A stretch of 40,003 nucleotides of DNA, taken from contig JACMKY010000379.1 of assembly GCA_014379925.1 (NCBI GenBank), positions 1 through 40,003 on the forward strand, written 5' to 3'. Source of the DNA: Cytophagales bacterium (GTDB taxonomy: Bacteria; Bacteroidota; Bacteroidia; Cytophagales; ES-bin-26). Shown piece after piece: positions 1 through 40,003 of this stretch. The translations under genes were made by a program, and so were the position numbers. Within the stretch, counting starts at the first letter, position 1; each line of letters starts with the position of its first letter. The notes under the pieces are model-generated. The model saw only the letters and a program-made list of their open reading frames with translations, did no database searches and was not told where the DNA came from.

Positions 1-58
1 AACAACCCAAACATTTTTCTTTAAGCGGTTTGAGCTACCCTTTTGGTTTGTAAACCCG

Positions 59-107
59 GGTACTTGAGCCACCTCACCGTAGGCTACAGTGGGGTGGCTC
101 AAGTACC
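59..107. repeat. Long inverted repeat / hairpin downstream of the COG4315-like gene
   Basis: GGTACTTGAGCCACCTCAC (59-77) pairs with GTGGGGTGGCTCAAGTACC (89-107), 18 of 19 positions Watson-Crick with one T/G wobble-compatible position. The centre (GTAGGCTAC) is itself near-palindromic. Confidence 0.75.
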
Positions 108-175
108 TGGCTTTACATTCCGGCGGCACTCCGCTGGGCGGTAATCCGCCTCAAATAACTAGCTCAGATCGCTTT

Positions 176-949
176 TCAAGGCCTTACCTTGAACCACACG
201 CCGTTTACCCCTTGCCCCAGCGTATCGGCACGGTTTACATCCGGTTGGTAATAGTATAAAGGCGCGCCTTTGTAGGTAAGCTGTTTGTTCTGGTCGGTTC
301 GGGTAATGGTCCCGAAGTCAGTCGGGGTCAGCGAGGAAGGCAGCACCAGATTTTCTTTAAAGAAAACGGGCCAGACGGCCGCGCATCCCCCGCTGCAATT
401 ACTGACGTTGGCGGCGTCTCTGGTGAACAGGTACAAGGTTCGGCCTTGCACGTCGGATAAATAGCGGTTGCTCCCCTGCCTGGCGATCATTAACGAGTAG
501 GATTTGGCATAATACCACACCCCTCCCACGTTTTCCCCGTTGACATCGCCGGCTACCAGGTCCCGGCTGTAGAAGTACAGTGGCCACCCTTTGTAAGCCG
601 TCTGTTGCTGTCCGTCGCTGCGGGTAAAATTCGAAAAATCTGCCTTATCCAATCCCTTAGCGATCGATAAATCAGCGCTGTAGAAGAGGGGCCAGGTCGT
701 CAGACAGCCGCCGGTACAGGTGCTGGCGTTGCCTTTTACATCGGGAGAGAAAATGTACAGGGTCTTGCCCTGCGCATCGGTCAGGTATTCACCGTACCGA
801 TCATTGGTCTTTGTCTGAATGCTGGTAGGGGGTTCCACGGTGGGTTCTTTCACCTTATCGTCTTTTTTACAACTGCTGTTGAGCATCAGAATCGAACACA
901 GCAGGATGGTACAGATCTGGTTGACTTTAAACAAAGAAAAGGTTTTCAT
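176..949 (-). CDS. Secreted lipoprotein with two tandem 'secreted repeat' (COG4315-like) domains
   Basis: 257 aa. Signal peptide with lipobox-like LNSSC. Duplicated motif YLTDAQGKTLYIFSPDV..CTGGCLTTWP / YLSDVQGRTLYLFTRDA..CSGGCAAVWP and YKGWPLYFY / YKGAPLYYY. Confidence 0.85.
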   Translation of the reverse strand: MKTFSLFKVNQICTILLCSILMLNSSCKKDDKVKEPTVEPPTSIQTKTNDRYGEYLTDAQGKTLYIFSPDVKGNASTCTGGCLTTWPLFYSADLSIAKGLDKADFSNFTRSDGQQQTAYKGWPLYFYSRDLVAGDVNGENVGGVWYYAKSYSLMIARQGSNRYLSDVQGRTLYLFTRDAANVSNCSGGCAAVWPVFFKENLVLPSSLTPTDFGTITRTDQNKQLTYKGAPLYYYQPDVNRADTLGQGVNGVWFKVRP

Positions 950-1329
950 GGTGAAGAGTTTTGTGAAAAGTGGCTGGTGGATATTTTGTGCAATGGCAGG
1001 CTACCCGACAGGTAATCCAGCAAAAGGCGTCTGCAGCCGCCCGCTTGATTGCTTGTCCGCTTGACCCAAAGTGTCCGAGGAGAGGACTTATTTTTGAGCG
1101 AAACTCACCCCAGCACGGAAGTTTTCACCGTGGGGTTGCCTGGGTAAAAAATTTATCCGCCAGCGATGGCCCCAGCACGGCCATTGCCCCCGCTTGGAAC
1201 GCTGTTCATAAGTATGTAGCTTAATAGCAGCCCCTTTGGGAGTGGGGTACTTCGTACAGTATCCGTACCTTTCTCGGGCACATTTCGTACTTTTACACCG
1301 CTCGATTGGTCGGAAGTACGTAAATTTTC

Positions 1330-2879
1330 ATGGAAAAAGAAGTTAGGGTTCGTTTTGCGCCCAGCCCGACGGGGGCTTTGCACATTGGAGGGGCGCGCAC
1401 GGCTTTGTACAATTACTTGCTGGCGCGCCAGCTGGGCGGCAAGATGCTGCTCCGGATCGAAGATACTGACCAGAACCGTTTCGTACCGGGGGCGGAGGAA
1501 TACATTCTGGAATCGCTCGACTGGCTCGGCATCCGGCTCGACGAGGGCATCCGCGAAGGCGGGCCCCACGGCCCCTACCGCCAATCGGAGCGCAAACCGA
1601 TGTACCGGCAGTATGCCCTGCGGTTGGTGGAAGAGGACAAAGCCTACTACGCCTTCGATACCCCGGCCGAGTTGGAAACGATGCGCGAACGGTTGCAGGC
1701 GGCCAAGGTTCCCAATCCGCAGTACAACGCGATCACGCGGGCGCAGATGCGCAATTCCCAGACGCTGCCGGAGAACGAGGTGAACGCGATGCTGGCGGCG
1801 GGCGAACCGTACGTAATCCGGTTGAAGGTGCCTCGCAAGGAGGAAGTTCGCCTCCACGACCTGATCCGGGGCTGGGTGATGGTGCATTCCTCCCAGATCG
1901 ACGACAAGGTGTTGATGAAATCCGACGGGATGCCCACTTACCACCTGGCCAACATCGTAGACGATCACTTGATGGGCATCACCCACGTTATTCGGGGGGA
2001 AGAGTGGCTGCCTTCGGCCCCCTGCACGTGTTGCTGTACCGCTTTCTGGGTTGGGAAGACACGATGCCCCGCTTTGCCCACCTACCGCTGTTGTTGAAGC
2101 CCGACGGCAACGGCAAGCTGAGCAAACGTGATGCCGACTTGAATGGCTTTCCCATCTTCCCCCTCGACTGGCACGGAACCGACGACCAGGGAAATCCGAC
2201 GTTTTCGTCCGGCTTCCGGGAGGCGGGTTACCTGCCCGAAGCGCTGGTCAACTTCCTGGCCTTCCAGGGTTGGAACCCCGGAACCCCGCAGGAACTCTTC
2301 TCGATGGACGAATTGGTGGAGGCGTTCAGCATCGAGCGGATCGGCAAATCCGGCACCAAGTTCGATATTCACAAGGCCAAGTGGTTCAATCAGCAATACC
2401 TGCGGGCAAAACCCGATGGTGAACTGGTGCAATACCTGGAAAAGGCGTTGGCGGAGCGCGGGATCGATTGCTCGCCGGAGAAAGCCTTGCGGATTGCTGC
2501 CCTCACCAAGGAAAGAATTACCTTTCCCCGGGAGGTCTGGACCGAGGCCGCGCTTTTTTTCGTACGTCCGTCTTCCTACGACCCCGCAGTGGTGGCGGCC
2601 AAATGGACGGGAGAAGCGGCCAACGTAATCGGTGCCTACCGGGATGCCCTGCGCGGTACGGAGCCCTGGACGGCGGAAACGGCCAAAGCCACGTTGCAGG
2701 CGGTAGCCGACCAGACAGGCGTGAAAATGGGCAAGGTATTGCCCGCGCTGCGGATCGTCGTTACGGGGGGCAACGCCGGGCCGGACCTGATGCAAACCAT
2801 CGAGATCATCGGCAAAGAAGAACTCATTATCCGGATCGACCACGCGCTGGCCACGTTGAACGGTCCCGTCGCTTCCTGA
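1330..2879 (+). CDS. gltX: Glutamyl-tRNA synthetase, interrupted by an apparent -1 nt frameshift at about 2018-2022 (ORFs 1330..2097 and 2004..2879)
   Basis: N-terminal ORF has [26 protein letters not shown]. The C-terminal ORF in another frame continues with [37 protein letters not shown] (KLSKR motif). Adding one C to the C5 run restores ...[19 protein letters not shown]... Confidence 0.92.
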
Positions 2880-2940
2880 GTGAATCCACGCATCCGGACG
2901 AAATCCGAATTCATTTCACTACCCATCAACCCCATTCGCC

Positions 2941-3159
2941 ATGACCAAGAAGAAAGAAACCAAGCAACCGCCCAAGTCCGAAAAACCGAAGGTGAATCCT
3001 GAACTGGCCGGTTTCGACATCCAGATCAATTCCTTCGGCGAAATCACGACCAGCTTCGACATTGACAAGATCAATTCCTTTCTCAACACCCACGTGGACG
3101 ACAAGAAACTCCGGGACCGGGAGGACTTGCCGGAAATCAAAAAGAAAAAAAAAGGATAA
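2941..3159 (+). CDS. Small conserved-looking hypothetical protein, Lys-rich termini (72 aa)
   Basis: Complete ORF starting 62 nt after the gltX stop, same strand. No competing larger ORF that looks real. Confidence 0.6.
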   Translation: MTKKKETKQPPKSEKPKVNPELAGFDIQINSFGEITTSFDIDKINSFLNTHVDDKKLRDREDLPEIKKKKKG

Positions 3160-3242
3160 CGTCCCGAGCCCGAACGCGGCAAACGCGCGGTGGCTGACTT
3201 TTCTGGCCCATTTACACCCTTGTTCACCAAAAGCCTCAGGTT

Positions 3243-4013
3243 ATGAATTCGCACGAAATAGACTACAAGATCATCGGGGACGACATTCAGATCGTTGAAA
3301 TCGAGTTGGACCCCGACGAGACGGTGATCGCCGAGGCGGGAGCCATGCTCTTCATGGAAGAAGGCATTACCTTCGAAGCCAAAATGGGCGATGGCTCGCA
3401 GCCCAACCAAGGATTCATGGGCAAGTTGCTGCAGGCTGGCTCGCGGCTGATTACCGGTGAATCACTGTTCATGACGCACTTCACCAACCGGGGGGCGGGC
3501 AAGCGCAAGGTGGCATTCACGGCACCGTATCCGGGAACGGTTATTCCGCTGAGTTTGTCCGGGCTTCCCGACCACCAGCTCATCGCCCAGCGCGATTCCT
3601 TCCTCTGCGCCGCGTTGGGTACCAAGATTTCCCTCCATTTCAACCAGAAGATCGGCTCGGGTTTATTCGGAGGCGAGGGGTTCATCCTGCAGAAACTACA
3701 GGGTGACGGACTGGCTTTCGTACACGCGGGCGGTACGGTGATCGAACGCTACCTCAACAACGAAACATTGCGCGTGGACACGGGCTGCGTGGTGGCCATG
3801 GAGTCAACCATTGGTTTCGACATCCAAAGGTCGGGTGGCCTACGGTCCATGGTATTCGGGGGCGAAGGCGTTTTCCTGGCGACCCTGCAGGGAACCGGCC
3901 GGGTTTGGATCCAGTCGATGCCCATCTCCAAGTTGGTTCAGGCGCTGGCTCCCTACGGCCGCAACAGCGGCAAGGAAGGAGGCTCCCTGTTGGGTGGCCT
4001 GCTGAACGATTGA
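3243..4013 (+). CDS. AIM24 / TIGR00266 family protein
   Basis: 256 aa. [42 protein letters not shown] and C-terminal GGSLLGGLL are typical of the family. Confidence 0.85.
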
Positions 4014-4034
4014 CGGGTGCTTCGAGAGAGGGAA

Positions 4035-4373
4035 TCAGTATTGGCGCATCTTCGTGTCCACCTCCGTTGCCCAGGCGTGAATGCCGCCCGACAGGCTGAC
4101 GACGTTGCGAAACCCGCAGGTTTTCACCAGGTACTTGACCACCAGTTCGCTCCGCACTCCGTGGTGACAGTACACGACCGTGGGCAAGTAACGGTCGAGC
4201 GCGGGTGCCTGGTCGGGAATGCGCTGCAGGGGAATCCGCACGGCATCGGGCAGGTGACAAATGCGGCATTCGTAAGGCTCCCGGACATCGATCAGGCGCA
4301 ACGGATCGTTGTTCCGCAGCTTTTCCTTTAGTTCAGCGGCCGATATGGTGGTTAGGTTCATTGACTGGCTCAC
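4035..4373 (-). CDS. Rhodanese-like domain protein
   Basis: 112 aa. LIDVREPYECRICHLPDAVRIP, active-site-like VVYCHHGVRS and LSGGIHAW. Confidence 0.9.
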   Translation of the reverse strand: MSQSMNLTTISAAELKEKLRNNDPLRLIDVREPYECRICHLPDAVRIPLQRIPDQAPALDRYLPTVVYCHHGVRSELVVKYLVKTCGFRNVVSLSGGIHAWATEVDTKMRQY

Positions 4374-4481
4374 GTTCGAAATTGGGGCGGGACCGGATGA
4401 CTAAGCAACTGGATTTTCATAAAATTAGTATCCATCTCCCCAAACTCTTCCTCGATTAATTACCTTGCTGGTACATTTGTC

Positions 4482-5120
4482 ATGATCGTGCCCAAATCCC
4501 ACTCGATTGCCCTTTTCAACCGACTGATTGCGTTATCTATTGCCTGGGTGGGCCTCGGTGGCTGTTCGGAAGAAGGGTACGCGCCCAAACCCAAAGGATA
4601 CAACCGCATCGACCTTCCCGCGCACGCTTATATTGTACTGAAAGAGCCGCATCCTTACGTGTTCGAGCATTCCCGCTCCGCCGAAATCCTCAAGGACACG
4701 TTCGGCAATGCCGAGCCGGATTGGATCCACGTCCATTATCCCGCCTTGCGGGCCAACGTACAGATTACCTACAAGCTGATTCGCAACGATCCCAAGCGAT
4801 TGGCCGAAATGATCAACGATGCCCACAAGCTGGCTTCCAAGCACCAGGTCAAAGCGGATGCCATTGAAGAGTCGGTCATGAAAACAGCCAACGGCAAGAC
4901 GGCGGCGCTTTTTGAATTGAGCGGCGACGTGCCCAGTCAGTTTCAATTCTACATCACGGACTCCACAACCCATTTCCTGCGCGGGGCCTTGTACTTCCCA
5001 ACTGCCACGCAGAACGACTCGCTCGCCCCCGTGATCGAGTACGTAAAAGAAGACATCATTCATTTGTTGAATACCACCCGTTGGAAAGATCAGCGGGCGG
5101 GCGTGCCGGTTTGGCGATGA
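4482..5120 (+). CDS. gldD: Gliding motility lipoprotein GldD
   Basis: 212 aa lipoprotein (VGLGGCSEE). [16 protein letters not shown]...[13 protein letters not shown]...[33 protein letters not shown] matches the GldD pattern. Confidence 0.85.
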
Positions 5121-5177
5121 CCGTTCCACGTCCTTTAAAGGTGTCGGCCGGAAGTTTGTATTGACAATGTGCTGCCC

Positions 5178-7280
5178 ATGGCCGAGAGAAAAAATTTTTT
5201 CGATACCCGCGTCGAATTTCTCAAAGGAATCGGCCCCCAAAAAGCGGTTATACTGAACAAGGAGCTGAACATTTTCACGTACGGTGACCTGATCCAATAC
5301 TACCCCTTCCGTTACGAAGACCGTACCCGTTTCTACGCGATCGAAGAGGTAACCGATTCCATGCCCCACGTCCAGGTAAAAGGCCGACTCAAGTTCTGGG
5401 AGATGGTGGGCGAAGGGCACAAGAGCCGCCTGGTGGCTTACTTGACCGATGGCACGGGGGAGATGGAACTGGTCTGGTTTCAGGGAGCCCATTGGCTGAG
5501 CAAAAGCCTGAAGCGGGACCTTGACTACGTGGTGTTCGGCAAACCTTCCTCCTTCATGGGGAAACCCAACATTGCCCATCCCGAACTGGAACCCCTGGAC
5601 GGCGAAAACGCCAAGGGAGGGTACCTGCAACCCGTTTATAACCTGACCGAAAAACTTCGCCGGAAATTCCTGGACAGCAAAACCTTGGGTAAGATGCTGC
5701 GTCAGCTCCTGGACATTGCGTTGCCCCACGTCCGGGAGACCCTGCCGGCCGACCTGCTCGCTCAGCACCGTCTGCTTTCCAAGCCGGAGGCCCTGCTTCA
5801 CGTTCATTTCCCGAAGGACCAGGCGTGGCTCCACGCCGCCATCGGTCGGCTCAAATTCGAGGAGTTGTTTTACAACCAACTCAAACTGATCAAACAAAAA
5901 CTTCTGCGTCGGGTGGATTACGCCGGCCAGGTCTTCAAAACCATTCCTACCCTCAATACCTTCTACAAGGAACACCTGACCTTTGACCTGACCAACGCCC
6001 AGAAGCGGGTGATCCGGGAGATCTACGCCGACGTGACTTCGGGCAAGCAAATGAACCGCCTCCTGCAGGGTGACGTGGGCAGCGGCAAAACCATCGTGGC
6101 CTTCATCACGATGCTGATGGCCACCGACAACGGGGCGCAGGCTTGCCTGATGGCGCCCACGGAAATCCTGACGGATCAACATTACACCGGATTGAGGGAA
6201 TACGCGGACGTGCTGGGCATCGGAATCGCCAAGCTGACCGGCTCCACCAAGACCAAGCAACGACGGGCAATTGCCGAACAACTGCTGAACGGGGAGTTGA
6301 AGATCGTGGTAGGAACGCACGCCCTGCTGGAAGAAAATGTGCAATTCAACAACCTGGGTCTGTGCGTGATTGACGAACAGCACCGATTCGGCGTGGCACA
6401 GAGGGCCAAACTCTGGAACAAGAACCCGGACGTGTATCCCCACATCCTGGTGATGACGGCCACACCCATTCCCCGTACCCTGGCGATGACCCTCTACGGT
6501 GACTTGGACGTGTCGGTTATCGATGAATTACCGGCCGGTCGCAAGCCCATTAAAACCGTCCACCGCTACGACTCCCACCGCCAGCGCGTGTTTGGTTTCA
6601 TGAAGGAGGAAATCCAGAAGGGACGGCAAGTATACGTGGTGTATCCGCTGATCGAAGAATCGGAGAAAGTAGATTTCAAGTACCTGACTGACGGTTACGA
6701 AAGCATTGTACGGGCCTTTCCGGAATACTACATCAGCATTGTGCATGGCAGAATGAAATCGGGTGACAAGGAATACGAAATGCAGCGTTTTCAGCGCCGG
6801 GAAACGCAGATTATGGTGGCCACTACGGTAATCGAAGTAGGCGTCAACGTACCCAATGCCTCCGTAATGGTGGTGGAAAGTGCCGAACGCTTCGGCTTGG
6901 CGCAACTGCATCAGTTACGGGGCCGCGTGGGCCGGGGAGCCGAGCAATCCTATTGCATCCTGATGACGGACTACAAACTTGGCAAAGAGAGCCGCGCCCG
7001 CATTGAAACGCTGGTGCGCACCAACGATGGCTTCGAGATCGCCGACGCCGACCTCAACCTGCGCGGACCGGGTGATCTGGCGGGTACCCAGCAAAGTGGG
7101 GTACTGGATTTGCTCATTGCTGATTTGGCCAAGGACGGGGATATCCTGAAAACGGCCCGCGAAGCCGCTCAGAAAATGCTGGAGGAAGATCCCGACTTGT
7201 CCTCCCTAAAAAATACACCCGTGTACGAACACATTCAATCGCTCCGAAAGGAAGAAAGCAACTGGGCAAGAATCAGTTAA
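5178..7280 (+). CDS. recG: ATP-dependent DNA helicase RecG
   Basis: About 700 aa. RFKTIPT.. wedge region, Walker A GDVGSGKT, DEQHRFGV, TATPIPRTLAMTLYGDLDVS, QLRGRVGRG. The track starts at GTG 5169; ATG 5178 (MAERKNFF) is the more likely start. Confidence 0.95.
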   Translation: MAERKNFFDTRVEFLKGIGPQKAVILNKELNIFTYGDLIQYYPFRYEDRTRFYAIEEVTDSMPHVQVKGRLKFWEMVGEGHKSRLVAYLTDGTGEMELVWFQGAHWLSKSLKRDLDYVVFGKPSSFMGKPNIAHPELEPLDGENAKGGYLQPVYNLTEKLRRKFLDSKTLGKMLRQLLDIALPHVRETLPADLLAQHRLLSKPEALLHVHFPKDQAWLHAAIGRLKFEELFYNQLKLIKQKLLRRVDYAGQVFKTIPTLNTFYKEHLTFDLTNAQKRVIREIYADVTSGKQMNRLLQGDVGSGKTIVAFITMLMATDNGAQACLMAPTEILTDQHYTGLREYADVLGIGIAKLTGSTKTKQRRAIAEQLLNGELKIVVGTHALLEENVQFNNLGLCVIDEQHRFGVAQRAKLWNKNPDVYPHILVMTATPIPRTLAMTLYGDLDVSVIDELPAGRKPIKTVHRYDSHRQRVFGFMKEEIQKGRQVYVVYPLIEESEKVDFKYLTDGYESIVRAFPEYYISIVHGRMKSGDKEYEMQRFQRRETQIMVATTVIEVGVNVPNASVMVVESAERFGLAQLHQLRGRVGRGAEQSYCILMTDYKLGKESRARIETLVRTNDGFEIADADLNLRGPGDLAGTQQSGVLDLLIADLAKDGDILKTAREAAQKMLEEDPDLSSLKNTPVYEHIQSLRKEESNWARIS

Positions 7281-7282
7281 AA

Positions 7283-7316
7283 AAAAGCAACACCCCCGGT
7301 TGAGGGTGTTGCTTTT
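7283..7316. terminator. Bidirectional intrinsic terminator between recG (+) and the DUF4142 gene (-)
   Basis: AAAAGCAACACCC (7283-7295) pairs exactly with GGGTGTTGCTTTT (7304-7316); T/A tracts on both sides. Confidence 0.9.
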
Positions 7317-7362
7317 GATCCTTGATGAATAGCTGATGAAGGGTGCAGGGTCCGCTGTTTTG

Positions 7363-8232
7363 TCAATTCTTCGATTTGGTACCGGCCGCACTGCCACCCA
7401 GGGAAGCGGACAGTTTGGTCGCCATCGATTTGTGCTCCTTCAATACGGGCATTTGCTCTTTCACCCAACCTTTCAACTGGGCATTGGTACCCTCCTGCTG
7501 GTACTTCTCCAGCAGACGGATGATCAGATTATGGTCTTTCAAGGCTTGTTGCACGTACTGACGATCGAAAGCGGTTCCGTTCAGCGCTTCCATTTTGTTT
7601 TTGATGTCCAGGTAAGTTCCGGACAATTTCAGCGAAACGCTGGGTTTGGGCGGTTGCGCCACGGCAGGACGATCAGTAGACACGGCAACGGTGCTGTCGT
7701 TGTTGGTTCCCGTTGACGAACGCACTGTCGAGTCAGTCGGTGCCGACCCAGTGGAATCCATTCCGGTCCGCTCGCCGGTGCCCGCACCACTCGCCGTACC
7801 CGAGCCCACTCCCATCCCACTCTGAGAAGAATCCATTTTCATTGCGGTGCTGGCCGTATCCGAGCCGTCCCCGTACTGCGTTCCGTTCAGGATCGCCGTC
7901 AGTTTGTTGTTGGCAGCGGTATGGTCCTCAATCATTCGTTGGGCAAAATTCTTTACTTTGTCCGACTGGGAATTCTGCAAAGCCACTTGGGCGAATTCGA
8001 TTTCGGCGACCCCGATCGCGAGCGACCTTTTCATGAAAAGAGTATCTTCGTTGGCTCCGGTTGCGGAGGCCATACCACCGGACCCGGGGGTTTGGTTGAT
8101 TCTGGAGGAACGGGTTTCCCCTTTTGCCGGGGCAGCAGGCTTACTTTGGGCCAGTAAGGGTGCACTGTGCACCGTATACAACCCCATTGCTAAACACGCA
8201 AAGGAGGCCCAGTTCTTGATGTTTCTTTTCAT
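7363..8232 (-). CDS. DUF4142 domain protein with a long low-complexity insert
   Basis: 289 aa with signal peptide. LAIGVAEIEFAQVALQNSQSDKVKNFAQRMIEDHTAANNKL is DUF4142-like. An insert rich in S/T/G/D precedes the C-terminal helical part. Confidence 0.8.
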   Translation of the reverse strand: MKRNIKNWASFACLAMGLYTVHSAPLLAQSKPAAPAKGETRSSRINQTPGSGGMASATGANEDTLFMKRSLAIGVAEIEFAQVALQNSQSDKVKNFAQRMIEDHTAANNKLTAILNGTQYGDGSDTASTAMKMDSSQSGMGVGSGTASGAGTGERTGMDSTGSAPTDSTVRSSTGTNNDSTVAVSTDRPAVAQPPKPSVSLKLSGTYLDIKNKMEALNGTAFDRQYVQQALKDHNLIIRLLEKYQQEGTNAQLKGWVKEQMPVLKEHKSMATKLSASLGGSAAGTKSKN

Positions 8233-8353
8233 GTGAAGAATCTTGTTTAATTGATTTACTCTTACTTATACCACATCCAACCAAAAAATGTTGCGTTATT
8301 AACGGACGTCGACTTTGAAAAATTCAATTATGACGATGGTAAGTTTCGCCGGT

Positions 8354-8446
8354 TTTTCCACAAACGTCCGCGTTAATTGGGCAAATATTGTGGATAACCT
8401 TGTGGATAACTGGTAGAACGGCTTCTTTGGGGCCTACTTATCCACA
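8354..8446. promoter_or_regulatory. Cluster of DnaA-box-like 9-mers in a divergent intergenic region
   Basis: Exact TTATCCACA (either strand): 8389-8397 (TGTGGATAA), 8401-8409 (TGTGGATAA), 8438-8446 (TTATCCACA). 8/9 match TTTTCCACA at 8354-8362. A-rich tract follows at about 8460-8485. Confidence 0.6.
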
Positions 8447-8599
8447 CGTGCAAAAATCGGGGAAAATAAAAAAAAGAAAATATTTCATTCTGCTTCGCCA
8501 CCTTGTACAAAAAAAGTTGACTACCCGCAACGGCCTTTTTACACCAAACGAAATTTTATTCTGCTAAAAATTTTACCAAACCATCCATTTTCATTCAGC

Positions 8600-9958
8600 G
8601 TGAAACACTTTCTTACTTCCTTGCTCATCCACTTCGGAGCCCTGTCTTCCCTGGCCCAGCACGAGATTCCGGCGATTTTGCCCTTGCGCGACCGCGCCGT
8701 TTTGCAGGAACAGATTTTAGAAGAACGGCTGCGGACGCTGCTTCCCACCCTAATGCGTCGGCACGGCGTGGGTACGTGGGTATTGATTGCCCGCGAGTAC
8801 AACGAGGACCCCATTCTTGAAACGATGCTTCCTTCCACTTGGCTGGCAGCCCGTCGCCGCACGGTGCTGGTTGTGCACGACCGGGGTGAGCCGCAAGGGC
8901 TGGAGTGCTTGGCAGTGGCCCGGTACGACGTGGGCCAGCAGTTTAAGAGTGCCTGGCAACCGGAGGCCGAACCGGACCAGTGGAAGCGGTTGGTGAAGCT
9001 CATCGAAGAACGTCAGCCCGGAAAAATCGCCGTTAACGTATCGGGCCAATACGCCCACGCCGACGGACTTACCCATTCGGAATACGAAGCATTTATGAAG
9101 GCCCTGCCCTCCGAACTGCGCGCTTCGGTCGTGTCAGCCGAACCGCTGGCCGTGAGCTGGCTCGAGACCCGCACCCCCCGGGAGGTTGCCCTTTACGAAC
9201 CCATTTGCCGCATCGCCCACCAAATTATTGCCGAGGGATTTTCGGAAAAAGTAATTCAGCCCGGCACTACTACCACGGAAGACGTGGTCTGGTGGTACCG
9301 GGAAAAGATTGCCGCCTTAAAACTGGATACTTGGTTCCATCCCACCGTGGACGTGCAACGGCCAGACCCCGCTTCCCGGGAGGCCCAGCGCACTTTTGAT
9401 CGGAAACCCGCTCCCGATGTCATCCAGCCCGGCGATCTGGTTCACGTAGACTTCGGCATTACCTACCTGCGGCTCAACACCGACACGCAGGAATTGGCCT
9501 ACGTGCTCAAACCCGGCGAAACCGATGCCCCCGATTACCTGAAAAAAGCGCTGGCCGTGGGCAACCGGTTGCAGGACATCCTGACGAGCAATTTCAAGGC
9601 CGGCAGGTCAGGCAACCAGATTCTGGCTATGTCTTTGGCACAAGCCCGCAAGGAGGGCATTGCGGGGCAGATCTACACGCACCCGGTGGGATACCATGGG
9701 CACGCGGCCGGACCTGCCATTGGCATGTGGGATATGCAGGGCGGCGTGCCGGGCAACGGAGAGTATCTCCTCAACGAAAATACCGCGTACGCCATTGAAC
9801 TGAACGCCCGGGTTGCTCTTCCCGAGTGGAACAACCAGGAAGTGCGGATTATGCTGGAAGAACAGGGTATTTTTTCGAACGGACGGGTTCATTACGTTGA
9901 CGGCCGGCAGCGGACTTTGCTGGTCATTCCCCGTCAAGCCGGGCACCTGGGACGGTGA
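8600..9958 (+). CDS. M24 family metallopeptidase (Xaa-Pro aminopeptidase-like), secreted
   Basis: 452 aa, GTG start, signal peptide MKHFLTSLLIHFGALSSLAQ. Metal-ligand-like VHVDFGITYLRLNTD, HPVGYHGHAAGPAIG, AYAIELN. Confidence 0.85.
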   Translation: MKHFLTSLLIHFGALSSLAQHEIPAILPLRDRAVLQEQILEERLRTLLPTLMRRHGVGTWVLIAREYNEDPILETMLPSTWLAARRRTVLVVHDRGEPQGLECLAVARYDVGQQFKSAWQPEAEPDQWKRLVKLIEERQPGKIAVNVSGQYAHADGLTHSEYEAFMKALPSELRASVVSAEPLAVSWLETRTPREVALYEPICRIAHQIIAEGFSEKVIQPGTTTTEDVVWWYREKIAALKLDTWFHPTVDVQRPDPASREAQRTFDRKPAPDVIQPGDLVHVDFGITYLRLNTDTQELAYVLKPGETDAPDYLKKALAVGNRLQDILTSNFKAGRSGNQILAMSLAQARKEGIAGQIYTHPVGYHGHAAGPAIGMWDMQGGVPGNGEYLLNENTAYAIELNARVALPEWNNQEVRIMLEEQGIFSNGRVHYVDGRQRTLLVIPRQAGHLGR

Positions 9959-10144
9959 AAAAGGAGAGGGATAGGCGGCACTAAATCAGCCGTGAATCAC
10001 GAGCAGCATCGTTGCACCGCAAAGATGTAAGTCGTGCGTAGTGCAAAGTATTGACATTCAATTAGCTAAGTAATCCGGAAGTGGTGATTGTTTCCGATTG
10101 CGTGCTTAAGTGGGTGATCCTTTTCTTCATTCAGAACGCATTGC

Positions 10145-11182
10145 TCATCCCTTTACCGGCCCGGTTACTTTTTCGTTCTTATTGGATTCTGATTTGATTT
10201 CCACCTTTCGTTCAAACCGTTTGATCTTGATGGCGTGCTCGGCAGGTTCGATCTCCTCCCCCCTTCGTTTCATAAACACGTAGGCGTATTCTGCTCCGAC
10301 AAAGAAGATCCAACACGAATAGTTGATCCATAAAATGATAATGATGATGGAGGCGGCGGCACCGTACGTGGAGGTAAAGTCACTCTGTCCGATGTACAAG
10401 CTGATGAGGTATTTACCCACCGAGAAGAGAATCGTGGTCAGGATCGAGGCCCGCCAGACGTTGCGCCACTTGATCTTTGCATCGGGCAGGAACTTGAAGA
10501 TAACCGCAAACAAGAGAACGAGTATGGCCGACGAAACCGCTAGCTCCAGTGTATTAAACAAAGCCAGGGAAGAATCACCCAAAATTCGTTGGATGTAATT
10601 ACTCAGTACGTTGATCAGGCTACTGACCACCAAAGAGATGATTAGAAAAAAGCCAATGCCCAGTACCATCGTGAAGGACAGTAGCCGATTAATTACCAAC
10701 CGTATGATGCCTTTGATGCCATTATTGGGATTGGGTTTTACCTTCCAGATGGCGTTCAAAGATTCCTGCAAAGCAGCAAACGTGACGGTGGCGGAAAAAA
10801 TCAGGGTTCCAATGCCAAGCAGCGTCGGAATGAGACCACTGCGATCCCGGTAGGCATTCTCCACCATGGTTTGGATGGCCTTGGCCCCGTCCGCACCGAT
10901 CAGGCCCCGGATCTGGTTGAACAATTCGCCGGTCACTGCCTCCCGACCAAAAAAGTAACCCGCCAGGCTGATGACGATGATCATCATGGGAGCCAGCGAA
11001 AAGATGGTATAATACGAGAGGGCGGCCGCCATCTGGGAACAATTGTCGTCAATCCATTCCTCAAACATCTCCTTGGTAAAGGACCAGGTGTTGACAAAAA
11101 ATCGCTTCATGGTTGCATCGAATTTTTGGCTCTCCGCAAACATACGCAGGTTTTTCGAGGGGGGTTCTTCTTTTTTACGCAA
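10145..11182 (-). CDS. YihY/virulence factor BrkB family membrane protein
   Basis: 345 aa. DNCSQMAAALSYYTIFSLAPMMIIVISLAGYFFGREAV and TSTYGAAASIIIIILWINYSCWIFFVGAEYAYVF are characteristic. Confidence 0.92.
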   Translation of the reverse strand: MRKKEEPPSKNLRMFAESQKFDATMKRFFVNTWSFTKEMFEEWIDDNCSQMAAALSYYTIFSLAPMMIIVISLAGYFFGREAVTGELFNQIRGLIGADGAKAIQTMVENAYRDRSGLIPTLLGIGTLIFSATVTFAALQESLNAIWKVKPNPNNGIKGIIRLVINRLLSFTMVLGIGFFLIISLVVSSLINVLSNYIQRILGDSSLALFNTLELAVSSAILVLLFAVIFKFLPDAKIKWRNVWRASILTTILFSVGKYLISLYIGQSDFTSTYGAAASIIIIILWINYSCWIFFVGAEYAYVFMKRRGEEIEPAEHAIKIKRFERKVEIKSESNKNEKVTGPVKG

Positions 11183-11301
11183 TCAATTGACCGAAAGAGC
11201 ATTAACAATAAGAGTCAGTCAACTTAGCGCGGGCGTCAACATCATCCGCAGGAATGATCCGTCAAAAAGCAAGGGGCCGCCCGACGAAGCGTTCCCAAAA
11301 G

Positions 11302-11335
11302 GGAAAGCCTTCGGAAGTACTTCCGAAGGCTTTCC
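11302..11335. terminator. Perfect 34-bp palindrome, probable terminator 3' of the acyl-CoA dehydrogenase gene
   Basis: GGAAAGCCTTCGGAAGT/ACTTCCGAAGGCTTTCC is perfectly self-complementary. It lies between the 3' end of the minus-strand gene at 11354 and the 5' end of the YihY gene. Confidence 0.7.
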
Positions 11336-11353
11336 TAACCGGTAAAAAAGATG

Positions 11354-13150
11354 CTAGAACGGGTAGCGGTTCTTGGCGATGGCGTGGTCGGCTATCCGGC
11401 GACGCATCTCCTTCAGGTTGAGCGGAGCGATTTTGGTAAACCGCTTCAGCCCCATCAGCATCCCACGCAGCTCATCACCTTCGGCAAAGGAAGTAACGGC
11501 GGCCTTACCCGCCTGGTTGATTTTCTCTACGGCTTCGTGCAAATAAACCAGCGCCATGTCCTTGTGCAAGGCCGTCGCTGCTTCACCCCGGAGACCGATC
11601 AGCTTTTCCGTCCGCAAAAGGGTGGATTCCGCCACGTAGACCTCGATCAGCATATCGGCCAGGTTCAGCATAATTTCCTGCTCCCGCTCGAAGGCCGGGC
11701 CGAATTTCTGCAACGCCGCGCCGGCCGTCATCAACAAGGCTTTCTTCAGGTTTTTCAGCACTTTCTTCTCTTCCACGAACATTCCTTCCGGCTCTTCGGC
11801 GGCCAAATCCGGGATGGACATGATTTCTTTGGCCACTGCCATCGCGGGTCCCATGATGTTGAGCTCGCCCTTCATCGCCCGCTTGACAATCGTTCCGACG
11901 GCCAGCATCCGGTTGATTTCGTTGGTTCCCTCGAAAATGCGGTTGATCCGGGCGTCCCGGTAGGCGCGGTCCATGGGGGCGTCGGCGGAGTAGCCCATGC
12001 CGCCGTAGATCTGCACGCCTTCGTCGACCACGTACGAGAGCGCTTCCGAACCGTGTACCTTCATCAGGGCGCATTCGATGGCAAATTGTTCCACCCCTTT
12101 CAGTTTGGCTTCGGCCTCGGGCATTCCCGCTTCAATCAGGTCTTCAATGGCATCCTCAATGTTCTGACCTGCCCGGTAGGAAGCGGATTCAGTGGCGTAG
12201 GTCTTCATGATCTGCGTGGCCAGTTTGTGTTTGATGGCACCGAAGCTGGCAATGGAAACCCCGAATTGCTTGCGCTCATTGGCGTAGTTCACGGCGTGGT
12301 TGATGGTTTGCTTGGAAGCACCAATGCCCGCCGCGGCCAGTTTGATCCGACCGATGTTGAGAATATTGACGGCAATCTTGAAGCCGTTTTCCCGGTTGGA
12401 AAGCAGGTTTTCGACTGGCACGAGGCAGTCGTTGAAGAAAACCTGGCGGGTAGAGGAACCCTTGATCCCCATCTTTTTCTCCTCCTCGTTCATTGTGATG
12501 CCCCCGTGCCCTCTTTCCACGATGAACGCCGTCAGGTTTTTGTCGTTGTCGATCTTGGCGAACACAATGAACAAATCGGCGAACCCTCCGTTGGTAATCC
12601 ACATCTTCTGACCCGTGAGGGAGTAATGCTGGCCGTCGGCAGTCAACGTGGCCCTGGTTTTGGCCGCGTTGGCGTCGGAACCGGAATCGGGTTCGGTGAG
12701 GCAATACGCAGCTTTCCATTCGCCGGTCGCTAGTTTGGGCAGGTACCTGGCTTTTTGTTCCTCGTTGCCGTAGTAGAGGATGGGTAGCGTGCCGATGCCG
12801 GTGTGCGCCGAAAGGGCCACCGCAAACGAACAACCCGGACCCGTTACGTCGGCCACCAGCATCGACGTGTTGAAGTTCATCCCGAATCCGCCGTATTGCT
12901 CCGGGATGGACGTGCCCAGCAGGCCTAACTCACCGGCCTTGTCCATCAACGATACCATCAGGTCATTGGTCTTGGCTTGATCGATCTCATCCAACCGGGG
13001 GTAGATTTCCCTTTCCAGAAATTCCCGGCACGTATTGGCAACCATTCGCTGCTCTTCAGTAAATTCCTCCGGTATGAACACCTGGGCGGCTTCCGTTTCC
13101 TTGATGAGGAATTCGCCTCCCTTGATGGATTTCCTTTCGATCGTTTGCAT
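11354..13150 (-). CDS. Acyl-CoA dehydrogenase family protein (large form with C-terminal extension)
   Basis: About 598 aa from MQTIERKS (13150). YCLTEPDSGSDANAAKTRA, KMWITNGGFADLFIVFAK, QIYGGMGYSADAPMDRAYRDARINRIFEGTNEINRM. Confidence 0.93.
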   Translation of the reverse strand: MQTIERKSIKGGEFLIKETEAAQVFIPEEFTEEQRMVANTCREFLEREIYPRLDEIDQAKTNDLMVSLMDKAGELGLLGTSIPEQYGGFGMNFNTSMLVADVTGPGCSFAVALSAHTGIGTLPILYYGNEEQKARYLPKLATGEWKAAYCLTEPDSGSDANAAKTRATLTADGQHYSLTGQKMWITNGGFADLFIVFAKIDNDKNLTAFIVERGHGGITMNEEEKKMGIKGSSTRQVFFNDCLVPVENLLSNRENGFKIAVNILNIGRIKLAAAGIGASKQTINHAVNYANERKQFGVSIASFGAIKHKLATQIMKTYATESASYRAGQNIEDAIEDLIEAGMPEAEAKLKGVEQFAIECALMKVHGSEALSYVVDEGVQIYGGMGYSADAPMDRAYRDARINRIFEGTNEINRMLAVGTIVKRAMKGELNIMGPAMAVAKEIMSIPDLAAEEPEGMFVEEKKVLKNLKKALLMTAGAALQKFGPAFEREQEIMLNLADMLIEVYVAESTLLRTEKLIGLRGEAATALHKDMALVYLHEAVEKINQAGKAAVTSFAEGDELRGMLMGLKRFTKIAPLNLKEMRRRIADHAIAKNRYPF

Positions 13151-13273
13151 AGTTGAAAAAGAGTTGGGTGAAGAATGCTTTTTGGTTTGTTGATCTAAAT
13201 ACCCGGCAAGCTCCGTTGGGTAAGTGAATAAACCGCTCAATCGAATTAAATCAGGTGAGGGCGAGTCAAACCC

Positions 13274-14449
13274 TCAGTTCAGCAATTCGTAGATTCCGGC
13301 CACGCCCTGGCCACCGCCCACGCAGGCCGATACCATTCCGTACTTCTGGTTCCGGCGCCGCATTTCGTTGAAAAGTTGAATGGACAGTTTGGCGCCGGAG
13401 CATCCCAGCGGATGGCCCAAGGCAATCGCCCCGCCGTTCGGATTGATCTTCTCGCGGTCCAGGCCCAATTCCTTGATCACGGCCAGCGATTGAGCGGCAA
13501 ACGCTTCGTTGAGCTCGATCTGCTCAATGTCGTTCTGCTTGAGGCCGGCTTTTTTCAGCGCAATCGGAATGGCCGCTACCGGCCCGATGCCCATGATGCT
13601 CGGCTCCACGCCGACGGAAGCGTAGGTAATCATCCGCGCGATGGGTTTGAGATTCAACTCGTTGACCAGTTGCTCGGACATGACCATCACGAAGGCCGCT
13701 CCGTCCGAAGTTTGGGAGGAATTCCCGGCCGTTACCGAACCGCCGTTCGCAAATACGGGCTTTAGCTTGGCAAGGGCGTCCAACGAGGTATCCGCGCGCG
13801 GGCCTTCGTCGGTGTCCACGGTGTATTCGCGGGTTCGTTTCTTCATGTTTTCGTCCAGGTAGGTTTCCTTCACCTTTACCGGGACGATTTCCTCCCTGAA
13901 TTTTCCTTCCTTGATTGCCTTGATCGCTTTCTGGTGGGACTGGTAAGAGAATTCATCCTGTTCCTGGCGGCCAATGTGGTATCTCTCCGCCACCTGTTCC
14001 GCCGTCAAGCCCATGCCGATGTAGTAATCGGGGTGCTGTTGGGCAATCTCGAAATTCAGGGCGGTTTTGTAGCCCATCACTGGTACCAGCGACATGGATT
14101 CGGTTCCGCCGGCGATGATGCAATCGGCCAGGCCGGCGTGGATTTTCGCGGAGGCGATGGCAATGGCTTCCACCCCCGATCCGCAGTAGCGGTTGATGGT
14201 GAAGCCGGGCACGTTTTGCGGCAGTGAAAGCAAAGCCACGTAGCGGCCGATCTGCATGCCTTGTTCGGCCTCGGGCACGGCGTTTCCCACGATGAGGTCG
14301 TCCACGCGGGCGGGGTCCAGTTGGGGCACGGAAGCGACCAGTTGCCTGACCACCTCCGCGGCCAGGTCATCGGGGCGGGTAAACCGGAAACCACCGCGGC
14401 CCGCTTTTCCCACGGCGGTCCGGTATCCGGCAACAATGTATGCGTCCAT
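13274..14449 (-). CDS. fadA: Acetyl-CoA C-acyltransferase (thiolase)
   Basis: [82 protein letters not shown]. Start probably [11 protein letters not shown] at 14449. Confidence 0.94.
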
Positions 14450-14473
14450 AGGGGTTGGTTTTTGGATCAATCA

Positions 14474-16942
14474 CTAGTTTCTGAGCGGTTTTCCCCCGGT
14501 CAGCAGGCTCTGGATGCGCTCCAGCGTCTTCTTCTCCCCCGCCAGGGACAAGAAAGCTTCCCGTTCCAAGTCCAGCAAATACTGTTCCGTCACCAGGGTA
14601 GGATAAGAGAGGTCTCCCCCGCAGATGACGTAAGCCAGCTTGTCGGCGATCTTCACGTCGTGGTCGGAAATGTAGCGGCCCATCTTCATCGCCGTGATGC
14701 CCGCCTTGAAGAGGGCAATGCCCGCCTTGCCCTGCACCTTGATGTCCGTGCGTTGCTTGGGCTGGCTGTAACCCATCTCCGCCAGTTCAATGACCGCTTC
14801 CTTGGCGTCTGCGATGAGTCGGGCGCGATTTAAAACGATCCGGTCACCCCGACGCAGGTAATTCATCTCGAGTGCTTCCTGGGCCGAGGTAGAGACCTTG
14901 GCCGAGGCAATGTTCATGAAAGCATTCTGCAAAACGTTCAACTCCGGATCGCCGGGTTTGTAGAGATCGGAGCACCGCAGGGCCATTTCCTTGGTACCGC
15001 CTCCCGCCGGAATTATGCCTACGCCCACCTCTACCAATCCCATATAGGTTTCAGCGGCGGCCACTACCCGGTCCGCGTGCAGGTTGATCTCGCAACCTCC
15101 CCCCAGCGACAGGCTGTGCGGCGCCGTTACGACCGGAATGGCGGAATACCGTACGCGCATCATGGTGTGCTGGAATTGGCGGATCATCATCTCAACCTCG
15201 TCGAATTCCTGCTCGATGGCGTACATGAACAACATCGCCAGGTTGGCCCCCGCCGAAAATGCTTCGGTGCTGTCGTTTCCGATGACCAGTCCCCGGAAAT
15301 CTTTTTCGGCCAATGCAATGGCTTTGTTGACTCCTTCGATCAACTCCGCCCCCATCGTGTTCATCTTGGTGTGGAACGCCAGGTTCAGAACGCCGTCGCC
15401 CAGATCGAAGACCGTCGCCCCCGCGTTTTTCCAAACCACCTTGGTGGCCCGCAGGTTGTCCAGGATAAGGAATTCCTCCGTACCCGGAATCGGCCGGTAC
15501 GACCGGGAGGGAACGTCGTAATAGGTTCGTTTTCCCCCTTCCACCCGGTAAAAGCTTTCCTGGCCGTTGGCCAGCATCTCATAAACCCAGTCGGCGGGCT
15601 TTTTGCCTTCGGCTTCCATTGTTTTCACCGTCTCCCGGACCCCCAGGGCATCCCAGGTTTCGAACGGGCCGATTTCCCAGCCGAAACCGGCGGATACGGC
15701 CGCGTCAATTCGATAAAGCTCGTCGGCGATCTCGGGAATGCGGTGGCTTACGTACTGAAAACCGTCCAGGAAGGTCCGGCGGTAAAATTCACCCGCCTGG
15801 TCTTTCCCGGCCAGCAGCACCTTCAGGCGATCTTTCAGGTTCTCAATGTTTTTGGTGGCTTCCAGGGTCGCAAACTTCACCTTTTCAGAAGGCTTGTATT
15901 CGAACGTTTTCAAATCCAGCGCCAGGATTTGCTTGCCGCCGTTTTCATCGCGCACGGCCTTGTAGAAACCCTGGCCCGTCTTGTCGCCGTACCACTTGCG
16001 CTCCTGCATCTTCTGAACGATGCCCGCCAGTTGGAAATCCCCGCGCGATTCGTCGGGGGCCAAGCCCGCACGGAGGTTATTGGCCACGTTGATGGTTGTG
16101 TCCAGGCCCACTACGTCGGAGAGGCGGAAAGTGCCGGATTTGGGGCGACCGATGACCGGGCCGGTGAGCTTATCCACTTCCTCGACAGTCAGGCCCATTT
16201 CCTCCACCACTTGCATTGTTTTCAGCAACGAGTACACGCCCACGCGGTTAGCAATGAACGCGGGCGTGTCTTTGCACAACACGGTGGTTTTGCCCAGGTA
16301 CAGATCGCCGTAGTGCAGCAGAAATGCCACCACCGCCGGGTCAGTTTGGGGAGTTGGGATGATCTCGAGCAACTTCAGGTAACGCGGCGGATTAAAAAAG
16401 TGCGCACCGCAGAAGTGCCGCGCGAAATCCTCACCCCGTCCTTCCGCCATCAGGTGGATCGGAATGCCGGACGTATTAGAAGTAATCAGGGTACCCGGCT
16501 TTCGGAACTGTTCGACCCGCTCGTAAAGACGCTGCTTGATTGCCAGGTTTTCCACAACCACTTCAACAATCCAATCGCAGTCCCCGATGTCTTTCAGGTT
16601 GTCATCGAAATTACCCAAGCTAACGCGGTTCGCAAAGTTCTTGCTGTACAATGGGGCCGGGTTGGCCTTGAGCGTATTTTGGAACGCCTCGTTCACTATC
16701 CGGTTTCGGACGGCTTTGCTCTCCAGCGTCAAACCCTTGGCTTTTTCCGCGTCGTTGGGTTCTATGGGCACGAGATCGAGCAGCAATACATCCACCCCGA
16801 TGTTGGCGAAATGACAGGCAATGCGCGAACCCATAATGCCCGAACCCAGCACGGCCACCCGACGAATGTTCCGCTTGGGAAACGCGGTCTTGCGTGGGGT
16901 ACTTACTTCCTTCTCCAGCGTGGTTGGTTCCATGAGTGACAA
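14474..16942 (-). CDS. fadB: 3-hydroxyacyl-CoA dehydrogenase / enoyl-CoA hydratase fusion (FadB-like)
   Basis: 822 aa. N-terminal RRVAVLGSGIMGSRIACHFANIGVDVLLLD (NAD binding). C-terminal crotonase region with LSLGGGCEINLHADRVVAAAETYMGLVEVGVGIIPAGGG. Confidence 0.93.
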   Translation of the reverse strand: MSLMEPTTLEKEVSTPRKTAFPKRNIRRVAVLGSGIMGSRIACHFANIGVDVLLLDLVPIEPNDAEKAKGLTLESKAVRNRIVNEAFQNTLKANPAPLYSKNFANRVSLGNFDDNLKDIGDCDWIVEVVVENLAIKQRLYERVEQFRKPGTLITSNTSGIPIHLMAEGRGEDFARHFCGAHFFNPPRYLKLLEIIPTPQTDPAVVAFLLHYGDLYLGKTTVLCKDTPAFIANRVGVYSLLKTMQVVEEMGLTVEEVDKLTGPVIGRPKSGTFRLSDVVGLDTTINVANNLRAGLAPDESRGDFQLAGIVQKMQERKWYGDKTGQGFYKAVRDENGGKQILALDLKTFEYKPSEKVKFATLEATKNIENLKDRLKVLLAGKDQAGEFYRRTFLDGFQYVSHRIPEIADELYRIDAAVSAGFGWEIGPFETWDALGVRETVKTMEAEGKKPADWVYEMLANGQESFYRVEGGKRTYYDVPSRSYRPIPGTEEFLILDNLRATKVVWKNAGATVFDLGDGVLNLAFHTKMNTMGAELIEGVNKAIALAEKDFRGLVIGNDSTEAFSAGANLAMLFMYAIEQEFDEVEMMIRQFQHTMMRVRYSAIPVVTAPHSLSLGGGCEINLHADRVVAAAETYMGLVEVGVGIIPAGGGTKEMALRCSDLYKPGDPELNVLQNAFMNIASAKVSTSAQEALEMNYLRRGDRIVLNRARLIADAKEAVIELAEMGYSQPKQRTDIKVQGKAGIALFKAGITAMKMGRYISDHDVKIADKLAYVICGGDLSYPTLVTEQYLLDLEREAFLSLAGEKKTLERIQSLLTGGKPLRN

Positions 16943-16968
16943 GGTTGATTGGAGTAATTAATGTTCGT

Positions 16969-17439
16969 TTACCCTACGGCGTTGTTTTCTTCCAACGTTA
17001 ATCTCTCTTCCACGACCAGACTCTCTACCACCCGGTTTATGTCCCCAATCACCTCGAAGAACACCGTCAGCTTCTCGATGGAAATATGCTGCAGCACTTG
17101 TTGATTGAACTCAATCACGGTCCGCCGGGCTATCTCGCGCTGGAACCTTCCTTTGTCCGTCAGGTGGATATTGACGAACCGTTTGTCGTGTTCACTTCCG
17201 GATCGGTTGATCCAGCCTTTTTCCTCCAGACTCTTCAGCATTCGGGTCAGGCTGCGGGGTTCAAGCCCCAGCGTAGGGGCGATTTTAGTGGCGGGCGTGC
17301 CTTTTTCCAAGTCAATGTTGAGCAATACGTAGCCAATCGACATCGTCATATCGTGCTTTGCCGCCTTGGCGTTGTACATCCGGGAAATTGCCAGCCAGCC
17401 GGACTTGAGGTGGAAATCGACGGTTTGGTGCGCTTTCAA
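16969..17439 (-). CDS. MarR family transcriptional regulator (start revised to a TTG at 17439)
   Basis: Winged-helix core TPATKIAPTLGLEPRSLTRMLKSLEEKGWINRSGSEHDKRFVNIHLTDKG. The sequence homologous to known proteins appears to start at (M)KAHQTVDFHLKSGWLAISRMYN. The track ORF extends to 17493. Confidence 0.85.
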   Translation of the reverse strand: MKAHQTVDFHLKSGWLAISRMYNAKAAKHDMTMSIGYVLLNIDLEKGTPATKIAPTLGLEPRSLTRMLKSLEEKGWINRSGSEHDKRFVNIHLTDKGRFQREIARRTVIEFNQQVLQHISIEKLTVFFEVIGDINRVVESLVVEERLTLEENNAVG

Positions 17440-17694
17440 TGAAGTTTTTTTAGTGAACCAAAGATACGACGTAGTAGTATGCAAGCATAACATTTATTGA
17501 AAATAATTTTCGCGACGAAAGTCCTACACAAAAAATATTGGACACAAAACAGGCTCCGAAACACGATCCGAAAGCCTTTTTGGGGGGTTATTGTCGAATT
17601 TTGTATTATTTCAAGGCGTATTTTTCGATCTTTTTGGACGATTGTACTTTTCAGGGTGAGGATTTTGAACCGAGGTAGTCAGGTTTGGTGCAAG

Positions 17695-17724
17695 AAAAAA
17701 GCCTCCCTTGAACGGAGAGGCTTT
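17695..17724. terminator. Intrinsic terminator between the acyl-CoA ligase 3' end and the marR upstream region
   Basis: AAAAAAGCCTC...GAGGCTTT stem with flanking A/T tract. Overlaps the region just 3' of the minus-strand ligase gene (ends 17729). Confidence 0.75.
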
Positions 17725-17728
17725 GACG

Positions 17729-19534
17729 TTAGGTGTACATTTGGTCAATCTGGTCTTTGTACTTGGCGTAGATGATTTTTCGCTTCAACTTGAGGGTTGG
17801 GGTAAGCTCACCGCCTTCGACGCCCCAAAGATTGGGCAGCAGGGCAAATCTTTTCACCCGCTCGTACTGGGCGAAATGTTCATTTAACGAGTTTAATTCC
17901 TTTTGAAATTCGTCCACAACATCCGATTTGGTAACCATGTCGGCATCGGAGGTATAGGTCAATCCCTGGGTTTTTGCCCACTCCCGCAAAGCGGGGAAGG
18001 AAGGCACCAACAGTACGGAGGGAAATCGCTGTCCGTCGCCCACCACCATGGCTTGTTCAATCAAAATTGATTCCTTCAATTTGTTTTCAATGAGTTGAGG
18101 AGCAATGTATTTACCACCCGACGTTTTGAACATTTCTTTTTTACGGTCGGTAATTTTCAGGAATTGACCCTCTACCATCTCCCCGATGTCGCCGGTGTGG
18201 AACCAGCCTTCCTCATCCATCACTTCGGCGGTCAGTTGGGGTTTTTTGTAGTACCCTTTCATTACATTCGGGCCCTTTACCAGGATTTCACCGTCGTCCG
18301 CAATCTTTACTTGCACACCACTGATTACTTTTCCCACGCACCCGATTCGCATGTTTCCGGGTTCAATGCGACTGGTTGAAACAACCGGCGAGGTTTCGGT
18401 CAATCCGTATCCCTCCGCTACCGGGATGCCGGCGGCCCAAAATACCCGCGTCAGCCGGGATTGCAATGCGGCAGCCCCCGAACTGATCAGCGTGATGTTT
18501 CCGCCCAAGGCTTCGCGCCATTTGTTAAAAATTAATCTATTCGCTAATTTCAGTTGGGCGTTGTACCACGGTCCTTGGTCTTGGTTCGGGTCGTACTTCA
18601 ACCCAAGGTCCAGTGCCCAGAAAAACAACCTTTTCTTTACGCCCGTCAATTCGTATCCTTTGTTTACAATCTTGTCGTACACTTTTTCCAGCAGACGCGG
18701 CACGGTTGTAAACACGTTCGGTTTCACCTCCTTCAGGTTGTCCCCAATGGTCTCGAGACTTTCCGCGTAATACACCGAAATGCCGGACCGCAAGTACAAA
18801 TAAATGCACATTCTCTCGTAGATGTGGCACATGGGCAGAAAACTGAGCGCCCGACCCGTGTGATCAACGGGTACGTTTGGAACCGATGCTTCCACATTGC
18901 TCATTAAATTGCCGTGGGTAAGCATTACTCCCTTGGGGTTTCCCGTGGTCCCGGACGTGTAAATCAAGGTGAGCAAATCTTCGGGACTCACTCCGGCTTT
19001 GTGCGATTCCAGCAGCGCTTGCGACCCGTCTTTTTCCAGGTCCCAAACTTCCGTCCATTGTTTGGCACCGGTTACCCGGTCAAACGTATAGACTTCCTGA
19101 ATGCCGGTTAGGTTCTTGGTGGCGCTTCGTACCCGGTTGTACAAGTTTTCATCGGCAACAAAAACCAATTTCACCTCGGCATCCGAAAAAATGTACCGGT
19201 AGTCTTCTTCCGTGATGTTGGGATACATTGGCACGCTCACCGCGCCCAGTTGCTGAATGCCGAAATCGACGAAATTCCATTCAGGTCGGTTAGGCGAGAT
19301 AACCGCAATTTTGTCCCCTTTCCCGATTCCCAGCTTTATTAATCCAAGGCTAACTTTATTTGCTTGATTAAGAACGTCTTGCGAGCTGTATTTAACCCAT
19401 TGTCCGTTTACTTTGTTGGCCAGGGCATCTTCCTTGTTGAATTTCTCTACGTGCCAGAGCATCAAATCAAAAACCCGGGTGAGTTCTTGCGTCACTTTTT
19501 TCGTTGGTTTTTGCGTGACAATGGGGGTTTCCAT
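17729..19534 (-). CDS. Long-chain fatty acid-CoA ligase (AMP-binding)
   Basis: 601 aa. LIYTSGTTGNPKGVMLTHGN, EGYGLTETSPVVS, GWFHTGDIGEMVEGQFLKITDRKKEMFKTSGGKYIAPQLIENKL. Confidence 0.95.
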   Translation of the reverse strand: METPIVTQKPTKKVTQELTRVFDLMLWHVEKFNKEDALANKVNGQWVKYSSQDVLNQANKVSLGLIKLGIGKGDKIAVISPNRPEWNFVDFGIQQLGAVSVPMYPNITEEDYRYIFSDAEVKLVFVADENLYNRVRSATKNLTGIQEVYTFDRVTGAKQWTEVWDLEKDGSQALLESHKAGVSPEDLLTLIYTSGTTGNPKGVMLTHGNLMSNVEASVPNVPVDHTGRALSFLPMCHIYERMCIYLYLRSGISVYYAESLETIGDNLKEVKPNVFTTVPRLLEKVYDKIVNKGYELTGVKKRLFFWALDLGLKYDPNQDQGPWYNAQLKLANRLIFNKWREALGGNITLISSGAAALQSRLTRVFWAAGIPVAEGYGLTETSPVVSTSRIEPGNMRIGCVGKVISGVQVKIADDGEILVKGPNVMKGYYKKPQLTAEVMDEEGWFHTGDIGEMVEGQFLKITDRKKEMFKTSGGKYIAPQLIENKLKESILIEQAMVVGDGQRFPSVLLVPSFPALREWAKTQGLTYTSDADMVTKSDVVDEFQKELNSLNEHFAQYERVKRFALLPNLWGVEGGELTPTLKLKRKIIYAKYKDQIDQMYT

Positions 19535-19568
19535 AGTGAAGTGCTTGGTTTTCGGTTCAACTGACGGG

Positions 19569-21464
19569 TCAATTTGGAAAATCTTTCCGTAAAAACCGAA
19601 ACCGTTTCCTGGCTTCGGCGGTGAAAATGCTTCCGGGGTAATTTTTGAGGTGCTCCTGGTACAGTTCCATTGCCTTTTCTTTTTGATCCAATTTCTCTTC
19701 CAGGATCTTGGCCATCAGAAAGTGGGCATCATCACTGAGAATATCGTATTTGTACTCCTTCACGATCTTCTCTAAGTTGTTGAAAGCCTTTTGGTTCTCG
19801 TTCAATTTCAAGTACACGTTTGCCTGCAGCCACAGGATTTCGTCTGCTAAGCTATGGTCTTTGTACCTGGTCTGCATTTGATTCAACCGGTTCATTACTT
19901 CTTCGTATTGATTCTGAAAGACCAGCAGCTCCACGGAGGCGTATTCTCGCATGGCCGTTTCCGTGCTATCCAATCCGGTATTGTCCTGAATGAGCAGGCT
20001 CAAGTCCATGGCATCGTTGGCAATCTCCCGCGAAGTGGCCATCTTCAATACGTCCAAGTGTTCTTGCGCCAACGCAAACTCTCCTTTGAAATACGAAAGC
20101 TTGGCATTTTTCAATTTTGCTTCGTAGCCGATGGGTTGCTCTTTTTCCGCTTTTTCGACTTGCGCGTACAGCAGGGCCGATTCCCACGGTTCGTTCTTAA
20201 GCAGGTAAATATCGCCCAAATCCATTTTGCAACGATCCACAAAGTTCCGGTCGTTCGGCGCAATCCGGATGGCTTGTTCCAGAATGGTCACCGCGGTGTC
20301 TTTTTCATTCAAGTAAAAAGCGTGAAGCAGGGCCATGTTCCGTAAACCTTCCATCGTTTTATAGTTTCTCCCCAACTCATCGAATAACTTCTGATAGTCG
20401 ACGATCAACGAACGGATCTCCGGGGGATTGACTGGATAGGTGTTCTTGACCAGTTCTTCCTTGGCTTGAACCAAGTAGCGGCGCATGACCGGGTAGTTGG
20501 GACTCTTCGTGTATTCACGCGTCAAGTACTCAAAAATCTGTTCCGCACTTTTATAATCTGTGTTCTGAATGCTGATCATACCAATTTCCATCAGCTTAGA
20601 CCCTTCTAATTTATAGCGTTTGTCGGTGGAACGGGCTTGCACGAACGCCCGGTAAAAATCCTTTTGTTGAATGTAGTGCCAGATTAACAAATCACTGTAC
20701 AAGGATTGGTTTGGGTATTTCTGCACCCTTTCAATCAGGATTTTCTTTAGCAGATCGAAATCCTCTGCCTTTACCAGTTCGTCCTGCAATGAGTTTTGAA
20801 TAAATTCCTCGCTATTTTTTACCGTCAATCCCAGATTGAGGTATTCCTCGATCATTTTTTCCTTCTGGCCAGCTATTTTATACAAGCCGGCCAGTTGATA
20901 CGCGTATTCACTCGGATTCTTGGCGTTTTTCCGGCCTGCTAGGTAGGCTTCCTCGGCCCTGGGCAATTTATCCGCTTCGATGAAATACTGTGCCAGGCTA
21001 TTCAGCTGGGTCGGGTCGCTTTTAACCGCATCAATGGTTTGTTCGTACTGTTTTCGAGCCTCCGAATCTTTCCCTTGCTTCTCCAGTAAAAGTCCGTATT
21101 CTGCCTTGTACAAAGGTTCACCCGCGTTGTTCTTGATCAGACGGCGGAGAAATTTTTCGGCTTCGCTGTATTCATTCAATTGAGCCAGCGTCACAACGTA
21201 CTTTTTGTATACCTGCTTTGCCACGTTTTCGTTTTTGGCCAGTTTTTGGTAGATCGTCCGGGCTTTTTCGTAATCACCCTTCTGAAAATACTCGTTTGCT
21301 AATTCGGAATCCTGCCCTTTGACCTGCCCGAACGTGGCAAGCACTCCCAGTGCCAAGGGAACAAGAAATGAGTGGCGTAAAAACCGGTGGTTACCTTTAA
21401 GAGCGAGCTTTGCTTTTTTCGGGATGCGTTGCGTATTGTTCTCCATTGGTTTCATTGGTTTCAA
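19569..21464 (-). CDS. Tetratricopeptide repeat protein
   Basis: 631 aa. Signal peptide followed by repeated TPR-like helices (ANEYFQKGDYEKARTIYQKLAKN, SEAEKFLRRLIKNNAGEPLYKAEYGLLLEKQGK..., KAFNNLEKIVKEYKYDILSDDAHFLMAKILEE). Confidence 0.85.
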   Translation of the reverse strand: MKPMKPMENNTQRIPKKAKLALKGNHRFLRHSFLVPLALGVLATFGQVKGQDSELANEYFQKGDYEKARTIYQKLAKNENVAKQVYKKYVVTLAQLNEYSEAEKFLRRLIKNNAGEPLYKAEYGLLLEKQGKDSEARKQYEQTIDAVKSDPTQLNSLAQYFIEADKLPRAEEAYLAGRKNAKNPSEYAYQLAGLYKIAGQKEKMIEEYLNLGLTVKNSEEFIQNSLQDELVKAEDFDLLKKILIERVQKYPNQSLYSDLLIWHYIQQKDFYRAFVQARSTDKRYKLEGSKLMEIGMISIQNTDYKSAEQIFEYLTREYTKSPNYPVMRRYLVQAKEELVKNTYPVNPPEIRSLIVDYQKLFDELGRNYKTMEGLRNMALLHAFYLNEKDTAVTILEQAIRIAPNDRNFVDRCKMDLGDIYLLKNEPWESALLYAQVEKAEKEQPIGYEAKLKNAKLSYFKGEFALAQEHLDVLKMATSREIANDAMDLSLLIQDNTGLDSTETAMREYASVELLVFQNQYEEVMNRLNQMQTRYKDHSLADEILWLQANVYLKLNENQKAFNNLEKIVKEYKYDILSDDAHFLMAKILEEKLDQKEKAMELYQEHLKNYPGSIFTAEARKRFRFLRKDFPN

Positions 21465-21512
21465 GAAGCTGGGTACCCAAGTTACGTAATTATTCCTTTG
21501 GCTTTTTTTCCA

Positions 21513-21912
21513 TTATACACCCTCTTGCTTTTTTTCAAAGAAAATTCATTATAACTATTAGGCGTGTGGAAAAGTGGAAAACCCGAAGGTGTGTTTTCTT
21601 CACCAAGATTTTTTGTGGATAACACGGATGGTTATCCACCAACACATCCACTGGCTACTGCTTTTTAATGAGTGGATTAGTCGTTTATCCACCCGCAACT
21701 GATAAAATGAAGAGTAGGTGCCTTTGTGGATAAGATTTTTAAATCAGCTGTGGACAATTGTGTGCGTTTGCGGTGTAAAACGGTCCCCTTGTGCACAGAC
21801 GTTTTGGGTGTACGCTATCAAGGGGAGTTTGGTTTCAGTTGTGAACATATCCATTGACCTTTTTCCCTTGTTATACACCCGTTAAGCAATTGTATCCACA
21901 GGTTTATCCACA
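21513..21912. promoter_or_regulatory. Candidate replication-origin-like DnaA-box cluster
   Basis: Exact TTATCCACA/TGTGGATAA: 21614-21622, 21725-21733, 21904-21912. One mismatch to TTATNCACA: 21513-21521 (TTATACACC), 21565-21573 (TGTGGAAAA), 21632-21640 and 21685-21693 (TTATCCACC), 21749-21757 (TGTGGACAA), 21789-21797 (TTGTGCACA), 21871-21879 (TTATACACC), 21892-21900 (GTATCCACA). AT-rich cactttttattaaacaaaactaatttt follows the last box. Confidence 0.6.
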
Positions 21913-22196
21913 CTTTTTATTAAACAAAACTAATTTTGGATTGACCCGAAATCAGATGCTTCCAGGTAAAAAGTACGCGTATCAACCCCAGTTTGGTCAA
22001 TAATTAGGGAAGGCCTGTTGGGTAGGAGTTGCCAGCAGTATGGACAGCGCGAAAGTGCGCGCAGATGGAAGTACCAAAAGAGTAGAAATTACGGAAGTAG
22101 TGCTTTAACCAACCAAGATTAGCGATTACGGTTGCTAAAAATCCCGATAATCAACTTATTTCTGCTGCGGGCTATCGATCATTGGCTGTTTACCAG

Positions 22197-23855
22197 CTAT
22201 TGCAGTGTAACGTTGATTTCCTGTAGCTCCCAATTCTGCTTCAGCTTAATCACCTGCTGGTTGTCTTTCTTGCTATTGTCGGAGAATAACACGATTTTTT
22301 CGGGTAGCTCACCCGCCTCAATGTCCCCGCTGTCCCACTTGCCGTTTTTATTGTCATCACTGATAACGCGGATGAGGTAATCACCCGCGTTCAAAAAGTC
22401 GAATTGATAGGTCTTGGTATCTCGTTTCTGAGCCACTGATTTAAAGTCGACGGTGAGCAATTCAATGATAAATGACGCTGCCGCCGTGGTGATGCTCCCT
22501 CCAATGCTTCCATAATTCTCCAGTTCCTTAATTTTGTGATTGGTTTTTATTACTTGGCTGGTATCATTTTCAATGGAGAGAAAAGTGCCCTTTGGAATTT
22601 CCACCCTGATTTCTCTTTTCGCATTGACTTTCGCCTTGACCGTTAAAAGTGTTTTGTACGCATCCCATTGGTAATTCTCTTCGGTAAGGGGAACCAAGCT
22701 AATTGTATCCGCCAGAATTCGGATACCTTTGGGTTCGGACGAACGAATTGGCTTGCTGAATCTGATTGCAAATACCAAGTCTTTTTCTACTTCTTCCCCA
22801 TCTTTGGGTGTAGTACCGACCGACCAGCTGTTAGCGACCTTTGGTTCATTTCTTCCTTTCCTATCCGGGGCGCTTTTTTCCGGCGCAAACTTGATCTTTA
22901 CGGTGTCCTGGTAAGAATTTCCCGCCGAATCCAACGCCGTAATCTGCACCGGAATGCTGTCGTTCGCTGAAACTCCTTTAAAGAACACGATCTTCTTCTC
23001 GCCTTCCCGCATGTAGGGGATTGATTGGTAATCATTCGGCAGCGTTACTTTCGCCTCAACCAATCCTTCGTCAAATTCAAGGGTGTATTTATTTTCGCTT
23101 GCGCTCGCATTGTCAACCTTGGGAGGACGCTTGTCGATTTTTACTAAATTCAATTGCACGTTTGAAGCGCTTCCTTTTTCTAAATTTATCGGCTCCGTTG
23201 CGAAGGCTACTTTTTCAGTTGCTTGGTCGTAGGTAAGGTTGCCATTTTTGTCTTCTACCGCGTATACCCGATAACTGCCGTTTCTGATGTTTTCCAGTGA
23301 AAAATTGCCGGCACTATCGGTTCGCGTCGAATAATAAGGTTTATCCTTAAAAACCGTGGCCGTATCGTTGGTTTGGTAAAGCGACACGACTGCGTTCAGT
23401 ACGCCATTTCCGCGCAACGGATCTCTCACGTTTCCGGCAATAAGTAGTGAGTCAATTACCTTGCCCGTGCTAAAAACTATTTTGACGTCGCGAGCAATAT
23501 TTTTTTCCGCCAAGTCCACGAATGCATTGCGAAAATTGAGGGTGTACGTTGTATTGTCCTGAAAAGGCTGGTCAAAGGTTAACTTGATGCCCGTTTTAGT
23601 GAGCTTAGATTGGTAATCGCCCTTCGTACTGGGCGTAATTAACAGTTCCTGCTTCAGGTTTTCCACCCGAATCAGCTCATCGAATTCCAATTCTATTTCC
23701 TGGTTTTTGTATTGAGTGCTCTTGGATTCGGGCGTACTTCTGATTAGGACGGGAGGGGTTGCGTCTTTTTCTCCACCCGTAGGAACGGAGGGACTAGCGC
23801 AACGAAGCAAAAAAAGCGCGATCAAAAAAAGAAAGCAGACGAAAATTAATTTCAT
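22197..23855 (-). CDS. Ig-like (SbsA/Big_5-type) domain-containing lipoprotein
   Basis: 552 aa. Lipobox FLLRCASPSVPTGGEKDATPPVLIRSTPES; IELEFDELIRVENLKQELLITPS; TYTLNFRNAFVDLAEKN; a pattern common in Bacteroidota. Confidence 0.8.
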   Translation of the reverse strand: MKLIFVCFLFLIALFLLRCASPSVPTGGEKDATPPVLIRSTPESKSTQYKNQEIELEFDELIRVENLKQELLITPSTKGDYQSKLTKTGIKLTFDQPFQDNTTYTLNFRNAFVDLAEKNIARDVKIVFSTGKVIDSLLIAGNVRDPLRGNGVLNAVVSLYQTNDTATVFKDKPYYSTRTDSAGNFSLENIRNGSYRVYAVEDKNGNLTYDQATEKVAFATEPINLEKGSASNVQLNLVKIDKRPPKVDNASASENKYTLEFDEGLVEAKVTLPNDYQSIPYMREGEKKIVFFKGVSANDSIPVQITALDSAGNSYQDTVKIKFAPEKSAPDRKGRNEPKVANSWSVGTTPKDGEEVEKDLVFAIRFSKPIRSSEPKGIRILADTISLVPLTEENYQWDAYKTLLTVKAKVNAKREIRVEIPKGTFLSIENDTSQVIKTNHKIKELENYGSIGGSITTAAASFIIELLTVDFKSVAQKRDTKTYQFDFLNAGDYLIRVISDDNKNGKWDSGDIEAGELPEKIVLFSDNSKKDNQQVIKLKQNWELQEINVTLQ

Positions 23856-23880
23856 TGGTCGACTGGAAAAGAGCCGGTTT

Positions 23881-24771
23881 TCAGGCTTTCGATTTGATTA
23901 AGTAGATCAAGCTCGAATAGTTATTTCCATTTTCCTCCGCCCACTGGTTGGAAGCCCTTCCATTCCGAAAAGCCTGCCAATAATCAGTCTTTCCATCCCG
24001 GTATCGGCTGCTCAACAGACTGATGTAGTACGCGTCCAATTCCATTGGAATAATCTTCTGTATGATCAACCGATGTTTCAAAAAGAGCGCGCGGACTGTA
24101 TCGGGAGAGAAATGATAAAGATGACGGGGTACGTCGTAGGCGGCCCATTTTTCACGGTATAGCTTGGCATCGTAGGATTCACAGTTGGGTACTGCGACCA
24201 GCAATGTACCGTTTGATGTGAGCAGTTTTTTCAGTTTTTTCACACTTTCATCCAACTGGTGAATGTGCTCGAGTACGTGCCACAACGTAATTGTTTCGAA
24301 TGTTTCACCGGGGAAAGCACTCAGTAAGTTTTCCTCAACCTGAGACTTGACGCGGGTATGGGCTAAGCCACGCGCCTTTGCGTCCGGTTCGGTCCCATTT
24401 ACGTTCCATCCTGACTTTTGGCATACCTCCAAAAACGTGCCCGTACCACATCCCACGTCCAACAAGCGCTTTTTCTCGCTCCCCAGTGAGTTGATCAGTT
24501 TTAATTTCTTTTGCAGGGTAAACTTCCTGGCAAAATGATACAGTTGATTGACGATTCCTCGTGTCGTATTGCTGTGGGAAATGTACGCCTCTGATTGGTA
24601 ATACCGACCCGCATTTTCTTGCGTCGGTCTGGGATTCGTCAATTTGAAACGACACTTTTTACACTCTACGATCGCGAAACTTTCCTGAGTTACGGTGTAA
24701 TCCTGGCAAATCATCAGGTTAGTAAACTGGTCACTTCCACAAATGGGGCAATTGCCTATTCTTTCGTACAT
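23881..24771 (-). CDS. Class I SAM-dependent methyltransferase with N-terminal zinc-ribbon-like motif
   Basis: 296 aa. N-terminal CPICGS...CKKC; LLDVGCGTGTFLEVCQKSGWNVNGTEPD; TITLWHVLEHIHQLDESVKKLKKLL. Confidence 0.88.
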   Translation of the reverse strand: MYERIGNCPICGSDQFTNLMICQDYTVTQESFAIVECKKCRFKLTNPRPTQENAGRYYQSEAYISHSNTTRGIVNQLYHFARKFTLQKKLKLINSLGSEKKRLLDVGCGTGTFLEVCQKSGWNVNGTEPDAKARGLAHTRVKSQVEENLLSAFPGETFETITLWHVLEHIHQLDESVKKLKKLLTSNGTLLVAVPNCESYDAKLYREKWAAYDVPRHLYHFSPDTVRALFLKHRLIIQKIIPMELDAYYISLLSSRYRDGKTDYWQAFRNGRASNQWAEENGNNYSSLIYLIKSKA

Positions 24772-24825
24772 TCAGTCGGGTGTGCGCGTTAAATTACGTT
24801 GCCTTTTTTTCGAATTTTTTGTTTT

Positions 24826-26694
24826 TCATCTGCCCACGTACACCATCAAAATCGACAAGTCAGAAGATGACACACCGCTGATTCTTGACGCCTGACCAAT
24901 GGTAAGGGGCTTTATTTTTTTTAATTTTTCCCGGCCTTCGTTCGACATGGCCAAGAGCGCATCGTAGTTGAGATCGGGCCCAATTCGGTAGTCTTCCAAT
25001 TCAATTAATCGCTCGGCGCTTTTCAATTCTTTGTCCAGGTAACTTTCGTACTTCACCCCAATTTCTGCCTGTTCCACTACGTCAGCTTCAAAACTGGAAA
25101 CATCCATCGCCAGGGGACAAACCGATTGTAGTCCCTGGATGGTAATTTCGGGCCTTTTCAACAAGGAGTGAAGCGCTATCTTCTCCCTTACCGGAGCCGT
25201 ACCGAGTTGCTCCAGACCTGGATTAATTACTTCCGGATTTACCTTCGTGCTTTTTAACAGTTGAATTAGCCGGGCCGTTTCTTCTTTTTTCTTCTTTACT
25301 TTTTCGAAACGATCTTCCGAGGCCAGACCCAAACGAAAACTTTTCTCGGTTAGCCGGATGTCGGCGTTGTCCTGACGGAGCAAGGTGCGGTATTCGGCTC
25401 GGGATGTGAACATGCGATAAGGTTCATCCGTACCCTTGTTAATTAAGTCGTCAATGAGTACCCCGATGTAGGCCTCCGACCGGTTTAAAACCAACTGCTC
25501 CAGGTCATTTATACTTTGATGCGCATTAATTCCGGCCATTAAGCCTTGACAGGCCGCTTCTTCGTATCCCGTGGTTCCATTGATTTGTCCGGCGAAAAAA
25601 AGATTCTTGACCCTTTTGGTTTCGAGGGTATTTTTCAACTGGGTGGGTGGGAAATAGTCGTATTCAATGGCGTACCCTGGTCGGAACATTTTTACCCGTT
25701 CAAACCCCGGAATCTTGATCAATGCGTTGTACTGCACTTCTTCGGGCAAGGAAGTTGAAAAGCCATTCACGTATACTTCCACGGTATCCCACCCCTCGGG
25801 CTCGACGAAGATCTGGTGCCGGTCTTTGTCGGCGAACCGGTTGATCTTGTCTTCTACTGATGGGCAATACCGGGGGCCCAAGCCCTTGATGCGACCCGTA
25901 AACATCGGTGACTTATTGAAACCCGTGCGCAACACCTCGTGAACTACCTGATTGGTGTAGGTAATGAAACAGCTCTTTTGCTCGGCAAGGAGTGGGGTAT
26001 CGGTATAGGAAAATTTACCCGGGTTTGCATCGCCCGGTTGCTCTTCCATGGCTTCGTAATTTAAACTGCGGCCGTCCACGCGCGGTGGAGTCCCCGTTTT
26101 CATTCTACCGGCCTCGAAACCCAACCCAATGAGCTGCTCAGTGATTCCCGATGCGGCTTTCTCCGCCACTCTCCCCCCCCCGAAGCTCTTGTCTCCAATG
26201 TGAATTAGGCCGTTAAGAAAGGTGCCATTCGTCAAAACGACGGTTTTTGCTTCAATTTGAATACCCAGTGCAGTCCGGACCCCCATCACCACGTCACCGC
26301 TAATCACCAGTTCCGTTACGGTGTCCTGCCAAAAATCCACGTTGTTTATTTTTTCCAACGCCAGCCGCCATTCCGTAGCAAATTTCAGCCGGTCACTTTG
26401 ACACCGCGGGCTCCACATCGCGGGCCCTTTCGAGCGGTTCAGCATTCTGAATTGAATCATCGATTTGTCGCTGATGATTCCCGACAGACCTCCCAGCGCA
26501 TCGATCTCCCTCACAATTTGACCTTTGGCAACGCCGCCCATCGCGGGATTGCACGACATCTGGGCAATGTTTTGCATATTCATTGTGATCAGCAAAACCT
26601 TCGAGCCTAGGTTGGCCGCACTCGCTGCCGCCTCGCACCCCGCGTGACCAGCCCCGACCACTATTGTATCGTACTTGGGAAACATATCTTTCAT
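24826..26694 (-). CDS. mnmG: tRNA uridine-5-carboxymethylaminomethyl(34) synthesis enzyme MnmG (GidA)
   Basis: 622 aa. YDTIVVGAGHAGCEAAASAANLGSKVLLITMNMQNIAQMSCNPAMGGVAKGQIVREIDALGG; GRMKTGTPPRVDGRSLNY; FFAGQINGTTGYEEAACQGLMAGINA; MFTSRAEYRTLLRQDNADIRLT. Confidence 0.97.
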   Translation of the reverse strand: MKDMFPKYDTIVVGAGHAGCEAAASAANLGSKVLLITMNMQNIAQMSCNPAMGGVAKGQIVREIDALGGLSGIISDKSMIQFRMLNRSKGPAMWSPRCQSDRLKFATEWRLALEKINNVDFWQDTVTELVISGDVVMGVRTALGIQIEAKTVVLTNGTFLNGLIHIGDKSFGGGRVAEKAASGITEQLIGLGFEAGRMKTGTPPRVDGRSLNYEAMEEQPGDANPGKFSYTDTPLLAEQKSCFITYTNQVVHEVLRTGFNKSPMFTGRIKGLGPRYCPSVEDKINRFADKDRHQIFVEPEGWDTVEVYVNGFSTSLPEEVQYNALIKIPGFERVKMFRPGYAIEYDYFPPTQLKNTLETKRVKNLFFAGQINGTTGYEEAACQGLMAGINAHQSINDLEQLVLNRSEAYIGVLIDDLINKGTDEPYRMFTSRAEYRTLLRQDNADIRLTEKSFRLGLASEDRFEKVKKKKEETARLIQLLKSTKVNPEVINPGLEQLGTAPVREKIALHSLLKRPEITIQGLQSVCPLAMDVSSFEADVVEQAEIGVKYESYLDKELKSAERLIELEDYRIGPDLNYDALLAMSNEGREKLKKIKPLTIGQASRISGVSSSDLSILMVYVGR

Positions 26695-26720
26695 ACTATC
26701 AATTGGTATTTTCTTGGTAA

Positions 26721-26771
26721 TGTTCCACGTGGAAACATTTCAATTTCTTCCGTTTGTTTCCACGTGGAACG
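26721..26771. promoter_or_regulatory. Pair of inverted parS-like palindromes upstream of mnmG
   Basis: TGTTCCACGTGGAAACA (26721-26737) and TGTTTCCACGTGGAACG (26755-26771). The 16-mers GTTCCACGTGGAAACA and TGTTTCCACGTGGAAC are exact reverse complements. Each core TTCCACGTGGAA is palindromic and resembles the ParB site consensus TGTTNCACGTGAAACA. Confidence 0.6.
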
Positions 26772-26795
26772 TTTTTTGAATACATTCAACAACAA

Positions 26796-27221
26796 TTAAG
26801 CAACGAAGAAACGAAGATAACTATTCTCTTTCTGGCGCATAATTTTAATTTGATCACGGGTCGAATCTTGGTAGCCCAATAGATGGAGCACGCCGTGAAT
26901 CAGTACCCGGACCAACTCTGACTCAAAATCAACCCGGAAATCAGTTGCGTTTTCCCGCACCCGGTCAATGCTAATAAAAATATCCCCGTCAATGGTGAGC
27001 GGGGATGTAGCATTGTCAAAAGTGATAACGTCGGTCAAATAATCGTGTTCAAGGTAATCAATGTTCAACTTGAGTAGGTACGCATCAGAACCGAATACGT
27101 AATTCAAATGGGCGAGTTGAAAATGCTCGAGCGTGACAATTTCAGCTAAACGCTGGCGAATCCAGGCTTCGTTTTCGAGAGTGAAATCAGTATCAACCGA
27201 AAAAAAAGCAATGCTGCCCAT
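26796..27221 (-). CDS. ybeY: Endoribonuclease YbeY (rRNA maturation factor)
   Basis: 141 aa. LTDVITFDN...GDIFISIDRVRENA...ELVRVLIHGVLHLLGYQD, with the HGxLHLLGYxH-like metal-site motif. Confidence 0.93.
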   Translation of the reverse strand: MGSIAFFSVDTDFTLENEAWIRQRLAEIVTLEHFQLAHLNYVFGSDAYLLKLNIDYLEHDYLTDVITFDNATSPLTIDGDIFISIDRVRENATDFRVDFESELVRVLIHGVLHLLGYQDSTRDQIKIMRQKENSYLRFFVA

Positions 27222-27623
27222 TTAGTTGAAGTAAAAAATTAACTCCACGCAGCGACCATCATTTTTAAAATGAACTTCGTCGGATAGGTGACGCATCAAA
27301 AATATTCCTCGGCCACCAATCCGGTCAATGTTCTCCGGGGCGGTAGGGTCTTGCAAATTGTTGTAATCGAATCCTTCGCCTTCGTCCTCAACCACGAAGG
27401 AAATGGAATTTTCCCGCAAGAAAAGAGAGAGGTTGACATTCTTCGCCTTGTCTTCTTTGTTGCCGTGTTTTACTGCGTTGTTCACCGATTCCGTTACGGC
27501 AATCATGATGTTGCCGTAAATGTCGTCTTCAATGTTAAACCGATCCTTGGCATTGTCAATGAAGCTCTCAACGATTCGTATGTTTTCGATGAGAGAAGGA
27601 ATCTGTATTCTAAGAGATTTCAT
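27222..27623 (-). CDS. ATP-binding protein, HATPase_c_2 / anti-sigma regulatory factor-like
   Basis: MKSLRIQIPSLIENIRIVESFIDNA...IMIAVTESVNNAVKHGNKEDKAKNV...VVEDEGEGFDYNNLQDPT...GRGIFLMRHLSDEV. The start at 27623 avoids overlap with the DUF4175 gene. Confidence 0.9.
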   Translation of the reverse strand: MKSLRIQIPSLIENIRIVESFIDNAKDRFNIEDDIYGNIMIAVTESVNNAVKHGNKEDKAKNVNLSLFLRENSISFVVEDEGEGFDYNNLQDPTAPENIDRIGGRGIFLMRHLSDEVHFKNDGRCVELIFYFN

Positions 27624-27636
27624 GAGAAAAAGCGAA

Positions 27637-30600
27637 TTATTTGGTAAGGCGAATCTTGTTGAAATATTTATCAACTTCTTTTTTATAATAAGGAGACAAG
27701 GACGGTGGAACCGTTTTGAGAAGCTCAATCTGCTTTTGTTTGGTGAGAATATACTCCTCGAATTGGGGCGGGGCTACCTTCTGTTTTTCCTTGGCCGCTT
27801 CCGCTTTCCGCTTATCGTCTTCGTCCCGCTCACGCAACGCTTTTTCCGATTCCAGCAGCCGGGTAAGAATGTCCCGCTGCCGGTTGATCATATTCTGAGT
27901 CAACTTTTTGTTCACCAATTCTTTTTCCGTTTCTTCCATTTGTTTGGCCAATTCTTTGACCTGATCACCCATCCCCTCCGTACCCGGTTTTCCCTTCTGG
28001 GCGTTTTCTAACTCTTTCAACGCTTTTCGAATCATTTCCTGTTCCATCGCCAAGCGTGATAGCTCTTCGGATAATTGACGACCGGCTTTGTTGCCTTGTT
28101 GCAACTGCTGAATTTGCTCGTTCAATTTCTTCTGTAGCTCGCCGAGCCCCGGAGATTGGGGCTTTCCTTTCTTCTTGCTTTTTCCGCTCGAAGGCTGGGC
28201 GTTGGCCATCTGCTCCTGCATTTGCTTGAGTACGTCGTTCAACATTAACGCCAGGTTGTTGAGGGAAGTCATCGTAAATTGCTGCTTTCCCGTGGCCGTA
28301 TTGATGCGACGCTGCTTGATGGCTTCCACACTTTGGTCCATGTACTGGTTCATTGCACCAACCTCCCGCGTAACGAAAGATTCAATCTGAAAGACGCGCT
28401 TGGCCAAGGCATTTAAACTGTCTTCTACGATTTTGGCGTCATCTTTCAGTTTAAGCTGCTGTTGTGAAAGCTTGATGAATCTAGGGTCGGATTGGCTTAC
28501 CTCCCGAAAATCCTTCATCAACTTTTCCTGGTCGAATGAAAGAGTCAGTAAATTTTCAAGAATATCGCGCAGGTCATCCATGTTTTCCTGCATCTGCTGC
28601 ATTTCTTCGCCTGCTTGCATCTCACTTAGCTTGTCAGCCATCTCATTCATCTTTTTTGCCGCCTTCTTCTGAGAGTCGGAAGCCTTGCGATTCTGTTTTT
28701 GTTGCAACTGCTCCAGGCTTTTCTGCTGTTCCTCCGAAATATCTTCTTGCTGCTCTTGCGTATCGCCCATCTCCTGGGGATTTTCCAACTCTTCGTTCAT
28801 CTTTTCCAGTTCTTTCAATTCCTCCTTGGTTTGTTCAAACTCCTCGTTCAACTTCTGTTGCTGATCCTCCAAGGCCGGCTTGTCCTGGTTCTTGTCGAGT
28901 GACTTCTCCGAAAGTTCCTGCTGTTTTTTGGCTTCTTCTTTCAAGTCCTGGGCAATATCTTCCGCTTTTTGATCAAGCTGTAGTTGTTTGAACATCTCCA
29001 AGGCGCGTTCCAACTCCTTCTTCAGGTTGTTTTCCTTTTTGTCGATCTTATCGAGGAGATCCAAAACATCCGCGTTGGTACGGTTCTGCTCGAGCAACTT
29101 CTGCAATTCCTCATAGAGCTTCTTGGTTTCTTCATCGAGCAACTCGTTCATCAGCTTGTTGAGTTGCTCGGCTTTTTCCGCTAGCTCCTGGCTTTGCTCG
29201 TTGAATTTTTGCTGTTTCTCTTGAATCGACTCGCTTTCCTTCCGAATGGATTCAATTTCTTTCATTAGTTCCTCCCTTTTCTTCAACAGGTCTTCTGCCA
29301 GCTTCTTGTCCTGGAAGTCCATGGATTTCTTGTTCTTGAGCCGGTTCTCCAAGCTTTTCATATCCTTCTTGAGCTTCTGAACTTCATTGATGGTACTGCT
29401 CAACCGGCTCTCCGTTTTCTCGGCCGAACTTTTCAGGGCGTTTTCCATCTCCTGTTCGGAAGGAATGTTGAATTCCATCGGTTGGGTTTTGGCGCTCTTG
29501 CTTCCGTTTACGCCGTCATTGTCCCACACTTGAACGTAGTACTGGAGTTTGTCCCCTGCTTTCAGGGACAAGCTGTCTAGCCTTAGCTGATGGTAAAAGT
29601 TTTGAATGGGCTGTTTGCGATCGAATGCCAGGTTCTTGGTTGCGTAAGAAGGGGGCTTGCTTCCTTCGCGTACCGCCCGGTAGAAGACCTTGAGTTGGGA
29701 AATGCCGTAGTCATCCATTACATTTCCTCCCAACACCAAATAGTTAAAAAGCGCAGTGTCTTGGTAATGTTCCAAAGAAACCTGCGGAAACTTGTCGGGG
29801 ACGACGCTCACGTAATAACTGATTTTGTCACGATTGCGGCTGGCTCGGTTTTTCAAGTGAACTTGATAATTTTCCGACTTCTTCATCCGCTTGCTGAATT
29901 CGAAAGAATTGTTCGGTTTCTTGTCCGCTGCCAATGGGGAGCTCTCTTCAAAGCCGACGAAAAGGCTGTCCGTTCCGCTCGCATTGAATTCCCACCGAAC
30001 CACCGTGCCGTCGGGCACTACCAGGTTGCCCACGTTGGTTAAGGTCTCATCCGTTTTGTTGAGATAAGAAGGATAGGACAAAGAAGCGTTGAAAAATTTG
30101 AGGTTGGGTCGCTCGATCACGTTGACGTTATAGTCGGTTGAGCGGAATCCAGCCGCTTCGAAATAAAAAGAAAAAGCTTTTTGGACCCGACTGAAGCTGT
30201 GGGCAAAACGCTGGGCATCGGCGCTTTCCATGCGGTGTCTCCTACCGTTAGACACCAGGTAAACGGACTCGGGTACTGCTTCGCCCGAAAGCGAAAGCGT
30301 AATTGGAAAGTCTTCGTCTTTGAATGCCGTGAGCGATTGATTGGCCAGTGAAAACCGGAACGGCGCCGGTTCGGCGTATTCATTTTTGAAATTAACGATG
30401 CGAGCCGAACTCTCGGCGAAAAAACGGGGATAGAAAAGCAAAATGGATACGATCAGGACGGCAGGAAAGAAAATATACTTCAGGTACTTGTTGTTTTCCC
30501 GTACATCAATGGCGTCGGTGAAGCGGACTACGCTGAGTTGCTGGGTTTTTTGTTCGATGCTGGCTTGGAGCAATTCACTCTGTTCGTAGCTCAACGCGCT

Positions 30601-30981
30601 CAATTGAAGCGTATTCAGCAATTTGTCGTTGATGCTGGTGAAGTGATTTCCAATTTGACGAGCCGCTTCTTCATTGCTGATCTGTCGCTTGAGGCTGTAT
30701 AACCGGGCGATTGGGTTAATCAGCCAATAAGCCAAGGAAGTGAGTACGATGGAAACAAAAGCAAAAAAAAGAATGGCCCGTACAACGGGATTGAATCGGC
30801 CGAAGTATTCCAGGGTATTGATCAATAGAAAAGCACCCAGCAGAAGGGCCAGAAAGAAAATAGAACCCCGGAGCAGCTGGTTGCCGTAGTATTTCTTTTT
30901 ATACGTGTGCAACTTCTCAAACAGGGTATTGCGAATCGGCTGGGGAGAAATTGCTCCCGTGGATGAGCGGTTGAGTTCCAT
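27637..30981 (-). CDS. DUF4175-like large membrane/coiled-coil protein
   Basis: 1114 aa. N-terminal TM segments (LLRGSIFFLALLLGAFLLINTLEY, VVRAILFFAFVSIVLTSLAYWLI), then a very long Glu/Lys/Gln-rich coiled-coil region. Confidence 0.8.
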   Translation of the reverse strand: MELNRSSTGAISPQPIRNTLFEKLHTYKKKYYGNQLLRGSIFFLALLLGAFLLINTLEYFGRFNPVVRAILFFAFVSIVLTSLAYWLINPIARLYSLKRQISNEEAARQIGNHFTSINDKLLNTLQLSALSYEQSELLQASIEQKTQQLSVVRFTDAIDVRENNKYLKYIFFPAVLIVSILLFYPRFFAESSARIVNFKNEYAEPAPFRFSLANQSLTAFKDEDFPITLSLSGEAVPESVYLVSNGRRHRMESADAQRFAHSFSRVQKAFSFYFEAAGFRSTDYNVNVIERPNLKFFNASLSYPSYLNKTDETLTNVGNLVVPDGTVVRWEFNASGTDSLFVGFEESSPLAADKKPNNSFEFSKRMKKSENYQVHLKNRASRNRDKISYYVSVVPDKFPQVSLEHYQDTALFNYLVLGGNVMDDYGISQLKVFYRAVREGSKPPSYATKNLAFDRKQPIQNFYHQLRLDSLSLKAGDKLQYYVQVWDNDGVNGSKSAKTQPMEFNIPSEQEMENALKSSAEKTESRLSSTINEVQKLKKDMKSLENRLKNKKSMDFQDKKLAEDLLKKREELMKEIESIRKESESIQEKQQKFNEQSQELAEKAEQLNKLMNELLDEETKKLYEELQKLLEQNRTNADVLDLLDKIDKKENNLKKELERALEMFKQLQLDQKAEDIAQDLKEEAKKQQELSEKSLDKNQDKPALEDQQQKLNEEFEQTKEELKELEKMNEELENPQEMGDTQEQQEDISEEQQKSLEQLQQKQNRKASDSQKKAAKKMNEMADKLSEMQAGEEMQQMQENMDDLRDILENLLTLSFDQEKLMKDFREVSQSDPRFIKLSQQQLKLKDDAKIVEDSLNALAKRVFQIESFVTREVGAMNQYMDQSVEAIKQRRINTATGKQQFTMTSLNNLALMLNDVLKQMQEQMANAQPSSGKSKKKGKPQSPGLGELQKKLNEQIQQLQQGNKAGRQLSEELSRLAMEQEMIRKALKELENAQKGKPGTEGMGDQVKELAKQMEETEKELVNKKLTQNMINRQRDILTRLLESEKALRERDEDDKRKAEAAKEKQKVAPPQFEEYILTKQKQIELLKTVPPSLSPYYKKEVDKYFNKIRLTK

Positions 30982-31089
30982 ACGGTAAAGAAAATAGGTG
31001 ATTTCTAAGAAAACGATTAGCTTGGTCTCAATCCGTCATCGTTCATTCCACCGGATACAATTATCCGAAAAAACAATTCGGACAATCTT

Positions 31090-32853
31090 TCAAGACCCTT
31101 GTTTGTTCCCGTCGGCGGGTCGCTCCAAGTATACTTCACTCAAATCCCGGTACTGCATCGGGTTATTGGGAAAGTTTTTTACGTACGATTGAATCAACCG
31201 GTATCCTTCGTCGTACCAGAGCACCAAAACGGGGGCATCATTCATTAAAATCTGCTCCGCCTGGATGAAATACCGGTTTGCCTCCTCCACGGATCTGGCA
31301 CTGAGGGCAGCTTCGTATAAACGATCGAACTTGGCATTCTTGTACCGCGCAATGTTTGGATACGATGGGTCATTCAAGGAAGCGGGTACTTGCTTTCCGT
31401 AAAATAACCAAAGAAAGTTTTCCGGGCTGGGATAATCGGCGGACCAGGCGGCGCGAAGCAATTGAAATTTTCCGGCAATGGCCTTGTCAACGGTTTGTGC
31501 CAACGGCTGGACGTTGATGGATACCTCTACGTTTAAGTTGTCTTTCAGTTGCTTTTGCACTTCAATGGCCACGTTGGTATTTCGTGAGCCTTCGGCATTG
31601 AGGTCCAGTACGATTTTGGGAAAGCCCTTCCCGTTGGGAAAGCCCGCCTTCGCCAGGTGGTACCGAGCCGAATCGACGTTCAATTCGTATCCCTTCAGGG
31701 CATTGATATTGTAATCGACGAAACTGGGTGGGGTAATGCCGTGAAAACCGGGGGCAAATCCCTCTCCGTTCAATACATTCTCCAGGATTTTCTGCCGGTC
31801 CACGGCGTAAGAAAACGCCTTGCGCACGTGGGCTTCCTTGAAAACGGATCCTTGGTTGAAAAAGGTCAGAAACTGGGTAATCATTTCGGGAGCGCGTTGC
31901 AATTCAAACTGGCTGTACTCGCCCTTTTCCGAACTTCCTACCTGCTCCAAAATCTCAATGATAAAATCGGTGGGAAGCCGGTATACCATATCCAGTTCCC
32001 CTTTCCTGAATTCGAATAACTCCGTCTTTTTGTCTTTGATGAACTTGATGCTTATGGCATCCAGAAAAGGCAGCCGGTTGCCGAGCGAATCCACCCCGTG
32101 GTAGTTGTCGTGCCGCTTTAAAACGAGAGAAACGTCGTCGTCCACGCTGCTTATGCGGAAGGGACCAGTTCCGACAGTTTTGATCCGCATTTCCTGCCCG
32201 TACTTTTCGTAGGCTTCCCTCGGATAAAGAAACGTAGCCGGACGGGCAAGGTTGTAGATCAGAATGGAATTGGGCTTTTCCAAGGTCAACTGCACAGTAT
32301 ACGCATCGAGTACGTTGATTCCCTCAACCTCGAAGCCAGGTTTACCCCCACCGGCCGTAGCCTCGTAGTAGCGGTCAGCACCCTTCAGAATGCCTTTGAA
32401 AATGGAAAATTGCTGGTTGGAGGCCCGTTGGGTACACAGTTGGGTAAAGCAGTACTTTACGTCTTCCGCTTTCAATTCCCTCCCCTTGCCTTCGGGGAAG
32501 CAGGGATCATCATGAAAGTAAACGCCCTTTTTAATCTTGAACGTATAGACGGTTCGGGATGCATCAACGGTATAATTTTCGGCCAAGCAATTGATTACTT
32601 TCAAGTCGGATTGATTGAACTTGAGCAGGCCCTCGTAAACCTGGGTAGCGACGCGGTAAGAAAAGGCATCGGTGATACTCGGTGGAAAAAGGTTTTTAAT
32701 GTACTCGGATTCGTTAAGACGGAACACCCCCCCGTAAGTGCGGCCGCCTTTGGCTTCCTTAGGCTGCTGCGAAGCTTCCGTACTGGGATTGGAAGGATTA
32801 CAGGCGCTGAAAAATAACAACAGACACGAAATACAGACGGGGAGTCTCTTCAT
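31090..32853 (-). CDS. ABC transporter substrate-binding lipoprotein (SBP family 5, peptide type)
   Basis: 587 aa. Lipobox LLLFFSACNPSNP; YTFKIKKGVYFHDDPCFPEGKGRELKAEDVKYCF; HVRKAFSYAVDRQKI; WSADYPSPENFLWLFYG. Confidence 0.9.
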   Translation of the reverse strand: MKRLPVCISCLLLFFSACNPSNPSTEASQQPKEAKGGRTYGGVFRLNESEYIKNLFPPSITDAFSYRVATQVYEGLLKFNQSDLKVINCLAENYTVDASRTVYTFKIKKGVYFHDDPCFPEGKGRELKAEDVKYCFTQLCTQRASNQQFSIFKGILKGADRYYEATAGGGKPGFEVEGINVLDAYTVQLTLEKPNSILIYNLARPATFLYPREAYEKYGQEMRIKTVGTGPFRISSVDDDVSLVLKRHDNYHGVDSLGNRLPFLDAISIKFIKDKKTELFEFRKGELDMVYRLPTDFIIEILEQVGSSEKGEYSQFELQRAPEMITQFLTFFNQGSVFKEAHVRKAFSYAVDRQKILENVLNGEGFAPGFHGITPPSFVDYNINALKGYELNVDSARYHLAKAGFPNGKGFPKIVLDLNAEGSRNTNVAIEVQKQLKDNLNVEVSINVQPLAQTVDKAIAGKFQLLRAAWSADYPSPENFLWLFYGKQVPASLNDPSYPNIARYKNAKFDRLYEAALSARSVEEANRYFIQAEQILMNDAPVLVLWYDEGYRLIQSYVKNFPNNPMQYRDLSEVYLERPADGNKQGS

Positions 32854-33055
32854 GGTAAGGATTCAATATTTTTGAGATAAAATTAATCAATATAATCTAC
32901 GAAACAAAGCTGAACCACGACGGGTAATGTTCCAGTTCGGGTGAATCATTTCGGAAAACGCCGAAAACGGATGTTGCCCGGTGCGAATCAATCCTTCCAT
33001 TCAACCCGTTTTGCAACGTAGAAAAGTCGATGAACTTACGCCGTTGGACCGGCCC

Positions 33056-33403
33056 TCAGGCTTCGCGTTGAAAGTACTCGATCACGTAGGTTTTCAGAAG
33101 CGTCTCCTGGCTGAGCAAATCGAAAGGGGGCAGTTTTTTTACCAATTTCCAGTGTGGCCAGCCTTCGCTGTCTAGCCCCTCCAACGCATAGATTCCCGCC
33201 AGACTCAACACTTTGCAAATGGCGATGTGCATCAGGTCTTGCTTCTGCTCCTTGGTAAATTGTTGTTTGCCTCTTCCCAACTCCTGGACCCCAATCAGGA
33301 AAAGCACGCCGTGCAAATCGGCGGGGCGCTTGCCAATGGTTCGCTCCAAACGGTCAAGCAAAGACGTCCATTCCATTTCGGTATTTTCTGGTTCCGCATC
33401 CAT
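33056..33403 (-). CDS. Conserved-looking hypothetical protein (115 aa)
   Basis: Complete ORF, composition typical of a folded soluble protein. Divergent from comF across a gap of about 90 bp (to the revised comF start). Confidence 0.65.
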   Translation of the reverse strand: MDAEPENTEMEWTSLLDRLERTIGKRPADLHGVLFLIGVQELGRGKQQFTKEQKQDLMHIAICKVLSLAGIYALEGLDSEGWPHWKLVKKLPPFDLLSQETLLKTYVIEYFQREA

Positions 33404-33492
33404 GGTTTAACTTGGTTAACCTGAAAATAAATCGGGTCGGATTCGGTAGATTGGAACAAGTTAACCAGAACCAACGATTTCTGCCCTGGGGT

Positions 33493-34173
33493 ATGCTGAA
33501 AGATTTCGTATCAATCATTTTTCCGGAGTACTGCCGCGCCTGCCTGGGTCCCCTGGAAAGGAATGAGCCGTACATCTGCACGACGTGTCGCTTCTCACTG
33601 CCCCGAACCAACTCCCACCTCACGGAAATGACCGCATTGACCCACCGGTTCTGGGGGCGCGTACCCATCTGGCACAGCTTGGCCTACCTGAAATTTACCA
33701 AGGGGGGAACCGTGCAACAACTGCTGCACCAACTCAAGTACAACGACCAGCGGGAAATCGGCGAAACGCTGGGCCAATGGTACGGCTTCGAACTGACGGA
33801 GCACGGCTTCGCGGAAAAATTCGACCTGATTCTACCCGTTCCGCTGCACGCATCAAAATTGCGAAAGCGGGGGTACAACCAAAGCGATTGCTTTGCCAAG
33901 GGGCTCTCGGAAGGAATGCGGGTGGCGTGGTCGCCCGACGTGCTGCGGCGGACCGTCGCCACGCCAACCCAAACCAAGAAGAAGCGGCTGGAAAGGTGGC
34001 AAAATGTGGATGCCGTTTTCGAGGTGACAAACGAAGATTTTCTGCGGGGCAAACGCATCTTGCTGGTGGACGACGTGGTGACGACGGGTGCCACGTTGGA
34101 AGCTTGTGCCCAGGAACTCTACCGGGTAGCCTGCGCCGCGGTGAGTATTGCAACCATTGCGGCAACGACCTGA
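33493..34173 (+). CDS. comF: ComF family phosphoribosyltransferase-like protein
   Basis: MLKDFVSIIFPEYCRACLGPLERNEPYICTTCRFSLPRT (zinc-finger-like) and PRPP-loop-like GKRILLVDDVVTTGATLEACAQEL. The track starts at 33412; M at 33493 is the more likely start. Confidence 0.9.
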   Translation: MLKDFVSIIFPEYCRACLGPLERNEPYICTTCRFSLPRTNSHLTEMTALTHRFWGRVPIWHSLAYLKFTKGGTVQQLLHQLKYNDQREIGETLGQWYGFELTEHGFAEKFDLILPVPLHASKLRKRGYNQSDCFAKGLSEGMRVAWSPDVLRRTVATPTQTKKKRLERWQNVDAVFEVTNEDFLRGKRILLVDDVVTTGATLEACAQELYRVACAAVSIATIAATT

Positions 34174-34237
34174 TTTGGTTTAGAGTCCGGGATTGGCGAT
34201 CAAGCAAGCCGCGTGACCGGGCGGCCCCAATAAAAAC

Positions 34238-34277
34238 TGCCTTCCGGTGCGGGGTTCAAACCCGAGTCCGGAAGGCA
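34238..34277. terminator. Bidirectional hairpin between comF (+) and the gldJ-like gene (-)
   Basis: TGCCTTCCGG (34238-34247) pairs with CCGGAAGGCA (34268-34277). A nested GGGTT-CA-AACCC lies inside. Located between convergent genes with upstream AAAAA. Confidence 0.75.
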
Positions 34278-34306
34278 ATTGAATGGGATAACCCATTCCC
34301 GAGGGA

Positions 34307-35566
34307 TTACTTGTTTCCGCCGGCTCTGATCATCGCGCAACGGAAACCGATGGTCGCGGTAGCGGAATCCTGCTCCAGGTACCGCCGGGTGCCGGGCGTT
34401 AACCAGTAGGCTACGTCTTTCCAGGAACCTCCTTTGTAAACCCGCACGTCGTCGTCGATGAGCGAATTGGGGTTGGCCGGGTTCTTGGACTTGTTGTCGT
34501 AACTGGAGGCTTTGTCCAGGTAGCCGTTCCGGCGAATGGGGTTCAAGTCGTCGAAATCCTGGAAGGAAAGGGGCCGGTAAACGTCGTATACCCACTCGTT
34601 TACGTTGCCCGCCATGTTATAAAGACCGAAATCGTTGGGCGGGTAATCGTAGATGCCCGCGGTAATCAACGCCCCGTCGTTCAACTTGCCGGCAATGCCC
34701 GCGTAGTCACCCCGTCCCCGTTTGAAATTGGCCAGGAAAGTGCCCATTTGTTTGCCGTACGGATTCCGCAGCGCGTGACCATCCCAAGGGTACAAGCGCT
34801 GGTTGGTTTGGTTCTCGTCAATGTACTGGGTACCAATGAGGGCTTTGGCCGCGTATTCCCACTCGGCTTCGGAGGGCAAACGGAAGTTGGGCAGCACCGC
34901 TCCGGTTTCCAGGGGGATGCGTCCCTCCCCTTCGGGAATTTCGATGCCCGCGTCTTCGGCCAGTTTCTTGTTCACGGCCAGGGTACGCCAGGTACAGTAG
35001 TCATTGGCCTGCACCCAGGAGATGCCCACCACCGGGAAGAAGCGAAAGCCCGGATACCGCAGGTAATGATCCACGTAGGAATCATTGAACGCCAATTCGC
35101 TGGCCCAGACGTTGGTGTCGGGCAGGGCCGACTGGTAGAATTCTTCGGAGGAATCTTTCTGCACGTGAAAGAGGTATTCCAGCCAGTGGATGTTGGCAAT
35201 TTCCGTTTCATCCATGTAAAAGGACTGGATGCTAATGGTTCTTTCCACGTTGTCACGGGAACTCATCACGTCTTCCTCCAGGGAACCCATCACGAAACGA
35301 CCCCCTTCAATGAAAACCATGTTGGGCGCGTCGGGTTGCCCTTTGAAATCCATTACCTGAAAACCGTCGTCGGCGTTGTATTCCAGACCAGTGGCCGTGC
35401 TGGTAGGACCTGGCTCTTCGGCGGTCGGGTGGCTGCCCTTCTTGCAGGAAGTCGCCAAGGTAACCACACCCAACAAAAGCAGTGCATTCTTAAAGAGTCT
35501 GACCATCTTTTTCATAACCTGTTGGATAATACTGGATACAAGTGGTTTTGGATTGCTGGTTTGCAA
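34307..35566 (-). CDS. gldJ: SUMF1/FGE-domain lipoprotein, GldJ-like
   Basis: Lipobox VTLATSCKKG; MVFIEGGRFVMGS..., SFYMDETEIANIHWLEYL, FRLPSEAEWEYAAKA, NMAGNVNEWVYDVYRPLSFQDFDDLNPIRRNGYL, VRVYKGGSWKDVAYWLTPGTRRYLEQDSATATIGFRCAM. The symbol is given by resemblance to GldJ (GldK is the alternative). Confidence 0.75.
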   Translation of the reverse strand: MQTSNPKPLVSSIIQQVMKKMVRLFKNALLLLGVVTLATSCKKGSHPTAEEPGPTSTATGLEYNADDGFQVMDFKGQPDAPNMVFIEGGRFVMGSLEEDVMSSRDNVERTISIQSFYMDETEIANIHWLEYLFHVQKDSSEEFYQSALPDTNVWASELAFNDSYVDHYLRYPGFRFFPVVGISWVQANDYCTWRTLAVNKKLAEDAGIEIPEGEGRIPLETGAVLPNFRLPSEAEWEYAAKALIGTQYIDENQTNQRLYPWDGHALRNPYGKQMGTFLANFKRGRGDYAGIAGKLNDGALITAGIYDYPPNDFGLYNMAGNVNEWVYDVYRPLSFQDFDDLNPIRRNGYLDKASSYDNKSKNPANPNSLIDDDVRVYKGGSWKDVAYWLTPGTRRYLEQDSATATIGFRCAMIRAGGNK

Positions 35567-35725
35567 AAATTCAACGCTTTCTCTAAACCGGGGTCCAACC
35601 CGCTAAACAAAGGAATTGATTGAGACCTAAAGTTGGGAGAATGGGTCGGAAAAAAGAATCCACAGTCTTTTCAAATTGAATGTATGTACTGTTTTCCGAC
35701 ATTAAGCACCTCGGTTGCCCGGCGC

Positions 35726-38700
35726 TTATCCAAGTACCGCGTTGAGGATTTCGAAAGCCTGCCGGATGGAGTTTACTTCCCCAAACACCACCAGTGGCTT
35801 TCCTTTTACTTCCTTGAGAACGGCTTTTTTGGGATGCTTTTGCAAATACTGCAACACCTTTCCGAACTGCTCGGACTTGAAGTACGCTTCGTTGGTACCC
35901 GAAACAAAGTAGCCTTTTAAAGTATCGTTCTTCAAGGTTAGTTTCTCGAAGCCGATCGCTTCCGCTCGCCAACGCAGCTTCACGGTTTCGATCAGTTCCG
36001 TTACCTCGCCGGGCAAAGGTCCAAAACGGTCCACCAGTGCACTTTTGAACCTATCTAACGACTCTTCATCCTTGATATTGTCGAGCTTGGAATAAAGGCT
36101 CAGCCGTTCCGAAACGTTGGATACGTACTGCTCGGGAATCAGGATCTGGAGGTCGGTTTCGACCACGCAATCGGGCACCGCCGCCCGGACGGAAATTTCT
36201 TTCTCGAACAATTCCTTGAATTCGTTCTCTTTCAATTCCTGCACGGCCTCGTCCAGGACTTTGTGGTACATATCAAAGCCCAGGTCGGAAATGAACCCGC
36301 TCTGCTCGGCTCCCAGCAGGTTGCCCGCCCCGCGGATATCCAGGTCGCGCATCGCCACCTTGAAGCCATCACCCAGGTCCGTAAATTCTTCCAGGGTGCT
36401 CAGGCGCTTGCGGGCGTCGGTCGAAAGCACGGAGGTGGGCGGCGTAAGCAGGTAGCAGTAGGCCTTCTTGTTGGAGCGTCCCACCCGTCCCCGCATCTGG
36501 TGCAGATCCGACAGCCCGAACATGTGCGCCCGGTTGATGAGGATGGTGTTGGCGTTGGGAATGTCCAGGCCCGACTCGATGATGTTGGTCGAAACCAGCA
36601 CGTCGTACTCTCCCTCGATGAATTTCATCATGGCCTTCTCCAGCTTGGCTCCCTCCATTTGTCCGTGGGCGATGCCAATGCGGGCGTCGGGCACCAGCCG
36701 TAGCACCATGTTTCCGATTTCAATGATGTCTTCGATCCGGTTGTGCACGAAGAAAACCTGGCCGCCCCGTCGCAACTCCGCGCTGACGGCGTCGCGGATA
36801 ATGGCTTCGTCGAACACGTGTAACTCGGTGGTCACGGGCTGGCGGTTGGGCGGCGGCGTGGCAATCACGGACAGGTCGCGCGCGCCCATCAGGGAAAAGT
36901 GGAGGGTCCGCGGAATGGGCGTGGCCGTCAGGGTAAGCGCATCGACGTTGACCCGCATCTCCTTGAGGCGCTCCTTGGTTTTTACCCCGAACTTCTGTTC
37001 CTCGTCCACAATCATCAAACCCAGGTCCTTGAACTTGACGTCCTTGCTCACGATGCGGTGCGTGCCGATGAGAACATCCGTGTGGCCCTTCTCCACGCGC
37101 TGCAAGGTTTCCTTGATTTGCTGGGTAGTTTTGAAGCGGTTGATGTATTCCACCTTGCAGGGGAATTTTTCCAGCCGATCCTTGAAGGTCTTGTAATGCT
37201 GCATGGCCAGGATGGTGGTCGGCACGAGGACGGCCACCTGCTTGCTGTCGTTGATGGCTTTGAACGCCGCCCGAATGGCCACCTCCGTTTTGCCGAAGCC
37301 CACGTCGCCGCAAACGAGCCGGTCCATCGGGTGGGCTTGCTCCATGTCCACCTTGACGTCAGCGGTCGCCTTGGCCTGATCCGGCGTATCCTCGTAGATA
37401 AAAGAAGATTCCAGTTCGGCTTGCATGAAGCTGTCCCTGGAGAAGGCAAAGCCGGGTGCCGCCCGCCGCTTGGCGTAGAGCGTGATGAGTTCCTTGGCAA
37501 TGTCCTTAACCTGCTTCTTGGCCCGCGACTTTTTGGCTTCCCAATCCGACGAACCCAGCTTGTTCATCTGCGGCGGACCACCCTCCTTGCCGCTGTACTT
37601 GGCGATCTTGTGCAGCGAAAGAATGCTCACGTACAGCAAATCGTCGTCGCGGTATACCAGCCGAATGGCTTCCTGTTCGCGCCCGTTGACCTCGATCTTT
37701 TCCAGCCCCGCAAAACGGCCGATGCCGTAGTCGATGTGGGTCACGTAGTCGCCGGGCTGCAAGTTTCGCAGCTCCTTGAGGGTGAGCGCCTTCGACTTGG
37801 CAAATTTCTGACGGGACTTGTACTGGTGAAAACGGTCGAAAATCTGGTGGTCCGTATAGCAGGCCAGTTTCAGCTGTTCGTCCACGAAGCCTTCGCGGAA
37901 AGCAATTTCCAGCGGCTGGAAACGCATATTGGGATCCAGTTCATCGAAAATGGTACTGAGCCGCTCGAACTGTTTCGACGAATCGGCCACCAGCACGTTG
38001 GTGATGCCGTGGGTCTGGTTGTCTTGCAGGTTTTCGATGAGCCGGTTAAAATCCTTGTTGAAGGAAGGTTGGGGTCGGGACTGGTAAGTGAGCTTTTCCT
38101 CCGTCTTGAAGTAAAACCGTTTGCCGAACTCCACAGTAGTAAATGCCTTGATCTGATCCAGGAAATCCCGCCGGGTTTCGTACAACTCCGCCGGGCTGGT
38201 AATCACCTGCGTATTGCCGCTCTGATCGAGGATACCCTGGAAGCTCAGTTCGGCTTTCTCGTAGTACTTCTGAACCACGTCGAGGGTCAGGTCCACGTCC
38301 TTCAGCCAAAGCAGCGCGTCTTCGGGGAAAAACTCCAGGAATGCCTGCCGCGTTTCGTGCAACAACCGGGTTTGCACGTTGGGCACGATGGCCACTGTTT
38401 TGACGCTTTCCAGGGAAAGTTGGTTCAACGGATTAAACGTGCGGATGCTCTCAATCTCATCCCCGAAGAACTCGACCCGGTACGGATATTCGTTAGCGTA
38501 GGAGAAGACATCCACGATGCCCCCGCGCACGGAAAACTGACCCGCTTCGTAGACAAAATCCGTTTTTTCGAACTCATAACCCAGCAGGAGTTCGGTCAGG
38601 AAGTCCGTATCCACCCGCTCCCCTACCCGGGCCGAAAACGTATTTTCGCGCAACGAACGCCGGTTGATTACCTTTTCGGTCAGGGCATCGGCGTACGTGA

Positions 38701-39100
38701 CGACGAGAACCGGGCCCGCGTTCTTTTGGTTGAGGCCGTTCAGCACTTCGGCCCGCATCAGCACGTTGGCGTTGTCGATTTCCTCTACCTGGTAGGGCTT
38801 CTTGTAAGAGGCGGGAAACAGCATCACTTCTTTGTCAACCAGCAAGTTGTGCAGGTCGTTCTGAAAGTAAGCCGCCTCGTCCTTGTCGTGCAGAACGAAC
38901 AGGCAACTGCGGGGATGAATTTGGTGTACGGCGGCAGCCAGCACCGCGTCCAGGCTCCCAACCAATCCTTTCAATTGAATTCGATGCGGAGAGGCTCGTC
39001 CGATCTGACCGGCAATGGTTTGAACCAAGCTGTCTTCCTGATACAACTTTAAAAACTCTTTTACTTTCAAAGGGGAAAAGAAGAGTGGGTAAGGCCGCAA
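35726..39100 (-). CDS. mfd: Transcription-repair coupling factor
   Basis: 1124 aa. [42 protein letters not shown] (RNAP-interaction domain), [64 protein letters not shown]. Confidence 0.97.
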   Translation of the reverse strand: [1124 protein letters not shown]

Positions 39101-39233
39101 AATTACGGCAAAACGAGTTCTCCGAAGGGAATTCCCGGGGATGAAATTGCTAAATGGTGGGGGATTGAAGACCGCGTACGGGCAAAAGGAAAGTTATTCT
39201 GCCGGCAAGGAAGGGTGAGCAACCAGCGACGTG

Positions 39234-40003
39234 TTACTTCAACAAGGTATACACGCCCCACGCCGACAGGTAGGCCAGCGCCGTCATGTAGACGAGTTGG
39301 ATCAAGGGCCAGCGCCAGCCGTTGGTTTCGCGGTAAACCACGGCCACCGTGCTCATGCACTGCATCGCAAACGCGTAGAAAATGAGCAGGGAAAAGGCCA
39401 GCGCCGGCGTGTACATCGGCCCGCCCGTGCGGGGGTTCACCTCCTTGCGCATGCGCTCCTTGATGGTGGCCGCATCGTCGGCATCCCCGCCGAGGCTGTA
39501 GATGGTGGACACCGTACCCACGAATACTTCGCGGGCGGCAAAGGAAGTGATCAGCGCAATGCCAATTTTCCAGTCGTAGCCCAGCGGCCGGATCACGGGC
39601 TCGATGAACTTGCCGAAGTGGCCGGCGTAGGAGTTTTCCAGCTTTTGGGCGGCAATCCGGTTTTCCAGCGCCGACCCGCTCAACGCGGGGTTTGCCCGTC
39701 GCGCACCCGCCTCCGCCCGTTGCATCGCGTCGCCGGGTCCGTAGGAGGCCAGCACCCACAACACGATGGAAATGGCCACGATTACCTTGCCCGCCTCGAA
39801 AACGAAAGCCTTCACCTTCTCGAAAATGGTCAGCCCCACGTGATCCCAACGGGGCATCTTGTACGTAGGTAATTCCATGATGAAGTAGCTCTTCTCCCGG
39901 GCTTTCAGGATGATTTTCATCAGCCAGGCGGAAAACAGCGCGGCCAGGAAGCCCAACAGGTACAGCCCCATCAGGGCAACTCCCTGCAGGTTGAGAAACC
40001 CGA
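39234..40003 (-). CDS. feoB: Ferrous iron transport protein B, C-terminal part (5' end beyond the window)
   Basis: The frame stays open through the window edge (…GFLNLQGVALMGLYLLGFLAALFSAWLMK). MELPTYKMPRWDHVGLTIFEKVKAFVFEAGKVIVAISIVLWVL and ALITSFAAREVFVGTVSTIYS are FeoB-like. Confidence 0.9.
   Translation of the reverse strand, partial: GFLNLQGVALMGLYLLGFLAALFSAWLMKIILKAREKSYFIMELPTYKMPRWDHVGLTIFEKVKAFVFEAGKVIVAISIVLWVLASYGPGDAMQRAEAGARRANPALSGSALENRIAAQKLENSYAGHFGKFIEPVIRPLGYDWKIGIALITSFAAREVFVGTVSTIYSLGGDADDAATIKERMRKEVNPRTGGPMYTPALAFSLLIFYAFAMQCMSTVAVVYRETNGWRWPLIQLVYMTALAYLSAWGVYTLLK

Follow-up and report, generated by a model that had tools for sequence, protein, structure and literature searches.

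Is a dense cluster of DnaA boxes in a non-coding gap the place where a chromosome starts to replicate, or a site that binds DnaA for another purpose? This question is raised by a stretch of 40,003 nucleotides from a Cytophagales bacterium (contig JACMKY010000379.1 of assembly GCA_014379925.1, positions 1 to 40,003), hereafter called the window. A preliminary description of the window left the choice between a chromosomal origin (oriC) and a datA-like titration site. On the basis of its place, its box spacing, a box/trio module and a GC-skew switch in relatives, we consider the gap at 21465-22196 to be very probably oriC (a probability of about 0.92), so that the first half of that choice is retained and the datA-like half is not needed.

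The DnaA-Box Array

The gap contains three exact copies of the box TTATCCACA, at 21614-21622 and 21725-21733 on the minus strand and at 21904-21912 on the plus strand, and five copies with one mismatch, at 21565 (-), 21632 (+), 21685 (+), 21749 (-) and 21892 (+). An additional box, TTATACACC, is one mismatch away from the looser sequence TTATNCACA. The exact copies in both orientations and the gap of about 730 bp had been described correctly, but the "about eight" one-mismatch copies reported with them were an overcount. Eight boxes with at most one mismatch within 348 bp compare with a mean of 0.26 and a largest count of 3 in 2000 dinucleotide shuffles of the gap, and the three exact boxes compare with 0.01 expected from such shuffles. 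Exact boxes are scarce throughout the draft assembly (5,434,435 bases in 717 contigs): there are only 13, six of which form two clusters within the window (8389-8446 and 21614-21912), while the other seven occur one each, isolated, on other contigs. The non-coding DnaA-box cluster expected of an oriC is present in the gap. The elements of the locus are collected in Table 1.

Table 1. Positions of the features discussed, in window coordinates.
Feature	Position	Strand	Description and basis
TPR protein gene	19569-21464	-	Flank on the unwinding side; Pfam TPR families; syntenic
Intergenic gap	21465-22196		About 730 bp, between TPR gene and Ig-like/DUF2141 gene; ORF map, and same flanking pair in most Cytophagales loci
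AT-rich stretch	21510-21546	-	Proposed DNA-unwinding element; adjoins trios, after which the strand reads AATTTTCTTTGAAAAAAAGC
DnaA-trio run	21547-21561	-	CTA ATA GTT ATA ATG (other strand 3'-GAT TAT CAA TAT TAC-5'); alignment and published trio definition (PMC8287927, PMC8235120)
Spacer CGC	21564-21562	-	3 nt, separates box pair from trios
Two abutting DnaA boxes	21565-21581	-	TTTTCCACTTTTCCACA; 8-bp step, one-base overlap; aligned and kept in relatives
DnaA-box array	21565-21912		Three exact and five one-mismatch TTATCCACA, both orientations, plus TTATACACC at 21871-21879
Tandem box pair	21892-21912	+	GTATCCACAGGTTTATCCACA; 12-bp step; a third box, 21 bp away, at 21871-21879
AT-rich spacer, then ATTGACC	21913-21946	+	Spacer of about 26 bp; unwinding element proposed in the preliminary description; side-by-side comparison
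Ig-like (Big_5)/DUF2141 protein gene	22197-23855	-	Other flank; Pfam; syntenic
mnmG/gidA	24826-26694	-	Origin neighbor; Pfam GIDA E=6.7e-160; query of the comparative search
Second DnaA-box cluster	8354-8446		Three exact and one one-mismatch box; flanked by a DUF4142 gene and an M24 peptidase gene in divergent orientation

Conserved Place in the Genome

On the minus strand the gene order is ybeY, mnmG, a methyltransferase gene, the Ig-like/DUF2141 gene, the gap, the TPR gene, and then genes for an acyl-CoA ligase, a MarR regulator and fatty-acid functions. The mapping of mnmG bears out its reported distance of about 2.9 kb from the cluster. The encoded MnmG has its closest counterparts in Cytophagales, Runella and Dyadobacter among them (71-73%), in agreement with the assignment of the window to that order. 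The relatives compared, which were sampled in 20-kb pieces, belong to other families of the order, and a box cluster is found in the orthologous gap of Runella, Dyadobacter, Algoriphagus, Roseivirga, Aquirufa and other Cytophagales, usually 1.7-2.7 kb past mnmG; in some families among the relatives compared, there is no box cluster at mnmG. Both the position and the box spacing are thus conserved in relatives, as expected of an oriC.

What, then, of the divergent gene layout and the dnaA gene, the absence of which had been held against an origin? Wherever both flanking genes were detected they are co-directional, so that a non-divergent layout is usual in the order, as is a dnaA gene that is not next door, and this caveat falls away. 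Searches with TIGR00362 and PF00308 find no dnaA in the window's assembly, which is 94% complete. The gene is present in all 38 relatives of the order (38/38), and its absence is probably an assembly gap.

The Proposed Unwinding Module on the TPR Side

Alignment of the homologous gaps revealed a composite module, which on the minus strand from 21581 consists of TTTTCCACTTTTCCACA, CGC, five trios and then AATTTTCTTTGAAAAAAAGC. In the published definition, the DnaA-trio reads 3'-GAT-5' and its central A is conserved; the complementary strand then reads 5'-CTA-3' (PMC8235120). A BUS (DnaA-box plus DnaA-trio unwinding module), by the published rule for finding one, needs three or more NAN trios no further than 16 bp from a DnaA box that has at most two mismatches, a second box being optional (PMC8287927). 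When applied to the window, this rule picks out TTTTCCACA (one mismatch), the 3-nt spacer and five trios, the first of them 3'-GAT-5'. All five triplets have a central T as listed in Table 1, and the first is the perfect one. The 34 bases downstream of the trios are 76% A+T in the window and 74-97% across 28 module-bearing loci, so that an AT-rich stretch of the kind expected of an unwinding element lies beside the boxes.

Of 29 homologous gaps, 25 carry the whole arrangement of box pair, spacer, trios and AT-rich DNA; shuffles yield 0.07 on average, and the opposite strand yields one. Its consensus over 28 loci is TTATCCACA-TATCCACA, 3-4 nt and CTAATA. The later trios are degenerate and, in several relatives, discontinuous; judged from the alignment, the firm part of the module is the box pair with the first two trios. 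With up to three mismatches allowed, the consensus has a single match in a scan of the window's whole genome, at 21555-21581. Whole-genome scans of relatives place a match near mnmG in eight of them and elsewhere in a few others, the consensus having been built partly from loci that were also scanned, so that the scan tests uniqueness more than discovery. In the complete relative G010, the best match (G010:C1:1528019-1528045) has one mismatch and lies 220 kb from mnmG; the origin of G010 may be elsewhere.

The Ig-Like Side of the Array

The opposite end of the array has its own, more narrowly kept arrangement. The 12/21-bp spacing of its three boxes is identical in the window and in three relatives of other families (G004, G023 and G029), where a similar AT-rich spacer is followed by ATAGACC at a nearly equal distance from the tandem pair. 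The expectation that box spacing would be conserved in related genomes is borne out here as well as by the shared trio module. The 12-bp pair geometry occurs twice in the genome of the organism itself, both times inside the window. The AT-rich stretch that had been proposed as the unwinding element does exist next to the terminal box (21913-21937), but a better candidate is found at the other end of the array, at 21581-21510 on the minus strand, and the element at 21913-21946 is kept more narrowly than the module at 21510-21581. It may be an anchoring array or an additional site of opening. The 12/21-bp box triple was also considered as the origin core and rejected: it is restricted to a few families, and the trio module at the TPR end is more widely shared.

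GC Skew

Does the strand composition switch at the locus? The cumulative GC skew of the complete 7.03-Mb relative G029, computed from 41 sampled stretches, reaches its minimum at 6.63 Mb, within 10 kb of the orthologous cluster at about 6.624 Mb. Adjacent 20-kb samples at the cluster differ in sign, with a skew of -0.065 in the first and +0.018 in the next. The third-position skew of same-strand genes has a mean of -0.13 before the cluster and +0.12 after it, and 21 of the 22 loci show a rise (Wilcoxon p = 1e-6). Three genomes are without a clear switch: G004 (8.98 Mb) has positive skew beyond the cluster, about 1 Mb of mixed skew before it and a computed minimum at about 2.57 Mb, 1.1 Mb from the cluster, and G010 and G036 have mixed, rearranged or noisy skew with no clear pattern.

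The sole exception among the 22 loci is the window, with third-position skews of -0.015 and -0.019. Its cumulative skew at four-fold sites, where the skew is weak and the sites are few, has its minimum near 27 kb (z 3.7), with a far smaller step (z 1.4) at 21.75 kb. The main weakness of the oriC reading is that the window's own skew has no switch at the cluster and, weak as it is, does not decide the question in either direction.

Two further observations concern base composition. The minimum at about 27000 falls between mnmG and ybeY, some 5 kb away from the box cluster. The G+C content is 43-51% at about 17000-33000 and mostly 50-60% on either side, this low stretch being centered roughly on the putative origin region.

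The Second Cluster in the Window

Within 58 bp the second cluster packs three exact boxes, two of them in 12-bp tandem; it lies 13 kb from the gap, on the side of the TPR gene. The box/trio module was not found in it. The idea that it accompanies M24 peptidase genes was abandoned, as no such cluster lies beside M24 homologues in 11 other genomes. No homologues of window genes lie near three other small box clusters in G004 and G023 (L091-L093) or near a box pair (L094). Our guess is that the second cluster is a titration or regulatory site. A two-part control region, in which the cluster at 8354-8446, with its matching 12-bp tandem geometry, would work with oriC at 21.5-21.9 kb from a distance, in loading or titration, is unlikely.

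Other Readings of the Gap

In E. coli, datA and DARS are not known to lie at the skew switch or to carry an unwinding module. Could the gap be such a site, titrating or inactivating DnaA (datA-like) or acting like DARS, and binding DnaA without starting replication? Dense boxes with no neighboring dnaA would fit, and the cluster at 8354-8446 shows that a box cluster in the window need not be an origin. A datA-like site should, however, lie away from the origin, and the orthologous locus in G029 sits at the skew switch of the whole chromosome, while the local skew flips in 21 of 22 loci; this location makes such a site very unlikely, and the conserved box-trio-AT arrangement is moreover that of an unwinding module. 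It is scarcely credible that the gap is a DnaA-regulated promoter region of the TPR gene with no origin function: the module does lie directly upstream of that gene and on its coding strand, but it persists in three loci (L024, L028 and L180) where an adjacent TPR gene is not detected, and the skew in G029 and in the 21 of 22 loci also speaks against it.

The lack of a skew flip at 21.7 kb in the window invites the thought that the origin has moved in this lineage to 8354-8446 or another place, leaving 21565-21912 as a relic or accessory array, and the three exact boxes of the second cluster, two in 12-bp tandem, would agree with it. A relic, however, should have lost the box pair, the CTAATA start and the five in-frame trios, all of which the window copy retains. 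The second cluster is without the box/trio module, and the nearest skew change in the window, at about 27 kb, is on the opposite side from it. A moved origin is thus highly improbable, and the gap is best read as oriC.

A Model of Origin Opening

The elements observed in the gap, the conservation of where they lie and how they are spaced, and the switch in skew at the orthologous locus of relatives allow a model of how this oriC might work, in which DnaA binding, melting and use as a start site in the organism itself are predicted from sequence. ATP-DnaA would fill the box array at 21565-21912. From the abutting boxes (21581-21565), a DnaA filament would extend onto the trios (21561-21547), with 3'-GAT TAT CAA TAT TAC-5' as the bound single strand. 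The AT-rich stretch at 21546-21510 would then melt toward the TPR gene, and the helicase would be loaded there.

Significance and Comparison with Known Systems

If the gap is oriC, Cytophagales would have a conserved and testable origin address, the Ig-like/DUF2141-TPR gap past mnmG, in an order whose oriC is not by dnaA. The compact consensus (TTATCCACA-TATCCACA, about 3 nt, CTAATA and AT-rich DNA) could serve for calling origins in fragmented metagenome assemblies, and such calls are needed for peak-to-trough estimates of growth rate. The DnaA-trio unwinding module would also be extended, by sequence, to Cytophagales. The literature searched contained nothing direct on an oriC adjoining mnmG in Cytophagales or Bacteroidetes.

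Several known systems resemble the locus in part. The datA and DARS sites of E. coli are likewise non-coding DnaA-box clusters (PMC4585315). The gammaproteobacterial oriC between gidA and mioC (E. coli; Y. pestis, PMC10225481) shares the mnmG/gidA neighbor and the E. coli-type box TTATCCACA, whereas the window has Ig-like/DUF2141 and TPR neighbors, two genes between mnmG and the gap, and a different array. The predicted oriCs of DoriC (PMC6323995) rest on the same kinds of evidence, namely boxes, skew, neighbor genes and trios. The BUS of Bacillus subtilis and Helicobacter pylori (PMC8287927, PMC8235120) has the same tandem boxes, short spacer, trios beginning with 3'-GAT-5' and AT-rich DNA, in the same order and polarity; in the window the boxes abut with an 8-bp step and a one-base overlap, and dnaA is not adjacent. 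The locus is, as an origin, of a well-known and ordinary kind, and what it adds, unless DoriC already lists this gap for complete relatives, is a new member together with an order-wide address and core.
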